Positions 1 through 64,000 of a stretch of 64,000 bases of DNA are shown here, piece after piece. The notes beneath the pieces were generated by a model that searched no databases, had not been told where the DNA came from, and was given only the letters and a program-made list of their open reading frames with translations. The stretch is taken from NCBI GenBank assembly GCA_015059285.1, contig SVAS01000001.1, positions 256,217 through 320,216 of the forward strand, written 5' to 3'. Numbering within the stretch: the first letter of the stretch is position 1; every line of letters begins with the position of its first letter. The stretch is from Bacillota bacterium. Its GTDB lineage: Bacteria > Bacillota_I > Bacilli_A > RF39 > UBA660. The position numbers were made by a program, and so were the translations under genes.

Positions 1-625
1 TTTCTTGTATAAAATATTCAAAATTATCTTCAGCGTCTTCTTTTCTTTTATTGACTATTTCTTCGTAATCTATACTTAATATATCGCAAAATTCTTTACC
101 AGTCATAATTTGATCTTCTGTAAATTCATTTTTAAAACCTTGTTTTATTTTTTCTTTTGATAATTGATTGAAAGCACAGATTTTATAATTAGTTTTAAAT
201 TCAATTAATGAACCTATATGGTTTTTATAAAGAACAAGAGATTCATATTCACTAGAAGATTTTTTCGTATCAAAAGCATCCCCGTCTTTTAATTCAATTA
301 TTAAGCAAGTTTTACCTGTCTTAGTTAATATAAATATTAAAAAATCAGGTTCTTTTTTATATAATGAATAAGAACTTTTTTTAGCCACTTTTTTTGTACA
401 TAAATAAGTTCCTTCAGTGATAATACCACTATTTACGTTTAGCATAAACTCATCTAAATTGGTAATACAATTAGCTCTTTTAGCAATCATTTTTTCTAAT
501 TCAGTACCATTTGTAATGACTGTTGATTGTGCTTTAGTTAACAAATCTGCCACTTGTTTATTTCCAGTTAAACGAAAATATCCGCCTGAACTGCTTTTTG
601 GTTTTGCATTTCTAATCTTCGCCAT
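1..625 (-). CDS. Type II restriction endonuclease, PD-(D/E)XK type (3' end outside window)
   Basis: This reading frame runs off the left edge, so its C-terminus is missing. The visible 208 residues start MAKIRNAKPKSSSGGYFRL. Near the middle they contain KEPDFLIF followed by CLIIELKDGDAFDTKKSSSE, the PD...(D/E)xK arrangement of restriction-type nucleases: Asp in EPDF and Glu and Lys in IELKDG. It overlaps the upstream methyltransferase by 14 bases in another frame, a typical coupling in restriction-modification pairs. It would cut unmethylated DNA at the site protected by the neighbouring methylase. The recognition site cannot be read from sequence. The nuclease fold is well supported by the motif and the context; the exact family is not identified. 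Confidence 0.75.
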   Translation of the reverse strand, partial: MAKIRNAKPKSSSGGYFRLTGNKQVADLLTKAQSTVITNGTELEKMIAKRANCITNLDEFMLNVNSGIITEGTYLCTKKVAKKSSYSLYKKEPDFLIFILTKTGKTCLIIELKDGDAFDTKKSSSEYESLVLYKNHIGSLIEFKTNYKICAFNQLSKEKIKQGFKNEFTEDQIMTGKEFCDILSIDYEEIVNKRKEDAEDNFEYFIQE

Positions 626-1286
626 ATTCTATATCCCCCCCGATAAAGTTTCTGTTTTCTAATTTACATGCTTCAAATACTGAGTATCCACCAGCGGCTG
701 GATCAACTACATATTCATTTTCTTTAGTAGTTGCACTAATTAGTTCACGTTGTAATTGAATTGGTTTAGAATGTGGATGTTTCTTTTCTATTTTTTCTTC
801 CCAAACATCTGGGATATTGTGTTTAGTCCAACAATCTTTTGCTCTAACTGGTTCTTTTTGAAATACAATGATATATTCACTTTTTCTTCTGGAACGATAT
901 CCCATACCAATTTTACCTTTATCCCAAACAATCATATCAACTAATTGTAAGCTAGTATTTTTAAACCATTTACTTGTTCCAGAACACAAATGGAATTTAT
1001 CTACCCACAAAAATAAATGACCGGATTTTTTTAAAACTCTATCAATTTGTTCTATAAATGTAATGATAGTATCTTCATCCATTTGCATTAAATCACTTCT
1101 GGCTTTTCCACGATTAACTCCTTCGTTGCCATATTTCATTTTGTCTAAAATCCCTCTATATTGAGGATCAAAAAACGCAACAGATATTTTTTCATCATTA
1201 ATGTTTTTTAGTAGTTCAACACCATCTATTTTATTTTTATGATTAACTTTTATAAGTTTTTTGTTTTTTAAAATACTATCTTTCAT
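612..1286 (-). CDS. Site-specific DNA methyltransferase (modification half of an R-M pair)
   Basis: A 224-residue S-adenosylmethionine-dependent DNA methyltransferase. The catalytic motif IV is FFDPQYRG near residue 40 (a DPPY-type motif with Gln in place of the second Pro). The AdoMet-binding motif I, DPAAGGYSVFEAC, lies near the C-terminus. Catalytic motif before binding motif is the beta-class order, found in N6-adenine and N4-cytosine enzymes. The start has a good ribosome site (AGGAG, about 7 bases upstream). It presumably protects host DNA from the nuclease that follows with a 14-base overlap. The target base cannot be decided from the sequence alone. Confidence 0.85.
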   Translation of the reverse strand: MKDSILKNKKLIKVNHKNKIDGVELLKNINDEKISVAFFDPQYRGILDKMKYGNEGVNRGKARSDLMQMDEDTIITFIEQIDRVLKKSGHLFLWVDKFHLCSGTSKWFKNTSLQLVDMIVWDKGKIGMGYRSRRKSEYIIVFQKEPVRAKDCWTKHNIPDVWEEKIEKKHPHSKPIQLQRELISATTKENEYVVDPAAGGYSVFEACKLENRNFIGGDIEYGED

Positions 1287-1370
1287 AATCCAACTCCTAT
1301 TTAATAATTATAACATTTATAATGATGAATGTAAATTATTGTCATAGTAAAAACTTGTTTTATAAACATA

Positions 1371-1399
1371 AAATAAAAAATTCCATAATAATGGAATTT
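1371..1399 (-). terminator. Terminator of the tRNA-Arg transcript
   Basis: A 7-bp stem (ATTCCAT / ATGGAAT, 4-base loop) lies directly after the tRNA on the minus strand, followed by a run of U in the transcript (A run at 1374-1380 on the plus strand). Confidence 0.8.
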
Positions 1400-1410
1400 C
1401 TTAATTAATA

Positions 1411-1486
1411 TGGTGTCCCCGACAGGAGTCGAACCCATATCTATCCCTTAGGAGGGGATTGCTCTATCCTGCTGAGCTACGGGGAC
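1411..1486 (-). tRNA. tRNA-Arg (anticodon CCT)
   Basis: Read on the minus strand this folds as a full cloverleaf of 76 bases with CCA encoded. The acceptor stem is GTCCCCG/CGGGGAC, the D arm GCTC...GAGC, and the anticodon stem ATCCC/GGGAT encloses CTCCTAA, giving anticodon CCT, which reads AGG. The T loop is TTCGACT. It starts 11 bases after the stop of the HD-domain gene and may be co-transcribed with it. Confidence 0.95.
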
Positions 1487-1497
1487 AAATAGCTAAG

Positions 1498-2004
1498 CTA
1501 TTTTACTAAATTTAAAAGTACAAACAAATATAGATAATTAGCTGCACAATTGAGTTTATAACTATTTTGACACAATAATTCATAACTACCAATAACTTTG
1601 TCAGTTAAATTAACAATCCAACTTTCACCATATTTAGGAATCGCTTTATAAAAAGGAAACATATGACTAACTATAATGTCTTTTTCAAGATCGTTAACTT
1701 CAAAAGTTTCACTTGCTTTAATAGCGGCTCTTTTTGGATGTGTGAAAGTATCAAACAATTTTTCTTTATCGCTTCTTTCATTGTCACTTAAGAAAAAATC
1801 ATGTAGTAAGCCACCTCTAGCAACATCTTTATAATTTAATTTTAGAGCTTTCGCAATTTTATAAGAAAAATAAGATACTTTTAAAGAGTGTTCAAATCTA
1901 GTAATCCCATGATGTTCAATCTTATTAATTTTATTAAATTCTTCATTATTTAGGATATTATTAACAATACTTAAGTATTCATAATCCTTTTTTATATTAA
2001 ACAT
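1498..2004 (-). CDS. HD-domain hydrolase
   Basis: 168 residues with the metal-binding pattern of the HD superfamily: His in RFEHSLKVSYF, the His-Asp doublet in GGLLHDFFL, His in FTHPKRAA, and a further His in IIVSHMFPF. This matches soluble metal-dependent phosphohydrolases. The substrate (nucleotide, cyclic dinucleotide or other) cannot be deduced. The start is preceded by GAGGTG. tRNA-Arg follows immediately on the same strand. The family call is firm; the function is open. Confidence 0.8.
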   Translation of the reverse strand: MFNIKKDYEYLSIVNNILNNEEFNKINKIEHHGITRFEHSLKVSYFSYKIAKALKLNYKDVARGGLLHDFFLSDNERSDKEKLFDTFTHPKRAAIKASETFEVNDLEKDIIVSHMFPFYKAIPKYGESWIVNLTDKVIGSYELLCQNSYKLNCAANYLYLFVLLNLVK

Positions 2005-2192
2005 TTATTGTTCACCTCAAATACTAATACATTATATCATAGTTTTTATAAAATTATCAGTTAATTGACACACTTTTACAAAAAAACACCAAAAACCATT
2101 TTACTATAAATATTAAATTTGTCAAATTTAATTATATAAAATAAAAATATTGTTTTATTTTTAATCTTTTGCTATCATATATATAGTTATAG

Positions 2193-2266
2193 GCCGCCTT
2201 AGTTAAATGGTATAACGGAGCCATGGTAAGGCTCAATCATAAGTTCGATTCTTATAGGCGGCACCA
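2193..2266 (+). tRNA. tRNA-Thr (anticodon GGT)
   Basis: A cloverleaf of 74 bases: acceptor GCCGCCT/AGGCGGC, D arm GTTA...TAAC, anticodon stem GAGCC/GGCTC around ATGGTAA (anticodon GGT), T loop TTCGATT, CCA encoded. A possible promoter with -10 TATCAT lies about 15 bases upstream. The deformylase gene begins 34 bases downstream. Confidence 0.95.
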
Positions 2267-2300
2267 TTATTATATTTGGTTTCTACAAAAGGTGATTTTT

Positions 2301-2933
2301 ATGAAGATTGAATTAGTAAAAAAAGACAATCCTAAATTAAAACAAATTTGTGAAGAAGTAACTGATTTTGAAAATAAAGAGTATTATCAAAGTTTAATTG
2401 AGCAAATAAAAAATGCAAGTATCAAGCATTATGCTTTTGCGGCTGCAGCGCCTCAATTTGGAATTAATAAAAGATTTATTGTTATGATAAATGCGGTAGA
2501 TAAAAAAGTAAGTAATGTAAAAGATTTAGATAACTTTTATGGAGATTATGAAGTTACTGCTTATTTTAATCCAAGAATAACTGTAATGAGAGGGTTACAA
2601 TATTTTTATGAAGCTTGTATGAGTGCAGGTGATGTAGTTGGTAAAGTCGCAAGGCCTTATTATATTGAAATAGATTATCAAGATATAAATGGTATTCATC
2701 ATCATAGGAGTGCAGAAGATTTTGAAGCAATTGTTTTTTGCCATGAAATTGATCACTTAGATGGTATAGAGTTTACTTATAAAGCAGAAGATTTAATATA
2801 TAATGCAGGGGTAGAAAAAAGAATTGAAATAAGAAACAAGTTTCCAAAACAAATTATTTCAAAAGATTGTGAATTTATTCAAGATGACATTAGTCCAGAT
2901 TTTAAAACTAAGGTATATAGAAAAAAGTATTAG
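2301..2933 (+). CDS. Peptide deformylase-like protein, divergent
   Basis: Peptide deformylases remove the formyl group from the initiator methionine of new proteins, using a metal held by one Cys and two His. All three motifs are present in altered form: FAAAAPQFG for GxGxAAxQ, EACMSAGD for EGCLS (ligand Cys kept, Gly replaced by Ala), and CHEIDHLDG for QHExDHLxG (both His and the catalytic Glu kept). At 210 residues it has a C-terminal tail beyond the usual core. The frame is open from 2223, but that part lies inside tRNA-Thr. The ATG at 2301 has GGTGAT 10 bases upstream and is the real start. A second, canonical deformylase is encoded at 16995-17543, so this copy may be specialised. Confidence 0.8.
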   Translation: MKIELVKKDNPKLKQICEEVTDFENKEYYQSLIEQIKNASIKHYAFAAAAPQFGINKRFIVMINAVDKKVSNVKDLDNFYGDYEVTAYFNPRITVMRGLQYFYEACMSAGDVVGKVARPYYIEIDYQDINGIHHHRSAEDFEAIVFCHEIDHLDGIEFTYKAEDLIYNAGVEKRIEIRNKFPKQIISKDCEFIQDDISPDFKTKVYRKKY

Positions 2934-2958
2934 AAATTGTAATTCTAATACTTTTATT
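2921..2958. terminator. Bidirectional terminator between convergent genes
   Basis: GTATTAGAA / TTCTAATAC stem with a 7-base loop, flanked by an A run on the left and a T run on the right, so it can stop transcription from both sides. Confidence 0.85.
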
Positions 2959-3367
2959 TTTTACTTTCAACTTCTTTTTTTAATTTTCCAAAAGTTATAT
3001 TTTTAACTTTATCTTTTGTTTGATAATATGGTTTTACTGAACTTTCATCTACAAATATGCTTCCCAATCTATTAGGACTTGTTGATAAGATTAAACCACC
3101 TGTTCTATAACCATGTTTTGTAACATCCTTATATATTCTTAAGTAATCTAAAGCAGAATTAAATGTATCTAAATCAACATATCCACCTTTTTCAAGCTTA
3201 ACTAATACTGCATTTTCTTTTTCTAAAATACTATCTTCTTCAATATATCCAAAAGAATCTGTTCCTAGTGGCTGATCACCAATAGATATAGTCATACTAA
3301 AAGTAGTATGTACTTCATATTTTGTACATTTTTTAATATTACCAATAAAAATTTGTTCTGGTTTCAT
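2954..3367 (-). CDS. Hypothetical protein
   Basis: 137 residues, no signal peptide, membrane segment or motif that I recognise. The sequence is mixed alpha/beta in character, with a lysine-rich C-terminus (FGKLKKEVESKK). It has a strong ribosome site (AAGGAGG) and its own good promoter (TTGACA, 16 bp, TATAAT), so it is a real, expressed single gene. No function is proposed. Confidence 0.6.
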   Translation of the reverse strand: MKPEQIFIGNIKKCTKYEVHTTFSMTISIGDQPLGTDSFGYIEEDSILEKENAVLVKLEKGGYVDLDTFNSALDYLRIYKDVTKHGYRTGGLILSTSPNRLGSIFVDESSVKPYYQTKDKVKNITFGKLKKEVESKK

Positions 3368-3388
3368 ATTATTCCTCCTTGGCTAATT

Positions 3389-3416
3389 ATTATATCAAAA
3401 AGTCAAACTATGTCAA
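3389..3416 (-). promoter_or_regulatory. Sigma-A type promoter for the 2954-3367 gene
   Basis: On the minus strand TTGACA (3411-3416), a 16-bp spacer, then TATAAT (3389-3394), both hexamers matching consensus. Confidence 0.75.
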
Positions 3417-3480
3417 CTTAAATTTATGTAATATTCTTTGTCGTTATGATATAATATAAATATAAACAGGAGGGTAATAT

Positions 3481-4782
3481 ATGGGAAAAATTAATGATAA
3501 ATTAATAGAATTTATTGATAAAACACCAAACGCATATTGTTGTGTTAATAATTTGAAAGGAATATTAATTGAAAATGGTTTTATAGAGTTATATGAAAAT
3601 GAGATTTGGAAAGAACTAAAAGAAGATGGTAAATACTTTGTTACTAGAAACGATTCGTCTTTGATAGCTTTTAAAATGTGTTCCAATGTAATAAATCCTG
3701 GATTTAATATTACAGCAACTCATACTGATTCACCAAGTTTTTCTATTAAGACAAATCCAGAAATGTATGAAAATGGTTATTTAAAACTAAATACTAGTAG
3801 TTATGGAGGAATGATTAATTATAGCTGGCTTGATAGACCCCTTTCATTAGCCGGTAGAGTAATTGTATTAGATAAGGGTGTTTATAAAAAACAAATAATT
3901 AATATTGATAAAGATTTATTAGTAATTCCAAGTCAAGCAATTCACATTAATCGTGAGGTAAATAGTAAATGTGAATTAAATTATCAAACTGATATGTTGC
4001 CAATTATGTCATTAAGTGATGTTAAATTAAAAAACTTAATTGAAAAAGTATTAGAAAAAAGTGGAGTTTTTTTTGATAAAGTATGTGACTATGATTTATA
4101 TTTATATAATAGAGATAAAGTTAAACCATTAGGATTAGAAGAAGAATTTATAATGGGACCTCGTTTAGATGATTTAGCTAGTCTTGTACCTTCTTTTTAT
4201 AGTTTTATAAATTCTAATAATCAAGATACATATAATGTTTTTTGTGCTTTTAATAATGAAGAAATTGGTAGTCTAACTCCTCATGGAGCTGATTCAAGCT
4301 TTTTAATTGACATACTTACAAAAATAGCAAGTTCTACTAAAATAGATTTATTAACTACTTTAAATAATAGTATAGTAGTAAGTGCAGATAATGCTCATGC
4401 AATTCATCCTAATGCAGCTTCTAAATCAGATCCCTCTAATAAAGTTTATTTAAATAAAGGAGTAGTAATTAAACATCATACTAATTATACTACTGATTCG
4501 CTAACTTCTTCTATATTTAAAGATGTTTGTGAAAGAGTAAGTGTGCCTTATCAAGATTTTGAGTGTAGATCTGATATGCGATGTGGAGCCACGTTAGGTG
4601 GAGTTAGCCAAAGACATGTTAGTGTAGATTCTGTTGATATTGGTATTCCTCAACTGGCTATGCATTCTGCTAATGAAATGATAGGTTCTAAAGATACTTT
4701 ACATATGTATAAAGCTTTATTAGAATTTTATCAAACTTCATTTATGAAAGATAAAAATGGTGTGAAAATAAAGATTAAATAA
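3481..4782 (+). CDS. apeB: M18 family aminopeptidase (aspartyl aminopeptidase type)
   Basis: 433 residues matching the zinc-dependent M18 peptidases, cytosolic dodecamers that remove N-terminal residues, often acidic ones, from peptides. Conserved blocks are visible in order: THTDSPSF (zinc His and Asp), GPRLDDLASL (bridging Asp), FNNEEIGS (catalytic Glu pair), SADNAHAIHPN and the C-terminal HSANEMIGSKD with the last zinc His. The length is normal for the family. The start has GGAGGG upstream. It is a single gene followed by a terminator about 100 bases downstream. Confident family assignment; the exact peptide preference is unknown. Confidence 0.93.
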   Translation: MGKINDKLIEFIDKTPNAYCCVNNLKGILIENGFIELYENEIWKELKEDGKYFVTRNDSSLIAFKMCSNVINPGFNITATHTDSPSFSIKTNPEMYENGYLKLNTSSYGGMINYSWLDRPLSLAGRVIVLDKGVYKKQIINIDKDLLVIPSQAIHINREVNSKCELNYQTDMLPIMSLSDVKLKNLIEKVLEKSGVFFDKVCDYDLYLYNRDKVKPLGLEEEFIMGPRLDDLASLVPSFYSFINSNNQDTYNVFCAFNNEEIGSLTPHGADSSFLIDILTKIASSTKIDLLTTLNNSIVVSADNAHAIHPNAASKSDPSNKVYLNKGVVIKHHTNYTTDSLTSSIFKDVCERVSVPYQDFECRSDMRCGATLGGVSQRHVSVDSVDIGIPQLAMHSANEMIGSKDTLHMYKALLEFYQTSFMKDKNGVKIKIK

Positions 4783-4884
4783 GTGTTTTAGAAGCATTTT
4801 TTTGTAACTGGATAGTAATAATTACTATTTAATAAATTTTGTAAAGTTCAACTAGTTATAAAAATTTTAAAATAATATTAATTT

Positions 4885-4911
4885 AAGTCACTTAATAGAG
4901 TGACTTTTTCT
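4885..4911 (+). terminator. Terminator
   Basis: AAGTCACT / AGTGACTT stem with a 6-base loop followed by TTTTTC. It closes the aminopeptidase transcript before the next promoter (TATAAT near 4933). Confidence 0.85.
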
Positions 4912-4955
4912 ATACTTTTAAATGATAAAATGTTATAATTAAAAAAGGTGATATT

Positions 4956-6080
4956 ATGGTATATTTAGATTATTCAGCAAATACTCCAGTAAATAAAGAT
5001 GTTTTAGATACATTTTGTAAAGTAGCTCTTAATTTTTCAGGCAACCCTAATTCTTTACATAGTTTAGGAGTAAAAGCTAAAGAATTAATTGATGCATCTA
5101 CTAGACAAATAGCTGAAATTTTAAATGTAAAAACAGAAGAAATAATATATACAAGCGATTCTTCAGAAGCTAACAATTTAGCTATCAAAGGAATTTGTTT
5201 GAAATATCAAAATAGAGGTAAACATATTATTACAACTCCTTTTGAACATTCTTCTATATATGGACCTTTAAATTATTTACAAACTCTAGGTTTTGATGTA
5301 GATTTTGTTGATATGAATGAAGATGGTACTGTTAATTTAGATTCATTAAAAAATTTAATTAGAGAAGATACAATAATGGTCACTATAAATGCTGTTAATA
5401 GTGAAATTGGGATTAGACAACCTTTAGATGAAATTGGCGAAATAATTAAAGAAAATTCAAAAGCATTTTTTCATACAGATGTTACTCAGGCGATTGGAAA
5501 GATAGAAGTAGATTTAAAAAATGTTGATTTAGCTAGTTTCACTTCTCATAAGTTTTTTGGAGTAAATGGTATAGGCTGTTTAATCAAAAAAGATAAAATA
5601 TTATTAGAACCTTTAATTCATGGTGGTAAAAGTACAACTATATATCGTAGTGGGACACCTAATGTAGCTTTAATTGCGTCACTTGCTAAAGCATTAAGAT
5701 TAGCGCATGAAAATATATTAGAAAAATATAACTATGTATTAGATTTAAATAAATATTTGAAAGAAAGTTTAAAAAAATATAATAATGTTTATATAAATAG
5801 TTTAGATAGTTGTATACCGCATATTTTAAATTTTAGTGTGGTAGGTGTAAAACCAGAAACTTTAGTACATGCATTAGAACAACATGAAATTTATATTTCT
5901 ACTCAATCAGCGTGTTCTAGTAACAATGCTTTTTCTAAATCAGTTTTAGCACTTACTAACTCTATGGATAGAGCTAAAAGTAGTGTTAGAATTAGTATTT
6001 CGCCAGTAACTACTAAAGAAGAATTAGATGAGTTTTTAAATATATTTGATAAATGTTATAAAGAGTTAGTAAATGAATAA
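4956..6080 (+). CDS. Cysteine desulfurase (NifS/IscS family)
   Basis: 374 residues of a PLP-dependent class V aminotransferase. It takes sulfur from cysteine as a persulfide for Fe-S clusters or tRNA thiolation. The N-terminus MVYLDYSANTPV is typical. FHTDVTQAIGK carries the cofactor-binding Asp, TSHKFFGVNGIG holds the PLP lysine, and STQSACSSNN holds the loop Cys that carries sulfur, followed by VRISISP. No scaffold gene (iscU/sufU) is next to it. Instead it overlaps a pentapeptide protein by 8 bases, in an operon with thiol-redox genes. It could serve tRNA thiolation, since a TtcA-like enzyme is encoded at 38556, but that link is inference. Confidence 0.92.
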   Translation: MVYLDYSANTPVNKDVLDTFCKVALNFSGNPNSLHSLGVKAKELIDASTRQIAEILNVKTEEIIYTSDSSEANNLAIKGICLKYQNRGKHIITTPFEHSSIYGPLNYLQTLGFDVDFVDMNEDGTVNLDSLKNLIREDTIMVTINAVNSEIGIRQPLDEIGEIIKENSKAFFHTDVTQAIGKIEVDLKNVDLASFTSHKFFGVNGIGCLIKKDKILLEPLIHGGKSTTIYRSGTPNVALIASLAKALRLAHENILEKYNYVLDLNKYLKESLKKYNNVYINSLDSCIPHILNFSVVGVKPETLVHALEQHEIYISTQSACSSNNAFSKSVLALTNSMDRAKSSVRISISPVTTKEELDEFLNIFDKCYKELVNE

Positions 6081-6693
6081 AATAATTAAACCTAAAATAA
6101 AGAATTTAGAAATAAAAGAATTAGTAATATCTGATGATATAATAAGTGGAAACTTTCAAAATCAAGAATTAAAAATAATTAGTAAAGATCTTAAGTTTGA
6201 TGAATGCGTTTTTGAAAAACTTGATAGTTTGGATTCAAATATATCTAATAGTTCATTCATTGATGTTATTTTTAAAGATAGTGATTTATCTAATACTAAT
6301 TTAGAATTATCGTTATTTAGAAGAATTATATTTGAAGAGTGCAAACTTATAGGTGTTGATTTTAGTTCTTCTAATTTAAATGACGTTAGTTTTATTAATT
6401 GCAAATTAGATTATAGTAATTTTTCTAATTCAAAATTTAAAGGTGTTCTATTTGATAATTGTGATTTAATAAACACATGCATGAATAATTGCGAGTTACA
6501 AGAAGTTCATTTTGAAAAGTCTAATTTAACTAATATAGAATTTTTAAATACTAGTTTAAAAGATATAGATTTATCTAATTCTTTAATAAACAAAATAAAT
6601 GTTTTAAATAAAGATTTAAAAGGGTGTATCGTGAACGCGGAAGAAGCTTTATATTTATCTTTAGGTTTAGGAATTATTATAAAAGATAGGTGA
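6073..6693 (+). CDS. Pentapeptide repeat protein
   Basis: 206 residues dominated by five-residue repeats of the type (S/N/D)-(L/F)-x-x-x, for example NTNLELSLF, GVDFSSSNLNDVSF and YSNFSNSKFKGVLF. These are the signature of a right-handed quadrilateral beta-helix. Some family members mimic DNA and protect gyrase, but many have no known role. The last 25 residues leave the repeat and are hydrophobic. It overlaps the cysteine desulfurase by 8 bases and precedes thioredoxin by 4, so it is part of one operon. Function not assigned. Confidence 0.85.
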   Translation: MNKIIKPKIKNLEIKELVISDDIISGNFQNQELKIISKDLKFDECVFEKLDSLDSNISNSSFIDVIFKDSDLSNTNLELSLFRRIIFEECKLIGVDFSSSNLNDVSFINCKLDYSNFSNSKFKGVLFDNCDLINTCMNNCELQEVHFEKSNLTNIEFLNTSLKDIDLSNSLINKINVLNKDLKGCIVNAEEALYLSLGLGIIIKDR

Positions 6694-6697
6694 TATT

Positions 6698-6958
6698 ATG
6701 AAAATAGTAAAAATAAGCGCTATTTGGTGTGGTGGCTGTTTAGTTATGAATAAAGTATGGGAAAATATAAAAAGAAATTATCCTAGTATTGAGATAATTT
6801 CACTAGACTTTGATATGGATAGTGAAGAAGTTGAAAAATATAATGTAGGTGAAATTCTTCCTGTAACGATTTTTTATAAAAACGATAATGAGGTTAAACG
6901 TATAAATGGTGAAGTAAAAGAACAAGTATTAATAGATGTAATTGAGGAATTAAAATGA
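6698..6958 (+). CDS. Small thioredoxin-like protein (CGGC active site)
   Basis: 86 residues in a minimal thioredoxin fold. The redox motif WCGGC (Cys11 and Cys14) follows the first strand, and a cis-proline site is visible at ILPVTIFY. There is no signal peptide, so it is cytoplasmic. AGGTGAT precedes the start. It overlaps the next gene by 4 bases (ATGA), so the two are translationally coupled. The partner is a membrane thiol transporter, which makes this the likely cytoplasmic electron donor or acceptor for it. The partnership is inferred from coupling and family logic. Confidence 0.85.
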   Translation: MKIVKISAIWCGGCLVMNKVWENIKRNYPSIEIISLDFDMDSEEVEKYNVGEILPVTIFYKNDNEVKRINGEVKEQVLIDVIEELK

Positions 6959-8115
6959 AAATAAAAAACTATTTATTAATTTTTTTAACTATTTTATTGT
7001 TACCATTTATTGTTAATGCAAAATATAAAGATGTAGTTGCACCAATTGCAGGAATAGAAGCTAGTGAACAAGTAACTCTTTACTTATTTCATGGTGATGG
7101 ATGTCCTCATTGTGCTCAGGAACAAATTTTTCTTGATGAATTAAAAGCAGAATATAAAGATCAAATAAATATTATTAAATATGAAGTATGGCATAATTCA
7201 GATAATAATTTACTTTATAGTGAAGTTAAAAAGCATATGAATGCCAATCAAAATGGTGTACCTTTTACTGTAGTTGGAGAAAAGTATTTTTATGGTTATA
7301 ATACTTCAATAGGAGAAACTATTAAAGATACTATTGATAGTTATTTAAATCCTGAACTAGAAGAAAAAGAAGAAACAACAATTCCAATATTAGGAAAAAT
7401 AGATATGAAAAAAGTATCTATACCTATTGTAGCTATTGTACTAGGATTTTTAGATGGATTTAATCCTTGTGCTATGTGGATATTACTTTTCTTAATTAAT
7501 ATGCTTTTTAGTATGAAAAATAGAAAAAGAATGTGGTTATTAGGAGTTGCTTTCTTATTTACATCCGCATTTGTTTATTTCTTAGCTATGTTAGGACTTA
7601 ACGTTGTACTTTCATTTACAGCTGTTAATTGGATTAGAGCATTAATTGGAGTAGTTGCTTTAATAGGTGGAATAATCAATATTAGAAGTTATTTAAAAAC
7701 TAAAGATGATGGTTGTCATATAGTAGATGATAAAAAAAGAAAAAAATATTTTGCTAAAATAAAAGATTTTACTTCAAAACAAAGTCTAATATTATCATTA
7801 ATTGGAGTTATTACTTTAGCGGTTTCTGTTAATTTAGTAGAACTAGCTTGTTCAGCAGGTTTCCCAGCCATATTTATTGAACTATTAAATATTAATAACT
7901 TATCTTTTACTCAAGAAATAATTTATATTTTAATTTATATATTATTTTTCTTACTTGATGATTTAATTATATTTATAATAGCTATGACAACTTTAAAATT
8001 AACTGGTATTTCTACTAAGTATAATCGCTATTCACATTTAGTAGGTGGGGCTATTATGATAATAATGGGTATTTTATTAATATTAAAACCAGAATGGTTA
8101 ATGTTTAATTTTTAG
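6955..8115 (+). CDS. Exported thioredoxin-like domain fused to a CcdA/DsbD-type membrane electron carrier
   Basis: 386 residues: a signal or anchor sequence (1-22), an extracytoplasmic thioredoxin-like domain with CPHC (Cys50, Cys53), then a six-helix CcdA-like region from about residue 154. The paired membrane cysteines sit in GFNPCAMW (Cys172) and ELACSAGFPA (Cys299), at the places expected for relay of electrons across the membrane. DsbD and CcdA proteins pass reducing power from cytoplasmic thioredoxin to outside proteins. Here the acceptor domain is fused at the N-terminus and the cytoplasmic thioredoxin is the coupled gene upstream. The next gene downstream is a cysteine-containing prepilin, a possible client, although a terminator separates them. 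Confidence 0.85.
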   Translation: MKIKNYLLIFLTILLLPFIVNAKYKDVVAPIAGIEASEQVTLYLFHGDGCPHCAQEQIFLDELKAEYKDQINIIKYEVWHNSDNNLLYSEVKKHMNANQNGVPFTVVGEKYFYGYNTSIGETIKDTIDSYLNPELEEKEETTIPILGKIDMKKVSIPIVAIVLGFLDGFNPCAMWILLFLINMLFSMKNRKRMWLLGVAFLFTSAFVYFLAMLGLNVVLSFTAVNWIRALIGVVALIGGIINIRSYLKTKDDGCHIVDDKKRKKYFAKIKDFTSKQSLILSLIGVITLAVSVNLVELACSAGFPAIFIELLNINNLSFTQEIIYILIYILFFLLDDLIIFIIAMTTLKLTGISTKYNRYSHLVGGAIMIIMGILLILKPEWLMFNF

Positions 8116-8121
8116 ATAATT

Positions 8122-8148
8122 TGGAACACTTGATAGTGTTCTTTTTAT
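8122..8148 (+). terminator. Terminator of the redox operon
   Basis: GGAACACT / AGTGTTC stem, 4-base loop, then TTTTTAT. Confidence 0.85.
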
Positions 8149-8168
8149 ATGTGATTTATGTTATAGTT

Positions 8169-8214
8169 CTATTCTAAAGAGTAAAAAAATGTATAATAAA
8201 ACTTGTTAGAATAG
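8169..8214 (+). promoter_or_regulatory. Shared prepilin promoter cassette, copy 1
   Basis: A -10 TATAAT (8192-8197) is bracketed by a perfect 9-bp inverted repeat: CTATTCTAA (8169-8177) upstream and TTAGAATAG (8206-8214) downstream, just before the ribosome site. There is no consensus -35; the left arm takes its place. Nearly the same 75-base block precedes the prepilins at 13347 and 48593. It probably marks one regulon under a dimeric regulator (inference). Confidence 0.6.
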
Positions 8215-8224
8215 GAGTGAGATT

Positions 8225-9253
8225 ATGAAGAAAAAAGGTTTTACCTTAATTGAGTTGCTAGCAGTAATAGTAATACTAGCAATAATAGCGCTTATTGTAG
8301 TACCAGTTATTATGAATATAATAGCAAGTGCAAGAAAGAGTGCATTTGAGGATACTGCATACGGTATTATAAAAGCAGGAGAATTATATTATGCGAATGC
8401 ATTATTAAATGATGGAATGACTAGTGATGTAGAATTCACGTTTACAGAAGGAGCAGTTAGTCCAGAGGGGTTAAGTATCCAAGGTAGTTTACCACAAAGT
8501 GGAAAATTAGTAGTAACACGTGACGGAAAAACAGCCATAGCCATATCTAATGGAACATATTGTATAACAAAAGGATATGAAGAAAATAAAATAACAACAA
8601 CAGATGAATTTGAAACATGTGACTTACCAGCAGGTCCAGCAAAAACATTAAGCAAACTAGCAAAAACAAATGATTTTGCTGAAAGTGTAGATGCATGTGC
8701 AACAAGTGGAACATGTACAACAGGTACAAAATTTGCGATAGAAGTAGCACCAGGAAATATCCAAAATTTTTATGTAGTAAGTGATGAGAATAATACTGTG
8801 ACATTATTGATGAATAAAAACATAGGTGAAACGATGGCTTGGATAAATGAAACAGACTATCTAAATGCTGGAGGCAACCAAACTGATTGGAACAATTTTG
8901 AAAATATGAATGTATATGGTCCGATAACTGCATTAAATTATTTAGAAAGTCAAACGAACGATTGGACCAATATAGAGGCAAAAAACTACGTATTAACAGA
9001 TAGTGTATATGGAACTATGACAAGAACGAACGTAAGAGCAAGAATGTTAACTTTAATAGAAGCGAATGCGATAATTAGTTATGATTGGTCATATGGTAAT
9101 TTATATGATAATATTTTTGCTTATTGGTTAAGCTCAGCTAGTGAAAATTATTCTAGCGATGCTTCAGCTATGTTTGATGGTAGCGTTGGTAGTCGTGACG
9201 TTGGAAATGGCGATAATTTCGGTGTGCGCCCAGTAATAGAATTATCAAAATAA
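8225..9253 (+). CDS. Type IV prepilin with variable lectin-like C-terminus (pilin 1)
   Basis: 342 residues. The N-terminus MKKKGFTLIELLAVIVILA is a class III prepilin signal: basic leader, cleavage after Gly5, Phe at +1, Glu at +5, then a hydrophobic helix. The middle carries a domain shared by four proteins in this window: CATSGTCTTGTKFAIEVA, NIQNFYVVSD, a GPITALNYLESQT block and an RxNxRARMLT block. The C-terminal 45 residues (YWLSSASENY to FGVRPVIELSK) match the DUF6273/C-type-lectin-like tail and hold the hypervariable segment. The product should be a pilus subunit displaying a ligand-binding tip. GGAGTGA precedes the ATG. A terminator follows. Confidence 0.88.
   Translation: MKKKGFTLIELLAVIVILAIIALIVVPVIMNIIASARKSAFEDTAYGIIKAGELYYANALLNDGMTSDVEFTFTEGAVSPEGLSIQGSLPQSGKLVVTRDGKTAIAISNGTYCITKGYEENKITTTDEFETCDLPAGPAKTLSKLAKTNDFAESVDACATSGTCTTGTKFAIEVAPGNIQNFYVVSDENNTVTLLMNKNIGETMAWINETDYLNAGGNQTDWNNFENMNVYGPITALNYLESQTNDWTNIEAKNYVLTDSVYGTMTRTNVRARMLTLIEANAIISYDWSYGNLYDNIFAYWLSSASENYSSDASAMFDGSVGSRDVGNGDNFGVRPVIELSK
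9131..9232 (+). other. Candidate DGR variable region in pilin 1
   Basis: From the SSA codons to GVRP. The frame is intact and the ends are conserved with the other three prepilins while the interior differs at most codons. By hand count 47 of 102 bases are G or C, clearly above the surroundings. Several variable codons end in C (AGC, GAC, GGC, TTC), which is rare in this genome. No template repeat is visible in the window. Confidence 0.55.
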
Positions 9254-9265
9254 ATAAATTATATG

Positions 9266-9295
9266 AACTTCTTAAAATATTTAAGAAGTTTTTTT
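9266..9295 (+). terminator. Terminator of pilin 1
   Basis: AACTTCTTAAA / TTTAAGAAGTT stem with a 3-base loop and a T tract. Confidence 0.9.
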
Positions 9296-9342
9296 GTGCA
9301 CCCATTCAAAAAAGTTAAATATAATTTAATAGGAGGTATGAT

Positions 9343-10581
9343 ATGAGACTATTTAAAAGTAAAATTTTAAAAAATTATCGTTTTCCTATTATTCTTTTAA
9401 TATCTATAATAATTGGTAGTTTAATTGGTATTATATTTGGTGAAAAGGCATCTATTTTAAAACCGTTTGGTGATATTTTCTTAAATATGATGTATACATT
9501 AGTAGTACCACTTGTTTTTTTTACAATTTCATCAAGTGTTGCGAATATGACTAATATGAAAAGATTAGGAAAAATATTAAAATCTGTATTTTTAGTTTTT
9601 ATTGTTACTAGTGCTATTGCGGCTATTGTTATGCTTATCGTTTTACTTATTTTTGATCCTACTAAAAATACTAATATTGTTTTAGAAGTTGGTGGTGAAA
9701 TTACTAAAACTAATGTTTTAGAACAAATTGTTAAAGCTTTAACAGTTAGTGATTTTGGTAATTTGTTATCAAGAAATAATATGTTACCGCTTATAATTTT
9801 TGCATCTGTTTTTGGAATATCATTAAGTTTAGTAGAAAAAGAAAAAAAGATTGTTTCTAACGCGTTAAATACTATTTCTTTAGCTCTTATGAAATTTATC
9901 AAAATAATTATGTATTATGCACCAATAGGAATATGTGCTTATTTTGCATCTTTAATAGGAGAGTTTGGACCAGAACTTTTAGGAAGTTATGCCTATAGTA
10001 TGGCTATATATTATATAATGTGTGTTCTTTATTTTCTTGTTTTTTATACTTTATATGCATATATATCTGATAAAAAAAGAGGAGTTAAAACTTTTTATAA
10101 AAATATATTACCATCTACTATTACTTCTTTAGCAACTCAATCTTCTTTAGCGTCTCTTCCAACGAACTTGGATACTGCTAAAGAAATAGGTATTAAAAAA
10201 GATATACGTGAAGTTACTTTACCACTTGGAGCTACTATGCATATGGAAGGATCTAGTATGGGTTCTATTTTAAAAATAGTTTTTTTATTTGGAATATTTG
10301 GTAAAGATTTTGTAGGCTTTGATACTTATTTGATTGCTATATTAATAGCTATATTAGGGGCAGTTGTCATGAGTGGTATTCCAGGTGGGGGATTAATTGG
10401 TGAAATGCTTATAGTAACTTTATATGGATTTCCTTTAGAAGCATTTCCTATTATCGCAACAATTGGTTGGTTAATAGATCCACCAGCAACCTGCTTAAAT
10501 GTAGTAGGAGATGTATCTAGTTCAATGTTAGTATCAAAAATGGTTGAAGGTAAAAATTTATCTTTTAATAAATTTGATTAA
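9343..10581 (+). CDS. Dicarboxylate/amino acid:cation symporter
   Basis: 412 residues of the DAACS (GltP/GltT, SLC1-like) family, which import glutamate, aspartate or C4-dicarboxylates with sodium or protons. Family hallmarks are a serine-rich re-entrant loop (FFTISSSVANM), the central ATQSSLASLP segment with the conserved serines, HMEGSSMGSILKI, GIPGGGLIGEM and the C-terminal DPPATCLNVVGD. There are eight to ten hydrophobic segments. AGGAGG lies before the ATG. It is transcribed alone between a prepilin and murD. The substrate cannot be fixed from sequence. Confidence 0.92.
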   Translation: MRLFKSKILKNYRFPIILLISIIIGSLIGIIFGEKASILKPFGDIFLNMMYTLVVPLVFFTISSSVANMTNMKRLGKILKSVFLVFIVTSAIAAIVMLIVLLIFDPTKNTNIVLEVGGEITKTNVLEQIVKALTVSDFGNLLSRNNMLPLIIFASVFGISLSLVEKEKKIVSNALNTISLALMKFIKIIMYYAPIGICAYFASLIGEFGPELLGSYAYSMAIYYIMCVLYFLVFYTLYAYISDKKRGVKTFYKNILPSTITSLATQSSLASLPTNLDTAKEIGIKKDIREVTLPLGATMHMEGSSMGSILKIVFLFGIFGKDFVGFDTYLIAILIAILGAVVMSGIPGGGLIGEMLIVTLYGFPLEAFPIIATIGWLIDPPATCLNVVGDVSSSMLVSKMVEGKNLSFNKFD

Positions 10582-10588
10582 AAGTGTC

Positions 10589-10616
10589 AAACTATAGGTA
10601 AATCCTATAGTTTTTC
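10589..10616 (+). terminator. Terminator of the symporter gene
   Basis: AACTATAGG / CCTATAGTT stem with a 5-base loop followed by TTTTTC. Confidence 0.88.
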
Positions 10617-10664
10617 TTGAACATTAAAAAGTATTGGTGCTATAATAATAATAGAGGTGTTAAA

Positions 10665-13275
<2,611 letters not shown>

Positions 13276-13290
13276 ATTTATGTTGTACTC

Positions 13291-13336
13291 CTGTTCTAGA
13301 GCTTAAAAGAATGTATAATAAAACTTGTTAGAATAG
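13291..13336 (+). promoter_or_regulatory. Shared prepilin promoter cassette, copy 2
   Basis: Same layout as upstream of pilin 1: left arm CTGTTCTAG (13291-13299), -10 TATAAT, right arm TTAGAATAG (13328-13336). The spacing between the TATTCT/TGTTCT and AGAATA hexamers is 32 bases, identical to the other two copies. The left arm has two changes from the perfect repeat. Confidence 0.55.
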
Positions 13337-13346
13337 GAGTGAGTTT

Positions 13347-14390
13347 ATGAAGAGAAAAGGATTTACCTTAATTGAGTTACTAGCAGTAATAGTAATACTA
13401 GCTATTATAGCATTAATAGCAGTACCAGTTATAATGAATATCATAAGTGAGGCAAGAAAGAGTGCATTTGAGGATACTGCATATGGAATTATTAGCGCAG
13501 GAGAAATGTATTATGCCCAAGCGTTATTAGATGGTGGAATGAAAGAAGAAACAACATTTGCATTCATAGAAGATGGAGTAAGTCCATCAGGATTAAATTT
13601 AAAAGGAACAACGCCAAAAAGTGGAAGTATGAAAATTACAATAGATGGAAAGATTGCTTTAGCTATTACAAACGGGACGCTGTGTATCAAAAAAGAATAT
13701 GATGATAGTGATATTGAAATATTAGAAGAATTTGAAATTTGTGAATTGCTATCAGAACCACAACCAGGGTCGTTAGCTTATTTAGCAAAAACAAATGAAT
13801 TTGCTGAAAGCATAGCACCCTGTGCAACAAGTGGTAAATGTGAACCGGGGACAAAATTTGCAATAGAAGTAGCCCCGGATAACATACAAAATTTTTATGT
13901 AATAAGTGATTTAGACAACATAGTGACATTAATAATGGATAGAAATATTGGAGATTTAATAGCGTGGATTAGTGAGCCAGATTATGGTTGTGGTGAAGTT
14001 GGTTATAAATGTTCAAAGAATGATAAAGGTCCAATTACAGCTTTGAATTATTTAGAGAGCCAAACCAAAGAATGGACAAACATCCCAGCAAAAACATATA
14101 TAGTACAAGATGAAAATAATCCTAAATTATATCCTGATATTGAAAGAGTAGGAGTTAGAACTCGTATGATTACAAGGGACGAAGCTAATGTAATCATTTC
14201 AAATGAGTGGGCATATGACAATTTAAGCTATGATGTTAAGCCCTACTGTTATTGGACAAGTACAGCTTATACTTTTTCAGGCGAAGCTCCAGACGATGCT
14301 CAGCTAGTTTGTTCTGGCAGCGTTGTATCTAATGCAATTCATTTCAATAATCGCTATGGCGTTCGCCCAGTAATAGAACTTTCAAAATAA
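13347..14390 (+). CDS. Type IV prepilin with variable lectin-like C-terminus (pilin 2)
   Basis: 347 residues. Prepilin leader MKRKGFTLIELLAVIVILA (cleavage after Gly5, Glu at +5). The first 60 residues are nearly identical to pilin 1. It carries the shared core with two CxxxGxC-type cysteines (CATSGKCEPGTKF), NIQNFYVISD, NIGDLIAW, GPITALNYLESQT and TRMITRDEANVI. The C-terminal tail YWTSTAYTFSGEAPDD to YGVRPVIELSK is the variable segment. It is a pilus subunit, transcribed from the shared cassette. It differs from pilin 1 by a 12-residue cysteine-containing insertion (DYGCGEVGYKCS) after the NIG block. Confidence 0.88.
   Translation: MKRKGFTLIELLAVIVILAIIALIAVPVIMNIISEARKSAFEDTAYGIISAGEMYYAQALLDGGMKEETTFAFIEDGVSPSGLNLKGTTPKSGSMKITIDGKIALAITNGTLCIKKEYDDSDIEILEEFEICELLSEPQPGSLAYLAKTNEFAESIAPCATSGKCEPGTKFAIEVAPDNIQNFYVISDLDNIVTLIMDRNIGDLIAWISEPDYGCGEVGYKCSKNDKGPITALNYLESQTKEWTNIPAKTYIVQDENNPKLYPDIERVGVRTRMITRDEANVIISNEWAYDNLSYDVKPYCYWTSTAYTFSGEAPDDAQLVCSGSVVSNAIHFNNRYGVRPVIELSK
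14259..14369 (+). other. Candidate DGR variable region in pilin 2
   Basis: The interval between conserved SSA/STA and GVRP codons. Hand count 49 of 111 bases are G or C. Variable codons such as GGC, GAC, AGC, TTC and CGC end in C. The segment is a few residues longer than in pilins 3 and 4. No template is visible in the window. Confidence 0.5.
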
Positions 14391-14393
14391 TAA

Positions 14394-14435
14394 TAAAAAA
14401 ATAATAATCTAAATTTCTAGATTATTATTTTTTAT
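14394..14435. terminator. Bidirectional terminator between pilin 2 and the DUF192 gene
   Basis: A 12-bp stem (AATAATAATCTA / TAGATTATTATT) with a 6-base loop, A run on the left and T run on the right. It overlaps the 3' end of the minus-strand gene. Confidence 0.85.
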
Positions 14436-14723
14436 TTCCAGTTGTTCACCAATATTTAATTTAATGGTATTTACTGGTAATTCATATGTATAATAGACAT
14501 TTTTTTTAGGAAGAATGATTCTCCATGGTTTTAAATTATAATATGTATATAAGACTTTATTATTTTTATTTGTCATAATAATATCAATATTTTTAAACAT
14601 AAAAAATGTGTGAATGGAATTACATTTTGGAAAGCATAGAATTTTATCTATTTTGGTAGTAAACATAAAGCCTTTAAGTCGTTTAAAAAAAGTGTTACAA
14701 ATAATTACTTTCAATGATATCAC
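14409..14723 (-). CDS. DUF192 family protein
   Basis: 104 residues with the pattern of the DUF192 (COG1430) family: RLKGFMFT near residue 15, LCFPKCNSIHTFFMFKNIDII in the middle and a C-terminal ELPVNTIKLNIGE. The family forms a small beta-barrel of unknown function, and some members sit near Tad pilus genes. Here it is divergent from a Flp pilin gene 86 bases away, which fits that association. Cysteines at the start of the conserved block are unusual. No signal peptide is present. Confidence 0.7.
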   Translation of the reverse strand: MISLKVIICNTFFKRLKGFMFTTKIDKILCFPKCNSIHTFFMFKNIDIIMTNKNNKVLYTYYNLKPWRIILPKKNVYYTYELPVNTIKLNIGEQLEIKNNNLEI

Positions 14724-14808
14724 CGATATTAATATATCATATTAAATAATGTTTGACAAATACTAAAAAAAAGTATAAAATTATGTTAGTAATATTAGGA
14801 GGGTATGT

Positions 14809-15006
14809 ATGAAGTTAGGAAATAGAGGACAAGCATTAGTTGAATATTTACTTATTATTGCAGTAATAAGTGTTGTAGTAGTTAGTTTGGTTAAATTATT
14901 AGGTGGATATTTACAAGATTCTGTTACTAAATCTTCATGCTCTTTAGTTGATAAAGTTTATGTTGAAGGAAGTAAACCAGGAGAAGGTCAATGCGTAGAT
15001 AAATAA
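14809..15006 (+). CDS. flp: Flp-type pilin (class IVb prepilin)
   Basis: 65 residues: short leader, then GQALVEYLLIIAVISVVVV, the Flp/Tad pilin helix with Glu at +5 followed by Tyr. The mature pilin is very short, with two cysteines (SSCSL and GQCVDK) that could form one disulfide. AGGAGG precedes the ATG. It is the probable main subunit for the Tad machinery encoded 16 kb away (30679-35725). Flp genes usually lie in the tad operon, so the distance is unusual. A DUF192 gene is divergent from it. Confidence 0.8.
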   Translation: MKLGNRGQALVEYLLIIAVISVVVVSLVKLLGGYLQDSVTKSSCSLVDKVYVEGSKPGEGQCVDK

Positions 15007-15027
15007 CATTTATATGTTATTTTTTTG
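15002..15027 (+). terminator. Flp terminator
   Basis: ATAACAT / ATGTTAT stem with a TTAT-type loop followed by seven T. Confidence 0.8.
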
Positions 15028-15033
15028 TATAAG

Positions 15034-15060
15034 AAAACCTCACGTTTGTGAGGCTTTTTT
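15034..15060. terminator. Bidirectional terminator
   Basis: AAAACCTCAC / GTGAGGCTTTTTT hairpin with GTTT loop. It stops the minus-strand sulfotransferase transcript and backs up the Flp terminator. Confidence 0.85.
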
Positions 15061-16984
15061 AATTAAAATCAACGTATTTATCAAAGTCATAAACAGTGTC
15101 ATTTATTTTCATATAAATATAGTATTTACCACTCAAATTAATATCATTAATATATTTAGTAACTGATATACCATTTTTTGTTTCTTCTTCATTAAATACA
15201 TCAATACACATAGCTGTATATGGTTTTTTTGAAATAATCATATTATATGTTTTTTTAGTAAATAAGTTATCTAAAATAATTTGAACTTTATCGTCTTTTT
15301 TGAATGTTCCTGAAATAGTTAAACGATCATATTCTTTAGTTAATTTAATATTTTTTTCTTTTATTATATCTTTAGCATCTTTATTGAATAAAATTGATAC
15401 ATTTTTATTTGTCTTAGTTTCATCTAAACTTCCTAAGTGAACCCCTTTACCAGGCATATAAGTATCATTTGCATATAAACTTAATTTTTCTGCACGATAA
15501 TTATTAGTAGGTAATTCTATTTTGAATATTTCTTCATTATCTAAAAGTTCTACAGTAATACTATTTAATTTGTTATTTTTAGTCATTCCTGCTGGTTCAT
15601 TACTAATTTTTCCATCAGTTTCAACATGACCTCCTGAATGGATTAAATAGTGGTTATCACTTAAATAATCAACATCAGAAATATAAGGGGAATAAAAATA
15701 ACTTCCTTGATTTTTTCCGTATTCCCAAATTTGTTTAATAGTCATATCTTTTTTATTAATGTTGTAGATAACTCCACGACTATAATTATCTTCTGCTTTT
15801 ATAGCATTATCTAACGCTTTAGAACGATTATTACCATTATCAAAAATAAATATATTCCCATTAGGTAAAACCATTGCAGCGTGTTGTGCCCATTGCCATT
15901 CTAAATTATTAGTAGGGGTAAAGAAATATTTTTGCATATCTTTATTCCAATTTTCATTTGAACCAATAATCCAATTTAAATCTAAAGTGTCATAATTAAT
16001 GTTTATAACAGCATCTTTATGTCTTCCGGAAAGTGTAATTGAATTAGTTGTTTTATCATACCAAACTGAGTTGTTGTGGAACCAATCATAATCAGTTGTA
16101 TAAGCGTTATTACCACTATCAACTGGAAGTATTTTAGTTAAATCTATTTCTTTTATTATTTTTCCGGTTTTACGATCTATTTCTACAATATAGTCTTCTA
16201 CAGTACCATTTTCAAAGTTATCAGAAGCTATAAGTAAGTTTCCATCTTCCATTTCAAACACGTCATGATGATATCCTCCAGGTAGAGTATATTCATAATA
16301 GATTTTTCCAAGTAAATCCATTTCCATAAGTCCTGTTGTATAATATGGAGGATTTATTAATCTATTAGTACTTAAAAGTAAATGTCCGTTAGCTAACCTT
16401 TGGATATCCCATAAAAAGTTTTCAGTTAAATACCATCTTACGTCACCGTTAATATCATATGCGGCTGTATAACCTTTAGATGAAGGGGTCATGAAGTACA
16501 AATCATTTTCTAATTTACCTTTATTAGCATTTACATAAGTAGGTAAGATAAAGTTCTCTGGAAGTTTTCCAGTTTTAATAGTTAATATTCTACTTGTATC
16601 GTTAATTGTAATAGTTACTTTATTTTCAGCATCTGCATATAAACCATAAACAGGAAGTATATGTTTTTTAGCAGGTTTAAATGTATTAGTAAATGTTGTT
16701 TGCTCATCTTTACCGTGAATAGTAATAGTAGGTGTTGTTAAATCTTTTGTTTCAAAAACGATTAAAGCTGTAAGAGGTGATATACCATAAGGGTTTAGAA
16801 TAACATTTGGTTCTTCAAATGTATAATTAGTATCACTTAAGAATTCTTGTTCTGCTTCATATTGCGTTAGTATTAAATCTTTTTTTTCATCTACTGGTTT
16901 AACTTTATCTACTAAATAATAAATAACAATGGAACTTAAGCAAGCTAAAATAATTAAAACTATAAATTTATATTTTGTTCTCAT
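15059..16984 (-). CDS. Membrane-anchored arylsulfotransferase-like protein (AssT family)
   Basis: 641 residues with an N-terminal anchor helix (about 7-26) and the body outside the cell. The body matches bacterial aryl-sulfate sulfotransferases, PAPS-independent beta-propeller enzymes that move sulfate between phenols through a sulfated histidine. Visible marks are DIQRLANGHLLLSTN, GGYHHDVFEMEDGNLL, the SGRHKDAVI segment that holds the active-site His in AssT, and QWAQHAAMVLPNGN. The fold is clear; activity is likely but unproven. The disulfide near the active site of the enterobacterial enzyme is not obvious here. It lies upstream of a deformylase gene on the same strand order (def first, 10-base gap). 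Confidence 0.82.
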   Translation of the reverse strand: MRTKYKFIVLIILACLSSIVIYYLVDKVKPVDEKKDLILTQYEAEQEFLSDTNYTFEEPNVILNPYGISPLTALIVFETKDLTTPTITIHGKDEQTTFTNTFKPAKKHILPVYGLYADAENKVTITINDTSRILTIKTGKLPENFILPTYVNANKGKLENDLYFMTPSSKGYTAAYDINGDVRWYLTENFLWDIQRLANGHLLLSTNRLINPPYYTTGLMEMDLLGKIYYEYTLPGGYHHDVFEMEDGNLLIASDNFENGTVEDYIVEIDRKTGKIIKEIDLTKILPVDSGNNAYTTDYDWFHNNSVWYDKTTNSITLSGRHKDAVININYDTLDLNWIIGSNENWNKDMQKYFFTPTNNLEWQWAQHAAMVLPNGNIFIFDNGNNRSKALDNAIKAEDNYSRGVIYNINKKDMTIKQIWEYGKNQGSYFYSPYISDVDYLSDNHYLIHSGGHVETDGKISNEPAGMTKNNKLNSITVELLDNEEIFKIELPTNNYRAEKLSLYANDTYMPGKGVHLGSLDETKTNKNVSILFNKDAKDIIKEKNIKLTKEYDRLTISGTFKKDDKVQIILDNLFTKKTYNMIISKKPYTAMCIDVFNEEETKNGISVTKYINDINLSGKYYIYMKINDTVYDFDKYVDFN

Positions 16985-16994
16985 AAATTCTCCT

Positions 16995-17543
16995 TTATAT
17001 TAATCTTATTTCATTTTCATTATAGAATGGTTTTTTCTTATTTATCCTATCATAGAATAAAATACCATCTAAATGATCAATTTCATGTTGGAAGGCAATG
17101 GAAAGCTCTTCTCTAGCTCTTATTTTAATTGGATTACCATCCAAATCTAAACCAGTAATAGTAACTCTTGCAAATCTTGGTACATGTCCTTCAACTTCAC
17201 GATTAACACTTAAGCAACCTTCTCCTAAATCAGCTGCAATCATCTCTTCAGAATGACTTATGATTTTGGGGTTAACGACTACATAAGTATCAAATTTTCC
17301 TTTTTGGTATTCATCAACAATCACTATTAATCTTTTATTGATACCAACTTGAGGAAAAGCTAGTCCCATTCCTGGACGTAGATTGTATTTTTTTTCATAT
17401 TCTTCAATTTGGCTATAAGTTAAATGCTTAATCATTTGTTCAACTAATTCTTTTTCTTCTTTAGTAACTGGTGAATCAAATGGAACACTTTTTTTTCTGA
17501 GTGATTTTTCTTTTTCATCTAATATTGTTACTTTTTTAAACAT
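16995..17543 (-). CDS. def: Peptide deformylase
   Basis: 182 residues, canonical. Motif 1 is GMGLAFPQVGIN, motif 2 EGCLSVNRE with the metal Cys, motif 3 FQHEIDHLDGILF with two metal His and the catalytic Glu. The insertions are those of the Gram-positive type II deformylases. The ATG at 17543 has GGAGTTGAT upstream and is preferred over an in-frame ATG 10 codons earlier. It is probably the housekeeping enzyme; the copy at 2301 is divergent. It is followed by the arylsulfotransferase gene after 10 bases. Confidence 0.95.
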   Translation of the reverse strand: MFKKVTILDEKEKSLRKKSVPFDSPVTKEEKELVEQMIKHLTYSQIEEYEKKYNLRPGMGLAFPQVGINKRLIVIVDEYQKGKFDTYVVVNPKIISHSEEMIAADLGEGCLSVNREVEGHVPRFARVTITGLDLDGNPIKIRAREELSIAFQHEIDHLDGILFYDRINKKKPFYNENEIRLI

Positions 17544-17624
17544 AATATCAACTCCACATATATATTTTATCATAAAAATAGGTAAAAATTTAAAAATATC
17601 AAATGAAAGATTAATTTTATGTAA

Positions 17625-17650
17625 AGAAAAAAACAGTTTTCACTGTTTTT
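17625..17650 (-). terminator. Terminator of the YjcZ-like gene
   Basis: On the minus strand AAAACAGT / ACTGTTTT with a GAAA loop and a U run, immediately after the stop. Confidence 0.85.
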
Positions 17651-17820
17651 TAGTTGCTCCAAGAACGAGCACCAATAATAATAACTAATAAAATGAATAA
17701 TACTAAGACGATTGCTGCTCCATAACCAGATCCATAGCCATAACCATATCCTCCGCCGTAGCCACCGCCATAGCAAGGGTTACCACAACCATAGCCTTGG
17801 TATCCACCATAGTAGTACAT
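17650..17820 (-). CDS. YjcZ-family small glycine/tyrosine-rich membrane peptide
   Basis: 56 residues: MYYYGGYQGYGCGNPCYGGG, a Gly-Tyr run to about residue 34, then a single hydrophobic helix AAIVLVLFILLVIIIGA and RSWSN. This is the layout of the YjcZ family of small peptides named from Bacillus sporulation genes, although members also occur where spores are not known. Strong ribosome site (AGGAGGG, 7 bases from ATG) and a terminator directly after the stop. Two cysteines flank NP in the Gly-Tyr region. The gene is real; its role is unknown. Confidence 0.75.
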   Translation of the reverse strand: MYYYGGYQGYGCGNPCYGGGYGGGYGYGYGSGYGAAIVLVLFILLVIIIGARSWSN

Positions 17821-17912
17821 AAAATCCCTCCTTCTAGTCTAATATATCTTATTAAAAATAATCAAATATGTTAGTATAAAATACCTAATTTTTATAAAAA
17901 AAGATAAATCAT

Positions 17913-17941
17913 TTGACAAGTAATTTTATAAACTATATAAT
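17913..17941 (+). promoter_or_regulatory. Consensus sigma-A promoter for the zinc-ribbon/ftsW operon
   Basis: TTGACA (17913-17918), exactly 17 bp, TATAAT (17936-17941), 22 bases before the ATG. Confidence 0.85.
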
Positions 17942-17962
17942 TTATATAGTAGGTGTAAGCGT

Positions 17963-18514
17963 ATGGAAATAGTATGTCAAAGATGTGGTACTTTGAATAA
18001 TGAAAAAGGTATAATGTGTATGCGTTGTGGTGAAAAATTAGAAACAGATGCAGCAACAAAATTAGATAAATTTAAAGGTAGAATAATATCTGAAAAATTA
18101 GTGGCATTCCTGTATATAATAATTTTTACAGCATACTTATATTTTATAAATTTTTATTTTAGTCCTTGGTTTAATAGTGGACTATTTAAATTTGGTAATA
18201 GTTTTATTTTTGAATATTATAATGATCCAAATTTAACTAATATAACACTTCATGTTATATATGTAATGGTACTTTTTATAATAAATTACATTGCAACAAT
18301 TGTTATTTTAGAACTTATTTTACGTAATAAATTAATAAAAAGAGAAAAAGTAAATATGTTTTGTTTTTCGGTTGGTATATATATATTTATAAGTGTTGCT
18401 TTTGTAACTTTTATTAAATTTAAATTTGAATATATTTATATTTTAAAACATTTAATTAGTTTTATGGCAATTTGTCCATATATTAACAGAAAAATGATGA
18501 AAAGAAGTATTTAA
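17963..18514 (+). CDS. Zinc-ribbon membrane protein of unknown function
   Basis: 183 residues. The N-terminus has a zinc ribbon (CQRCGTLNNEKGIMCMRCGE, two CxxC pairs 12 residues apart), then a linker, then four hydrophobic segments (about 46-66, 90-125, 130-150 and 160-175). The cytoplasmic ribbon plus membrane domain is common in Firmicutes, but this protein has no specific name that I recognise. It has its own consensus promoter and lies 14 bases before ftsW, so the two are probably co-expressed. Confidence 0.65.
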   Translation: MEIVCQRCGTLNNEKGIMCMRCGEKLETDAATKLDKFKGRIISEKLVAFLYIIIFTAYLYFINFYFSPWFNSGLFKFGNSFIFEYYNDPNLTNITLHVIYVMVLFIINYIATIVILELILRNKLIKREKVNMFCFSVGIYIFISVAFVTFIKFKFEYIYILKHLISFMAICPYINRKMMKRSI

Positions 18515-18528
18515 AGGATGGTGATTAT

Positions 18529-19689
18529 ATGCAAAAAATAAAGAAGTTATTTAAAAATATAGATAAACCTTTATTTTTTGTTATGCTTATAATCATTATT
18601 TTTGGACTTTTAAATATTGTTACAGCATCTAGTCGTGAAACAGTTGTAAGATATGAACAATCTCTTTACCATTATTTCTTCCAACACTTAATCATGCTTA
18701 GTATAGCTTTTATTGGTAGTTTAGTTATTATTAAAACACCAACTAAGTCTTATAAATTATTAGGTCCTTTTTTATATATTGTTGTACTGTGTTTACTTTT
18801 ATATTTATCAGTAGTAGGTATTGCGGAACGTGGCTCAATCAACTGGCTTAGTATTGGTGGCTTTACTTTTCAACCTAGTGAGCTTGCTAAACCGGTAATG
18901 ATTGTAACACTTGCTTTACTATTTGAAAAGTTTTATAAAAAAATAAGAATGCCAAACACTAATCATTATGATATGATTGGCTTTATTTTAGGTGCAGGTC
19001 TTATTATGCCTGTTATAGTTTTTTTGCAAGGAGATTTAGGAACATCATTAATTATATTAGGTATCTTTTTTGTGATGTTTATTTCTAGTCCTATTTTAAA
19101 AATAGATAAGTTTAAAACAATAATATTTTTATTTATAGTGGGGGTAATTGGTATTATTGGAGTTTATTCTATCAAAGGACATATTTTAACAGAAGCTCAA
19201 ACAGAAAGATTTGATTTTTTTAATCCTTGTAGTAAATATGAAGATTCGGGTTATCAAATATGTAATGGGTTTATTGCTATAAATGATGGTGGATTACTTG
19301 GTTTAGGAATTGGTAAAAGTAAACAAAAGTATTCATATATTCCAGATCCACATACAGATAGTGTTTTTGCTATAATTGCTGAAGAATTAGGCTTTTTACT
19401 TAGTACACTTATATTTATAGCTTACATTTTTATATTAGGCCGAATTCTTAGAATTGCGACTAATGCATCAACTGTTCGTGGTAGATATATGTGTTTAGGT
19501 ATTAGTGTATATATGTTTTTGCACATTCTTTTAAATTTAGGTGGCTTATTTGGCATATTACCTTTAACAGGGGTTCCTTTACCATTTTTAAGTTATGGTG
19601 GTACATTTACTATATGCCTTGTTTGTTCACTTGCTATTGTTCAAAGAGTACATATTGAAACATATAGTCAAAAAAGTATAAAACATTAA
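18529..19689 (+). CDS. ftsW: FtsW/RodA family peptidoglycan glycosyltransferase
   Basis: 386 residues with about ten membrane helices (SEDS family). These polymerise lipid II into glycan strands with a partner class B PBP. Conserved marks: INWLSIGGFTFQPSELAKP, FLQGDLGTSL with the catalytic Asp, PDPHTDSVFAIIAEELGF and the C-terminal LPFLSYGGT. The PDPHTDSVFA form suits FtsW more than RodA, but no division genes are adjacent, so RodA cannot be excluded. AAGGATGGTGAT precedes the start. Confidence 0.88.
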   Translation: MQKIKKLFKNIDKPLFFVMLIIIIFGLLNIVTASSRETVVRYEQSLYHYFFQHLIMLSIAFIGSLVIIKTPTKSYKLLGPFLYIVVLCLLLYLSVVGIAERGSINWLSIGGFTFQPSELAKPVMIVTLALLFEKFYKKIRMPNTNHYDMIGFILGAGLIMPVIVFLQGDLGTSLIILGIFFVMFISSPILKIDKFKTIIFLFIVGVIGIIGVYSIKGHILTEAQTERFDFFNPCSKYEDSGYQICNGFIAINDGGLLGLGIGKSKQKYSYIPDPHTDSVFAIIAEELGFLLSTLIFIAYIFILGRILRIATNASTVRGRYMCLGISVYMFLHILLNLGGLFGILPLTGVPLPFLSYGGTFTICLVCSLAIVQRVHIETYSQKSIKH

Positions 19690-19718
19690 TTTATACATAC
19701 CTTTTAATGAGGGATAAA

Positions 19719-20354
19719 ATGGTTAAGTTTATATATTTTATTATAACTTTATTAGGAGGTTTAAATAATTTGGATAGTAATTTTTATTATGAAGAAATAC
19801 CTTTGAATGTACAAAATGAAATGATTAATGTATCTTATTTTGAAAATGATGAAATAAGTTTTGATGATTTAGTTTTGGTTCATATTTTGTATATTGGATT
19901 TGACAAGGTTGAACATAAAGGTGAACTGGTTGTTAATAAAAAAATAGCTGATGATATTTTAGATATTTTTAAAAGTTTATACTTAAATAAATATGAAATT
20001 GAGAAAGTAGAAAGAATAGATAAATATAATGGAGATGATTATTTATCTATGGAATCTAATAATACATCTGCTTTTAATTATAGATATATTGAAAATACTA
20101 ATCAATTATCTAATCATGCTTATGGACTAGCAATTGATATAAATCCTTTTTATAATCCATATGTTTATGAACATAATAATACTTTAATTGTAAGTCCTAA
20201 AAGTGCTTTTAAGTATGCTGATAGGAATAAAAACTTTAAACATAAAATAGATCGAAACGATTTAGCTTATAAAGAATTTATAAAGCATGGGTTTACTTGG
20301 GGTGGAGATTGGACTTATAAGAAAGATTACCAACATTTTGAAAAAATAATTTAG
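19719..20354 (+). CDS. M15-family D-Ala-D-Ala carboxypeptidase or endopeptidase
   Basis: 211 residues. An N-terminal hydrophobic stretch (about 4-16) serves as signal or anchor. The zinc-peptidase motifs are SNHAYGLAIDINPFYNPYV (His and Asp ligands) and the C-terminal GFTWGGDWTYKKDYQHFEK (catalytic Asp and last His ligand). This is the M15 layout of VanY-like and L-Ala-D-Glu peptidases that trim cell-wall peptides. GAGGG sits 6 bases before the ATG at 19719; an ATG at 19707 overlaps that site and is less likely. It follows ftsW closely, in line with a wall role. Confidence 0.85.
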   Translation: MVKFIYFIITLLGGLNNLDSNFYYEEIPLNVQNEMINVSYFENDEISFDDLVLVHILYIGFDKVEHKGELVVNKKIADDILDIFKSLYLNKYEIEKVERIDKYNGDDYLSMESNNTSAFNYRYIENTNQLSNHAYGLAIDINPFYNPYVYEHNNTLIVSPKSAFKYADRNKNFKHKIDRNDLAYKEFIKHGFTWGGDWTYKKDYQHFEKII

Positions 20355-20363
20355 GGGGATTTT

Positions 20364-21263
20364 ATGGAAAGAGAAAAAAACTTCTTTTTAGAATACTTAA
20401 AATATGAACGAAACTATTCTGATAAAACAATTTTAAATTATGAAAAAGACTTAAATTTGTTTGTTGATTTTTGTGATGAAAAAAGAATTAATAATTTTAA
20501 TCAAGTTGATTTTGAATTTATTCGAATGTATTTAAAATATTTATATAGTTTGAAGTATTCAAATAAAACTATAAGTCGTCATTTAAGTAGTCTTAGAAGT
20601 TTTTTTAAATATTTACTGAAAGAAAAAAAGATTAAAAGTAATCCTTGTTTACTTATAACAAGCCCTAAAAAAGAAGAACGACTTCCAAATTTTATTAGTG
20701 AAATTGATTTGGATAAACTTTTCAGTATTCCAAATGTTTCAGAACCAATTGGTCAAAGAGATGAATTAATACTTAGAATGTTTTATGCAACAGGAATTCG
20801 TCTTTCTGAGCTTGATAATATAGAGATTAAAGATATTGATTTTTATAATCGTAGAATTAAAATATTTGGTAAAGGTAATAAAGAAAGATATGTTTTATAT
20901 GGCAATAATTGTCACAATAGTTTAAAGCGTTATTTAAAAGATGGACGTTTAAAACTATTAAAGGGGAGTAACGACTATTTGTTTTTAAATAGTAAAGGAG
21001 AAAAGCTATCTAGTGGTGGCATTGAATATATTATTAAAAAAATAGTTCGTGGAAGTGGAGTTACTAATAATCATATAACTCCTCATGTATTTAGACATAC
21101 ATTTGCAACTCACATGTTAAATGAAGGCTCTGATTTAGTTACTGTTAAAGAGCTTTTAGGGCATTCTAATTTATCTACAACTAGTATATATACACATGTA
21201 TCCAATGAAAGACTAAGACAAGTTTACTTAAATACTCATCCTAGAGCTAAAAAAAAGATGTAA
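20364..21263 (+). CDS. Tyrosine recombinase, XerC/XerD type
   Basis: 299 residues. An N-terminal SAM-like core-binding domain (FLEYLKYERNYSDKTI) is followed by the catalytic domain with R-K-H-R-H-Y residues: ATGIRLSEL (Arg), GKGNKERYV (Lys), HVFRHTFATHML (His, Arg), LLGHSNLSTTSIYTH (His and nucleophile Tyr). The size and motifs match the Xer recombinases that resolve chromosome dimers at dif. No phage or transposon genes surround it, and it sits in an operon after a wall peptidase, so a housekeeping role is more likely than an integrase. Confidence 0.88.
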   Translation: MEREKNFFLEYLKYERNYSDKTILNYEKDLNLFVDFCDEKRINNFNQVDFEFIRMYLKYLYSLKYSNKTISRHLSSLRSFFKYLLKEKKIKSNPCLLITSPKKEERLPNFISEIDLDKLFSIPNVSEPIGQRDELILRMFYATGIRLSELDNIEIKDIDFYNRRIKIFGKGNKERYVLYGNNCHNSLKRYLKDGRLKLLKGSNDYLFLNSKGEKLSSGGIEYIIKKIVRGSGVTNNHITPHVFRHTFATHMLNEGSDLVTVKELLGHSNLSTTSIYTHVSNERLRQVYLNTHPRAKKKM

Positions 21264-21292
21264 AGAAATGTCAATTATTGGCATTTTTCTTT
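21263..21292 (+). terminator. Terminator after the Xer recombinase gene
   Basis: AAATGTCAA / TTGGCATTT stem with a 3-base loop (one G-U pair) followed by TTCTTTT. Confidence 0.75.
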
Positions 21293-21350
21293 TAAATACA
21301 AATGATTTTTGATATAATAATTTTGTGACTTTTGAGAGGGTGAAGAGATT

Positions 21351-23990
21351 ATGACAAAATATGTATATGCATTTAAAGAAGGAAATGCAGACATGAGAAA
21401 TATTCTTGGTGGTAAAGGAGCAAATTTAGCTGAAATGACTAATTTAGGACTTCCTATACCTCAAGGATTTACTGTTACAACAGAAGCTTGTACAGATTAT
21501 TATAATAATGGAAAGGAAGTTTCTAAAGAAATTCAAGACCAAATTTTTAAGGCTTTAACTGAGTTAGAAAGTATTCAAGGTAAAAAATTTGGAGATAATA
21601 GTGATCCATTACTAGTTTCAGTAAGAAGTGGTGCTAGAGCAAGTATGCCTGGTATGATGGATACTATTTTAAATTTAGGACTTAATGATGAAGCAGTTGA
21701 AGGTTTTGCAGCTAAAACTGAAAACCCAAGATTTGCATATGATTCATATAGAAGATTTATTCAAATGTATTCAGATGTTGTTATGGAAGTTCCTAAATCT
21801 TTCTTTGAAAAAATTATTGATGAATTAAAAGAAGAAAAAGGAATTCATTTTGATACTGAACTTACAGTAGAAGATTTAAAAGAATTAGTAAGAAGATTTA
21901 AAGAAGTTTATAAAGAAAATATGAATGGTGAAGAATTCCCACAAGATCCAAAAGAACAATTAATGGGAGCTGTTAAGGCAGTATTTCGTTCTTGGGATAA
22001 TCCTAGAGCTATCGTTTACCGTAGAATGAATGATATTCCAGGAGATTGGGGAACTGCTGTAAACGTTCAAGCTATGGTATTTGGTAATATGGGTGAAACA
22101 TCTGGTACAGGTGTAGCATTCACAAGAAATCCATCTACTGGTGAAAAAGGTATTTATGGTGAATATTTAATTAATGCGCAAGGAGAAGACGTTGTTGCTG
22201 GTGTTCGTACTCCACAACCAATTAGTAAACTTGCTGAAGATATGCCAGAATGCTATGAAGAATTTATGAGAATTGCTGATAGTTTAGAAAAACATTATCG
22301 TGATATGCAAGATATGGAATTTACTATTCAAGAAGGTAAATTATATTTCTTACAAACTCGTAATGGTAAAAGAACTGCTCATGCAGCTATTCAAATAGCA
22401 TGTGATTTAGTAGATGAAGGAATGATCACTAAAGAAGAAGCTATTTTACGTATTGAAGCTAAATCATTAGATCAATTATTACATCCAACATTTAATGTAC
22501 AAGCATTAAAAGAAGGTGAAGTAATTGGTAGTGCTTTACCTGCATCACCTGGTGCTGCTAGTGGTAAAGTTGTGTTTACTGCACAAGAAGCTAAAGAACT
22601 AGGTATTGGTGGTAAAGGAGAAAGAGTAATTCTTGTTCGTTTAGAAACTACACCAGAAGATATTGAAGGTATGGTTGCTGCTCAAGGTATTTTAACTGTA
22701 CGTGGTGGTATGACAAGTCACGCTGCAGTTGTTGCTCGTGGTATGGGTACTTGTTGTGTATCTGGATGTGGTGAAATTAAAATAAATGAAGAAAAGAAAG
22801 AATTTACATTAGGCGGATATACATTCCATGAAGGAGATTATATTTCATTAGATGGTACTACTGGTAAAATCTATAAAGGTGATATTAAAACAGAAGAAGC
22901 TTCAGTTTCAGGAAACTTTGGTAGAATTATGGGATGGGCTGATGAATTTAGAAAACTTCAAGTTCGTACTAATGCTGATAATCCTCGTGATACTAAACAG
23001 GCTGTAGAACTTGGAGCTGAAGGAATTGGTTTATGCCGTACAGAACACATGTTCTTTGAAGAAGATAGAATTCCAAAAATTAGAAAAATGATTTTAAGTG
23101 AAACAGTAGAAGCTAGAGAAGAAGCTTTAAATCAATTAATTCCATTCCAAAAAGGTGATTTTAAAGCTATGTATAAAGAACTTAAAGGTTTACCAATGAC
23201 AGTTCGTTATTTGGATCCACCTTTACATGAATTCTTACCAACAGTAGAAGAAGATATTAAAGCTTTAGCAAGTGAAATGGGAGTAACTGTAGAACATTTA
23301 AAAGAAAAATGTGATGAGTTACATGAATTTAACCCAATGATGGGACATCGTGGATGTAGACTTGCTGTAACATATCCAGAAATTGCTAAAATGCAAACGC
23401 GTGCTTTAATGGAAGCTGCTATTGAAGTAAAAGAAGAAGATGGATATGATATTGTTCCTGAAATTATGATACCATTAGTTGGAGAAAAGAAAGAATTAAA
23501 ATTTGTTAAAGATATCGTAGTAGAAACTGCTGAAAAAGTAAAAGCAGAAAAAGGTTCTGATATGGAATATCATATTGGTACTATGATTGAAATTCCTCGT
23601 GCAGCTTTAACTGCAGATGCCATTGCAGAAGAAGCAGAATTCTTCTCATTTGGAACTAATGACTTAACTCAAATGACATTTGGTTTCTCAAGAGATGATG
23701 CAGGAAAATTCTTAGATTCTTATTATAGTAATAAAATTTATGAATCTGATCCATTTGCTAAATTAGATCAAACTGGTGTAGGCACTTTAGTAAAAATGGC
23801 TGCAGAAAAAGGTAGAACAACTAGACCAAACATTAAATTAGGTATTTGTGGTGAACACGGAGGAGAACCATCAAGTGTAGAATTCTGCCATAAAGTAGGA
23901 TTAACTTATGTTTCTTGCAGTCCATTTAGAGTACCTATTGCAAGATTAGCTGCTGCTCAAGCTGCACTAAACGAAAAAAATAATAAATAG
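21351..23990 (+). CDS. ppdK: Pyruvate, phosphate dikinase
   Basis: 879 residues. It interconverts pyruvate, ATP and phosphate with phosphoenolpyruvate, AMP and pyrophosphate, often running toward ATP-saving glycolysis in anaerobes. Domains in order: ATP-grasp (KYVYAFKEGNADMRNILGGKGANLAEMT), the swivelling phosphohistidine domain with GGMTSHAAVVARGMG (catalytic His), and the PEP/pyruvate barrel with GLCRTEHMFFEEDR, FGTNDLTQMTFGFSRDD and GICGEHGGEPSS (catalytic Cys). The length is normal. It is transcribed alone from a TATAAT near 21313 with GAGAGGGTG before the ATG. Confidence 0.97.
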   Translation: MTKYVYAFKEGNADMRNILGGKGANLAEMTNLGLPIPQGFTVTTEACTDYYNNGKEVSKEIQDQIFKALTELESIQGKKFGDNSDPLLVSVRSGARASMPGMMDTILNLGLNDEAVEGFAAKTENPRFAYDSYRRFIQMYSDVVMEVPKSFFEKIIDELKEEKGIHFDTELTVEDLKELVRRFKEVYKENMNGEEFPQDPKEQLMGAVKAVFRSWDNPRAIVYRRMNDIPGDWGTAVNVQAMVFGNMGETSGTGVAFTRNPSTGEKGIYGEYLINAQGEDVVAGVRTPQPISKLAEDMPECYEEFMRIADSLEKHYRDMQDMEFTIQEGKLYFLQTRNGKRTAHAAIQIACDLVDEGMITKEEAILRIEAKSLDQLLHPTFNVQALKEGEVIGSALPASPGAASGKVVFTAQEAKELGIGGKGERVILVRLETTPEDIEGMVAAQGILTVRGGMTSHAAVVARGMGTCCVSGCGEIKINEEKKEFTLGGYTFHEGDYISLDGTTGKIYKGDIKTEEASVSGNFGRIMGWADEFRKLQVRTNADNPRDTKQAVELGAEGIGLCRTEHMFFEEDRIPKIRKMILSETVEAREEALNQLIPFQKGDFKAMYKELKGLPMTVRYLDPPLHEFLPTVEEDIKALASEMGVTVEHLKEKCDELHEFNPMMGHRGCRLAVTYPEIAKMQTRALMEAAIEVKEEDGYDIVPEIMIPLVGEKKELKFVKDIVVETAEKVKAEKGSDMEYHIGTMIEIPRAALTADAIAEEAEFFSFGTNDLTQMTFGFSRDDAGKFLDSYYSNKIYESDPFAKLDQTGVGTLVKMAAEKGRTTRPNIKLGICGEHGGEPSSVEFCHKVGLTYVSCSPFRVPIARLAAAQAALNEKNNK

Positions 23991-24056
23991 TTTGCCTGAA
24001 TTTATAAGACAATTTAAACGATAAAGTATATTTCTAAAGGCAAAATGGAAATATAC
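23991..24056 (+). other. Possible structured 3' element after ppdK
   Basis: Immediately after the stop, TTTGCCT (23991-23997) can pair with AGGCAAA (24038-24044). The second segment lies in the loop of a perfect 9-bp hairpin GTATATTTC / GAAATATAC (24026-24034 with 24048-24056). Together they could form a pseudoknot, or two alternative structures, before the terminator. Function unknown. Confidence 0.35.
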
Positions 24057-24061
24057 ATGAT

Positions 24062-24097
24062 GGAGATACTTATTTAATTATAAGTGTCTCTTTTTTT
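24062..24097 (+). terminator. ppdK terminator
   Basis: GAGATACTTAT / ATAAGTGTCTC stem (one G-T pair) followed by seven T. Confidence 0.88.
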
Positions 24098-24129
24098 AAT
24101 TTTAGATGGAGCGGTTAAATTAAATATAA

Positions 24130-24170
24130 TAAAAAAAGAAACTTCAGTTTAATAAATAAACTGAAGTTTA
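24130..24170 (-). terminator. lexA terminator
   Basis: On the minus strand a 12-bp stem, TAAACTTCAGTTTA-type repeat with an ATAA loop, followed by a U run (A run at 24131-24137 on the plus strand). Confidence 0.85.
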
Positions 24171-24197
24171 TCATTTCAAAATAATTTTGTATAGTTT

Positions 24198-24815
24198 TTA
24201 TATTTTTCTATATAAACCGATGGCTTTTCCTAATATAGTTACATTATCTAAAATAATAGGTTCCATAGTGTCATTTTCTGGTTGTAATCTGAAGTAATTA
24301 ACTTCTTTGTAAAATGTTTTTAAAGTAACTTCATTTTCATCTGTCATAGCTACAACTATTTCACCATTTCTAGCTGTATTTGTTCTTTCAACAATGACAA
24401 TGTCCCCGTCTAAAATACCTGCATTAATCATGCTTTCTCCACTAACTAATAAAGTGAATACTTCTTTATTTTTTGGAATCAAATAAGCCGGTAGTGAAAA
24501 AAATTCATCAGGTCTTTCTATCGCTTCAATAGGACTTCCAGCAGTAATTTTTCCAAGTAGTGGAACTTCAACTGAGGTTTCTTGTTTGATTTCATATTCA
24601 TTATCTACAAGCAATTCAATAGCGCGGTTTTTAGTTTCTTCTTTCTTTATAAAACCTTTACTTTCTAAATTGCTTAAATGAGTATGAATTGTAGCAGGCG
24701 ATGAAACACCTAAATCAGCACCAATTTCCCTTACAGTAGGTGGGTAACCATGTGACACAATATATTTTTTGATATAGCATAAAATTTCTTCTTGTCGCTT
24801 AGTTAAGTTATTCAA
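24198..24815 (-). CDS. lexA: LexA SOS repressor
   Basis: 205 residues. The N-terminal winged helix (LTKRQEEILCYIKKYI, REIGADLGVSSPATIHTHL) binds SOS boxes. The C-terminal S24 domain has the self-cleavage site in KITAGSP, the nucleophile Ser in LVSGESMI and the general-base Lys in EVTLKTFYKE. RecA-stimulated cleavage releases SOS genes. The start codon is TTG at 24815, fixed by GGAGG 7 bases upstream. It is divergent from a 48-residue membrane peptide, with two SOS-box-like palindromes between them, so it probably regulates itself and that gene. Confidence 0.96.
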   Translation of the reverse strand: MNNLTKRQEEILCYIKKYIVSHGYPPTVREIGADLGVSSPATIHTHLSNLESKGFIKKEETKNRAIELLVDNEYEIKQETSVEVPLLGKITAGSPIEAIERPDEFFSLPAYLIPKNKEVFTLLVSGESMINAGILDGDIVIVERTNTARNGEIVVAMTDENEVTLKTFYKEVNYFRLQPENDTMEPIILDNVTILGKAIGLYRKI

Positions 24816-24871
24816 AATATAACCTCCTTTTTACATTACATATACATTGTAACATAGGAAATTTAAAAAGT

Positions 24872-24885
24872 CAAACATTTGTTTG
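24872..24885. promoter_or_regulatory. SOS-box-like site, weaker
   Basis: CAAACATTTGTTTG, close to the Gram-positive LexA consensus CGAACRNRYGTTYG (two mismatches). It is on the lexA side of the shared promoter region, so is likely used for lexA autoregulation. Confidence 0.65.
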
Positions 24886-24895
24886 CAAAAAGTCA

Positions 24896-24924
24896 TTGAC
24901 ACGAACAAACGTTTGTGATAATAT
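24896..24924 (+). promoter_or_regulatory. Promoter with an embedded perfect LexA box
   Basis: TTGACA (24896-24901) and TAATAT (24919-24924) with 17 bp between them. CGAACAAACGTTTG (24902-24915) fills the spacer and matches the Bacillus LexA consensus at every position. Bound LexA would block RNA polymerase directly. Confidence 0.85.
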
Positions 24925-24945
24925 GTAATCACAGGAGATGATAAT

Positions 24946-25092
24946 ATGTTAGATATAATTAAAAGTAAAATGATGATGGGGGTAGCAGTAATGCTTTTAG
25001 GCATTGTTTTTGTAAATGCTGGTGTTACTAATAAATTAGAAGAAAATCATGCTGAAACTTATGAAAAAGTAATTGTAATGAATATTCAATAA
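24946..25092 (+). CDS. 48-residue SOS-controlled single-span membrane peptide in the yneA position
   Basis: MLDIIKSKMMMGVAVMLLGI begins a short cytoplasmic or leader segment and one hydrophobic helix (about 9-26); the hydrophilic tail VTNKLEENHAETYEKVIVMNIQ follows. GGAGATGAT precedes the ATG. The promoter holds a perfect LexA box. In Bacillus subtilis the same place, divergent from lexA and upstream of tkt, is held by yneA, whose single-span product blocks division during SOS. This peptide lacks the LysM domain of YneA and is less than half its size. I infer a division-inhibitor role by position, topology and control; sequence similarity to YneA is not evident. Confidence 0.7.
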   Translation: MLDIIKSKMMMGVAVMLLGIVFVNAGVTNKLEENHAETYEKVIVMNIQ

Positions 25093-25154
25093 AAGCTTTA
25101 TTATATTTGAATTATTTGATATAATTTAAATATAATAAAGAGGGTGAACCAAAA

Positions 25155-27143
25155 ATGGAAAACAGAATCATTAATAATATAAAATCATTAGGAATAGATA
25201 TGATTGATAGTGCAGGTAGTGGGCATCCAGGAATTGTATTAGGTGCTGCACCAATAATTTATAGTATATATGCTAATCATATGAATATTAATGTAAATGA
25301 TCCTAAATGGATTAATAGAGATCGTTTCGTAATGTCTGCAGGCCATGGCTCAGCGTTACTTTATGCAACTTTATTTATGGCTGGTTATGATTTAAATATT
25401 GATGATTTGAAAAATTTTAGAAAGATAAATTCAAAAACACCAGGACATCCCGAGTATGGTGTTACACCAGGTGTTGATATGTCAACAGGACCTTTGGGAC
25501 AAGGCTTTGCTAGTGCTGTTGGAATGGCATTAGGTGGTAAAATTTTGAATGAAAAATATAAATTAAAAAGAAAAAATAACTTTGATAGTGAACGCGGTTT
25601 GATTGATTATAAAGTATATGTTTTATGTGGTGACGGCGATTTAATGGAGGGAATTAGTTATGAGGCTGCCTCTTTAGCTGGTAATCTAAATTTAGATAAC
25701 TTAATTGTTTTATATGATTCCAATAACGTTAGTTTAGATGGTGATACTTCTAATACTTTTACAGAAAATGTAGTAGAACGATTTAAAGCTATGGGGTGGC
25801 ACACTGAACTGGTTAAAGATGGAACTAATTCAGAAGATATTGATAAAGCTATTGAAAAGGCCAAAAAAGCAGGGAAACCTTCTTTAATTGAAGTAAAAAC
25901 AGTTATAGGAAAGGATTCTGTTTGGGAAGGAACAAATAAAGTTCATGGAAAATGTTTGGAAAAAGAAGATATATTAAACCTAAAAGGAAAATTGTTAATG
26001 CCAACAGAACCTTTTTATGTAGATATGACTTTAGTAAAACAATTTAGAACTTCAATTAAAGAACGTAGTAGTATTAAATATGAATTATTTAATAGAAATT
26101 ATAATGAATATGTTAAGGAATATTTAAATGATGATGCGAGCAGTTTAAAATATTTGTTTGCAGATGATTTAAAGGTTGATTTATCAAAATATAGATGGGA
26201 ATTTAATACAGAAACTAAAGAAGCAACGAGAGTCAGTAATGGGTATGTTTTAAATGAACTTACTAGATTTATTCCAAATTTAATTGGTGGATCTGCGGAT
26301 TTATCTAGTTCTACAAATACTTATCTTAAAAGTTGTGGGGATATAAAAGATGGCCATTATGATGGCAAGAATATATGGTTTGGTGTTCGTGAGCATGCAA
26401 TGGGTGCTATTTTAAATGGCCTTGCTCTTAGTTCATTTAGAGTATTCGGTTCTACTTTTTTAGTTTTTTCAGATTATTTAAAACCAGCTATTCGTCTATC
26501 TGCCTTAATGAATTTACCAGTAACTTATATATTTACTCATGATTCTATTAATATTGGTCAAGATGGTCCTACTCATCAGCCAATTGAACAATTAGCATCA
26601 TTACGAGCAATCCCAAATTTTAATGTATATAGACCTGCAGATAGTAAGGAAATAGTAGGTTGTTATCAATCTATTTTAAATAGTAAAAAACCAAGTGCTT
26701 TAATTTTGTCTAGAAATGAAGTTTCCATGCTAGAAAACACAAATATTGAAAATACTTCAAAAGGGGCATATATAATTCGCAAAGAAGTTAATAATTTACA
26801 TGGAATTATTATTGCTACAGGAAGTGAAGTACATACAGCATATCATATTGCATATGAACTATATGAACAAGAGGGATTAGATTTACGTGTGATAAGTATG
26901 CCTTCAATGGAAATATTTAAGGAACAAAGTGATGAATATAAAAAAGAATTACTTCCACTTGGATATAAAACATTTGTAATTGAAGCAGGCTCTTCATTTG
27001 GCTGGCATCAATTCGTATATAATGATAAATACTTGATGACGGTTGATAAGTTTGGAACAAGTGGTACCAAAGATGAAGTTTTAGAACATTGTGATTTTAG
27101 TTATTCACAAATTAAAGATAAAATAAAAAAATTATTAAAATAA
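25155..27143 (+). CDS. tkt: Transketolase
   Basis: 662 residues, thiamine diphosphate enzyme of the pentose phosphate pathway that moves two-carbon units between sugar phosphates. Marks: SAGSGHPGIVLGAAPI, the substrate and cofactor loop HPEYGVTPGVDMSTGPLGQGF, the ThDP motif GDGDLMEGISYEAASLAGNLNLDN (visible as GDGDLMEG...NLDNLIVLYDSN), the catalytic Glu in FGVREHAMGAI, and GQDGPTHQPIEQLASLRAIP. The length is normal. Its position after lexA and the SOS peptide and before the sirA-like gene repeats the Bacillus order. Confidence 0.96.
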   Translation: MENRIINNIKSLGIDMIDSAGSGHPGIVLGAAPIIYSIYANHMNINVNDPKWINRDRFVMSAGHGSALLYATLFMAGYDLNIDDLKNFRKINSKTPGHPEYGVTPGVDMSTGPLGQGFASAVGMALGGKILNEKYKLKRKNNFDSERGLIDYKVYVLCGDGDLMEGISYEAASLAGNLNLDNLIVLYDSNNVSLDGDTSNTFTENVVERFKAMGWHTELVKDGTNSEDIDKAIEKAKKAGKPSLIEVKTVIGKDSVWEGTNKVHGKCLEKEDILNLKGKLLMPTEPFYVDMTLVKQFRTSIKERSSIKYELFNRNYNEYVKEYLNDDASSLKYLFADDLKVDLSKYRWEFNTETKEATRVSNGYVLNELTRFIPNLIGGSADLSSSTNTYLKSCGDIKDGHYDGKNIWFGVREHAMGAILNGLALSSFRVFGSTFLVFSDYLKPAIRLSALMNLPVTYIFTHDSINIGQDGPTHQPIEQLASLRAIPNFNVYRPADSKEIVGCYQSILNSKKPSALILSRNEVSMLENTNIENTSKGAYIIRKEVNNLHGIIIATGSEVHTAYHIAYELYEQEGLDLRVISMPSMEIFKEQSDEYKKELLPLGYKTFVIEAGSSFGWHQFVYNDKYLMTVDKFGTSGTKDEVLEHCDFSYSQIKDKIKKLLK

Positions 27144-27145
27144 AA

Positions 27146-27177
27146 AAGAATTTAAAATTAATTAAATTCTTTTTTTT
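27146..27177 (+). terminator. tkt terminator
   Basis: AAGAATTTAA / TTAAATTCTT stem, 6-base loop, T tract. Confidence 0.85.
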
Positions 27178-27224
27178 GACAATTGTTGCGCTTTTAATAT
27201 TTTAAACTATTAGTGGTGACTATT

Positions 27225-27629
27225 ATGCGTAAGTATTATATTTTTATAATTAGAACAGAATTCTATAAAATTTATAAAAACAATTCATTAGTTTTATATA
27301 AAACTTTAGAAAATTTATATAAATTAAATAATAACAATTTTGGTTATGGTTTTTCAATATATAATCAATTATGTTTAACATTTAATACTGAAGTATTAAA
27401 TAATTATTTTTTGCGCAAATTTGCTAACTATAAACATAACAAACATTATATTCAAAAAGAACAAACAATATTAGAAATAAATAAATCATGTATTGTTGTT
27501 TTAACTAAATATAATGTTCCTAAATCTCTAAAATATTTACTTTATTATAATAAATATTTATTTGTATGTGATTTTGATAATAAAGATTATTTTTGGCTAC
27601 AAAATCAGTATGATTTAAATATTAATTGA
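27225..27629 (+). CDS. sirA: SirA-like protein (YneE family, DnaA regulator in sporulating Bacillus)
   Basis: 134 residues, no membrane segment. It starts MRKYYIFIIRTEFYKIY and ends LFVCDFDNKDYFWLQNQYDL. Both ends resemble, by memory, B. subtilis SirA, which binds DnaA domain I to stop new rounds of replication at the onset of sporulation. The middle is very divergent. The decisive support is position: tkt, this gene, yneF, as in B. subtilis. The ATG at 27225 has GGTGAC upstream; a GTG at 27213 overlaps that site. Whether this organism sporulates is not shown, so the protein may have another replication-control role. Confidence 0.65.
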   Translation: MRKYYIFIIRTEFYKIYKNNSLVLYKTLENLYKLNNNNFGYGFSIYNQLCLTFNTEVLNNYFLRKFANYKHNKHYIQKEQTILEINKSCIVVLTKYNVPKSLKYLLYYNKYLFVCDFDNKDYFWLQNQYDLNIN

Positions 27630-27698
27630 ATAAAATTAAATAAGTATTGAATTATCTGGCCATTTTTAGTAAAATATTTAAAGAAGGGAAATGATAAT

Positions 27699-27926
27699 AT
27701 GGATTGGGGAGCATTCCTAATAGATTTATTAAAAATACTTGGTGGTTTTATTGCAGGAGCAATCGCAGGTTTCTTTATTGCTCGTACTTATATGAAAAAA
27801 TATATGAAGAAAAACCCACCAATTAATGAACAAATGATTAAAGCAATGATGACTGGTATGGGTAGAACACCTAGTCAAAAACAAGTAAATCAAATGATGA
27901 AAACAATGGCTAAATACATGGATTAA
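27699..27926 (+). CDS. yneF: YneF family (UPF0154) membrane protein
   Basis: 75 residues: one N-terminal membrane helix (about 8-27, LLKILGGFIAGAIAGFFIA) and the family block KKNPPINEQMIKAMMTGMG, then SQKQVNQMMKTMAKYM. This is the widely conserved small protein found downstream of tkt in Bacilli; its function is unknown. AAGGGAAATGAT precedes the ATG. Its stop codon lies inside a terminator hairpin. Confidence 0.9.
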   Translation: MDWGAFLIDLLKILGGFIAGAIAGFFIARTYMKKYMKKNPPINEQMIKAMMTGMGRTPSQKQVNQMMKTMAKYMD

Positions 27927-27940
27927 GCCATTGTTTTTTT
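27904..27940 (+). terminator. Terminator overlapping the yneF stop
   Basis: CAATGGCT / AGCCATTG stem with a T tract; the left arm and loop are coding sequence of yneF. Confidence 0.85.
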
Positions 27941-27953
27941 GAAAGGAGATGTT

Positions 27954-28607
27954 ATGAAACCTATAATTGGTGTTGTAGGTAGACCTGAAATATTAACATC
28001 AGGCACAAAAATATTTTATATTAATCAAGAGATAAATAGCGCTATTATTAAAAATGGTGGGAGTGTAAACATTATTATTCCGCCTATAACTGATAATCTA
28101 AATATAAACATAAATGAAGAACAACTAAATGAGATAGAAAGACAAATAAATAATTGTGATGGTATTATATGTCAAGGTGGTGATGATTTTTATGACTATG
28201 ATCTTAAAATAATTGAATATTGTCATAAAAATGACGTACCACTTTTAGGAATTTGTTTAGGAATGCAGGCAATGTCATGTTTATTTGGTGGAACAATGAA
28301 AAAATTGGAAACAGGTAAACATAAAACCAAAGGTTTGTTTGTTCATAAAGTCAAAATAAATAAAAATTCTAAACTTTATGATATTTTTAAAACTGAAACT
28401 TTACAAGTAAATAGTCGTCATATAAGTTATATAACTAAAACTTCCTTAAAAGTAGTTGCAATTAGTGATGATAATTTAATAGAAGCTGTAGAAGATACAA
28501 ATAAAAAATTTTTTATAGGAGTTCAGTGGCACCCTGAAACAATGATTGAATATGATATATTAGAAAATAACTTATTTTCATATTTTATTGATTGTTGCAG
28601 GAGGTAG
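27954..28607 (+). CDS. Class I glutamine amidotransferase-like hydrolase (peptidase C26, PuuD-like)
   Basis: 217 residues. The fold and motifs match gamma-glutamyl-gamma-aminobutyrate hydrolases: IICQGGDDFYDYD, the nucleophile elbow LLGICLGMQAMS (catalytic Cys), NSRHISYI, and the catalytic His-Glu in GVQWHPETM. These enzymes cleave gamma-glutamyl amide bonds. AAAGGAGATG precedes the ATG at 27954; an in-frame TTG at 27939 lies in the preceding terminator. It ends 1 base before murF, so it is in an operon with a wall gene, and a substrate linked to peptidoglycan metabolism is possible but unproven. Confidence 0.85.
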   Translation: MKPIIGVVGRPEILTSGTKIFYINQEINSAIIKNGGSVNIIIPPITDNLNININEEQLNEIERQINNCDGIICQGGDDFYDYDLKIIEYCHKNDVPLLGICLGMQAMSCLFGGTMKKLETGKHKTKGLFVHKVKINKNSKLYDIFKTETLQVNSRHISYITKTSLKVVAISDDNLIEAVEDTNKKFFIGVQWHPETMIEYDILENNLFSYFIDCCRR

Positions 28608-28608
28608 T

Positions 28609-29910
28609 ATGAATTATTGTGACGTTTTAAATATTGTTAATGGGAAACTTATGTGTGGAAGCATAAAAAAGCAGATAAAAAACATTCAAATAGATAGTAG
28701 AAAGGTTAAAAGAAATGATTTGTTTATTGCTTTAATAGGTAAAAATCATGATAGCCATAACTACATAAAACAAGTATTAAAACATAAACCAAGTTGTATA
28801 ATAGTTTGTAAAAAAATAGACATAAAAACAAAAGTACCAATAATTTTAGTTGAAGATACGAATGATTCTTTAATTAAATTAGGTACTTTTTTTAAAAATA
28901 AATATAATGTTCCAGTTGTTGCAATAACTGGAAGTATTGGAAAAACTACTACTAAAGAATTAATAAATGATATATTAAGTAAAAAATATAAAGTATTAAA
29001 AAGTGAAAAAAATTATAATAATCACATAGGAATTCCTCTAACGCTATTTAAATTAAATAAAAGTTATGATATATGCGTCTTAGAAATGGGTATGAACCAT
29101 TTGAAAGAAATATCTGTGTTATCAAAAATGGCAAGACCTGATGTTGGTGTTATTACTAATATTGGTAGTGCGCATATTGGAAATTTGGGTAATCAGAAAA
29201 ACATTTTTAAAGCAAAAATGGAAATAGTAGATGGAATGGATGATGGATTATTAATTGTAAATGGAAAGGATAAATATTTAAAAAAAGTAAAATATTTTAA
29301 TACGTTTAAATGTGGTATAGATTTATGCCCTTATAATATTAAAATAAACGATAAAGTTTCTTTTGATTTAATTATAAATAATAAAAATTATCATTTTATT
29401 TATAATAGTAACAATATAAGCCTAATTATGAATTTTGTCTTAGCAATCAAAGTTGGTTTGCTTTTTAATATAAATGTAGAGGATATAAAGGAAGTAGTAA
29501 AAAACTATCAAATGCCAAAAGAAAGAATGAATGTATATGTTAAAAATAATATTAAAATTATTAATGATTGTTATAATGCTAGTTACGAATCGGTAATAGC
29601 TATATTAGATGTTTTAAAATGTGAAAAAAATGAAAAAATTGTAATTTTAGGTGATATTTTAGAACTTGGTAAACATAGTAAAACAATTCATAAAAAGATT
29701 GGCAAAAAATTAAAACAATTAAAAAATTCTACTATTTTATTAGTGGGTTCCGAAGTTAAATATATTAAAGGTAAACACTATAAATATTTTAATAGCAATA
29801 AAGAATTAATAGATTATTTAAAAAAAATTAATTTAAATAGTAAAACAATTTTAATTAAAGGATCTAGGAATATGCATCTAGAAGAGGTAGATAATTTTCT
29901 TAAAATTTGA
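28609..29910 (+). CDS. murF: UDP-N-acetylmuramoyl-tripeptide--D-alanyl-D-alanine ligase
   Basis: 433 residues. MurF adds D-Ala-D-Ala to the UDP-MurNAc tripeptide, the last cytoplasmic step of precursor synthesis. Marks: IQIDSRKVKRNDLFIALIG (N-terminal substrate domain), ITGSIGKTTTKELI (ATP loop, Ser-Ile in place of the usual Ser-Asn/Val-Gly), VLEMGMNHLKEI, NIGSAHIGNLG, and C-terminal NDCYNASYESVIA and VILGDILELG. GGAGGTAGT precedes the ATG at 28609; the frame open from 28588 overlaps the upstream gene. Confidence 0.94.
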   Translation: MNYCDVLNIVNGKLMCGSIKKQIKNIQIDSRKVKRNDLFIALIGKNHDSHNYIKQVLKHKPSCIIVCKKIDIKTKVPIILVEDTNDSLIKLGTFFKNKYNVPVVAITGSIGKTTTKELINDILSKKYKVLKSEKNYNNHIGIPLTLFKLNKSYDICVLEMGMNHLKEISVLSKMARPDVGVITNIGSAHIGNLGNQKNIFKAKMEIVDGMDDGLLIVNGKDKYLKKVKYFNTFKCGIDLCPYNIKINDKVSFDLIINNKNYHFIYNSNNISLIMNFVLAIKVGLLFNINVEDIKEVVKNYQMPKERMNVYVKNNIKIINDCYNASYESVIAILDVLKCEKNEKIVILGDILELGKHSKTIHKKIGKKLKQLKNSTILLVGSEVKYIKGKHYKYFNSNKELIDYLKKINLNSKTILIKGSRNMHLEEVDNFLKI

Positions 29911-29934
29911 CATAAAATAATTTTATGTTATAAT
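29907..29934 (+). promoter_or_regulatory. Promoter of the GreA-like gene, overlapping the murF stop
   Basis: TTGACA (29907-29912) and TATAAT (29929-29934), 16 bp apart. The murF stop TGA is inside the -35 hexamer. Confidence 0.75.
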
Positions 29935-29960
29935 AATCCCTGTTTAAGGGGGAATTTATT

Positions 29961-30506
29961 ATGGAAAAAACAAAATTATTACCAGAACAAGTAGAATGGA
30001 TTAAAACAAGATTAGAAGAATTAAGAACTGAAATTGATAATGCAAGAAGTGAACTATTAAATTCGGAAACTAGACCTTTTCATGCTTCACCAGAAGGATT
30101 TAATTATGTGCCTGATTTTGGAACATTTAGTCAATTAGGTAGATTAAAAAAAGAAATGGAAGAATTAGATAGTATTTTAGGAGATTCAGAGATTGTCACT
30201 GAATATAATGCTAATCAAATTGATATTGGTACTAGATTTGTTGCATCTTTAGATTTTGGAAATGGAGAAGTCGTTACTGATCACTATATTTTAGTAAGTA
30301 AAGGTTTTTCTAAAGTAGACGAAGACATATATTATATTACTTTAGATTCACCAACTGGTAGAGCTGTATATGGTAAAAAGGTTAATGAAGTAATATGTTA
30401 TACTACACCAACTAATCAAATAGTAGGTGGAATTATTGAAGAAATAGCACCAAGTCGTGATTATGACGCGAAAAAAACTGAAAGTGGATTTCAAAAGAAA
30501 GTGTAA
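29961..30506 (+). CDS. GreA/GreB-family transcription factor
   Basis: 181 residues. An N-terminal helical hairpin (residues 1-75, charged) is followed by a C-terminal FKBP-like domain with the family signature DSPTGRAVYGKKVNEV. Gre factors bind RNA polymerase and stimulate transcript cleavage in stalled complexes. The N-terminal hairpin is interrupted by an unusual aromatic/proline segment (FHASPEGFNYVPDFGTF), and the acidic tip is not the standard one, so this may be a Gre-like factor with a different effect rather than true GreA. It is transcribed alone, with a strong promoter and GGGGG upstream. Confidence 0.8.
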   Translation: MEKTKLLPEQVEWIKTRLEELRTEIDNARSELLNSETRPFHASPEGFNYVPDFGTFSQLGRLKKEMEELDSILGDSEIVTEYNANQIDIGTRFVASLDFGNGEVVTDHYILVSKGFSKVDEDIYYITLDSPTGRAVYGKKVNEVICYTTPTNQIVGGIIEEIAPSRDYDAKKTESGFQKKV

Positions 30507-30530
30507 AGATAGTAAAAACTATCTTTTTTA
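30506..30530 (+). terminator. Terminator of the Gre-like gene
   Basis: AAAGATAGT / ACTATCTTT hairpin with a 4-base loop and T tract. Confidence 0.85.
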
Positions 30531-30585
30531 TATACAAATTTGGGATTTAACATAATAATTATTAAATAACATAAATGTAATTTTT

Positions 30586-30614
30586 AAAACCACAATTTAT
30601 TTGTGGCTTTTTTG
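30586..30614 (+). terminator. Second terminator before the Tad operon
   Basis: AACCACAA / TTGTGGCT hairpin followed by TTTTTTG. No gene lies between the two terminators (30531-30585), so it may insulate the pilus operon or end antisense or short transcripts. Confidence 0.7.
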
Positions 30615-30678
30615 CATTATTTTGTTGTTAAAGATTAAATAATTTGATATAATTTTATTATGATACGAGGGTGTTTTT

Positions 30679-31017
30679 ATGAAGAGTGTGAAAGGGCAAG
30701 CATTAGTGGAATTTGTGATAATTATTCCAATATTTTTTATAATTCTTTTTAGTGCTATTGATTTGGGTAATATTATATATAAAAAATATCAAATGGAAAA
30801 TGATTTAGATTATGTTGTTGATTTATATCGTCAAAATAAAACTAGTGAAATAAATGTTTATGTAAATAAACAAGGACTTATATTAAAAACAGAAAAAATA
30901 GAAGAAACGGTTAAAATTAGTTTAGAAAAAACAGTTAAAATAAATACCCCTGGTATGAATATAATTATCAATAATCCATATAAGATAGTTGTAGATAGGG
31001 TAGTTTATGATGAATAA
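30679..31017 (+). CDS. tadE: TadE-like pseudopilin
   Basis: 112 residues starting MKSVKGQALVEFVIIIPIFF, the TadE-type prepilin helix (GQALVEF, Glu at +5), followed by IDLGNIIYKKYQMEND and a short lysine-rich extracellular part. TadE-like minor pilins help start or anchor Tad pili. It is the first gene of a six-gene operon; the next gene overlaps its end by a few bases. GAGGGTG precedes the ATG, with a TATAAT near 30649. Confidence 0.85.
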   Translation: MKSVKGQALVEFVIIIPIFFIILFSAIDLGNIIYKKYQMENDLDYVVDLYRQNKTSEINVYVNKQGLILKTEKIEETVKISLEKTVKINTPGMNIIINNPYKIVVDRVVYDE

Positions 31018-31399
31018 AAATAAAGGTCAAGTTTTAGTAGCGTTTATTTTACTTTTACCAGTACTATTTATGTTTATGGGGTTAATTGTAGATGTTGGTT
31101 ATTTATATATTGAAAAACGTCATATTGATAATAATGTTAAAGATGTTTTAGAGTTTGGTTTAACGCATATTGAGCAAGATACTAATATTATCAAAAGTAA
31201 AATAAAAAAACAATTAGATTTAAATATAGATGATATTAAGAATTTAGATATTAAAGTAGAAAATCAAATAATTGAAGTGAAATTAGAAAAAAGTAAAAAA
31301 AGTATTTTTTCAGTTATTTTTTCTAAGTTTGAGTATAAAATTTCTAGTGATTATCGTGGTTATATTAATGAAGAAGAAATAGTTATAAGAAAGGCATAG
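31007..31399 (+). CDS. TadE/TadG-like pseudopilin
   Basis: 130 residues (129 if the second ATG is used). It starts MMNKNKGQVLVAFILLLPVL, an N-terminal helix like TadE but with Ala instead of the usual Glu at the fifth mature position (VLVAF against ALVEF), then VDVGYLYIEKRHIDNN. The loss of that Glu, which normally aligns subunits, suggests a capping or minor role. It overlaps the tadE stop, so it is coupled to it. Confidence 0.75.
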   Translation: MMNKNKGQVLVAFILLLPVLFMFMGLIVDVGYLYIEKRHIDNNVKDVLEFGLTHIEQDTNIIKSKIKKQLDLNIDDIKNLDIKVENQIIEVKLEKSKKSIFSVIFSKFEYKISSDYRGYINEEEIVIRKA

Positions 31400-31407
31400 G
31401 TGGATTT

Positions 31408-32181
31408 ATGGCAATTAGTAAAGGAAAAGTAATTACAGTTACATCTGTAAAAGGAGGAACTGGAAAAACAACAACGCTTTTAAATCTTGCTGGTATATAT
31501 TCTTTAATGGGTAAAAAGGTATTAGTTGTGGATTTTGATTTATATACAGGTGCTATAGCTGCTTCTTTAAATGTTGAAATTACAAACGATATTTATAAAT
31601 TGGTTGATGATTTGATGAATAATCGTTTTGATTATATAGAAAAATATGTGTTATCTTATAGCGAAAATATTCATGTACTAGCGTCTCCTAAAGACCCTAG
31701 ATATGCTAGTAAAATTAGTAGTAAATATCTAAAAATCATTTTAACTAGAGCTGCTATGAAATATGATATTGTTTTAGTTGATACTAATCATGCTTTAGAT
31801 GAAAAGAATTTAGTTACTTTAGATAATAGTGATGAAATTGTTTATGTTATTAATAATGATCCAATTGATTTAAAAAATATGAAAACAATAGTTTCTATTT
31901 ATAAAGATTTAGATAAAAAGAATTATAAAATAGTACTTAATGAATCTTTTGATAAATCTAGAAATTATTTTAACAAATATGATATTAAAAACATTATTAA
32001 AGACAATATAGACTATATTATTCCATCAACATTTTATATAAAAAATATTGATAAATATGTTTTGGATGCTGAAATATTAACTTTAAATAAACAAATTAGA
32101 AACACTCATAAAAAAGAAATTAAGAATTTTGAAAATTTGGCTAAAAATTTATTAAAAGAAGAGAGTAAGGTGAAAGAATGA
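31408..32181 (+). CDS. tadZ: TadZ/CpaE-like ParA-type ATPase
   Basis: 257 residues. A deviant Walker A is present: SVKGGTGKTTTLLNLA, with the signature Lys of the MinD/ParA family, followed by VVDFDLYTGAIA and a Walker B-like VLVDTNHALDE. TadZ/CpaE proteins place the Tad machine at its cell site. This copy lacks the N-terminal receiver-like domain found in some CpaE proteins. It precedes cpaF with a 4-base overlap (ATGA). Confidence 0.88.
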   Translation: MAISKGKVITVTSVKGGTGKTTTLLNLAGIYSLMGKKVLVVDFDLYTGAIAASLNVEITNDIYKLVDDLMNNRFDYIEKYVLSYSENIHVLASPKDPRYASKISSKYLKIILTRAAMKYDIVLVDTNHALDEKNLVTLDNSDEIVYVINNDPIDLKNMKTIVSIYKDLDKKNYKIVLNESFDKSRNYFNKYDIKNIIKDNIDYIIPSTFYIKNIDKYVLDAEILTLNKQIRNTHKKEIKNFENLAKNLLKEESKVKE

Positions 32182-33503
32182 AAAACTTAACGGATGAATT
32201 TAATATTAATATTGAAAATCCTACTTATGAAGAAGTTGTTGATTATGAAGCTTTTTCTAATAAACCTTTACTTGAAGAACTTAGAAATAAAATTATTCAA
32301 AATTTGATTGATAATCACATTAATAGTACTAAAAATTTAGATGAGTTTATAAAAACAGAAATAGATAAAACATTAGAAGGATATGATATTTCTAATGTTG
32401 AAAGAAGTTATTTATATAATTTGATTGATAATGAAATTAATGGTTTTGGTCCAATTACAGAACTAATGGAAGATAAAAGCATTACAGAAATTATGGTTAA
32501 TGGACCTGATGAAATTTACATTGAATTAGATGGTAAAGTAGTACGAGATAGGAGTGTATCATTTATTAATGATGATCATATAGTAAGAACTATTCAAAGA
32601 ATGATACAACCATTAGGAAGAACAATAGATTTAGCGAATCCAATGGTGGATGCTAGATTAGAAGATGGTTCTCGTCTTAATGCTGTTATTCCACCTCTAG
32701 CAATCCATGGGCCAGTTTTAACAATCCGTAAATTCAAAGAAGAGCTTGCTAATATTGATGACTTTTTAAGAAGCGGGACATTAACTCCATATATGGCACG
32801 TTTTTTAGAAGCTTGTGTACAAGCTAAATTAAATATGATTATTTGTGGTGGTACTGGTAGTGGTAAAACTACACTTTTAAATGTTTTATCTTCGTTTATA
32901 GGTAATGATGAACGTATTATTACAATTGAAGATGCTGCTGAACTTCGTTTAAAACAAAATCATGTTATTTCTTTGGAAACTCGTTTAGTTAATTACGAAG
33001 GACAAGGAGAAGTAACAATTCGTGATTTGGTTATTAACTCTCTTCGTATGCGTCCTGATCGTATTATTGTTGGTGAAGTTCGTGGAAAAGAAGCTTTTGA
33101 TATGCTTCAAGCTATGAATACAGGACATACAGGAAGTTTAACTACAATGCATGCTAACTCATCATATGATGCTTTAAATAGGCTTGAAACAATGATATTA
33201 ATGGCTGGAATGGAAATTCCTATCAAAGCATTACGTGAATATATAGAAAACGCTATTGATATAGTTGTTGAAGTAGAAAGATTAGGCGATGGTCGTCGTC
33301 GAGTAACCAATATTAGTGAAATTGTTGGTTTTAAAGATGATGTTATAGAATTAAAAAGAATATTTGGTTTTACACAAACAGGACTTTTAGATAATGGGGA
33401 AGTAAAAGGAGAATTTATTTTAGAGGATTATATACCTAAAGTATATGGTAAAATTAAATCTCATGGTATAGATTCATTAAAAGATATTTTTGAAAATAGG
33501 TGA
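32178..33503 (+). CDS. cpaF: TadA/CpaF secretion ATPase
   Basis: 441 residues, hexameric motor for Tad pilus assembly in the cytoplasm. Marks: [15 protein letters not shown] (N-terminal domain), Walker [27 protein letters not shown] (Asp box), [18 protein letters not shown] (Walker B) and [15 protein letters not shown] (His box). All catalytic motifs are intact. It follows tadZ with overlap and precedes the tadB-like fusion by 4 bases. Confidence 0.96.
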
Positions 33504-33507
33504 TATT

Positions 33508-35019
33508 ATGAATGAAAGAATTGATAGTTTAAATATTGCTAGTCAAATTAAACCTATCAATAAAGACATAATAGTTGAATATACACCTAGTACTAACGTT
33601 GTAAGTTATAGTTATACTCTTTATAAAAATGAAGAAATTATAGATACTTATAACTCTAATACTAATAAAAAAACATCTATTATTATGGATGAGACGGGTG
33701 TATATAAAATTGTTATAAAAGAGATAGATAGTAGTGGTAAAGAAATAACTTTAAATAGTGGTTTTTATAATATTGATAAAGAAAAACCTATTATTGAAGT
33801 TAGTGAGCAACTACTTACTATGGAATTAGGAGATAAATTAGATTTATTTTCTGATGTTAAAGTAACTGATAATTTTGATGGTAATTTAACTAATAAAATT
33901 ACTACTAATTATAATGAGTTAGATTTTAATACAACCGGTATTAAAAAACTTGTTTATACAGTTTCCGATGAAGCAGGTAATATAGCTAGTAAAACAGTTA
34001 ATATTAATGTAGTAAGTAATGTAACTGATAGTTTAATTTATATTCAAATTGGTATTATTACAATACTAATTGCTATTTTATATCTACTTTTATCTTTTAG
34101 AAGAAGTGTTAATTTAGAAAAAAGAATTAGTAAATTTAGTATTAAACCTATCAAAGATAATTCTCTATCTCTATTTGATAATATCTTGAAATTTTATAAA
34201 AATTTAGTTTCAAAAATATCAAATGTTATTTCAAAATCAGTATTCATTCAAAAATATAGTAAAAGATTTGAAAAATATTTATCACTTTCTAAACACACTC
34301 ATAGTAGTGCTATAGACTTTGTGTCATCTAAATTGATTATTGGTTTTTCTTTCGTTTTGATGGCAATTTTCTCTAAAACAATTCAGTATCAAGTATTAAG
34401 TATTTATGAGGTATGTATCCCTTTTCTTATTGGTTTCTTTGTTTTAGATATTATCTATTTTTCTAAATATAAAATTTATAGAAATAAAATTGAAAATGAT
34501 TTACTTCAAGCAATAATTGTTATGAACAATGCTTTTAAATCTGGTAGAAGTATTACTCAAGCAATTGAACTTGTTACAACTGAATTAGATGGTGAAATTG
34601 CTTTAGAATTTAGAAAAATGAATATGGAACTTAGTTTTGGTTTAGGAATAGATGTTGTATTTGATCGTTTTGCTAAAAGAATAGATTTAGAAGAAGTTAC
34701 TTATCTAACTGCATCTCTTTCAATTTTAAATAAAACAGGTGGAAATATTATTAAAGTATTTTCATCAATTGAAAGATCTTTATTTAATAAAAAGAAACTT
34801 AATTTAGAATTAAAAGCGTTAATTGGTTCTTCAAAAATAATTGCTTATGTATTATTCTTTGTTCCAATATTCTTTATTATATTAGTAAGCTTAATTAATC
34901 CAAATTATTTTGCAGCTTTCTTTACTAATCCAATAGGTATAGTAATGCTTATATTTATGATAGTTTATTACATTACTTATATAGTAGTTGTTAATAAAGT
35001 AATGAAAGTAAGGATGTGA
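33508..35019 (+). CDS. tadB: TadB platform protein with N-terminal Ig-like ectodomain
   Basis: 503 residues. The C-terminal 300 residues are a T2SSF/TadB domain (AIIVMNNAFKSGRSITQAIE, FGLGIDVVFDRFAKR, LTASLSILNKTGGN) with several membrane helices. The first 170 residues are two beta-rich Ig-like modules; the second (about 95-168) resembles DUF5011 (DNFDGNLTNKI, FNTTGIKKLVYTVSDEAGN). A membrane helix at 175-197 is followed by RRSVNLEKR, so by the positive-inside rule the Ig modules face outward, although no signal peptide precedes them. Such an ectodomain is not a normal part of TadB. GGTGAT precedes the ATG at 33508. Confidence 0.88.
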   Translation: MNERIDSLNIASQIKPINKDIIVEYTPSTNVVSYSYTLYKNEEIIDTYNSNTNKKTSIIMDETGVYKIVIKEIDSSGKEITLNSGFYNIDKEKPIIEVSEQLLTMELGDKLDLFSDVKVTDNFDGNLTNKITTNYNELDFNTTGIKKLVYTVSDEAGNIASKTVNINVVSNVTDSLIYIQIGIITILIAILYLLLSFRRSVNLEKRISKFSIKPIKDNSLSLFDNILKFYKNLVSKISNVISKSVFIQKYSKRFEKYLSLSKHTHSSAIDFVSSKLIIGFSFVLMAIFSKTIQYQVLSIYEVCIPFLIGFFVLDIIYFSKYKIYRNKIENDLLQAIIVMNNAFKSGRSITQAIELVTTELDGEIALEFRKMNMELSFGLGIDVVFDRFAKRIDLEEVTYLTASLSILNKTGGNIIKVFSSIERSLFNKKKLNLELKALIGSSKIIAYVLFFVPIFFIILVSLINPNYFAAFFTNPIGIVMLIFMIVYYITYIVVVNKVMKVRM

Positions 35020-35023
35020 TAAT

Positions 35024-35725
35024 ATGAATAAATCAGAAAATAGAATAATTAGAAAAATTTATCGCAGTAAAGACATAGAACAAATAGAAGAAAAAATTGC
35101 TATGTTAGGTAATACTAAATTAGATGCTATTACATTTATGAACTTTAGAATTATCTCTAGTTTAATTGTTTTTCTTGTTACTATTTATGTTACTAATTTA
35201 GGATATATTTATGCACCGTTTATTACTTTAGCTTATTTTTATTTATATTATTATTTACTTATTCAATCACCACTTAAACAAAGAATAAAAAGATTGGATC
35301 GTGAAGCTCTACATTTTTTTGAAATTTTAACACTTACTTTGGAATCTGGGCGGAATTTAGAAAATTCTTTAGAAGTAACAGTTGCGAATGTTAATTCTGA
35401 ATTATCAAATGAATTTAGAAGAGTGCTATTTGAAGTGAAATTTGGAAAATCTTTACTTGAAGCTTTAGAAGATATGAAAAAAAGAATGCCTTCCGAAACT
35501 ATTAATAACATTCTTTTAAATATTACTCAAACAGATGTGTTTGGTAATAGTATATTAGAAACAATGTATAATCAAATTGATTTTTTAAGGGACAAACAAA
35601 TATTAGAGATTAAAGGAGAAATTAATAAAATTCCTAATAAAGTTAGTATTATCTCAGTATTATTTGTTGTTCCACTTATATTAATGCTTATTTTAGGACC
35701 ATTTATTATTAATTTTTTAGGTTAA
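35024..35725 (+). CDS. tadC: TadC platform protein
   Basis: 233 residues, second T2SSF-type membrane protein of the Tad machine. Two N-terminal helices (about 38-75), a cytoplasmic domain with FFEILTLTLESGRNLENSLE and RVLFEVKFGKSLLEALEDMKK, NITQTDVFGNSILETM, and a C-terminal helix. It pairs with TadB in the inner-membrane platform driven by CpaF. Starts 4 bases after tadB. Last gene of the operon; murC follows with its own promoter. Confidence 0.92.
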   Translation: MNKSENRIIRKIYRSKDIEQIEEKIAMLGNTKLDAITFMNFRIISSLIVFLVTIYVTNLGYIYAPFITLAYFYLYYYLLIQSPLKQRIKRLDREALHFFEILTLTLESGRNLENSLEVTVANVNSELSNEFRRVLFEVKFGKSLLEALEDMKKRMPSETINNILLNITQTDVFGNSILETMYNQIDFLRDKQILEIKGEINKIPNKVSIISVLFVVPLILMLILGPFIINFLG

Positions 35726-35756
35726 TTGTTGTATAATGGTATTGGAGGAATATTAA

Positions 35757-37067
35757 ATGAAATATTATTTGATAGGTATAAAAGGGGCTGGGATGAGTGC
35801 ACTAGGACTTATTCTAAATGATTTAGGATATCAAGTAGTTGGATACGATGATGAAAAAGCATATCAATTTACAGAAACAAAACTATCTGAACGAGGAATT
35901 AAAGTTTATACTGATGATAATAATGAAATAGATGAAAATACAATTATAGTTAGAAGTGCAGCTATTAAAGATGAACATCCAGAAATAAAAAAAGCTTTAG
36001 AATTAGATTTGAAAATTTATGAATATAATGAAATGTTAGGAAAATTAGCTAATATGTTTGATTTAATTACTATTGCTGGTTGTCATGGGAAAACAACAAC
36101 AACTTCTATGATGGCTCATGTTTTGGGAAATCTTGTTGGATGTAATTATTTAATAGGTGATGGTACTGGTAGTGCAAGTAAAGAAAACAAAAAATTTGTT
36201 ATTGAAGCTTGTGAATATCGTAGACATTTCCTAGTTTATGAACCTGATTATGCAGTTATTACCAATATTGATTTAGATCATGTTGATTATTATAAAGATA
36301 TTAATGATATAATAGATGCATATACAGAATATGCAAATAAAGCATCAAAAATGGTAATTGCCTGTGGTGATGATCCATATACTAGAGTTTTAGAATTAAA
36401 TAAACCATTATTTTATTATGGTTTAGAAGATGACAATGATATAATTGCTAAAGATGTAGAATATACAAGTGAAGGAACTAGTTTTGATGTATTTGTAGAA
36501 GGAAATTATTATGGACATTTTGATTTACCTCTTTATGGTAAACATATGCTTTTAGATGCTTTGGCAGTAATTGCTGTTTGTTCATATGAAAGATTAGATG
36601 CTAAAGCAGTAGCTAAAGAATTAAAAACATTTAAAGGAGCAAGTCGCCGTTTTACTGAAACTAAAGTAGGAGAAACTATTATAGTTGATGATTATGCACA
36701 TCATCCAAATGAAGTAAAAGCTACAATTAAAGCTGCAAAGCAAAAATATCCAAATAAAAAAATAGTAGCGGTATTTCAACCTCATACTTTTTCCAGAACA
36801 GAAGAATTTAGTGATGATTTAGTGAAAGTTTTAAATCAAGTAGATCAAACTTTTGTTTTAGATATTTTTCCAGCCAGAGAAAAACAAGAAGATTTTGAAG
36901 GTGTTACAAGTGAACAAATTATTAAAAATTTAGAACATGGAACATCTATAAGTGATGAGAGCTGGGATAAATTAAAAGAATATAAAGATTGTGTTGTTCT
37001 ATTTATGAGTCCTAAAGAAATTCATACTATAATGGAAAATTATATAAATTATTTAAAAGAAGTTTAA
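35757..37067 (+). CDS. murC: UDP-N-acetylmuramate--L-alanine ligase
   Basis: 436 residues. MurC joins L-alanine to UDP-MurNAc, the first step of the stem peptide. Marks: YYLIGIKGAGMSALGLIL (nucleotide-binding start), IAGCHGKTTTTSMMAHVL (ATP loop), EACEYRRHFL (catalytic Glu region), NIDLDHVDYY, GASRRFTETKVGE, VDDYAHHPNEVKATI and FQPHTFSRTEEF. All are canonical. GGAGGAATATTAA precedes the ATG, with a TATAAT near 35731. It stands alone after the Tad operon. Confidence 0.96.
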   Translation: MKYYLIGIKGAGMSALGLILNDLGYQVVGYDDEKAYQFTETKLSERGIKVYTDDNNEIDENTIIVRSAAIKDEHPEIKKALELDLKIYEYNEMLGKLANMFDLITIAGCHGKTTTTSMMAHVLGNLVGCNYLIGDGTGSASKENKKFVIEACEYRRHFLVYEPDYAVITNIDLDHVDYYKDINDIIDAYTEYANKASKMVIACGDDPYTRVLELNKPLFYYGLEDDNDIIAKDVEYTSEGTSFDVFVEGNYYGHFDLPLYGKHMLLDALAVIAVCSYERLDAKAVAKELKTFKGASRRFTETKVGETIIVDDYAHHPNEVKATIKAAKQKYPNKKIVAVFQPHTFSRTEEFSDDLVKVLNQVDQTFVLDIFPAREKQEDFEGVTSEQIIKNLEHGTSISDESWDKLKEYKDCVVLFMSPKEIHTIMENYINYLKEV

Positions 37068-37079
37068 CTTCTTTTTTCT
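37055..37079 (+). terminator. murC terminator
   Basis: AAAAGAAGTT / AACTTCTTTT hairpin with a T tract, overlapping the murC stop. Confidence 0.8.
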
Positions 37080-37144
37080 TGCTATTAAAAACAAAATGTT
37101 ATATAATCTAAATTAGAAATATAGTAGTTAAATAGGAGGATTTT

Positions 37145-38095
37145 ATGGATAAAAAGAATGGTTTTACTTTTATAGAATTACTAGGAGTAATTTTACTAAT
37201 AGGGATTGTTGCCCTAATAGCAGTTCCTGCTGTGAATGACATCATTCAAAATTCTAAACAAAAAGCATTAGATAAACAAATGGATACTATATTTGATAGT
37301 GCTAGAAATTGGGCTGTTAAGAATATTGATTTATTACCTGAAGATAATGGTTCTATATTAGTTAAATTAGAAACATTAAAAGAAAAAGGTTTTTTAGAAA
37401 ATAAAGAAATAATTAATCCTGTTTCTGAAGAAGAATTAGATGCTTGTGTTAAAATAACTCATAATGTAAGTTATAATCAATATGATTATGAGTATAGTGA
37501 AGAATGTATTGCAAATAATAGTATAATAAAAACAGAACATGCTTGTTTAACAAATGGGACAACATGTCCAACAGGCGAAAAATTTGCAATAGAAGTAGCA
37601 CCAGGTAATATTCAAAATTTCTATGTTATAAACGATTTAGATAATACATTAACATTAATTATGGATAGAAATATTGGTGATACTGTGGCATGGGGGGAAT
37701 CTAAAGTTGAAGGACCAATAACTGCACTAAATTACTTAGAAAGTCAAACAAGTAATTGGACAAATATTTCTACAAAGACATATAGCTTAACAGATAGTAT
37801 ATATGGGACCATTACAAGACCAAACGCACGTACTAGAATGTTAACACATGACGAGGCTATCGATTCGTTAGAATGTGTAGAATATAATGCAGGTTGTCCA
37901 ACATGGTTATATGAAAATTTAAGTTCTGATAGTACGCCATATGGATTTTGGCTAAGTTCTGCTAGTGTAGGCGATGCTAACTATGCTTGGCTTGTGAGCT
38001 ATGTGGGTTATGTTCACAGCACAGATGTTACCTTTGATAGTAACTACGGCGTACGTCCAGTAATAGAAATTAGTAAATCTAATATAGTTTATTAA
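37145..38095 (+). CDS. Type IV prepilin with variable lectin-like C-terminus (pilin 3)
   Basis: 316 residues. Leader MDKKNGFTFIELLGVILLIG, cleavage after Gly6, Glu at +5. The N-terminal 130 residues differ from pilins 1, 2 and 4 and carry two cysteines. The core is shared (CLTNGTTCPTGEKFAIEV, NIQNFYVINDLDN, GPITALNYLESQT, NARTRMLT), and the tail YGFWLSSASVGDANYAWLV to YGVRPVIEISK is the variable segment, followed by five extra residues. The upstream region lacks the inverted-repeat cassette of the other three and has a plain TATAAT at 37102 and AGGAGGA. A small XRE regulator gene converges on it. Confidence 0.87.
   Translation: MDKKNGFTFIELLGVILLIGIVALIAVPAVNDIIQNSKQKALDKQMDTIFDSARNWAVKNIDLLPEDNGSILVKLETLKEKGFLENKEIINPVSEEELDACVKITHNVSYNQYDYEYSEECIANNSIIKTEHACLTNGTTCPTGEKFAIEVAPGNIQNFYVINDLDNTLTLIMDRNIGDTVAWGESKVEGPITALNYLESQTSNWTNISTKTYSLTDSIYGTITRPNARTRMLTHDEAIDSLECVEYNAGCPTWLYENLSSDSTPYGFWLSSASVGDANYAWLVSYVGYVHSTDVTFDSNYGVRPVIEISKSNIVY
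37955..38059 (+). other. Candidate DGR variable region in pilin 3
   Basis: 105 bases from SSA to GVRP, the same length as in pilin 4 and alignable without gaps. Hand count: 48 G or C and 23 A. The bases coding V-S-Y (GTGAGCTA) are identical to pilin 4, while many flanking codons differ at first and second positions and keep a final C or T. No template is visible in the window. Confidence 0.55.
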
Positions 38096-38132
38096 AAAAC
38101 TGCTTCATAATTTTTATGAAACAGTTTTTTCT
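38095..38132. terminator. Bidirectional terminator between pilin 3 and the XRE gene
   Basis: AAACTGCTTCATAA / TTATGAAACAGTTT stem with one internal mismatch, A run left and T run right; it overlaps the end of the XRE gene. Confidence 0.85.
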
Positions 38133-38365
38133 TTTATTTCTTCTTTTATAACTTTTTTATATTGTCTTTTATCATTAGTGTTTCCAACTAAATAATCTAC
38201 ACTAGTACCATAAAAATTAGCAAGTTTAACTAAAGCAGTATATGGAATTAATCTTTTACCCAATTCATAGTTAGAATAAGCTACTTGTGAAACATTTAAT
38301 ATTTTTGCAATATCTTCTTGTTTTAAATCATGGTCTTCTCTTAAATCTCTAATACGCATTAACAT
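38114..38365 (-). CDS. Small XRE-family DNA-binding regulator
   Basis: 83 residues, almost all a Cro/CI-type helix-turn-helix: IRDLREDHDLKQEDIAKILN, VSQVAYSNYELGKRLIPY, ALVKLANFYGTSVDYLVG, then a lysine-rich tail. GGAGGTGGC precedes the ATG at 38365. It is a stand-alone repressor-like protein convergent with pilin 3. A small palindrome ATAACGTTAT (38407-38416) lies in its upstream region and may be its own operator (inference). The targets are unknown. Confidence 0.85.
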   Translation of the reverse strand: MLMRIRDLREDHDLKQEDIAKILNVSQVAYSNYELGKRLIPYTALVKLANFYGTSVDYLVGNTNDKRQYKKVIKEEIKEKTVS

Positions 38366-38555
38366 ATAGCCACCTCCAATTTTATTTTACCTTATAACAT
38401 AATGCTATAACGTTATTTAAAACAAAACGTTCTCACTATTGCTTAACTCGGAAAAATGGTAAAACAAAGTGTAATATTTTGTTAATTTAAACCAATTTTT
38501 TCGGTAATAAAACAAGATATTTAAATATTATGTTATAATCTATGTAGGTGGTGTT

Positions 38556-39365
38556 ATGGAAAGATATCGTGAAATAGAAAGAAGCATTATAAAAAAATAT
38601 AGAAAAGATATTTGGGGTAAATTTGTTAAAGCTGTTAAAGATTTTGAAATGATTAGTGAAAATGATAAAATTGCTGTTTGTATTAGTGGTGGTAAAGATT
38701 CTTTTTTAATGGCCAAATGTTTAGAAGAATTATTAAGACATGGTAAATTCAAATATGAATTAGAATTTATAGTTATGGATCCAGGTTATAATAAAGCAAA
38801 TATGGATAAAATAAAAGAAAATTTAAGTTTATTAAATATTCAAGCACATATTTTTGAAACACCCGTTTTTAAAGTAGCAAATACATCTTCAAGTCCTTGT
38901 TATATGTGCGCTAAAATGCGAAGAGGTTATTTATATGATTATGCAAAAAAATTAGGGTGTAATAAAATAGCTCTTGGTCATCACTTTGATGACGTAATTG
39001 AAACTGTTATGTTAAATATGATATATACTGGGCAATTTTCTAGTATGATGCCAAAAATACATAGTGATAATTTTGAAAATATGGAATTAATTAGGCCTCT
39101 ATATTTTATTAGAGAAAAAGATATTATTAGTTTTGTTAAATATAATAATTTAGAATTTATAGATTGTGCTTGTTCTGTAACTAAAAAAGATAGTGGTAAA
39201 AGAAGAGAAATAAAAAAATTAATTGACAGTTTAAAAGATATATATAAAGATGCAGATAAATGTATTTATACTAGTACTTGTAATGTTAATTTAAATACAA
39301 TGATTTCTTATAAAAAAGATGGAGTAAAATATAATTTTTTAGACGAATATGATAAAAAAAATTAG
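38556..39365 (+). CDS. TtcA-like tRNA thiolation enzyme (PP-loop ATPase)
   Basis: 269 residues. The PP-loop CISGGKDSFLMAKCL binds ATP for adenylation. The SSPCYMCAKMRRGYLYDYA segment holds the CxxC pair, a second cysteine pair region (DCACSV) follows, and GHHFDDVIETVMLN is a typical family block. TtcA-family enzymes use an Fe-S cluster to thiolate cytidine 32 of tRNA. The C-terminal cysteines (KCIYTSTC) are additional. The sulfur may come from the desulfurase at 4956 (inference). GTAGGTGGTGTT precedes the ATG. Confidence 0.85.
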   Translation: MERYREIERSIIKKYRKDIWGKFVKAVKDFEMISENDKIAVCISGGKDSFLMAKCLEELLRHGKFKYELEFIVMDPGYNKANMDKIKENLSLLNIQAHIFETPVFKVANTSSSPCYMCAKMRRGYLYDYAKKLGCNKIALGHHFDDVIETVMLNMIYTGQFSSMMPKIHSDNFENMELIRPLYFIREKDIISFVKYNNLEFIDCACSVTKKDSGKRREIKKLIDSLKDIYKDADKCIYTSTCNVNLNTMISYKKDGVKYNFLDEYDKKN

Positions 39366-39374
39366 TAAAATATA

Positions 39375-39403
39375 TTCCATTTAAGAGATATTTATGCTAT
39401 AAT
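39375..39403 (+). promoter_or_regulatory. Promoter of the probable 6S RNA
   Basis: TTCCAT (39375-39380), 17 bp, perfect TATAAT (39398-39403); transcription would start near 39410, where the closing stem of the RNA begins. Confidence 0.65.
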
Positions 39404-39409
39404 TAAAAT

Positions 39410-39586
39410 ACCTAGAAGATACGGTAGCTTTTATGAAAAACCTACTAAATTAACGTATTGGGAATCTAATTTACAAATGGTGTTGAATGCTTAAATTTAT
39501 TTAGGAATCCTTAAATTTGTAATGTGATACCCACCTGGGAGATCAGGTTTTAATCGTTAATGGCGCCGATCATCTGGGTTTTTTAT
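39410..39586 (+). ncRNA. ssrS: Probable 6S RNA
   Basis: About 170 bases with no reading frame, its own promoter and a terminator. The 5' end (ACCTAGAAGAT...) can pair with the 3' end (...GATCATCTGGGT), closing the molecule. Inside, TTACAAAT (39472 region) pairs with ATTTGTAA (39515 region) as a long apical arm with a large open region beside it, and a small hairpin ACCTG/CAGGT (39534-39547) lies on the 3' side. This resembles the 6S RNA that holds sigma-A RNA polymerase. As I recall, in B. subtilis a 6S gene also neighbours the tcdA (yrvM) gene that follows here. A covariance-model search would settle it. Confidence 0.65.
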
Positions 39587-39592
39587 TGTTTG

Positions 39593-39619
39593 AAAAGATA
39601 GAAAAACTATCTTTTTTTA
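39593..39619 (+). terminator. Terminator between the 6S RNA and tcdA
   Basis: AAAGATAG / CTATCTTT hairpin with an AAAAA loop and T tract. It shows that the in-frame TTG at 39586 cannot be the start of tcdA. Confidence 0.75.
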
Positions 39620-39651
39620 AAAAATTATTATATAATCAATTTGGTGATGCT

Positions 39652-40338
39652 ATGTTTGAACGTCTAGAACTTATAATAGGAGATAAAGTAGAAGCTATAA
39701 AAAACAAATCAGTTTTAATAATTGGTTTAGGTGGTGTAGGTGGATATGCTTTAGAAGCAATAGTTCGTAGTGGTATATCTAAAGTTATTATTGTTGATTA
39801 TGATATTGTAGATAAAACCAACCTAAATAGACAAATTTTAGCTCTTAATAATACAATTAATTTAAAAAAAGTAGATGTGGCTTATGATAGAATAAAAGCA
39901 ATTAACCCTGATTGTGAAGTTATTAAAATAGATAAATTAATTAAACCAGATAATATAGAATTATTATTTGAACATAATATAGATTATTTAATTGATGCTT
40001 GTGACACAGTTGAAACTAAAAAACAGCTTATTAGAGAATGTGTTAAAAGAAAGATAAAAATAATTTCTTCAATGGGAACTGGAAATAAATTAAATCCTAG
40101 TCTTTTAAAGATAACAGATATTAGGAAAACTAGTTATGATCCTTTAGCAAAAATTATTAGAAAAATGGTAAAAGATGAAAGAATAAAAGATAAAATAATG
40201 GTAGTATCTAGTATAGAAACACCTATCAAAACTGAAAATAATAAAATTGGTTCTAATGCTTTTGTTCCTGCCATGGCCGGTCTTTTATGTGCTAGTTATG
40301 TAATAAATGATATATTGGGGTGTGACAATGATAAATAA
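39652..40338 (+). CDS. tcdA: tRNA threonylcarbamoyladenosine dehydratase
   Basis: 228 residues of the ThiF/E1-like family. TcdA (CsdL, YrvM) uses ATP to cyclise the t6A base at position 37 of tRNAs that read ANN codons. Marks: VLIIGLGGVGGYALEAIVRSG (nucleotide binding), VDYDIVDKTNLNRQILALN (Asp and Asn-Arg-Gln), YLIDACDTVETKKQLI and SMGTGNKLNPSLLKITDI. The ATG at 39652 with GGTGAT 6 bases upstream is preferred; the longer frame from a TTG at 39586 runs through a terminator. Confidence 0.93.
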   Translation: MFERLELIIGDKVEAIKNKSVLIIGLGGVGGYALEAIVRSGISKVIIVDYDIVDKTNLNRQILALNNTINLKKVDVAYDRIKAINPDCEVIKIDKLIKPDNIELLFEHNIDYLIDACDTVETKKQLIRECVKRKIKIISSMGTGNKLNPSLLKITDIRKTSYDPLAKIIRKMVKDERIKDKIMVVSSIETPIKTENNKIGSNAFVPAMAGLLCASYVINDILGCDNDK

Positions 40339-40825
40339 TGAATTAAAAAAAATAAGTGGTGTTGTCCTTGCAATTGGTTTAAATGATAAAGAACAAAAAG
40401 TATTAGAAAAAAATAGTAAAATTGAAGAATGCTATTTATTAAATTCTAATTCACCTAGTTCTAATTTTACTAAAGGTTATTCTAAAACAATTAATATAAG
40501 AAAAATTAAACGCATTTTTCGCAAGAAAAGTTTTGATTATATTGTTGGTAATTTTGAAGAGTTGAAACCATATCTTAGAAGTTTTATAAAAAACAGTATT
40601 TATTTAAATAGAGGAACTTGTTATTTTTATAACATCAAAGACTTTGATATAGATGAACTAAAAAAACGTTATGTTAGATATAATTCTAAAGTTGAAATAA
40701 AAAAGAATATTATTATTGTTAATAATGAAAAAGCAAAAACTAATATTATTCTAAATTTATTTTATTATGTGTGTGATTTTATATATGATGCGGTTGATTA
40801 TATAGGAAATATGTTTATTAATTAA
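40328..40825 (+). CDS. Hypothetical protein coupled to tcdA
   Basis: 165 residues, basic, rich in Asn, Lys and Ile. The first 100 residues look like a Rossmann-like or methyltransferase-like core (VVLAIGLNDKEQKVLEKNSKIEECYLL, then DYIVGNFEELKPYLRSF), and the C-terminus ends in a hydrophobic patch (ILNLFYYVCDFIYDAVDYIG). No catalytic motif is clear. The ATG at 40328 overlaps tcdA by 11 bases with GGGGTGTGA upstream, so it is coupled to it. No function proposed. Confidence 0.6.
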   Translation: MINNELKKISGVVLAIGLNDKEQKVLEKNSKIEECYLLNSNSPSSNFTKGYSKTINIRKIKRIFRKKSFDYIVGNFEELKPYLRSFIKNSIYLNRGTCYFYNIKDFDIDELKKRYVRYNSKVEIKKNIIIVNNEKAKTNIILNLFYYVCDFIYDAVDYIGNMFIN

Positions 40826-40874
40826 AAATTATTTTTTAAATATAATTGCGTTTATATTAAAAAATAATTTTTTT
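40824..40874 (+). terminator. Strong AT-rich terminator
   Basis: An approximately 19-bp stem (AAATTATTTTTTAAATATAA against its near-perfect complement) with a small loop and seven T. Confidence 0.8.
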
Positions 40875-40958
40875 GTTTATTTTAATATAACATTTTATAT
40901 AATAAGTTAATTTCATTTTTATTATATGTTATAATTACCATAAAGGAGTGTAATTTTT

Positions 40959-43322
40959 ATGGAGACTTATTTTGAAACTCAAATGAGAAATTGTGTAAAT
41001 GAATTTTATGAACTATATAATGAAAACAACTATATTTCCAAGAAAAGATTTGATGATTTTATAGACAAATATAATGATGTTTTCCAATTAGTTTCTAAAA
41101 TGTCTTTAGAAAATGACTATGTTGATAAAATTTATAAAATTGCTCATCATGGGTATGAGATGATAAATATTAAAAATGATAAATATGTTTCTAAAAATTT
41201 AGAATCTGAGAGAAACTATTTTGATAATATGTTTATTTCTATAGATAAAAATATTAGTTTAGATGAAGAACAAAGAAAAGCGATTTTGATAGATGAGGAT
41301 TATTCGTTAGTGGTAGCAGGAGCTGGTAGCGGTAAAACTACTACAATGGCTGCTAAAGTAAAATATTTAATAGAAAAGAAAAAAATAAAACCGAATAATA
41401 TAATTGTTATATCTTTTACCAACAAAGCAACTGAAGAAATGAATAATATTTTAAATGATAAATTTCACTTAAACGTAGATGTATCAACTTTTCATAAATT
41501 AGGTATGAAATTCATTAGAAATATTTTTAATGAGAGATTAGAAATAGTGGGAGATAGAGGTATGCATGCTATTCTAAACGATTTTTTCATAAATGAGATA
41601 TTTCCGAATAAACAAAAACTAAAAGAATATACAGAACATTTTTCTGAATTATTAAGATTAAATGATACGTGTTTTGACTATGAGAATTATGATGACTATT
41701 ATAAATATTATACTGATTTAAGATATAATATGTGTAAAGATAATTTACATAGCGAAATAAAACGGAGAATTAATAATAGAGAAAGAAATCTAAAAACAAT
41801 AAATGGAGAGTATGTTGCCTCTTTAGGAGAACTCCAAATTGCTAATTATTTATATAAAAATAATATACATTATTTATATGAAGAACGTTATCCGTTCGAT
41901 TTAGCAAATGGCAGAATATATAAACCTGATTTTACTATTGATAACATTGGGGATAGGATATACCTTGAATATTATGGATTGGCAACATTAAATATAGATG
42001 GTACTATTAGTTCATATGAATCAGAATATGTAACAAACATTTCCATAAAAAGAGCTACCCATTCTAAAAATAAAACTGATTACATTGAATTGTTTGGCAA
42101 ATATGAAAATAATGATTATTTTTTACCTAAATTATCTTATTATTTAAATAAAAGAAATGTCATAAAAACAAAACGAACTGACAAGGAAATTTTTTATAGA
42201 TTAATGGAAACATCAAAAAACTCTCCGTATTTAAAATTAATTAAATTTTTTATAACATTTATTTCTCTTTTTAAAGAGTTAAATTACAAACAAAAAGATT
42301 TTGAAATATTAAAAAAACAAACTAACAATATTGAAATAATAAAACAATTAGAATTGCTAGAAGAAGTTTTTCAATATTATCAAAACAGATTATATTTAGA
42401 TAAAAAAATTGATTTTTCAGATATGATCTATTTTGCAAATATGAAAATGGAAGAATTGAAAAAAAATAATAAACAAATTAAGTATGACTATATAATTATT
42501 GATGAGTATCAAGATATCTCTACTCAAAGACATAGTTTTGCTAAAAAAATATCCGATTTATTTAACGCAAAAATAATTGCGGTTGGTGATGATTGGCAAA
42601 CAATTTATTCATTTTCGGGTTCAGATATTGAATTGTTTACTAAGTTTTATGATATCATGGGATATGCAGAAATTATTAAATTAACAAAAACCTATAGAAA
42701 TAGCCAAGAACTAATTGATATAGCTGGTAATTTTATTTTAAAAAATTCATTCCAGATAGATAAAAAATTGCAATCAAATAAAACTTTAGAAAACCCAGTT
42801 GAGTTGATTAAATACAAGATAAATCAATATATGGATGATTTACCTGTTAAACTAGATAAATTAATAAATAAAATACACCAATATAATAAAAAACATACAA
42901 TTTTATTGCTCGCACGATTTAATACAGAACTGGATAATTTAATTAATTCAAAACTATTTTATAAGCCTTTCAAAGGAAGTTCTAAGATTATATGTAAATC
43001 ATGTCCTGATGCCATAATTGACTTTTTGACCATACACAAATCTAAAGGTCTTGGTTATGATCAGGTTATTCTTTTGAATGCCATAGACGGTATAAAAGGT
43101 TTTCCTAGTAAAATAAAAGACTTACCTATTATAAAGTTTATTAAGGGGAACACTTTAGCTTTAGAAAATATTGAATTTCCAGAAGAACGTAGATTATTCT
43201 ATGTTGCAATGACTAGAACAAAAAATAAACTTTATATTATGATACCTGATTTGCATGAATTTAAATCTGAATTTATTAAGGAAATAGAAAATGAAGAAAA
43301 TGTAACTTGTACTGAAATATAA
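40959..43322 (+). CDS. UvrD/helicase IV-like DNA helicase with an inserted PD-(D/E)XK nuclease-like region
   Basis: 787 residues. Superfamily 1 motifs: Q-motif LDEEQRKAIL, Walker A VVAGAGSGKTTTMAA, VISFTNKATEEM, motif II IIIDEYQDIS, motif III VGDDWQTIYSFSGSD, TYRNSQEL, TIHKSKGLGYDQVILLN and FYVAMTRTKNKLYI. Between motifs Ia and II (residues about 285-345) is GELQIANYLYKNNIHYLYE, YKPDFTID and IYLEYYG, which matches the nuclease-like insertion of helicase IV (HelD): Glu, PD and E(Y)YG positions. A long charged N-terminal extension precedes the helicase core. It is transcribed alone with its own terminator. Repair or defence role possible. Confidence 0.85.
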   Translation: METYFETQMRNCVNEFYELYNENNYISKKRFDDFIDKYNDVFQLVSKMSLENDYVDKIYKIAHHGYEMINIKNDKYVSKNLESERNYFDNMFISIDKNISLDEEQRKAILIDEDYSLVVAGAGSGKTTTMAAKVKYLIEKKKIKPNNIIVISFTNKATEEMNNILNDKFHLNVDVSTFHKLGMKFIRNIFNERLEIVGDRGMHAILNDFFINEIFPNKQKLKEYTEHFSELLRLNDTCFDYENYDDYYKYYTDLRYNMCKDNLHSEIKRRINNRERNLKTINGEYVASLGELQIANYLYKNNIHYLYEERYPFDLANGRIYKPDFTIDNIGDRIYLEYYGLATLNIDGTISSYESEYVTNISIKRATHSKNKTDYIELFGKYENNDYFLPKLSYYLNKRNVIKTKRTDKEIFYRLMETSKNSPYLKLIKFFITFISLFKELNYKQKDFEILKKQTNNIEIIKQLELLEEVFQYYQNRLYLDKKIDFSDMIYFANMKMEELKKNNKQIKYDYIIIDEYQDISTQRHSFAKKISDLFNAKIIAVGDDWQTIYSFSGSDIELFTKFYDIMGYAEIIKLTKTYRNSQELIDIAGNFILKNSFQIDKKLQSNKTLENPVELIKYKINQYMDDLPVKLDKLINKIHQYNKKHTILLLARFNTELDNLINSKLFYKPFKGSSKIICKSCPDAIIDFLTIHKSKGLGYDQVILLNAIDGIKGFPSKIKDLPIIKFIKGNTLALENIEFPEERRLFYVAMTRTKNKLYIMIPDLHEFKSEFIKEIENEENVTCTEI

Positions 43323-43327
43323 AGTTA

Positions 43328-43359
43328 AGACATATTCTTTTTGAATATGTTTTTTTTGT
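43328..43359 (+). terminator. Terminator of the helicase gene
   Basis: ACATATTC / GAATATGT hairpin with a TTTTT loop and eight T. Confidence 0.88.
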
Positions 43360-43412
43360 AAATTTTTCAAATTTATGTTATAATACACCTCATTCAAAAG
43401 GGGTGTTTTTTT

Positions 43413-44093
43413 ATGTCTGTTTATTTAGATAAGTTAAAATGGGAATTATATAAGAAAAAGAAATCAATTTTATTTTCATATGGAATAAAAATGGGACTAA
43501 TCCATAGTTATGAAGTAGAACTAATAGAAAACTTAAGACACATATATTATGGAGGGTTACCTGCTTCTATTTTATTGCTTTGCCATAAAATGTGTAATGG
43601 ACATTGCTATGATAGGGGTTTACTTGTAACATTAGGTTTTGGTGATGATGATTTTAAACTAGTAGATGCTGATATAGATGGTATTACTTTAAATCCTAAA
43701 TTTATAGACAAAGATGATGAACATTATGGAAATCATTGTTTTGTTGAAAGAACAAAAAAAGATGGTACAACTTGGGTATATGATACTTCTTTAGGCATGG
43801 TTATTGAAAAAAGTTTTTATTATTTAATGGAACGACCAAAAGTTACTAAAGTTAATGATAAACAAGCTACTATGGCTTTTTGTGATTATAAAGATATAAA
43901 AAGAGCGGATATTGAAAAAGATAAATATGTTTTACCTATCATTTTACCTTTTGTTGAAGAGTATGCAAAAAATGGAAAAACATTTTATAGTGAAGCTTTA
44001 AAAGAAGAGATTGCAATATTTAAACAAGAAATAGATTATGATGGACTTTGCAAGGAAGTAGACGAAGATATGAGAAAAAAAGGAATTAGATAA
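43413..44093 (+). CDS. Putative transglutaminase/papain-fold cysteine enzyme 1
   Basis: 226 residues, cytoplasmic, no signal. A possible catalytic triad in the order of the transglutaminase-like fold is visible: Cys in LLCHKMCNGHCYDRG (residues about 57-69), His in YGNHCFVER (near 108) and Asp in WVYDTSLGM (near 122). The Cys...His...(W)xYD spacing is that of the fold, but I know no named family for it. It starts a three-gene operon with a related-looking protein (2 bases later) and a protein kinase. The enzyme class is inferred from residue order only. Confidence 0.55.
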   Translation: MSVYLDKLKWELYKKKKSILFSYGIKMGLIHSYEVELIENLRHIYYGGLPASILLLCHKMCNGHCYDRGLLVTLGFGDDDFKLVDADIDGITLNPKFIDKDDEHYGNHCFVERTKKDGTTWVYDTSLGMVIEKSFYYLMERPKVTKVNDKQATMAFCDYKDIKRADIEKDKYVLPIILPFVEEYAKNGKTFYSEALKEEIAIFKQEIDYDGLCKEVDEDMRKKGIR

Positions 44094-44095
44094 TT

Positions 44096-44749
44096 ATGTT
44101 TGGAATAAATAAATTATTAAAAAGGGAACCTTTAACAGAAGATGAAAGATTTGAAATAATAAAGAAAAAACAAATAGATGTAAATGTAGTAGAATATGTT
44201 AAAAATAGACTTTTAAATTTAACTATTGAAATAGGTGGAGAACGTAGTGGTAAAGCCCTAGAACTTATGAAAAAAGGATTGCTTGAAGGTTGGTGTTGGC
44301 AAACAACGGAAACTGCTATAGTATTTTTTAATGATAGTGATTATATTACAAGAGGTAATTTAACATTTTCACCACACAAAAAATATTATCATTCTTGGAT
44401 TTGTTTTAATTTTGAATGTGAAGAATATGTCTTTGATCCTTGTTTGGATTTATTATGTAAAAAGAAATTATACGATAAAATTTTTGAAATAGAAATCATG
44501 GGAAAAGTATCTGCTAAACAAGTTAGAGAAGAATTACTTTCTTGTATTGCTAATCATAAGCCAAGAGAAGAAAGTATTTTTGATAAATTTTTAGATGAAA
44601 AAACTTTAAAAAGACAAAAAGACGAAACACATATATGTGGTGATAACAATGTTTATTCGCCCATGTATAGAAATAATACAGGTTATATATTAGAAACTAA
44701 AAACGGAAAAATAAAACGTTTGATCGCACATTATTATTTTAGTGCGTAA
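44096..44749 (+). CDS. Putative transglutaminase/papain-fold cysteine enzyme 2
   Basis: 217 residues, no signal. The order Cys (LLEGWCWQTTE, near 66), His (KYYHSWICFNF, near 101) and Asp (EEYVFDPCLDL, near 116) repeats that of the preceding protein, although sequence identity is low, so the two may be distant paralogues. The stretch HSWIxxxxxxxEYVFDP is strongly transglutaminase-like. It lies between the first cysteine enzyme and the kinase with gaps of 2 and 12 bases. Function unknown; protein modification or proteolysis are possible. Confidence 0.55.
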   Translation: MFGINKLLKREPLTEDERFEIIKKKQIDVNVVEYVKNRLLNLTIEIGGERSGKALELMKKGLLEGWCWQTTETAIVFFNDSDYITRGNLTFSPHKKYYHSWICFNFECEEYVFDPCLDLLCKKKLYDKIFEIEIMGKVSAKQVREELLSCIANHKPREESIFDKFLDEKTLKRQKDETHICGDNNVYSPMYRNNTGYILETKNGKIKRLIAHYYFSA

Positions 44750-44761
44750 AAGGAGTTTGAA

Positions 44762-45568
44762 ATGGAAAAAATTAAATTAAGCGATATTAATTTTGATGCT
44801 TTAAAAAAGTTAAATCATCAGGGGACTAAGAGCACACTTTATGATAATGGTGATACTTGCATTAAAATTTTTAATGAGTTGTATAAAGAAGAAAAAGTAG
44901 CTTTATATAAAAAGTTTTTAGAAATGGAAGGCATACAAATAAATGGAGTGTTACTTCCAATTGATGTGATTGTTGAAAATGATAGATTAGAAGGATTTAC
45001 CATGTCTAATTTTAAAAATTCAGTTCCTTTATTTGATGCGTTTACAACTACTAGATATGTAGATTGCGCTGAAATTTTAAAAGCTATGAAAAAAGCTAGT
45101 TTAATATTAAGAAAAATTCATAAAAATGGTATTATTTGTCAAGATTTATCCTTTGATAACATTTTAATTAATCAAGAAGGAATTATAAATTATTGTGATA
45201 TAGATAGTTGTACTTATAATGAAAGAATGTCTCCTTACTTATCTATTTTGCTAAAAAGATTTATGGTGGATTATAAAAAGATGAAGTTATGTATGGTGTC
45301 TAAAAATCTAGATAGAGTTTCAATGTTATTATCTTTTTATATAGTAATGTATTTAAAAGAAATTCAAAAAATATCAAAAAAAGAATATCATAGTTTGTCA
45401 GATCATATAGCTACTTTAGAAAATGCAAGAAAGTATGCTAATATGTTGCTTTCTAGTAGAAATATTCCAGAAGTTCCATATTTAGATGAATTAATAAGCG
45501 ACTTTGATGAAGGAATAATAGATAGACAAAAACAAATTAGTATAGTAAGAAGAATATTTAGAAGATAA
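44762..45568 (+). CDS. Protein kinase-like protein
   Basis: 268 residues with a compact eukaryotic-type kinase core: DTCIKIF (ATP-binding Lys), ILRKIHKNGIICQDLSFDNILI (catalytic loop with Asp and Asn; Cys-Gln replaces His-Arg) and NYCDIDSCTY (metal Asp, DID in place of DFG). The glycine loop is weak (LNHQGTKSTLYD). The catalytic Asp, Asn and second Asp are all present, so it may be active on protein or small molecules. The C-terminal third is helical and charged. It ends an operon with two transglutaminase-like proteins; AGGAGTTTGA precedes the ATG. Confidence 0.75.
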   Translation: MEKIKLSDINFDALKKLNHQGTKSTLYDNGDTCIKIFNELYKEEKVALYKKFLEMEGIQINGVLLPIDVIVENDRLEGFTMSNFKNSVPLFDAFTTTRYVDCAEILKAMKKASLILRKIHKNGIICQDLSFDNILINQEGIINYCDIDSCTYNERMSPYLSILLKRFMVDYKKMKLCMVSKNLDRVSMLLSFYIVMYLKEIQKISKKEYHSLSDHIATLENARKYANMLLSSRNIPEVPYLDELISDFDEGIIDRQKQISIVRRIFRR

Positions 45569-45580
45569 AATATGTATAGT

Positions 45581-45610
45581 AAAATAGTTCAAAATAAGAA
45601 CTATTTTTTC
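45581..45610 (+). terminator. Terminator of the kinase operon
   Basis: AAAATAGTTC / GAACTATTTT stem with a 7-base loop and T tract. Confidence 0.88.
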
Positions 45611-45663
45611 TTTATATGTAAAAATAATTATCTTTATTCATAAATTATTTATAGGAGGTATTT

Positions 45664-46695
45664 ATGAATAATTTTCAAGTTGTAATTGATGCTGGTCATG
45701 GTGGAGATGATTCTGGAGCTACCAGCAATAATGTTAAAGAAAAGGATTTAAATTTAATGATATCTAAATATATGTATGAACAATTTCAAAAGAAAGGAAT
45801 TCCTGTAAAATTAATTAGAACAACAGATGAGACGATTTCACCTAGTGAACGTGTGCAAAGGATTCTTAATGCATATGGAAATAAATCAAATGTAATTGTA
45901 ATTTCTAATCATATTAATTCTTCTTCTGATCAGGGGGCAGAAGGTGCAGAAATTATATATGCCCTTAGAAATAGTAATACTTTGGCAAAAAATGTTTTGC
46001 AAGCTTTAGAAAATGCTGGTCAACCAGTTAGAACATACTATCAAAGAAGATTGCCTAGTGACACATCTAAAGATTATTATTTTATTCATCGTGATACAGG
46101 TATCACTGAACCATTAATAATAGAATATGGATTTATTAATAATTTTAATGATTTGAATCGAATTCAGAATAATTATAGAAAGTATGTGGATGCGGTTGTT
46201 GATGCTGTTATAGCTACTAAACAAGGGACTGTTGTTAAACCAAATGTTCAAACAAAAAATACATATATAGTAAAAAGTGGAGATACACTATGGAAAATAG
46301 CTAATACAAATAATACAACAGTAGATGAATTAAAAAGGTTAAATGGTTTAATAAGTAACACATTATCAATAGGTCAAGTCTTAAAACTGCCTACTACAAG
46401 TGAAAGTAATACATATATAGTAAAAAGTGGAGATACACTATGGAAAATAGCTAATACAAATAATACAACAGTGGATGAATTAAAAAGGTTAAATAGTTTA
46501 ACAAGTAATACATTATCAATAGGTCAAGTCTTAAAACTGCCTACTACAAGTGGAAGTAATACATATATAGTAAAAAGTGGAGATACACTATGGAAAATAG
46601 CTAATACAAATAATACAACAGTAGATGAATTAAAAAGGTTAAATGGTTTAACAAGTAATACATTATCAATAGGTCAAGTCTTAAAAATAATGTAA
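45664..46695 (+). CDS. N-acetylmuramoyl-L-alanine amidase with three LysM repeats
   Basis: 343 residues. Residues 1-180 are an Amidase_3 domain: [14 protein letters not shown] (zinc His), [12 protein letters not shown] (zinc Glu region), VISNHINSS (zinc His) and [12 protein letters not shown] (catalytic Glu). It cuts the bond between MurNAc and the peptide. Three LysM modules follow (from about residue 200), each beginning [19 protein letters not shown], which bind peptidoglycan. There is no signal peptide: the catalytic domain begins at residue 4. In that it resembles CwlC-type mother-cell amidases and phage lysins rather than exported autolysins. GGAGGT precedes the ATG. Confidence 0.93.
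46261..46695 (+). repeat. Tandem 150-bp repeats encoding LysM modules
   Basis: Units start at 46261, 46411 and 46561, exactly 150 bp apart; the last is cut to 135 bp by the stop codon. The copies differ at only a handful of positions, so the expansion is recent or kept uniform by recombination. Confidence 0.95.
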
Positions 46696-46782
46696 AGTTG
46701 ACAGCATTTTTTATAAAAATTAAGAATAAGTCTAACATTTAAATTGTATTTAGTGTATACTAAAGATGTAAGGAGGATGTTT

Positions 46783-48480
46783 ATGAAAAGGAGTTTAAAA
46801 TTATTTGTTTTATCGGCTTTAGCATTTATGTTTACAACACCACTATTAGTAAGTGCTGAAGCAGCGAAAACACCCGTTTATGATGCTTTAAACAATGTGT
46901 TTTATGCAAATGGTACGCCAATTACCATCATTGAAGAAAATGGCGTTACAGTAATTTCTTGGGATAATGGATTTCAAGAAGTTGATAAAGAAGTAATAGT
47001 ATATGGTGGTGGAGTTGCTGGTACTAGTTACGAAAGCTCTAGTATAACTATGAATAGTGGTACTGTAGCAAGTATTTATGGTGGTGGAAAGGGAACTACT
47101 ACTGAAAGTGCTGATGTTGAAAATGTTAGTATTACTATTAACGGTGGTACTATTATCTCTTATAAAGAAGGCACAAAATATTATGCAGGCACAGTATATG
47201 GCGGTGGAAGTTTATCTTCTAAAACTGAAGTTGTAGATATTAAAGTAAAAGGTGGAACTATTGGTACTTTAAGTGGTGGAGGACGTGCTACAGTTAATTC
47301 TGATGCAGTAGGAAATAAAGCGACACCAGAAAAATCACCAAATAGTACACAAGTAGTAACTATTACTATAAGTGCTGGTACTATTAATGATGCTAACCTT
47401 GGCTATGGTATTGTTTATGGTGGCGGTCAAGGCCTTTCATATGTTAATGAAACAACAATTAATATAAGTGGTAATGCTGATTTATCTAAAACATGGTTAG
47501 TTGGTGGAGGTTCTAATGGTAGAACAGACTATGCAACTATTAATGTAAATGGTGGAAGTATTAATACTCTTCAAACTATTAACAGAGGTTCAATGATAGA
47601 TGCTAATGTTAATGTAACAAAAGGAACTATTTCTAATTTCTTTGTTGGGGGAGAAGATCCAGAAACATTTGATAAAGATATTGTAAATGGTGGTTTCTTA
47701 GGTAATATTGTTGTTGATATTACAGGTGGTACAATTACAAAATTATTACCTGGTTCTGATTATGACAAATCTATTCAACCAAATGCTGCTAATGTTATGG
47801 TGTTCTATAAAGAAAAAAGTGTTTTAAATGCAAGTGATTTAGAGGTATCTTTAGGAACAAGCGCTAAAGAAATATTTGTAGTTGATGAATTTGAAAAAGA
47901 TGTTGTAATTGATAACCTAGAGGAAGATATCGAACTAGATGAAAATATTTTTGAAGGCATAAGTAATACAGATAAAGTGTATGCTATAGAAATTAATAAA
48001 GATGATCAATTATATGGTTGGTTATTTGATGGTAGTACAATAACAGATACATCAATTGAAGTAAACACAAAAATTGATTTTTCTGAAAGTGCACCAGATG
48101 CAATCAAAGAAGAACTTGAAGAAAAGGTTTCAGATTTAGAAAATGTAATGTTTTTAAATTTTGCTCATCATGGTAAGTTACCTGGTAAAGCAACAATCGT
48201 TTATGAAGTTAGTTCTAAATATGAAGATGGTACAAAGTTATATATTAGACATTATAATGAAACAAGTAAAACTTTAGAAGATCCAATTGAAGTAACTGTT
48301 GAAAATGGAACTATCATGTTTGAAATTACAAGTTGTTCATCATATGTAATATCTACAACAGCACCAGTATCTAATGTTACAGTTCCAAATACTGGAGATA
48401 ATGTTATTTATCTAGTTAGTTTATTAGTAATTGGGATAATTGGAATTTCTTTAACATCAAAAAAACTTTTAAAAAATTAA
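46783..48480 (+). CDS. Sortase-anchored surface protein with YGGG solenoid repeats
   Basis: 565 residues. A signal peptide (1-26, ending LLVSAEA) is followed by repeats in which strands such as VYGGG, IYGGGKG and LSGGGRA alternate with SITINGGTI-type strands, suggesting a beta-helix or solenoid (about 60-320). A second domain (350-525) is acidic. The C-terminus has VPNTGDN, a hydrophobic helix and KKLLKN, the layout of a sortase signal (LPxTG-like with Val first). It is therefore probably cell-wall linked. GGAGGATGTTT precedes the ATG at 46783. The ligand is unknown, and no sortase gene is in the window. Confidence 0.85.
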   Translation: MKRSLKLFVLSALAFMFTTPLLVSAEAAKTPVYDALNNVFYANGTPITIIEENGVTVISWDNGFQEVDKEVIVYGGGVAGTSYESSSITMNSGTVASIYGGGKGTTTESADVENVSITINGGTIISYKEGTKYYAGTVYGGGSLSSKTEVVDIKVKGGTIGTLSGGGRATVNSDAVGNKATPEKSPNSTQVVTITISAGTINDANLGYGIVYGGGQGLSYVNETTINISGNADLSKTWLVGGGSNGRTDYATINVNGGSINTLQTINRGSMIDANVNVTKGTISNFFVGGEDPETFDKDIVNGGFLGNIVVDITGGTITKLLPGSDYDKSIQPNAANVMVFYKEKSVLNASDLEVSLGTSAKEIFVVDEFEKDVVIDNLEEDIELDENIFEGISNTDKVYAIEINKDDQLYGWLFDGSTITDTSIEVNTKIDFSESAPDAIKEELEEKVSDLENVMFLNFAHHGKLPGKATIVYEVSSKYEDGTKLYIRHYNETSKTLEDPIEVTVENGTIMFEITSCSSYVISTTAPVSNVTVPNTGDNVIYLVSLLVIGIIGISLTSKKLLKN

Positions 48481-48488
48481 TAATAATT

Positions 48489-48515
48489 AAAGCGACAAAA
48501 TAGTTGCTTTTTTTA
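48489..48515 (+). terminator. Terminator of the surface protein gene
   Basis: AGCGAC / GTTGCT stem (one G-T pair), 6-base loop, T tract. Confidence 0.8.
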
Positions 48516-48536
48516 TTGGTTATTTATGTTGTACTT

Positions 48537-48582
48537 CTATTCTAAAAAGTAAAAGGATGTATAATAAAATTTGTTAGAATAG
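48537..48582 (+). promoter_or_regulatory. Shared prepilin promoter cassette, copy 3
   Basis: Perfect 9-bp inverted repeat CTATTCTAA (48537-48545) and TTAGAATAG (48574-48582) around TATAAT (48560-48565). Hexamer spacing (32 and 10 bases) is identical to copies 1 and 2. Confidence 0.6.
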
Positions 48583-48592
48583 GAGTGAGTTT

Positions 48593-49636
48593 ATGAAGAA
48601 AAAAGGGTTTACATTAATAGAGTTACTAGCAGTAATAGTAATACTAGCAATAATAGCGCTTATCGCAGTACCAGTTATAATGAATATAATAACAAGTGCA
48701 AGAAAGAGTGCATTTGAAGATACTGCATATGGACTAATAAGTGCTGGGGAAATGTATTATGCTCAGGCTCTATTAGAAAATGGAATGGCCTCAGATGTAG
48801 AGTTCACAATTGAAGATGGAGAATTTGTTGGAACAAATAAACTAGAAGTAAAAGGATCACTTCCATCAAGTGGTAGTATTAAAGTTACACGAGATGGTAA
48901 AGTAGCGATAGCTATTTCAAATGGAGCAATGTGTATAACAAAAGGATACGATGATAGTAAAATTGATCCAGAAACAGATTTAGATAATTGTGAATTACCT
49001 AAAGAACCTGCAAAAACATTAAGTGAATTAGCAAAAACAAATGACTTTGCTACAAGTGTAGATGCATGTGCAACAACAGGTACATGTGCAGTAGGAACAA
49101 AGTTTGCAATCGAAGTAGCGCCAGGAAATATCCAAAACTTCTATGTAGTAAGTGATGCTAGTAATAAAGTGACATTACTAATGGATAGTAATATAGGTGA
49201 AGCAGTAGCTTGGATAACAAAAACAGATTATTTAACTGCAGGAGGAACAGAAGCAGAATGGGATACAGGATGTGATGAATGTGGTAACAATAATAAAGGC
49301 CCAATCACAGCCTTAAACTATTTAGAAAGTCAAACAAGTGGATGGATAAATATAGCACCTCAGGACTATACATTAACAGACAGTAAATATGGAACGATGA
49401 CAAGAACAAATGCACGTGCTAGAATGTTAACAGAAACAGAAGCAAACGCAATAATTAGTAACGATTGGTCATATGGGAATTTATCTCAACCTCCATATGG
49501 ATACTGGACAAGCTCTGCTCGTGCGGACGTTGCTGACGGCGTTTGGTTCGTGAGCTACGGCGGTGGCGTTGCCGAGACCAGCGTCGACTATGACTACGAC
49601 ATCGGTGTGCGCCCAGTTATCGAAATATCAAAATAA
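48593..49636 (+). CDS. Type IV prepilin with variable lectin-like C-terminus (pilin 4)
   Basis: 347 residues. Leader MKKKGFTLIELLAVIVILA, cleaved after Gly5, Glu at +5. The core is shared with pilins 1-3 (CATTGTCAVGTKFAIEV, NIQNFYVVSDASN, GPITALNYLESQT, NARARMLTETEANAI). It has an inserted pair CDECGNNN after the NIG block. The tail YGYWTSSARADVADGV to IGVRPVIEISK is the variable segment and has base composition unlike the rest of the gene. It is expressed from the shared cassette and followed by a terminator and a related membrane protein. Confidence 0.9.
   Translation: MKKKGFTLIELLAVIVILAIIALIAVPVIMNIITSARKSAFEDTAYGLISAGEMYYAQALLENGMASDVEFTIEDGEFVGTNKLEVKGSLPSSGSIKVTRDGKVAIAISNGAMCITKGYDDSKIDPETDLDNCELPKEPAKTLSELAKTNDFATSVDACATTGTCAVGTKFAIEVAPGNIQNFYVVSDASNKVTLLMDSNIGEAVAWITKTDYLTAGGTEAEWDTGCDECGNNNKGPITALNYLESQTSGWINIAPQDYTLTDSKYGTMTRTNARARMLTETEANAIISNDWSYGNLSQPPYGYWTSSARADVADGVWFVSYGGGVAETSVDYDYDIGVRPVIEISK
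49511..49615 (+). other. Candidate DGR variable region in pilin 4, strongest case
   Basis: 105 bases. By hand count 66 are G or C and only 15 are A, in a genome where A and T dominate. Eighteen of the 35 codons end in C (GAC, GGC, TTC, AGC, TAC, GCC, ACC, GTC, ATC). This is the pattern expected if AAC codons of a template were changed at the two adenines while the C stayed. The length equals that of pilin 3. Confidence 0.65.
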
Positions 49637-49639
49637 TAT

Positions 49640-49672
49640 GAAAAACAATGAATTTGATTTCATTGTTTTTTT
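49640..49672 (+). terminator. Terminator of pilin 4
   Basis: AAACAATGAA / TTTCATTGTTT stem with a 5-base loop and T tract. Confidence 0.9.
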
Positions 49673-49770
49673 GAAAATATTTGATATAAAATTTGGATTA
49701 TAAATTGAAAAATTTGTTGATTAAAGTCATATGGTTTGATATAATAGAAATGTTTGATAGGAGAGTAGTT

Positions 49771-50544
49771 ATGAAGGTTAAAATTAAATTTGAAAACATT
49801 TTTGTAGTCTTAAGTATTTTATTTATTTTTGGGTGCTGTTGTTTTTATGGAACTCGTTTAGTTAAATATTATCGCGTGTTTAATCCTAAAAATGAAGCTG
49901 GAGAAAAAACTGAAGTATTTTCATCAACTGTAAGACAAAATAATCCAGTTGTATCAGAAGGCGATGGACTTTATATTCATAATGGTGATTTTGTGTTTAA
50001 AGGTGAAGAGGTTAATAATTATGTTTCATATATTGGTAAAACTTGGAGAATTATGCAAGTAAATAGAACCGGTTCTGTTAAACTTGTTTTAGATGAATCA
50101 CTAACTGAAATGGTATATGATGAAGAAGAAAATACTTACGATAAATCAAAAATTTATACTTATATAAAAAATAAAGAAAATTTAAAATTAGATACTACTT
50201 CTTTAGAAAAAATGACTATATGTTTGGATTTAATAGATGATTCAAATAAGATAACTTGTGAAAAAACAATTGAAGAATATGTATCAATTTTAAGTATTAG
50301 TGATTATGGTAATAGCGTTAATACAGCTAATAATAAATCTTTTCTTAATAATTCAGATTATATTTGGTTATATAATCAAAATAATGACGGATTAGGTTGG
50401 AATGTTACTAAAGGATTTTTAACACAATCAGAGCTTGATAGCGAGTATGCAGTAAAGCCAGTTATTGTATTAAAAGGTACTGCCCATAGTGAAAAAGGTG
50501 ATGGTAGTAAAGATAATCCTTATATAGTAAAGGATGGTGAGTAA
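49771..50544 (+). CDS. Membrane-anchored DUF6273-like protein
   Basis: 257 residues. One N-terminal helix (about 8-30, with FGCCCFYG), then an extracellular domain that begins GLYIHNGDFVFKG, YVSYIGKTWRIMQVNRTGSVKLVLDES and ends EYAVKPVIVLKGTAHSEKGDGSKDNPYIV. The WRI...GSVKLV and (V)KPVI elements recall the lectin-like domain of the four prepilins, with no hypervariable segment and normal base composition. GGAGAG precedes the ATG at 49771. It is next to pilin 4 and coupled to the glycosidase gene 1 base downstream, so may be an accessory surface protein. Function unknown. Confidence 0.6.
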   Translation: MKVKIKFENIFVVLSILFIFGCCCFYGTRLVKYYRVFNPKNEAGEKTEVFSSTVRQNNPVVSEGDGLYIHNGDFVFKGEEVNNYVSYIGKTWRIMQVNRTGSVKLVLDESLTEMVYDEEENTYDKSKIYTYIKNKENLKLDTTSLEKMTICLDLIDDSNKITCEKTIEEYVSILSISDYGNSVNTANNKSFLNNSDYIWLYNQNNDGLGWNVTKGFLTQSELDSEYAVKPVIVLKGTAHSEKGDGSKDNPYIVKDGE

Positions 50545-50545
50545 G

Positions 50546-51550
50546 ATGCGTAAAAGTACAATAGTTGTAATTGTATTAGATGTACTTGTAGCAATTTGTT
50601 TTTTTCTAACATACGGACCTTTTTCTGGTCTTAGAAATTATTTAATAACAACTGCTATGAATACCACAACTCATCAATATTTAGCTTACATTTTTTACTC
50701 TGATGAAAAAATTCAAAGTGTTTTAGCGCAAAATTATTATGTTGAAATAGATGAAGATGTAGATTTATCTCAAATTACTATGAAACCAGGTGATAAAAGT
50801 ACTTGTATAGATGAATATGATTGTGCAATATTAGATCGTGAAGAAGGACAAACTTATAAAATTATTGATATTAAAGCAGGGAACTCGTCTGGTTATTTAA
50901 TTGCTGTTTATGACCCTGCTAAAGTTGAAATGATACGTAAAGAACAATTGGGAACTAGATATGGTGAACGTATTATAGATATGTGTCCTAGATATAATGC
51001 ATCTGTTTGTATAAATGGTGGTGGTTTTTATGATGATGGTATTGTAACAACAGGAGCACCACTTGGTTATGTTATTGATAATAAACAAGTAGTATGGACT
51101 GATGGTGATGTTAATACAGCTAGGGGAAATTTAATTGGTTTTACTGAAGATAATAAGCTTTTACTTATGAGTAATGCTACTGCAAACGAAGCATTAGAAG
51201 CAGGAGTAGAAGATGCAATGGAATTTGGCCCATTTTTAATTGTTAATGGTAAATCCATGGAAATTCATGGCAATCCAAATGGTAATGCTCCAAGAACAGC
51301 TATTGCTCAAAGAAAAGATGGAATTGTTTTATTTTTGATTATTGATGGTTATGAATGGAACCAAGTAGGAGCTACTTTAAAACAAACTGTTGAAGTATTA
51401 GAAAAATATCATGCTTATAATGCTGCAAACTTAGATGGTGGCACTTCAACAACTTTAATCGTAGAAAACAAATTTTATAATCACCAACGTGATGACATGA
51501 TGGCTCAAGGAGGACGTTATGTTGTTAATGGTTGGGCTCTTGTACGCTAA
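50546..51550 (+). CDS. Membrane-anchored phosphodiester glycosidase family protein (NAGPA-like)
   Basis: 334 residues. N-terminal anchor helix (about 5-25), then a NAGPA/DUF2233 domain: CINGGGFYDDG, APLGYVIDN, FGPFLIVNGK, PRTAIAQRKDG, LFLIIDGYEWN and the C-terminal NAANLDGGTSTTLIV. The family splits N-acetylglucosamine (or related sugar) phosphodiesters; bacterial members act on surface polymers such as teichoic acids or exopolysaccharide. The ATG at 50546 has AAGGATGGTGAG upstream. Its 3' end overlaps the convergent DUF6512 gene by 26 bases. Confidence 0.88.
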   Translation: MRKSTIVVIVLDVLVAICFFLTYGPFSGLRNYLITTAMNTTTHQYLAYIFYSDEKIQSVLAQNYYVEIDEDVDLSQITMKPGDKSTCIDEYDCAILDREEGQTYKIIDIKAGNSSGYLIAVYDPAKVEMIRKEQLGTRYGERIIDMCPRYNASVCINGGGFYDDGIVTTGAPLGYVIDNKQVVWTDGDVNTARGNLIGFTEDNKLLLMSNATANEALEAGVEDAMEFGPFLIVNGKSMEIHGNPNGNAPRTAIAQRKDGIVLFLIIDGYEWNQVGATLKQTVEVLEKYHAYNAANLDGGTSTTLIVENKFYNHQRDDMMAQGGRYVVNGWALVR

Positions 51551-52082
51551 GTCTATAAATATTTAAACCATATCTTTCATCCATTGGATCAAAAAATATT
51601 TCGTTTTGGATAGGAAAATAGGTTAAAATTCCAAAAATTATATAAGTTATAATGATTAAAACAATAGAAACTATATTGAGTATTTTAATATAGTTTCTTT
51701 TTTGTATATAATAATTTATTATTTGAGTTATAGCAATTGTAATAAAAAGAATAGAAAAATTTAATATCATAGGAGCACCGATTTTATAATAAAATGGTAA
51801 ATATAAAATTAAAAATATAAAAATACTTGCAAAGGCGCTAGTGAATAAAGCTAAAAAGAAATTATTGAATTCAATATTGTTTTTTTTCAGTATGAAAAAA
51901 TCAATTATACCATTTAGTATAATAGCAGTATATAACATTTTAATGTGTTCCCATATACTTTCATTTACAGGAAAAAAGATAGCTGTAAACGAGTTTGGGA
52001 AAATATTATATCCAAAATGAATAAGAAAACATAAAGCAAAAATAATTATTGTAGAAAGTACTTTACTTTTAGTTAAATTCAT
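51525..52082 (-). CDS. DUF6512-like integral membrane protein
   Basis: 185 residues with about six membrane helices. Near the N-terminus is the block FPVNESIWEHIKMLY, conserved in a family of unknown function annotated DUF6512 in Firmicutes. No catalytic motif is evident apart from the Glu and His in that block. GAGGATTTTTT precedes the ATG. It is convergent with, and overlaps, the glycosidase gene. Confidence 0.65.
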   Translation of the reverse strand: MNLTKSKVLSTIIIFALCFLIHFGYNIFPNSFTAIFFPVNESIWEHIKMLYTAIILNGIIDFFILKKNNIEFNNFFLALFTSAFASIFIFLILYLPFYYKIGAPMILNFSILFITIAITQIINYYIQKRNYIKILNIVSIVLIIITYIIFGILTYFPIQNEIFFDPMDERYGLNIYRLSVQEPNH

Positions 52083-52202
52083 AAAAAATCCTCTTTTCTA
52101 TTTAATATTATGTGGAAAAATGCAAAAAATATTAAAAAAATTCAAATAAAAAAAGGATTTTTACTTTTTTTGTCGTATATTATTATTAGGGAGTATGATT
52201 TT

Positions 52203-53945
52203 ATGAGCATGGTTAGTCAAGAACTTATAAATGAAATTAGAAGCTCTGTTGATATAGTTGATATTGTCAGTAGCTATATTCCGCTTATACAAAAAGGGAA
52301 AAATTACTTTGGAGTTTGTCCTTTTCATGATGATAATAATCCTAGTATGAGTGTGTCAAAAGAAAAACAAATTTTCACATGTTTTTCATGTGGAGCCTCT
52401 GGTAACGTATTTAAATTCATAATGGATTATGAGAATATATCTTTTATGGAAACACTTAAAAAGTGCGCGGACACATCAGGTATTCCACTATCTGTAAATA
52501 TAAAAAGTAATCAAGATACATTTTTAAAAAATAAAGAATTATATGATATTTATGATATTGCTAGTAAGTTTTATCAAAATAATATTAATACAGCTAACGG
52601 TAGACTTGCTAAAGAATATTTATACAATAGAAAAATAGATGATAGTGTTATTAAAGAATTTGGGATTGGACTAGCCTTAAAAAATAGAGATTTGCTAACT
52701 AAATTATTACTCAATAAGAAATATACTCAAAAAGATTTAATAAAAAGTGGCTTAGTGGTTGAAAATAATTATGGACTTAATGATATATATTATGATAGAA
52801 TTATGTTTCCAATTGAGGATTTAACTGGTAAGATAGTTGGCTTTAGTGGAAGAGTTTATAATGGGGAAACTAATTATAAATATATAAATACTAAAGAAAC
52901 TGATATTTTTAAAAAAGGGGAATTTTTATATAACTATTCTAAAGCTAAAGCTTCAGCTCGTCAAAAAGGATACGTTATAGTAATGGAAGGTTTTATGGAT
53001 GTTATTAGAGCATACACTATTGGAATTGATAATGTAATTGCTACTATGGGAACAGCCGTTACTAAAAATCAAGCTATGACTATTAAAAAGATGGCTAAAG
53101 AAATAATTTTATGTTTTGATGGTGATGAAGCAGGGGCAAAAGCCACTAGTGCATGTGCTGATGAACTTGTAAAAATTGGAGTAACTCCTAAAATAGTTCG
53201 TTTAGAAGACGGGATGGATCCAGATGACTATATAAAAAAATTTGGTAAAGATAAATTTTTAAGTAAAATAGATAATCCGATTAGTATAATGGATTTTAAA
53301 TTATCTTATTTAAAAAATGGTAAAGATATCAGTGATAGTGAAGATTTAGCGAGTTATGTAAATTCTGCTATCAAAGAATTAGAAAAGATAGATGATGAAG
53401 TTTTACGTGAAATATCTTTTAAAAAGATTAGTTTAGAATCTAATTTAGATATTGATTTTTTGAAAGAAAGATTAACATCCAATAAAAAAGAAGAAGAAAC
53501 TAAAACTCAGACAAAGCCTTTTATAAAAAAGGATAAGTATGAAAAAGCTCAAGAAAATTTAATATATTATATGTTACAGTCAAAAGAAGTTATTAAATTA
53601 TATAATAAGAAAATAACTTATATGCCAAATGATAAATATCGTTTTTTAGCTCGTGAAATCAGTTTATATTACAAAGAAAATCAAAAATTTAATTTAGCCG
53701 ATTTTATGACTGCTATTAGTAATCAAACTGAAATATATAATACATTAAGTTATATATTAAGTCTTAATTTAAATGAGTTTTATAGTGATGTGGAAATAGA
53801 TGACTATATCAATGTTATTAGAGAATATAATGTTAATTATCAAGTTAATCGCCTGAAAGATAAAATGAAAAAAACTAGTGATCCACTTGAACAAGCAAAA
53901 ATAGCTGAAGAAATAAAAAAGTTAAAGATTGATATTAATGGATAA
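52203..53945 (+). CDS. dnaG: DNA primase
   Basis: 580 residues. DnaG lays RNA primers at the fork with DnaB. Marks: the zinc-binding domain [13 protein letters not shown]...[18 protein letters not shown] polymerase core [29 protein letters not shown] (toprim Glu), [12 protein letters not shown] and [13 protein letters not shown] (toprim Asp pair). The C-terminal helicase-binding domain is present. The ATG at 52203 has AGGGAG upstream; the longer frame from 52110 is not preceded by a ribosome site and extends beyond the family start. First gene of the dnaG-rpoD-trmK operon. Confidence 0.96.
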
Positions 53946-53959
53946 GTAAGGAGAATATT

Positions 53960-55048
53960 ATGAACGAAATAAAAACATTTGAAGAAAGAAAACAGGAATT
54001 AGTTAAAACAGGAAAAAAGAATGGTTATATTACATATGAGGAATTAGCTGCTGCTTTAAAAGGTTTAGATTTAGATAGCGATTCTTTAGATGAACTTTAT
54101 AATTTGTTTAATGAAAATAATATTGCTGTAGTATCAGAAGATGATGCTAACCATGAAGGTGATAGTAGTGGTGTAGATAAATTGTTGTTAGATGATAATT
54201 CATTAACAAAAGATTTAAATATTAATGATCCAGTTCGTATGTACTTGAAAGAAATTGGACAAATAAAATTATTAACAATGGAAGAAGAATTAGCACTTGC
54301 TGATCGTATTATGGAAGGCGATGAAGAAGCTAAACGGATTTTAGCTGAAGCCAATTTACGTTTAGTTGTTAGTATTGCTAAACGTTATGTTGGAAGAGGA
54401 ATGTTATTTTTGGATTTAATTCAAGAAGGTAATATTGGTCTTATGAAATCAGTAGAAAAATTTGATGTAACTAAAGGTTATAAATTTTCTACTTATGCTA
54501 CTTGGTGGATTAGACAAGCTATTACTCGTGCTATAGCTGACCAAGCCAGAACCATACGTGTTCCTGTGCATATGGTTGAAACTATAAATAAATTAGCTCG
54601 TGTTCAACGCCAATTAACGCTTGAACTTAATCGTGAACCAACTGAAGATGAACTTGCTAAAAAAATGAATATTTCAGTAGATAAAATTCGTGATATTTAT
54701 AAAATTTCACAAGAACCTGTTAGTTTAGAAACGCCAATTGGAGAAGAAGATGATTCACATTTAGGTGATTTTGTTCCTGACGAAAGAAATATGAGTCCAG
54801 AAGATTATGCTACAAATGAAATGTTAAAAGATGAAATATCAGAAGTTTTATTAACATTAACAGAAAGAGAAGAAAAAGTTATTCGTTTACGTTTTGGGCT
54901 TGAAGATGGAAAAAGTAGAACTTTAGAAGAGGTAGGCCAAATGTTTGGAGTAACTCGTGAACGTATACGTCAAATTGAAGCGAAAGCTTTAAGAAAACTT
55001 CGTCATCCATCAAGATCAAGAAAATTAAAGGATTACATGAGTGACTAA
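53960..55048 (+). CDS. rpoD: Primary sigma factor SigA/RpoD
   Basis: 362 residues. Region 1.2 [17 protein letters not shown], region 2 [17 protein letters not shown]...[20 protein letters not shown] and [26 protein letters not shown], region 3, and region 4 [43 protein letters not shown], all canonical (segments shown only in part here by name). It is the housekeeping sigma factor that would read the TTGACA/TATAAT promoters noted in this window. Follows dnaG by 14 bases and overlaps trmK by 8, the conserved macromolecular synthesis operon. Confidence 0.97.
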
Positions 55049-55676
55049 ACTATCTTTAAGATTAAAAGCAATTGCTGATCTAATAGATGATAATACTAAA
55101 GTTATAGATGTTGGTTGCGATCACGCGTTTCTAGATATTTACTTAGTACAAAAGAAAAACTGTAAATGCCTAGCAACCGATGTTAGTAAAACTTGTATTT
55201 TAAAAGCATTAGAAAACATAAAAAAAGCTCAATTAGAAGATAAAATTGAAACTGCTGTTACTGATGGATTACAAAATGTAGATTATAAGAAGTATGACTA
55301 TGTTGTAATATCAGGAATGGGTTTCCAAACTATTCAAAAAATATTAATGGATAATTATCCTAATAAGTTAATTATTCAATCCAACAATAATATTGAGGAA
55401 TTGAAGATGTTTCTTTTCCAAAAATATAAATTAGTAAATGAACAAGTTGTTTTTGAAAATGGTATATATTATGTTGTTCTTTATTTAGAACTTGGTGAAA
55501 AAAAATATAAAAAGGAAGATTATATTTTAGTAAAAGGAAATATAAATTATATAAATTATTTATTAGATAAATATAACCATATTTATTACAAATTGCCTAA
55601 AAAACACATTGTAAAAAAGTTAAAATTAAAATATAAAATTAAAATTTTAATGAAATATAAAAAGACATTAATTTAA
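55041..55676 (+). CDS. trmK: tRNA (adenine22-N1)-methyltransferase
   Basis: 211 residues. TrmK methylates N1 of A22 in tRNA D loops. [12 protein letters not shown] at the N-terminus, the AdoMet loop [45 protein letters not shown] and [15 protein letters not shown] match the YqfN family; the C-terminal coiled region is shortened. The start is a GTG at 55041 inside the end of rpoD, with AAAGGA about 9 bases upstream. Bacillus has the same gene after sigA. Confidence 0.9.
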
Positions 55677-55694
55677 ACGTTAATGTCTTTTTTA
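55659..55694. terminator. Bidirectional terminator between trmK and the YqfQ-like gene
   Basis: AAAGACATTAA / TTAATGTCTTT stem with A run left and T run right. Confidence 0.88.
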
Positions 55695-56060
55695 TAAGAA
55701 AAAAGTAGGTCCAAAATTATTTGAAGTTTGTTCTTTTTTTGTTATAACTTCTATTTTTTCAACGTTTTCACTAATGTTATTGTTATTTAAAATAGCTTGA
55801 TTTTTATTATTGGTAACAGGCTCTACTTTTTTAAACTCATTCATAACTTTAAACATTGTTTTAGCATTTTTCATTATGGGACTTAATTGTTGAACTAAAG
55901 GAATAGCTTGATTAACAATCCCTAAAGTTTTTTGAGTACCATTAATAATTGAAGATAGTTTTCCGCCACTAAATAAACCACTTAACAATCCTTTAGAAGT
56001 TGAAACAGTTGGAGTATAACTATAAGGTAGCGCCGAAAAATAAGGGTTAAAATAATTCAT
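55692..56060 (-). CDS. YqfQ/VrrA-like protein
   Basis: 122 residues. The segment STSKGLLSGLFSGGKLSSII, then TQKTLGIVNQAIPLVQQLSPIMKNAKTMFKV, resembles the YqfQ (VrrA) family of Bacillus, whose gene lies a few genes downstream of sigA. Family members are small, partly spore-associated proteins without a defined activity. The C-terminus is Asn-rich and low-complexity. It is transcribed toward trmK with AGGAG near the ATG. The family call is by similarity I recall and by context. Confidence 0.6.
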   Translation of the reverse strand: MNYFNPYFSALPYSYTPTVSTSKGLLSGLFSGGKLSSIINGTQKTLGIVNQAIPLVQQLSPIMKNAKTMFKVMNEFKKVEPVTNNKNQAILNNNNISENVEKIEVITKKEQTSNNFGPTFFL

Positions 56061-56174
56061 ATATACTCCTTTCTAATTTATTATATGAAAAAAGCAAAAA
56101 ATGTTTTACAAAATTTGAATTTGTGATATAATTTATATAGTATAGAATAAAGTAAGGGATTGGAAGGTGTATAT

Positions 56175-58877
56175 ATGATAAACAAGCCTGTATATCTATG
56201 GCCTTTTATATTGGTTTATCGGATTGTTACATTTATTATAAAAGTTCCAATTCTTTTTGTGCGCTATTTTTGTTTAGGTTTCTATTTTGTAACTTATTTT
56301 TTACTAGCACAAATAATAACTTTGTTTTCACCAATATTTAGATATGGTTTTTTAGGATTAATGTTTTTGTGTTATATTGTTTATTTTATTTTAAAAACTT
56401 TATATAAATATTTGTTAAAGGGAATAAGGTATTTTGTAATAGGTTTAGCTTTCCCATTTATTATTTTATATAATAATATGAATAGTGAAACAGCTAAAGC
56501 AAAAAGAAAAGAAATTCGTAGACAACGTGAATTAAAGCGACAAGAAGAGATTGCTATTAAGGAACAACTAAGAATTGAAAAAGAAGAAAAAATTAGATTA
56601 GAGCAAGAAAAAAAACGTCTTGAGAAAGAAGAAATTCAAAAGCAAGAAGAATTAAAAAGACAAGAAGAGATTGCTAGAAAAGAACAATTAAGAATTGAAA
56701 AAGAAGAAAAAATCAGATTAGAACAAGAAAAGAAACGTCTTGAGAAAGAAGAAATCCAAAAACAAGAAGAATTAAAACGTCAAGAAGAGATTGCTAAAAA
56801 AGAACAATTAAGAATTGAAAAAGAAGAAAAAATCAGATTAGAACAAGAAAAGAAACGTCTTGAGAAAGAAGAAATTCAAAAACAAAGAGAATTAAAACGT
56901 CAAGAAAAACAAGCTAAAAAAGAACAATTAAGAATTGAAAAAGAAGAAAAAATCAGATTAGAACAAGAAAAGAAAAGACTTGAAAAAGAAGAAATTCAAA
57001 AACAAAGAGAATTAAAACAACAAGAAAAAGAGGCTAGAAAAGAACAATTGAGAATTGAAAATCAAACTTTATCTGAAAAAGCAGAACAAGGGCCTTTAGT
57101 TATTAAACAAGATAATGTGGATGAAGTAGAAGAAACTACTAAAGATGAATATACAATTCATGCACCACAAAATGAAATCTTAGATGATGAAAAAAATGAT
57201 GCACTAAAAAATAGAAATGCGTTATCTAAAGAAGAAAAGAAAAAATTAAAATTAGAACGAATTGAAGCTAAAAGAATGGCTAAAGAAGCCAAACTTTTAG
57301 AAAAAGAAAAACTTCGAAATTTATCAAAAGAAGAAAAGCAACAATTGAAATTAGAGAAGTTAGCTGCTAAAAAAGAAGCTAAAATGAAACGTGCTGAAGA
57401 AAGAAGAAAACAGCAAGAAAAATTGAATGATATTTATATCAATGAAAATGTTCAAATTGAAAAAATGACATTTGGTAAAAAATTAGCACAAATTTTAAAT
57501 GATATAAATCATTTACCAGATAAGATTTCAGAGTCTTTACAAAAAAGTTGGAATAATTCAACATTTGTAAAAAATCGTAAAAATCGTATGGATATGAGTA
57601 GACAAGCTTTACTTATCAATTTTGAAGGTGATGATGCTATTAAAAGCGATAAGAAAGTTGTTTATGAATATGTTGGTAAGAACGCTGATGGTAAATTAGT
57701 TAAAGGATATTTTGAAGCGTTCTCTAAAGTTGAAGTCCATTCCTTCTTATTAAGTGAAGGATTTGAAGTATATAGTATTAAAACTAATAGACTTATTCAA
57801 TTATTGCATGGAAATACACAAATTACAAAAACAAAAATTAAAGTTAAGGATTTAATATTCTTTTTAACACAATTGTCAACTTATATTAAAGCAGGTATTC
57901 CACTTGTTGAATCCCTTAAAATATTAAGTAGACAATATAAAAACAAATCATATCAACGTATATTTAGAGCAATTATATACGACTTGACAATGGGTGAAGC
58001 ATTTAGTGAAGCTCTAGCAAAACAAGGTAATGCTTTCCCTAAACTTTTAATTAATATGATTAAAGCCTCAGAAATGACAGGAGAGTTACCGGAAGCATTA
58101 GATGATATGGCTGAGTACTATACAGAAACAGATAAAACAAGAAAACAAATGATTACAGCGATGATGTATCCAAGTATTATATTTATCATATCAGTAGCAG
58201 CTGTTACATTTATTATGGTGTTTGTAGTACCAAAATTTGTAACTATTTATGAAAGTATGGATAATGCTAGATTACCATGGATTACTCAATTTGTAATAGA
58301 TGTTAGTACATTTATGGAAACTAGAATGGCTTTAATTATATTTGTAACAGGTTTAATAATAGCAGTAATGGTATATATATATAAACACGTAAAAACAATT
58401 AGAACTTTATTTCAATATTTAGTTATGCATATACCTGTATTTGGAAATGTTATTATATATAATGAAGTAACAATGTTTACTAAAACATTCTGTTCATTAT
58501 TGAGACACAATGTATTTATTACTGATAGTATGGAAATACTTAATAAAATTACAAACAATGAAATTTATAAAATGATTATTCTTGATACAATTACTAACTT
58601 AGCTCGTGGTGAAAAAATATCTTTAGCATTTAAAGATCATTGGGCAGTACCAATACCAGCATATGAAATGATTGTTACAGGGGAACGTACTGGACAATTA
58701 CCAGAGATGATGGGTAAAGTGTCAGCTTATTATCAAGAAATGCATAAAAATGCAGTCGCACGTATTAAAACATTTATCGAACCAGCGCTTATCTTATTTT
58801 TAACAGTAGTAGTTGGTGGTATTGTACTTTCAATTGTAGTACCAATGTTTGATATGTATAACAATATGGGATTATAA
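56175..58877 (+). CDS. pilC: PilC/GspF platform protein with N-terminal membrane domain and coiled-coil repeats
   Basis: 900 residues, about twice a normal PilC. Residues 1-100 hold three or four hydrophobic segments. Residues 117-295 are four and a half copies of a 40-residue charged helix (QEELKRQEEIARKEQLRIEK...), then a lysine/glutamate-rich linker to about 440. The C-terminal 400 residues are a complete GspF-type platform: VKDLIFFLTQLSTYIKAGIP, GEAFSEALAKQGNAFPKLLI, EMTGELPEALDDMAEYY, the repeat half FTKTFCSLLRHNVFITDSME, GERTGQLPEMM. The ATG at 56175 has GGAAGGTG upstream. The platform for the type IV pilus with PilB (59686) and PilD (58894). The extension is unusual. Confidence 0.9.
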   Translation: MINKPVYLWPFILVYRIVTFIIKVPILFVRYFCLGFYFVTYFLLAQIITLFSPIFRYGFLGLMFLCYIVYFILKTLYKYLLKGIRYFVIGLAFPFIILYNNMNSETAKAKRKEIRRQRELKRQEEIAIKEQLRIEKEEKIRLEQEKKRLEKEEIQKQEELKRQEEIARKEQLRIEKEEKIRLEQEKKRLEKEEIQKQEELKRQEEIAKKEQLRIEKEEKIRLEQEKKRLEKEEIQKQRELKRQEKQAKKEQLRIEKEEKIRLEQEKKRLEKEEIQKQRELKQQEKEARKEQLRIENQTLSEKAEQGPLVIKQDNVDEVEETTKDEYTIHAPQNEILDDEKNDALKNRNALSKEEKKKLKLERIEAKRMAKEAKLLEKEKLRNLSKEEKQQLKLEKLAAKKEAKMKRAEERRKQQEKLNDIYINENVQIEKMTFGKKLAQILNDINHLPDKISESLQKSWNNSTFVKNRKNRMDMSRQALLINFEGDDAIKSDKKVVYEYVGKNADGKLVKGYFEAFSKVEVHSFLLSEGFEVYSIKTNRLIQLLHGNTQITKTKIKVKDLIFFLTQLSTYIKAGIPLVESLKILSRQYKNKSYQRIFRAIIYDLTMGEAFSEALAKQGNAFPKLLINMIKASEMTGELPEALDDMAEYYTETDKTRKQMITAMMYPSIIFIISVAAVTFIMVFVVPKFVTIYESMDNARLPWITQFVIDVSTFMETRMALIIFVTGLIIAVMVYIYKHVKTIRTLFQYLVMHIPVFGNVIIYNEVTMFTKTFCSLLRHNVFITDSMEILNKITNNEIYKMIILDTITNLARGEKISLAFKDHWAVPIPAYEMIVTGERTGQLPEMMGKVSAYYQEMHKNAVARIKTFIEPALILFLTVVVGGIVLSIVVPMFDMYNNMGL
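56523..57061 (+). repeat. 120-bp tandem repeats encoding a 40-residue coiled-coil unit
   Basis: Copies begin at 56523, 56643, 56763 and 56883, with a partial fifth at 57003. The DNA copies are highly alike with scattered third-position changes and a few R/Q/K/E substitutions. Likely to vary in copy number among strains. Confidence 0.95.
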
Positions 58878-58893
58878 CAAGGAGTGATAGAAG

Positions 58894-59655
58894 ATGGACA
58901 TTTATTATATGATAGTACTTTTTATATTTGGAACTATTTTAGGCTCATTTTATAATGTAGTAGGGGATAGATTGCCAGAAGGAAAGTCAATAGTAAAACC
59001 ATCTTCTCACTGTCCTAAATGTGGACATAAATTAACACCCTTGGAGTTAATTCCTATTTTTTCTTATTTAATACAAAAAGGAAGATGTAAAGGTTGTAAT
59101 ACCAAAATACCTATAATGCATCCGTTATTTGAATTTATGAGTGGACTTTTATTTATGTTAGCTTATATTTCATTTAAACTTTCACCAGAATTATTAATAG
59201 CACTTACATTTATTTCAATACTTTTAATTATATTTATTAGTGATATTGAATATATGATTATACCTGATGAAGTGCTTATAGTAGGTATTATATTATTGGT
59301 TATTGAAAAGTTTTGTATACATGGATTAAAACCACTATTAATTTCATTATTAGATGGAACAATATGTTTTATCTTAATGTATTTATTAAAAAAATTTGGT
59401 GACTTCTTATTTAAAAAAGAATCTATGGGTGGTGGAGATATAAAACTGATGTTTATCTTTGGTTTTGTATTAGGTACGCCAATGGCAATTATGTCAATCT
59501 TTATTGGTTCTATTATAGGTTTACCTATATCGCTAATAGTATTATCAAAAAATGCTTCTCATGAAATACCTTTTGGGCCACTTCTTAGTTTAGGAGCATT
59601 AATTATACTATTAACAAAATTTAATTTTGATAAATTTTTAGGCTTATTTAGTTAA
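58894..59655 (+). CDS. pilD: Prepilin peptidase (A24, PilD type)
   Basis: 253 residues. It cuts prepilin leaders after Gly on the cytoplasmic side of the membrane and may methylate the new N-terminus. N-terminal GTILGSFYNVVGDRLPEG, two CxxC pairs (CPKCGHKLT and CKGCNT), then the catalytic aspartates in ISDIEYMIIPDE and MGGGDIKLMFIFG. It has all parts of bifunctional PilD. It is the only prepilin peptidase seen in the window, so it may process both the type IV and Flp prepilins. Follows pilC by 16 bases. Confidence 0.95.
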   Translation: MDIYYMIVLFIFGTILGSFYNVVGDRLPEGKSIVKPSSHCPKCGHKLTPLELIPIFSYLIQKGRCKGCNTKIPIMHPLFEFMSGLLFMLAYISFKLSPELLIALTFISILLIIFISDIEYMIIPDEVLIVGIILLVIEKFCIHGLKPLLISLLDGTICFILMYLLKKFGDFLFKKESMGGGDIKLMFIFGFVLGTPMAIMSIFIGSIIGLPISLIVLSKNASHEIPFGPLLSLGALIILLTKFNFDKFLGLFS

Positions 59656-59671
59656 GTCTTTTTTTATACAC

Positions 59672-59697
59672 AAAAAAAGCTATTTCTAGCTTTTTGT
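59672..59697. terminator. Bidirectional terminator between pilD and pilB
   Basis: AAAAAGCTA / TAGCTTTTT stem with a TTTC loop. Confidence 0.8.
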
Positions 59698-61068
59698 AAC
59701 TTCTTCTAATAGTTTATCAATGGCAGGAATATTATCTTCATTTTCTTCTTTGTCATCTTTTTTATTTTTGTCTTTTATTTTACTGTCGTTATTTTTCTTA
59801 TCATCTTTATTATCTTCTGAAGTACTATTAGCTATATTAGTATAATCAATTGCTTCTTGTAAACCATATTTTTCAACTTTTTCATCATCTTCAAGTTCAA
59901 TCAGTTTTAATAATTCTTCAAAAGTAGTAAGACCATTAGCAACTTTTTCAAGACCATCTTGAAGTAGAGTAATAACTTCAGATTGATATACTAACTCGCG
60001 CAATTCTTCTTTTTTTACACCACTACTAATTGCATCTTTGATTTCTTGATTAATAAGTAATACTTCATGAATAGCAATACGACCTTTATAACCATTTGCA
60101 CATTCATCACAAGTTTCAGCAGAATATATTTCATCTACATCTTTATTTAAAATTTCTTTAAATAATTTTTTTTCATATTCATTAGTTTTTCTAAGTTTAC
60201 GACATTTTGGACATAAACGACGAGCTAGTTTTTGAGAAATAATTCCTGTAATAGCACTTGATAATAAATATCTTTCAACTTCCATATCAAGTAAACGCTC
60301 AATAGTATTTAATGAATCGTTAGTATGTAGTGTTGATAAAACTAAGTGACCTGTAATAGAAGCTCTAACGGCAATTTTAGCTGTTTCTGTATCACGAATT
60401 TCCCCAATCATTATTATGTTAGGGTCTTGACGTAAAATTGAACGAAGTGCAGTTGCGAATGTAAGACCAATTTCACTATTTGTTTGAATTTGGTTAACCC
60501 CTTCAATATCCATTTCAATTGGATCTTCTACAGTAATAATATTTGTGTTTTCTTTATTTAGTTTTTGTAAAATAGAGTAAACAGTAGTTGATTTACCACT
60601 ACCGGTAGCTCCAGTTACTAAGATAATACCATTAGGAACATTAATCATTTTTAAAACTTTTAAATAATTTGCTTCACTAAATCCTAAATGTTCTAGTCCG
60701 CTTAAACTCATAGAATAATCTAGAATACGAATAACGACTTTTTCACCGTTACTAGTAGGAATAGCAGAAACACGAAGATCTAGATTAACATCTTTTAAAG
60801 TAGCTTTAATAGCACCATCTTGAGGCAATCTGCTTTCTGTAATGTTCATTCCTGAAATAATTTTAATACGAGTAATTAAATTTTTCTTAAATGTATTAGG
60901 AATTTCAGCATAATCTTGTAAATCACCATCTATACGAATTCTAACTTTCATATATTTTTCATATGGATCAAAGTGAATATCACTAGCGCCTTTTTTTGCT
61001 GCATCTACTAATATATCATTAACTATTTCAACAATAGGCATTTTCTCAAAATCAAACATTTTTAACAT
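59686..61068 (-). CDS. pilB: PilB/GspE extension ATPase
   Basis: 460 residues. Hexameric motor of type IV pilus extension. ASDIHFDPYEKYMKVRIRIDG, RLPQDGAI, LRVSAIPTSNGEKVVIRI, Walker A VTGATGSGKSTTVYS, Asp box TVEDPIEMDIEGVNQIQ, Walker B ALRQDPN-type (SILRQDPNIIMIGEIRD), His box TGHLVLSTLHTND, and the zinc tetracysteine CPKC/CDEC. The N1 domain is missing and a low-complexity Asp/Lys/Asn tail of about 60 residues is added at the C-terminus. No PilT retraction ATPase is seen. It is opposite to, and convergent with, pilD, and divergent from two prepilin genes. Confidence 0.95.
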   Translation of the reverse strand: MLKMFDFEKMPIVEIVNDILVDAAKKGASDIHFDPYEKYMKVRIRIDGDLQDYAEIPNTFKKNLITRIKIISGMNITESRLPQDGAIKATLKDVNLDLRVSAIPTSNGEKVVIRILDYSMSLSGLEHLGFSEANYLKVLKMINVPNGIILVTGATGSGKSTTVYSILQKLNKENTNIITVEDPIEMDIEGVNQIQTNSEIGLTFATALRSILRQDPNIIMIGEIRDTETAKIAVRASITGHLVLSTLHTNDSLNTIERLLDMEVERYLLSSAITGIISQKLARRLCPKCRKLRKTNEYEKKLFKEILNKDVDEIYSAETCDECANGYKGRIAIHEVLLINQEIKDAISSGVKKEELRELVYQSEVITLLQDGLEKVANGLTTFEELLKLIELEDDEKVEKYGLQEAIDYTNIANSTSEDNKDDKKNNDSKIKDKNKKDDKEENEDNIPAIDKLLEEVTKS

Positions 61069-61107
61069 ATCTTTTTCATCCCCTTTTTATCACTTTGGAC
61101 TAGCTTT

Positions 61108-61141
61108 TATTCTGAATATATTATATAATAGTTTTAGAATA
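61108..61141. promoter_or_regulatory. Divergent promoter region with pilin-like half sites
   Basis: TATTCT (61108-61113) and AGAATA (61136-61141) flank a TATAAT (61124-61129). It has the same hexamers and order as the pilin cassettes, but the gap is 22 instead of 32 bases, one helical turn less. It may place pilB and the minor prepilins in the same regulon (inference). Confidence 0.4.
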
Positions 61142-61167
61142 ATTACAACCTAAAAGGGAGCGATTTT

Positions 61168-61659
61168 ATGAAAAAAATGAATAATAGGGGGTTCATGCTA
61201 TCAGAAACATTAATAGTTGCGACATTTTTAGTTACGACATTATTATTTCTTTATATTCAGTTTAATAAAGTAACAAAAACATATGATACCAGTTTTAAAT
61301 ATAACACAGTTAACGGTTTATATTCTACAAATAACATAATTGATTATATAAAGACAGATGGTTTAGAAAATTTAAAGATAGAACTTTTAAAAGAAGGAAT
61401 TGAATTTGTAGATATTACTAGTTGTCATACTGATTATTTTAAGGAAAAAGATTATTGTTCAGTACTTATAGAATCTTTAAATATAAAAACTGTAATTTTT
61501 ACTAATGAAAACTTGACAACATTAAAAAGTATTAATACAGGATTAAAACAAACAATCATAGATTTTATTGATTATATTAAATTTGAAGAAACTGATGGAT
61601 ACCGTGTAATTGTTGAATTTAATGATGATACATTTGCTAGTTTAAAAGTAAAAGAATAA
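61168..61659 (+). CDS. Minor type IV prepilin
   Basis: 163 residues. Leader MKKMNNRGFMLSETLIVATF: cleavage after Gly8, Phe at +1, Glu at +5, hydrophobic helix to about residue 28. The mature part is short and mixed, with two cysteines (TSCHTDYFKEKDYCSVL) 12 residues apart that could pair. GGGAGCG precedes the ATG. It starts an operon with the giant prepilin, divergent from pilB. Probably a minor pilin that primes assembly. Confidence 0.8.
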   Translation: MKKMNNRGFMLSETLIVATFLVTTLLFLYIQFNKVTKTYDTSFKYNTVNGLYSTNNIIDYIKTDGLENLKIELLKEGIEFVDITSCHTDYFKEKDYCSVLIESLNIKTVIFTNENLTTLKSINTGLKQTIIDFIDYIKFEETDGYRVIVEFNDDTFASLKVKE

Positions 61660-61670
61660 AAGGTGATAAT

Positions 61671-63233
61671 ATGAATTATAAAAAAGGGTTTACAATTGTT
61701 GAATTAATTGCATCTTTTGCACTAACATCTTTAATAGTAGCGCTTTTGTTTGAAGTGGTATTTATTTTAAAAGATTTATATACTGATTCTGGAATTAAAA
61801 CAGAACTTTTAACAAAACAAGCTTTAATGAGTGAAAAAATTAATGATGAATTTACAACCAAAACTTTGATGGTAGCTACCAAATGTGGTACTACTTGTAT
61901 AGATTTTATCTTTACAGATGGAACAAGTAGTAAGTTATCTTTTGATAGAAAAGAAAAAACATTTAAATATGGTAATTATAAAACAAAATTAGTAGATGGT
62001 AGTGAATATGGTAACATTGATATTTCTACAGAAACTGTGTTAAATGTGTCTTATGGTTTAAATAATTCAATTGTTAGAATCAAAATTCCTGTATATCATA
62101 AACTTTTAAAACAACAAGATTTTGGTATCAATATTGTTTATCAATATGATAGTAGAACGACAGCTATATCAGGTTTGTTCGTTTCGGATATTTTAGATTT
62201 AGAAAAAAGAATTTATTTAACGGGTTCTCAAAATGATATAGCATTTTCAGGTATTGCTTATCAAGATCCGGGATATTTTGTTGTAAGTGGCGATGGAACA
62301 GTTTCTGAGGATGATGAGAGTGTTATTGTAACTGGTAGTGTAGGTAGTGAAGTTGGAAAAACTTATACTATTACTTATACTATATTAGATAGTAATGATA
62401 ATGTTATGGATGAAGTTACTCGTAATGTTAGTGTTATAGATTCCTCAACTAGTTTTACGTATAATGGTAATGTACAAGGTTATACAGTTCCTGTAAATGG
62501 ACTATATAAAGTAGAAGTATGGGGAGCTCAAGGTGGGACAGTAGGAGAATACGCTGTTGGTGGTAAAGGCGGTTATACTACTGGTCAAATTAATTTGGCT
62601 AAAAATACCATTTTAAATATATATGTTGGTGGTCAAGGTTCTTTTGATAAAACTAAATCTGTATCAGGTGGATTTAATGGTGGAGGTGCTAGTGGATACG
62701 GTAGTGAAATATCAGGTGGTTCTGGTGGAGGTGCTAGTGATATTCGTCAAGGCGGGACCTCTTTAAATAATAGAATAATTGTAGCTGGCGGAGGCGGAGG
62801 TGCAGGAAGCCGTAATAGTTCAACTGATTTAGCAACTGGAGGCGCTGGCGGTGGAACGGAAGGTCTTCTTGGAGCTTATTCAACTGCTTCTTATAATGGA
62901 CAACCAGGAACTTCTTCTATAGGTGGTATAGCAGCAACATATACAACCAATGTAACCTCTTTACCCACAGCAGGGGATTTAGGTATTGGTGGAAACGGCG
63001 GAAGTTACTCTAACACATATGGTGGAGGTGGCGGAGGCGCTGGTTACTATGGAGGTGGCGGAGGAGTTCGCTATGGAACTGGTGCTGGTGGTTCTGGATA
63101 CTGTGGTAGTATGTTAAATTGTACTACTTATAACGGAACTCAAAGTTTTCCAACTACTAATGGCTTAAGTAATGAAACGGGTCATTCAGGAAATGGTTAT
63201 GTAAAAATAACTTTAGTTAGTATTACAAGTTAA
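61671..63233 (+). CDS. Large prepilin with Ig-like and glycine-rich (ALK-like) domains
   Basis: 520 residues. Leader MNYKKGFTIVELIASFALTS (cleavage after Gly6, Glu at +5). Residues 30-165 are a pseudopilin body with a CGTTC pair. Residues 185-260 form an Ig-like module of DUF5011 type (FSGIAYQDPGYFVVSG, VGKTYTITYTILDSN). From about 270 to the end is a glycine-rich domain: YTVPVNGLYKVEVWGAQGG, GGKGGYTTGQINL, LNIYVGGQGS, GGGASDIRQGG, RIIVAGGGGGAGS and a tail rich in GGGGG. This resembles the glycine-rich domain family named from ALK receptors. The product looks like an adhesin carried at the pilus tip. GGTGAT precedes the ATG. Confidence 0.85.
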   Translation: MNYKKGFTIVELIASFALTSLIVALLFEVVFILKDLYTDSGIKTELLTKQALMSEKINDEFTTKTLMVATKCGTTCIDFIFTDGTSSKLSFDRKEKTFKYGNYKTKLVDGSEYGNIDISTETVLNVSYGLNNSIVRIKIPVYHKLLKQQDFGINIVYQYDSRTTAISGLFVSDILDLEKRIYLTGSQNDIAFSGIAYQDPGYFVVSGDGTVSEDDESVIVTGSVGSEVGKTYTITYTILDSNDNVMDEVTRNVSVIDSSTSFTYNGNVQGYTVPVNGLYKVEVWGAQGGTVGEYAVGGKGGYTTGQINLAKNTILNIYVGGQGSFDKTKSVSGGFNGGGASGYGSEISGGSGGGASDIRQGGTSLNNRIIVAGGGGGAGSRNSSTDLATGGAGGGTEGLLGAYSTASYNGQPGTSSIGGIAATYTTNVTSLPTAGDLGIGGNGGSYSNTYGGGGGGAGYYGGGGGVRYGTGAGGSGYCGSMLNCTTYNGTQSFPTTNGLSNETGHSGNGYVKITLVSITS

Positions 63234-63256
63234 GCAACAATAGTTGCTTAATTTGT

Positions 63257-63288
63257 TGAAACTCTAAAAAAGTTTAGAGTTTTTTTTA
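63257..63288 (+). terminator. Terminator after the large prepilin
   Basis: AAACTCTAAA / TTTAGAGTTT hairpin with T tract; a weaker AAGCAAC / GTTGCTT hairpin precedes it at 63231-63250. Confidence 0.88.
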
Positions 63289-63349
63289 TATATAAAATAA
63301 TTGGTGAAAGCATATAATTATGGTATAATTATAATTAGGATGTGATTAC

Positions 63350-64000
63350 ATGAGAGTAATAATAAGTGCAGGAGGAACTGGTGGACATATTTATCCTGCT
63401 TTAGCAATCATTAATAAAATTAAAGAAAAAGAACCAAATAGTGAGTTTTTATATATTGGGACGCATAACCGTATGGAAAAAGATATTGTTCCAAAATTTA
63501 ATATACCTTTTAAACAAATTGAAATTTATGGTTTTAATCGTAAGAGTTTGACTAAAAATTTTAAAACATTAAAGTGTTTTTATAATAGTTATAAAGAATG
63601 TAAAAAAATTATTAATGAATTTAAACCTGATTTAGTAATTGGAGTAGGTGGATATGTAACAGCTCCTGTTATTTATGCAGCCCACAAATTAAATGTAAAA
63701 ACATTTATTCATGAACAAAATTCTGTAGCGGGTGTTTCCAATAGGTTTTTGAGTAAATATACTGATTTGATTGGTGTTTCATTTAAATCATCTATTAAAG
63801 ATTTCCCAAAAAATAAAACAATATTTACTGGAAATCCTTGTAGTGAAAATGCAATTAAAGCGGAAGCTATTTCTAAAAGAGAATTTGGATTATCTGAAGA
63901 TAAAAAGTTGGTATTATTTGTTATGGGGTCATTAGGATCTTCTAAAATGAATGATTTTTTAATTAAAACGATGTCTGGTTTTAAAAATAAAGATTATGAG
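63350..64000 (+). CDS. murG: UDP-N-acetylglucosamine--undecaprenyl-PP-MurNAc-pentapeptide transferase (3' end outside window)
   Basis: 217 residues are visible. MurG adds GlcNAc to lipid I to make lipid II at the inner face of the membrane. Marks: MRVIISAGGTGGHIYPALAI (donor-side glycine loop and His), FLYIGTHNRMEKDIVP, DLVIGVGGYVTAPVIYAA, FIHEQNSVAGVSNRFLSK and VLFVMGSLGSSKMND. The start has GGATGTGATTAC upstream and a TATAAT at 63324-63329. The gene continues past the right edge. Confidence 0.95.
   Translation, partial: MRVIISAGGTGGHIYPALAIINKIKEKEPNSEFLYIGTHNRMEKDIVPKFNIPFKQIEIYGFNRKSLTKNFKTLKCFYNSYKECKKIINEFKPDLVIGVGGYVTAPVIYAAHKLNVKTFIHEQNSVAGVSNRFLSKYTDLIGVSFKSSIKDFPKNKTIFTGNPCSENAIKAEAISKREFGLSEDKKLVLFVMGSLGSSKMNDFLIKTMSGFKNKDYE

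Follow-up and report, generated by a model that had tools for sequence, protein, structure and literature searches.

The three genes starting at positions 8225, 13347 and 48593 of the analyzed window (64,000 nucleotides; contig C3:256217-320216) encode prepilins with a type IV class III signal, GFTLIE, and a hydrophobic stretch (PF07963, TIGR02532), for which Pfam and NCBIfam profiles gave no C-terminal domain. The source genome comprises 1,037,214 bases (~1.04 Mb) in 5 contigs and is an incomplete assembly (95.6% complete). Further along the window lies the gene for a PilB/GspE-type pilus assembly ATPase, the probable motor for these prepilins, and a Tad-like operon (31408-35725) encodes a ParA/MinD-type ATPase, a TadA-like ATPase and two T2SSF membrane proteins. 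When known RNA leaders were sought in the window with Rfam, only 6S RNA (39406-39584; RF00013, 79.9 bits) and two tRNAs were found.

Direct reading bore out the initial annotation in that about 70 bases upstream of the three prepilin genes are nearly identical, with 32 bases between TATTCT and AGAATA, 10 bases between TATAAT and AGAATA, and no -35 consensus, as a TTGACA-like -35 is absent from the three window cassettes. The 9-bp inverted repeat ascribed to all three is exact in two, while the 13347 cassette has CTGTTCTAG as its left arm; these 2 exact matches in the window compare with 0.03 expected from shuffles. The individual elements are listed in Table 1.

Table 1. Prepilin loci and associated features in the window. 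Promoter and pairing elements are predicted.
Feature	Position	Strand	Remarks
Intrinsic terminator of the upstream gene (ORF 6955-8115)	8124..8146	+	Hairpin GAACACTTGATAGTGTTC + TTTTT; ends just 5' of the cassette; T-run 9 nt from box1
Box1 TTATGTTATA, putative upstream half of the promoter of 8225	8156..8165	+	
Left arm TTCTATTCTAA of 8225 (putative anti-Shine-Dalgarno)	8167..8177	+	~-37..-27
TATAAT, predicted -10 element of 8225	8192..8197	+	Unvarying in 18/18 type A copies
Right arm TTAGAATAGGA of 8225	8206..8216	+	Overlaps Shine-Dalgarno AGGAG (8213-8217)
Prepilin, 342 aa, PF07963, drifted gene of the retroelement (DGR) lineage	8225..9253	+	VR-like 3' end ~9132-9233
Box1 TTATGTTGTA of 13347	13278..13287	+	
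Left arm TCCTGTTCTAG of 13347	13289..13299	+	Inverted repeat inexact; all RNA pairs retained as G.U/G-C
TATAAT, predicted -10 element of 13347	13314..13319	+	
Right arm TTAGAATAGGA of 13347	13328..13338	+	Over Shine-Dalgarno
Prepilin, 347 aa, DGR-lineage gene	13347..14390	+	VR drifted
Box1 TTATGTTGTA of 48593	48524..48533	+	
Left arm TTCTATTCTAA of 48593	48535..48545	+	
TATAAT, predicted -10 element of 48593	48560..48565	+	
Right arm TTAGAATAGGA of 48593	48574..48584	+	Over Shine-Dalgarno
Prepilin, 347 aa, probable recently diversified DGR target	48593..49636	+	Judged from VR vs TR
Variable repeat (VR) of prepilin 48593	49512..49616	+	105-nt ungapped alignment with the template repeat (TR) on contig C1
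PilB/GspE-type pilus assembly ATPase	59686..61068	-	PF00437, 428 bits; TIGR02538, 488 bits, under its cut-off of 676

A search of the organism's own genome with window segment 8150-8330 returned 40 places of prepilin-related DNA, and 36 full-length long prepilin genes (324-533 aa), dispersed over ~1 Mb, were extracted. Their upstream regions are of three kinds with unrelated sequences: type A (18 copies, the window's three included; 66-69 nt from box1 to ATG), type B (16 copies; ~190 nt) and type C (2 copies; ~185 nt). Two additional type B copies, L037 and L038, are truncated at contig ends and are not counted among the 16. The cassette is thus real but not restricted to the three genes at which it was initially described. 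Type A upstream DNA on its own gave 18 genomic matches, every one before a prepilin, and outside its own genome it had no match among 84,980 species, a set in which the own genome is possibly not included. The genome-wide search suggested by the initial annotation, run as TATTCT-N30-34-AGAATA, hit seven places, five at prepilins and two elsewhere. An invertible (phase-variable) promoter was also considered and rejected, all 18 type A copies being in one orientation. Two small tandem prepilins of 139 and 132 aa without a VR (L013:2845 and L039; C3:64.6-65.2 kb of the source genome, G000) have an ordinary TTGACT-N18-TATACT promoter and are perhaps the major pilins.

Types A, B and C are alike only in TATGTTRTA-N25/26-TATAAT, the first half of which is here called box1. 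Searched genome-wide as TATGTTRTA-N23-27-TATAAT, this motif gave 36 matches, always with a spacer of 25 or 26, and 33 of them lie before prepilins; the reversed-pattern control had no match in the genome. Of the other three, one lies before the gene for a zinc-ribbon protein, one before a sigma factor gene and one before the gene for a small protein that looks like a nucleotide pyrophosphohydrolase in our own reading, made without a family match. The sigma factor (L073, C3:33.2 kb; PF04542, 246 aa) is of the sigma-70 type, has box1-N26-TATAAT 43 nt before its start, and is a candidate regulator of the prepilin set. For a sister species (G001), the looser pattern TTATRTWATA-N22-28-TATAAT yielded 35 matches vs 6 in the control, with different intervening sequences; 30 matched places were examined, and nine were flagged as lying before prepilins, with a spacer mode of 25-26. 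Inspection by eye added one further prepilin (L199) and three lipoprotein-prepilin loci (L200, L201, L212), apparently operons, in which the double-box motif is followed first by one of three near-identical lipoprotein genes and then by a prepilin. The near-exclusivity of the motif to prepilins and its enrichment before those of the sister species support the common control of dispersed pilins proposed initially. Judged from these comparisons, the conserved unit is a predicted bipartite promoter without a -35 box, not the inverted repeat. Type B leaders (L018-L033, L035, L037, L038) also contain a second predicted promoter, with TTGACA and ATTTATGTTATAAAAT.

The predicted position of box1, ~-47 to -38, is the usual site of a class II activator or a proximal UP element. 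Box1 also resembles the organism's ordinary extended -10, TTATGTTATAAT, which is found before other genes of the window, in one case 16 bp from a TTGACA, and copies L016 and L017 have a perfect TGTTATAAT; box1 might therefore be an extended -10 promoter itself, with the mRNA starting in or before the left arm and the hairpin serving as a regulated leader in every transcript. However, the hexamer at box1 is TGTACT in 10 of the 18 type A copies, so that the critical second A of a -10 hexamer is replaced by G, whereas the downstream TATAAT never varies (18/18), and the transcription start was for this reason placed just after TATAAT. A start 6-8 nt past box1 would moreover fall inside the left arm and leave no stem, and the fixed spacing of 25-26 to TATAAT would go without explanation, which together make this reading unlikely. 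It is possible, on the other hand, that box1 is a UP element for the alpha subunits of RNA polymerase, aided by the neighbor's T-tract and operating without a dedicated activator. Its position, its A/T-richness and the T-run directly 5' of it in nearly all copies agree with such a role, but the strictly kept G in TATGTT and the near-confinement to one gene family suggest a specific protein.

The inverted repeat is confined to type A, and the sister species appears to lack it. As RNA, it amounts to 11 bp between TTCTRTTCTAA and TTAGAATAGGA, covering the Shine-Dalgarno (SD) sequence AGGAG, and copies with GTAC gain one pair. At the true register 90.4% of cells were paired, compared to 42-56% when the register was slid, and the RNA fold of copy 1 had a z-score of -3.45. 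Among the 14 copies with the canonical right arm, all five types of left-arm substitution retain pairing on the mRNA strand vs two of five on the other strand; only 6 of the 33 possible left-arm changes would do so, giving p ~0.0008 for five out of five (with the transition bias taken from the neighboring spacer). Compared with column shuffles no compensation was apparent, since there is little variation in the right arm, and double compensations are almost missing; the pairing evidence is accordingly one-sided, consisting of wobble on the left arm. The type A spacer-to-SD duplex had a mean energy of -14.1 vs -7.5 kcal with shuffled spacers (15/18 copies with p<0.05), and good pairing is missing in type A copies L004, L016, L017 and L026 and in several type B copies. 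Arm-to-SD pairing in type B was weak by simple duplex energy (5/14) and became clear only with whole-leader folding, and for type C folding gave no SD pairing. The type B repeats TGTCAAT/ATTGACA and GAACAAT/ATTGTTC do not reach the SD.

A terminator adjoins nearly all of these leaders: in all 18 type A copies the T-run of the same-strand neighbor's terminator ends 2-9 nt before box1, and most type B and C copies likewise follow such a T-run (exceptions L024, L028 and L035). Relative to the predicted start of the TATAAT promoter, the left arm spans -37 to -27, and the gene's own mRNA would therefore lack it, making folding possible in read-through transcripts only. Type B spacers contain CCACTT, which is complementary to the type B GGAGTGG. 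When whole leaders were folded, the probability of an unpaired SD in type A read-through RNA averaged 0.19 vs 0.37 with the arm shuffled; the type B values were 0.20 in read-through RNA, 0.55 with only the spacer shuffled, and 0.65 in the own transcript. Seventeen of 30 type A and B copies individually reached p<=0.05 for predicted SD sequestration in longer transcripts, with clear exceptions, and as copies within a type are related these values are not independent. With an anti-SD arm predicted to be present only in read-through and terminators just upstream, only read-through transcripts would fold and hide the ribosome site; most type B leaders are predicted to act likewise through other sequences. 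The repeat is thus likely an insulator against translation of the neighbor's read-through, and the same predicted effect arising from two unrelated sequences (A and B) is, with due caution for the kinship of copies, the best argument for function.

The relationship between leaders and coding regions was also compared. Promoter type changed 14 times on the protein tree, against a mean of 13.6 for shuffled labels; the tree is blurred by coding-region exchange, and direct gene pairs do not depend on it. Pairs such as L024/L034 and L013/L029 mostly share 85-100% identity over the gene body, falling to ~0.5 just 5' of the ATG, and identity at N-terminal four-fold sites was the same within and between types (0.712, 0.709 and 0.714). 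Since promoter type is uncoupled from coding lineage, the genes appear to have been reshuffled at the start codon and not simply duplicated, and the collapse of identity just before the ATG indicates that coding regions were exchanged between upstream contexts.

These data bear on two further readings, both related to proposals of the initial annotation. One takes the repeat as an operator, where a regulator binding both arms around the -10 would repress or activate the prepilin regulon, as might be expected since the two arms stand on either side of the -10 with constant spacing where copies are best conserved and since the cassette is confined to prepilins. However, just 5 type A copies out of 18 contain the exact 9-bp repeat, the substitutions favor mRNA-sense pairing over symmetry (G.U pairs are retained and the right arm lies over the SD), and the ~37 bp between arm centers is unusual for one dimer. 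The site is furthermore absent from several type A copies and from both other types, and apparently also from the sister species, and a protein-binding site is consequently disfavored; we regard an operator as quite improbable, and the repeat fits RNA pairing better, given its 11-bp extension over the SD and the pattern of substitutions. The other proposal, a spread of the cassette along with the genes through duplication, did not hold as stated, promoter type being independent of coding lineage and near-identical genes having unrelated upstream DNA. In its extreme form, the similarity of cassettes would reflect recent gene duplication alone with nothing under selection, and the paralogous family with its similar N-termini is in line with this. 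Yet identity between copies is 0.845 for cassette A, compared with 0.71 when four-fold sites in the conserved N-terminal part are counted and ~0.6 for the rest of the genes, the boundary of similarity is sharp at the ATG, and prepilins of the sister species also have the motif with other sequence in between, so that duplication alone is highly implausible.

The sole reverse transcriptase (RT) match in the genome (C1:25815-27014; PF00078, 66 bits) adjoins an 82-aa Avd-like ORF (PF22296 bAvd, 34 bits, below the cut-off of 40), and these, together with a 105-nt TR, adjoin prepilin L036. Near the C-terminus of the prepilins lies a VR ending in GVRPVIE. In eight prepilins the VR differs from the TR at 19-26 of 37 adenines and at 0-5 of 68 other positions (Fisher 6e-9 to 3e-16). 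For L024, L032 and L035, 21-26 adenines and none of the 68 other bases are changed, and L029 is similar with two additional 3-nt gaps; non-adenine differences number one in L034, two in L036 and five in L013, while 48593 is changed at 24/37 adenines and 3/68 other bases (Fisher 2e-11). The remaining prepilins form a drift gradient, 8225 differing at 20/68 non-adenine positions. This pattern strongly suggests that the prepilins are targets or former targets of a diversity-generating retroelement (DGR), at least eight of them with adenine-specific changes. An AlphaFold prepilin model, made from the three window sequences, had a pLDDT of 42, too low to judge a C-type lectin fold. About 100 nt beyond the stop codon are shared by seven of the eight genes with a fresh VR (L013, L024, L029, L032, L034, L035 and L036); this element has a small hairpin, AAGAAATCTTTGATTTCTT, and was found only in genes with a VR close to the template, and 48593 lacks it despite its fresh VR.

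Of the family's 145 genomes, 63 contain relatives of the RT; those named are uncultured Bacilli and Tenericutes MAGs and Candidatus Onthousia, and an adenine-biased repeat pair was present at 48 of 104 RT loci. At one of these, L098 of an uncultured Tenericutes MAG, the target is likewise a prepilin. Judging by the relatives (L075-L178), this Bacilli family is rich in DGRs, which mostly target large surface proteins with GVRPV/AVRPV-like ends, not prepilins.

A dedicated promoter and a retroelement of the prepilin family are strongly indicated. The whole model, which joins these to a fold-back insulator and reshuffling at the gene start, we hold to be somewhat probable. According to it, the cassette would be the unit by which a scattered prepilin family linked to the DGR is expressed. 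Transcription would begin a few bases past the unvarying TATAAT and depend on box1 being bound by an activator or by RNA polymerase alpha subunits. The type A repeat would act as a fold-back translational insulator with the left arm as the anti-SD segment: transcripts passing the neighbor's terminator would carry this arm, its pairing with the SD would block translation, and type B leaders would reach the same outcome through CCACTT and GGAGTGG. The prepilin genes would be present or former targets of one retroelement, their coding parts being swapped between upstream contexts via recombination at the conserved gene start.

More tentatively, one retroelement may feed ~36 separately promoted putative adhesin-pilins, with a box1 activator switching all of them, fold-back leaders sealing the individual genes, and start-codon recombination moving fresh coding regions, in what could be an antigenic-variation-like system in a small-genome bacterium. 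Judging by open papers, little seems known about the expression of DGR targets or about how one template serves many genes, and the anatomy described here gives both in one genome, combining a common promoter motif, a putative insulator made by two sequences, targets that grade from fresh to retired, and reshuffled promoter contexts. The regulation and turnover of retroelement targets thereby become testable, and the findings suggest rapid evolution of the surface pilins in this uncultured Bacilli lineage with its small genome.

Parts of this arrangement have parallels in known systems. In fold-back inhibition of the IS10 and IS50 transposases, the ribosome site is masked by an inverted repeat only when the transcript has entered from outside, as is predicted here; unlike in those elements, the prepilin leaders would guard dispersed chromosomal adhesin genes, and no terminal repeats or transposase were seen beside the prepilins. 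Recombination likewise reshuffles a pilin gene family in the pilE/pilS antigenic variation of Neisseria, whereas every copy described here is a full gene with a promoter of its own, and a retroelement would supply the point diversity. For DGRs, the report on Treponema denticola TvpA describes several remote VR genes supplied by a single RT and a single TR, with 2-7 targets per genome, and interprets some additional targets with excess mutations as older ones (PMC4891356). The remote VR genes, the single RT and TR, and the adenine-specific VR changes are shared with the system as described there, while the 36 paralogues (at least eight fresh) over ~1 Mb, the prepilin targets, the common promoter motif and the reshuffled upstream regions set the present one apart from that description. 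Type V tip pilins of Bacteroides are DGR-diversified lipoproteins according to work cited in PMC12632263, and the two cases are alike in that a DGR acts on pilus proteins of gut bacteria; unlike those lipoproteins, the targets found here are type IV-like prepilins with a GFTLIE signal, and they occur in Bacilli.

Follow-up and report, generated by a model that had tools for sequence, protein, structure and literature searches.

What is the platform protein of a type IV pilus doing with about 494 extra residues ahead of a complete core? The question is raised by the window, the whole stretch of 64,000 nucleotides analysed here, in which pilC (56175–58877, forward strand) encodes 900 aa, or 905 aa if an alternative TTG at 56160 is used. 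The ATG at 56175 is the more likely start, and the best ribosome site (GGAAGG, 56162–56167) suits it. A promoter-like site lies upstream (TTTACA-16-TATAAT, with TG ahead of the second hexamer; 56105–56132, forward strand; 11 of 12 consensus positions), but it is weak on its own, since 48 such sites occur against 43.1 expected in shuffles. The PilC/GspF core occupies residues 495–897 (57657–58865, forward strand). Pfam T2SSF matches the C-terminal part of the protein (E 1.8e-49) in two stretches, at 167.3 bits against a cut-off of 25.2, and the full-length PilC/GspF models of NCBIfam align residues 497–896 to positions 1–399 of 401 at 266 bits, under the equivalog cut-offs (424 for GspF). The predicted first cytoplasmic domain superposes by Foldseek on the solved PilC/EpsF structures 2whn, 2vmb and 5nbg at 1.2–1.5 Å. 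The source genome (1.04 Mb, 5 contigs) has one such pilC gene.

The preliminary description had proposed a single protein in which a real PilC follows some 480 residues, and this holds, with a slightly longer extension. Two genes, a frameshift or a mis-joined repeat could mimic such a protein, the more so in metagenome-type assemblies, where repeats can mis-assemble. We nevertheless rejected this explanation as improbable in the extreme: the frame is free of internal stops up to 58877, the extension is found in the same frame in 108 of 108 relatives, and the repeat copies differ in phase, mostly synonymously.

The extension begins with a hydrophobic segment (residues 1–105) and a charged region with repeats; a linker then leads to a second charged helix, and a connector comes last. 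AlphaFold, run on the window sequence aligned with 64 of the best 80 GTDB loci, predicts a hydrophobic helix at residues 6–103 (56190–56483; all parts on the forward strand), with pLDDT of about 72–86 as far as residue 90, followed by a long charged helix at residues 107–298 (56493–57068; pLDDT 49–80), which is the arm proper and resembles a single alpha-helix. Within the arm, TRF places a tandem array of 4.4 copies of 120 nt (56529–57061; 91% match, score 833), close to the 4.5 copies of a 40-residue charged unit described before. The unit is exactly 40 codons, in frame with pilC, and relative to copy 1 the other copies differ by 9, 8 and 10 synonymous against 1, 2 and 4 nonsynonymous codons. 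A predicted disordered linker (residues 299–351; 57069–57227; pLDDT mostly below 50) leads to a second predicted charged helix (residues 352–417; 57228–57425), which holds two 21-aa copies spaced 33 aa apart, the products of a second, weaker pair of 63-nt repeats set 99 nt apart (57222–57383). The conserved connector (about residues 430–494; 57462–57656) ends just ahead of the PilC N-domain. Neither Pfam nor the PDB offered support for the extension as a relative of PilN or PilO, and the N-terminal helix had no sequence match in the PDB at E 1; a Pfam PFF1_TM match in the extension scored under its cut-off and was taken as compositional. Elsewhere in the window, a coding 150-nt tandem repeat (46258–46686; 2.9 copies, 97% match) encodes what we take to be LysM-like sequence.

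The extension is a family-wide trait of a known platform protein. A draw at the level of the order (117 genomes, all in one family) yielded PilC in 108, and far from being absent in all relatives, an eventuality that the preliminary description had considered, the extension is present in all 108, at 27–496 aa with start codons chosen by rule; that of the window is the longest, and the other 107 have a median of 119. Two of these 107 extensions (L168 and L183) are open at the end of the locus, and on re-reading the L168 frame closed at 871 aa. None of seven PilC proteins from outside the family is extended (0–5 aa). All of the best 80 GTDB loci carry the extension as well, with 81–371 residues before an anchor that was placed slightly earlier. 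The relatives, suspected to belong to GTDB order RF39, are uncultured gut-type Bacilli/Tenericutes MAGs, including Candidatus Coprosoma intestinipullorum. A draw at class level (198 genomes, 84 matched) held 22 family members with frames of 444–908 aa and no extended PilC among the evaluable outsiders, G270 being left out because of a contig edge; long frames in G181 and G282 are read as non-coding upstream of the start, since an ATG lies directly ahead of the PilC N-domain. A draw across the phylum (295 genomes, 46 matches at E 1e-20) gave no further extended PilC. In the literature searched, which is largely open-access and was covered mostly at the level of titles and abstracts, no N-terminally extended PilC is described for this group.

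Length and composition vary widely inside the family. A hydrophobic stretch is absent from 12 of the 108 extensions, a group that takes in both very short extensions and the long charged arms of L168 and L169; the L168 extension (L251 in genome G105) is about 470 aa, is charged throughout and repeats an 18-aa unit 7.3 times. On a FastTree phylogeny of 124 rows, from which rows with a core below 330 aa had been dropped beforehand, the class of extensions above 160 aa changed at least eight times on well-supported branches; two ComG-type rows that sit on long branches inside the family are probably misplaced. One comparison is with a relative from the same genus (L063/L003), in which the core is 88% identical, the extension is 313–323 aa and the 40-aa array is missing. 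The array of the window is a local expansion, and the repeats do change in number, as the preliminary description had judged them able to. Between these two proteins dN/dS is 0.09 in the core, 0.13 in the connector (70% identical), 0.38 in residues 297–430 and 0.52 in the membrane helix; constraint on the connector therefore comes close to that on the core, and it is loose in the outer parts.

How does the hydrophobic N-terminal part meet the membrane? The preliminary description had seen a membrane domain there; a membrane association stands, but the part is likely to be one in-plane amphipathic membrane helix, with a stripe of K/R at the headgroups, rather than a set of transmembrane segments. 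From 81 extensions, 80 had a hydrophobic domain by rule, 66 of these were of at least 50 aa, and removal of redundant sequences left 57. Across this set, of which 56 had enough K/R, lysine and arginine fall on a single helical stripe with a period of 3.66 (power 4.31, against a shuffle mean of 0.91 and maximum of 1.41, a comparison that overstates significance here and in the arm below, because homologous sequences, filtered by shared 5-mers or 4-mers, are dependent). K/R pairs are depleted at lag 9 (1 against 42 expected) and enriched at lag 22 (80 against 35), their phase is kept over lags of more than 100 residues, and D and E together make up 1.3% of residues. The stripe is visible in single proteins too: nine K/R share it in the window helix (R 0.86 at 3.667), and 22 in L086 (R 0.84). 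The order draw gave the same stripe in 25 domains of at least 50 aa (power 4.49, maximum 1.57) and a weaker one in 35 domains of 30–49 aa (1.64 against a maximum of 1.49). A control set of 256 hydrophobic domains (195 with enough K/R), drawn from the same loci but from ORFs other than pilC and including some ORFs without a check as genes, shows no peak (power 1.00 at 3.66); its median R is 0.42 against 0.81 in the PilC domains.

The in-plane position is favoured by the stripe, its long-range phase, the stripe-free controls and the helices predicted by AlphaFold: a single one in the window protein, and in L086 (input alignment of 35 of 80 loci) three long ones at residues 6–63, 67–139 and 145–255. 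Among relatives the membrane-lying helix would reach about 240 residues. A conventional transmembrane bundle is disfavoured, since stripe coherence and the AlphaFold models argue against loops between transmembrane segments. Charge-free runs of at least 19 residues are present in 35 of the 57 domains and missing from 22; in the window protein a 25-residue run (residues 31–55) lies between K/R positions and may form a single transmembrane pass. A striped hydrophobic helix of period 3.66 also cautions against taking every hydrophobic N-terminus for a transmembrane bundle.

The arm that follows had been described as a repeated coiled coil. A long and probably helical arm is borne out by the AlphaFold model, but the coiled coil is not: the arm lacks a heptad, and on sequence grounds it resembles a charged single helix. 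Residues 119–296 are 63% charged and the arm is nearly neutral (59 K+R, 54 D+E), with pairs running from E/D to K/R enriched at i+3 and i+4 (z 4.3 and 2.5). If wholly helical, residues 107–298 would span about 29 nm (192 × 0.15 nm). A coiled-coil arm, serving to dimerise PilC or to bind a second coiled coil, would agree with the helical prediction, but we consider it very unlikely: the best a/d register is 25% hydrophobic against 20% overall, and no hydrophobic peak at 3.5 appears in 47 nonredundant arms (from 62 of 199 extensions with a charged arm of at least 40 aa), in which K/R peak near 3.64 (2.84, shuffle maximum 1.78) and D/E near 3.62 (2.13, maximum 1.53).

Other extensions in the family carry arrays of their own. 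Well-matched arrays of at least three copies have units of 40 aa (window), 18 aa (L168, L134) and 29 aa (L088), alongside a pair of 22-aa copies in L067 and several arrays of 11-aa units. Such lengths are close to whole numbers of helical turns, and the 33-aa spacing of the second repeat pair in the window fits as well, as one case. A rule of integer turns is suggestive only, because the pitch of 3.636 was picked with the data already in view and some repeats depart from it: a 52-aa unit in L012 (1.8 copies), units of 118 nt (1.8 copies) and 14 aa in L169, and a weak 8-aa row in L168.

The remainder of the pilus machinery lies beside pilC, and many of the best 80 loci show the same gene order, dnaG-rpoD-trmK-yqfQ(-)-pilC-pilD-pilB(-)-pilins. 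The prepilin peptidase gene pilD (58894–59655, forward strand) matches A24_N_bact (2.9e-33) and Peptidase_A24 (6.8e-17). It is followed by pilB (59686–61068, reverse strand), which encodes an extension ATPase that matches positions 177–560 of 564 of TIGR02538 and has no N-terminal MshEN domain. Next come a pilin-like ORF (61168–61659, forward strand), labelled from its position and type IV pilin-like N-terminus, with no match in Pfam or NCBIfam, and a large pilin-like protein (61671–63233, forward strand; N_methyl 0.0003) with Ig-like (Bact_surface_Ig-like 1.6e-8) and C-terminal glycine-rich (ALK_LTK_GRD 1.7e-36) domains, which is possibly a tip adhesin. At L063, three further ORFs (268, 237 and 304 aa), absent from the window, lie between pilD and pilB. 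The window also contains a Tad-type pilus locus (30679–35725, forward strand) with TadE-like proteins, an AAA_31 ATPase, a TadA-like ATPase and two T2SSF platform proteins, the first of which (33490–35019) has an N-terminal addition as well, with an Ig-like domain. In the search for a retraction ATPase (PilT), the source genome gave, besides PilB, the TadA-like ATPase and one in a second Tad/Cpa-like cluster (L151, G000:C4:70500-75000), a label given by reading. Since 23 of 25 family genomes encode ComEC, the pilus may serve in DNA uptake.

Two parts of a complete type IVa machine are missing from the pil loci of the family. MshEN is found in none of the 25 family genomes; it occurs in five of 40 genomes, all outside the family and all with a full-length PilB, and at these five loci PilM/N/O-like genes adjoin pilC, as judged by reading the loci. 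No PilM/N/O-like BLAST match lies near pilC in any of 80 family loci. Profile models recover PilM at four of the five outside loci, PilN at one and PilO at none, so the absence of PilN and PilO from the family loci rests mainly on locus reading. The PilM model does match 20 of 25 family genomes, mostly in frames of about 415–450 aa; in the source genome (G000) the PilM_2 match is what we take to be an FtsA-like ORF beside an FtsZ-like ORF. On contig 3 of this genome a type IV pilin-like ORF (L150:6779-7807) lies directly downstream of an FtsZ-like gene. At its other end PilB carries an acidic tail, of 73 aa and net charge -9 in the window (59689–59907, reverse strand), which in the family spans 7–405 aa and is negative in 57 of 60 records (some genomes counted twice), compared with 0–7 aa outside it. 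Three of the 60 records are odd: L040 has a tail of 7 aa, and in L052 and L055 the match is preceded by 137 and 101 residues. The longest tail, of 405 residues (L041, genome G020), ends in repeated acidic motifs of LDDLKLDD type.

What, then, might the extension do? We propose, at a probability of roughly 0.4, that the arm acts in cis as a brace and takes the place of the PilM/N/O stator. On this proposal, one family of gut Bacilli with small genomes would have lengthened the N-terminus of a type IVa-like PilC by a cytoplasmic arm. Most versions would begin with a helix lying in the membrane's cytoplasmic face, continue with a charged helical spacer that differs greatly in length between proteins, and end in a conserved connector to the first cytoplasmic domain of PilC. 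The arm should be cytoplasmic because it is joined to that domain, which is cytoplasmic in the topology of PilC (PMC10191384). So placed, it would fix the platform laterally to the membrane, steady the platform and the PilB ring, and take over the job that the PilM socket and the membrane proteins PilN and PilO have in ordinary T4a pili. PilM has been presented as a stator socket that constrains PilB (PMC11656802); for a different class of pili, PMC6916266 asks how a platform-ATPase complex holds together without PilMNO, and PMC10191384 raises a similar question. The family-wide extension, the K/R stripe, the missing MshEN and PilM/N/O, the opposite net charges of PilC extension and PilB tail and the strong constraint on the connector (dN/dS 0.13) speak for a brace. 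Against it, the gain of the extension and the losses of MshEN and PilMNO coincide on one branch only, 12 of 108 extensions have no hydrophobic stretch, and the length and charge of the extension do not follow those of the PilB tail. Loss of PilMNO does not in itself demand an extension, since Com pili and the ComG-type relatives G025 and G034 have neither PilM/N/O nor MshEN nor an extension. A simple story of a lost docking domain is weakened by Thermus PilF, whose GSPII (N1) domains were reported from experiment not to be essential for PilMN binding, although one was needed for stimulation (PMC6325625).

Two other explanations are serious rivals to the brace. The membrane-lying helix and arm may have no mechanical role and may instead serve to position the pilus machine, whether at a pole, on a curved patch or in a lipid domain. 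Long amphipathic membrane helices suit the sensing of membranes or curvature, and the free variation of the arm in length and make-up is in keeping with such a task; yet the extensions that lack any hydrophobic stretch fit it poorly, and positioning by itself leaves the missing MshEN and PilMNO unexplained. We hold it to be a minority reading with an appreciable chance of being right. Somewhat less probable is loosely constrained accretion, in which tolerated low-complexity sequence at the N-terminus grows and shrinks in AT-rich reduced genomes. The outward climb of dN/dS from core to membrane helix, the repeated changes into or out of the longest class and the independence of the tandem arrays from each other are all as accretion would have them, but none of 108 family members has dispensed with the extension, dN/dS stays below 1 in every segment compared, and the K/R stripe goes far beyond composition and is absent from the control domains.

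An electrostatic dock, in which a basic arm keeps PilB near PilC through the new acidic and disordered tail, would account for a tail that is minimal outside the family and for net charges that are opposite in 36 of 37 loci with both parts (PilC extension positive in 37, PilB tail negative in 36). The lengths and charges of the two are, however, uncorrelated across these loci (rho 0.03 and 0.14, n=37), and the window arm is nearly neutral; a dock is accordingly unlikely. The brace remains our preferred reading. Its most far-reaching form, that the whole family swapped separate PilM/N/O proteins for a stator fused to PilC, made of a membrane-lying helix and a charged strut to which repeats add mostly near-whole turns (18, 29 or 40 aa), is doubtful as a whole, though with a real chance of being true. 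If it were true, strut length would change while the helix faces stay in register. The natural variants, with arms of 27–496 aa, are offered for testing what PilMNO does.

Several known systems bear comparison with the window protein. It shares the complete two-domain core of T4aP PilC and T2SS GspF (Thermus PilC 2WHN, V. cholerae EpsF 2VMB) and differs from them by its N-terminal extension of about 494 residues; unlike a complete T4aP machine, the locus has no MshEN (N1) domain on PilB and no PilM/N/O. The same absences are seen in the Com pilus (ComGB/ComGA), but the ComGB model gives the window PilC 135 bits, under both its cut-off of 240 and the PilC/GspF scores, the ATPase likewise misses the ComGA cut-off (270.2 of 300 bits), and relatives of ComGB type have no extension. 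As in SAH (ER/K) domains, the arm is highly charged, rich in E, K and R, predicted to be helical and enriched in i+3/i+4 pairs from E/D to K/R; unlike them, the arms of the family have repeats near whole helical turns (40, 29 and 18 aa) and weak charge faces. Apolipoproteins, alpha-synuclein and caveolin have membrane-surface helices with a periodicity of 11 residues, and the polar stripe of PilC is close to this 11/3 periodicity, although its helix is far more hydrophobic and has no sequence match in the PDB. With the PilM/PilN/PilO stator-alignment subcomplex (GspL/GspM in T2SS) the likeness is one of proposed role only, that of holding platform and ATPase: no sequence relation is seen, the extension sits in cis on PilC, and a probable membrane-lying helix stands where PilM/N/O has transmembrane helices and an external coiled coil.
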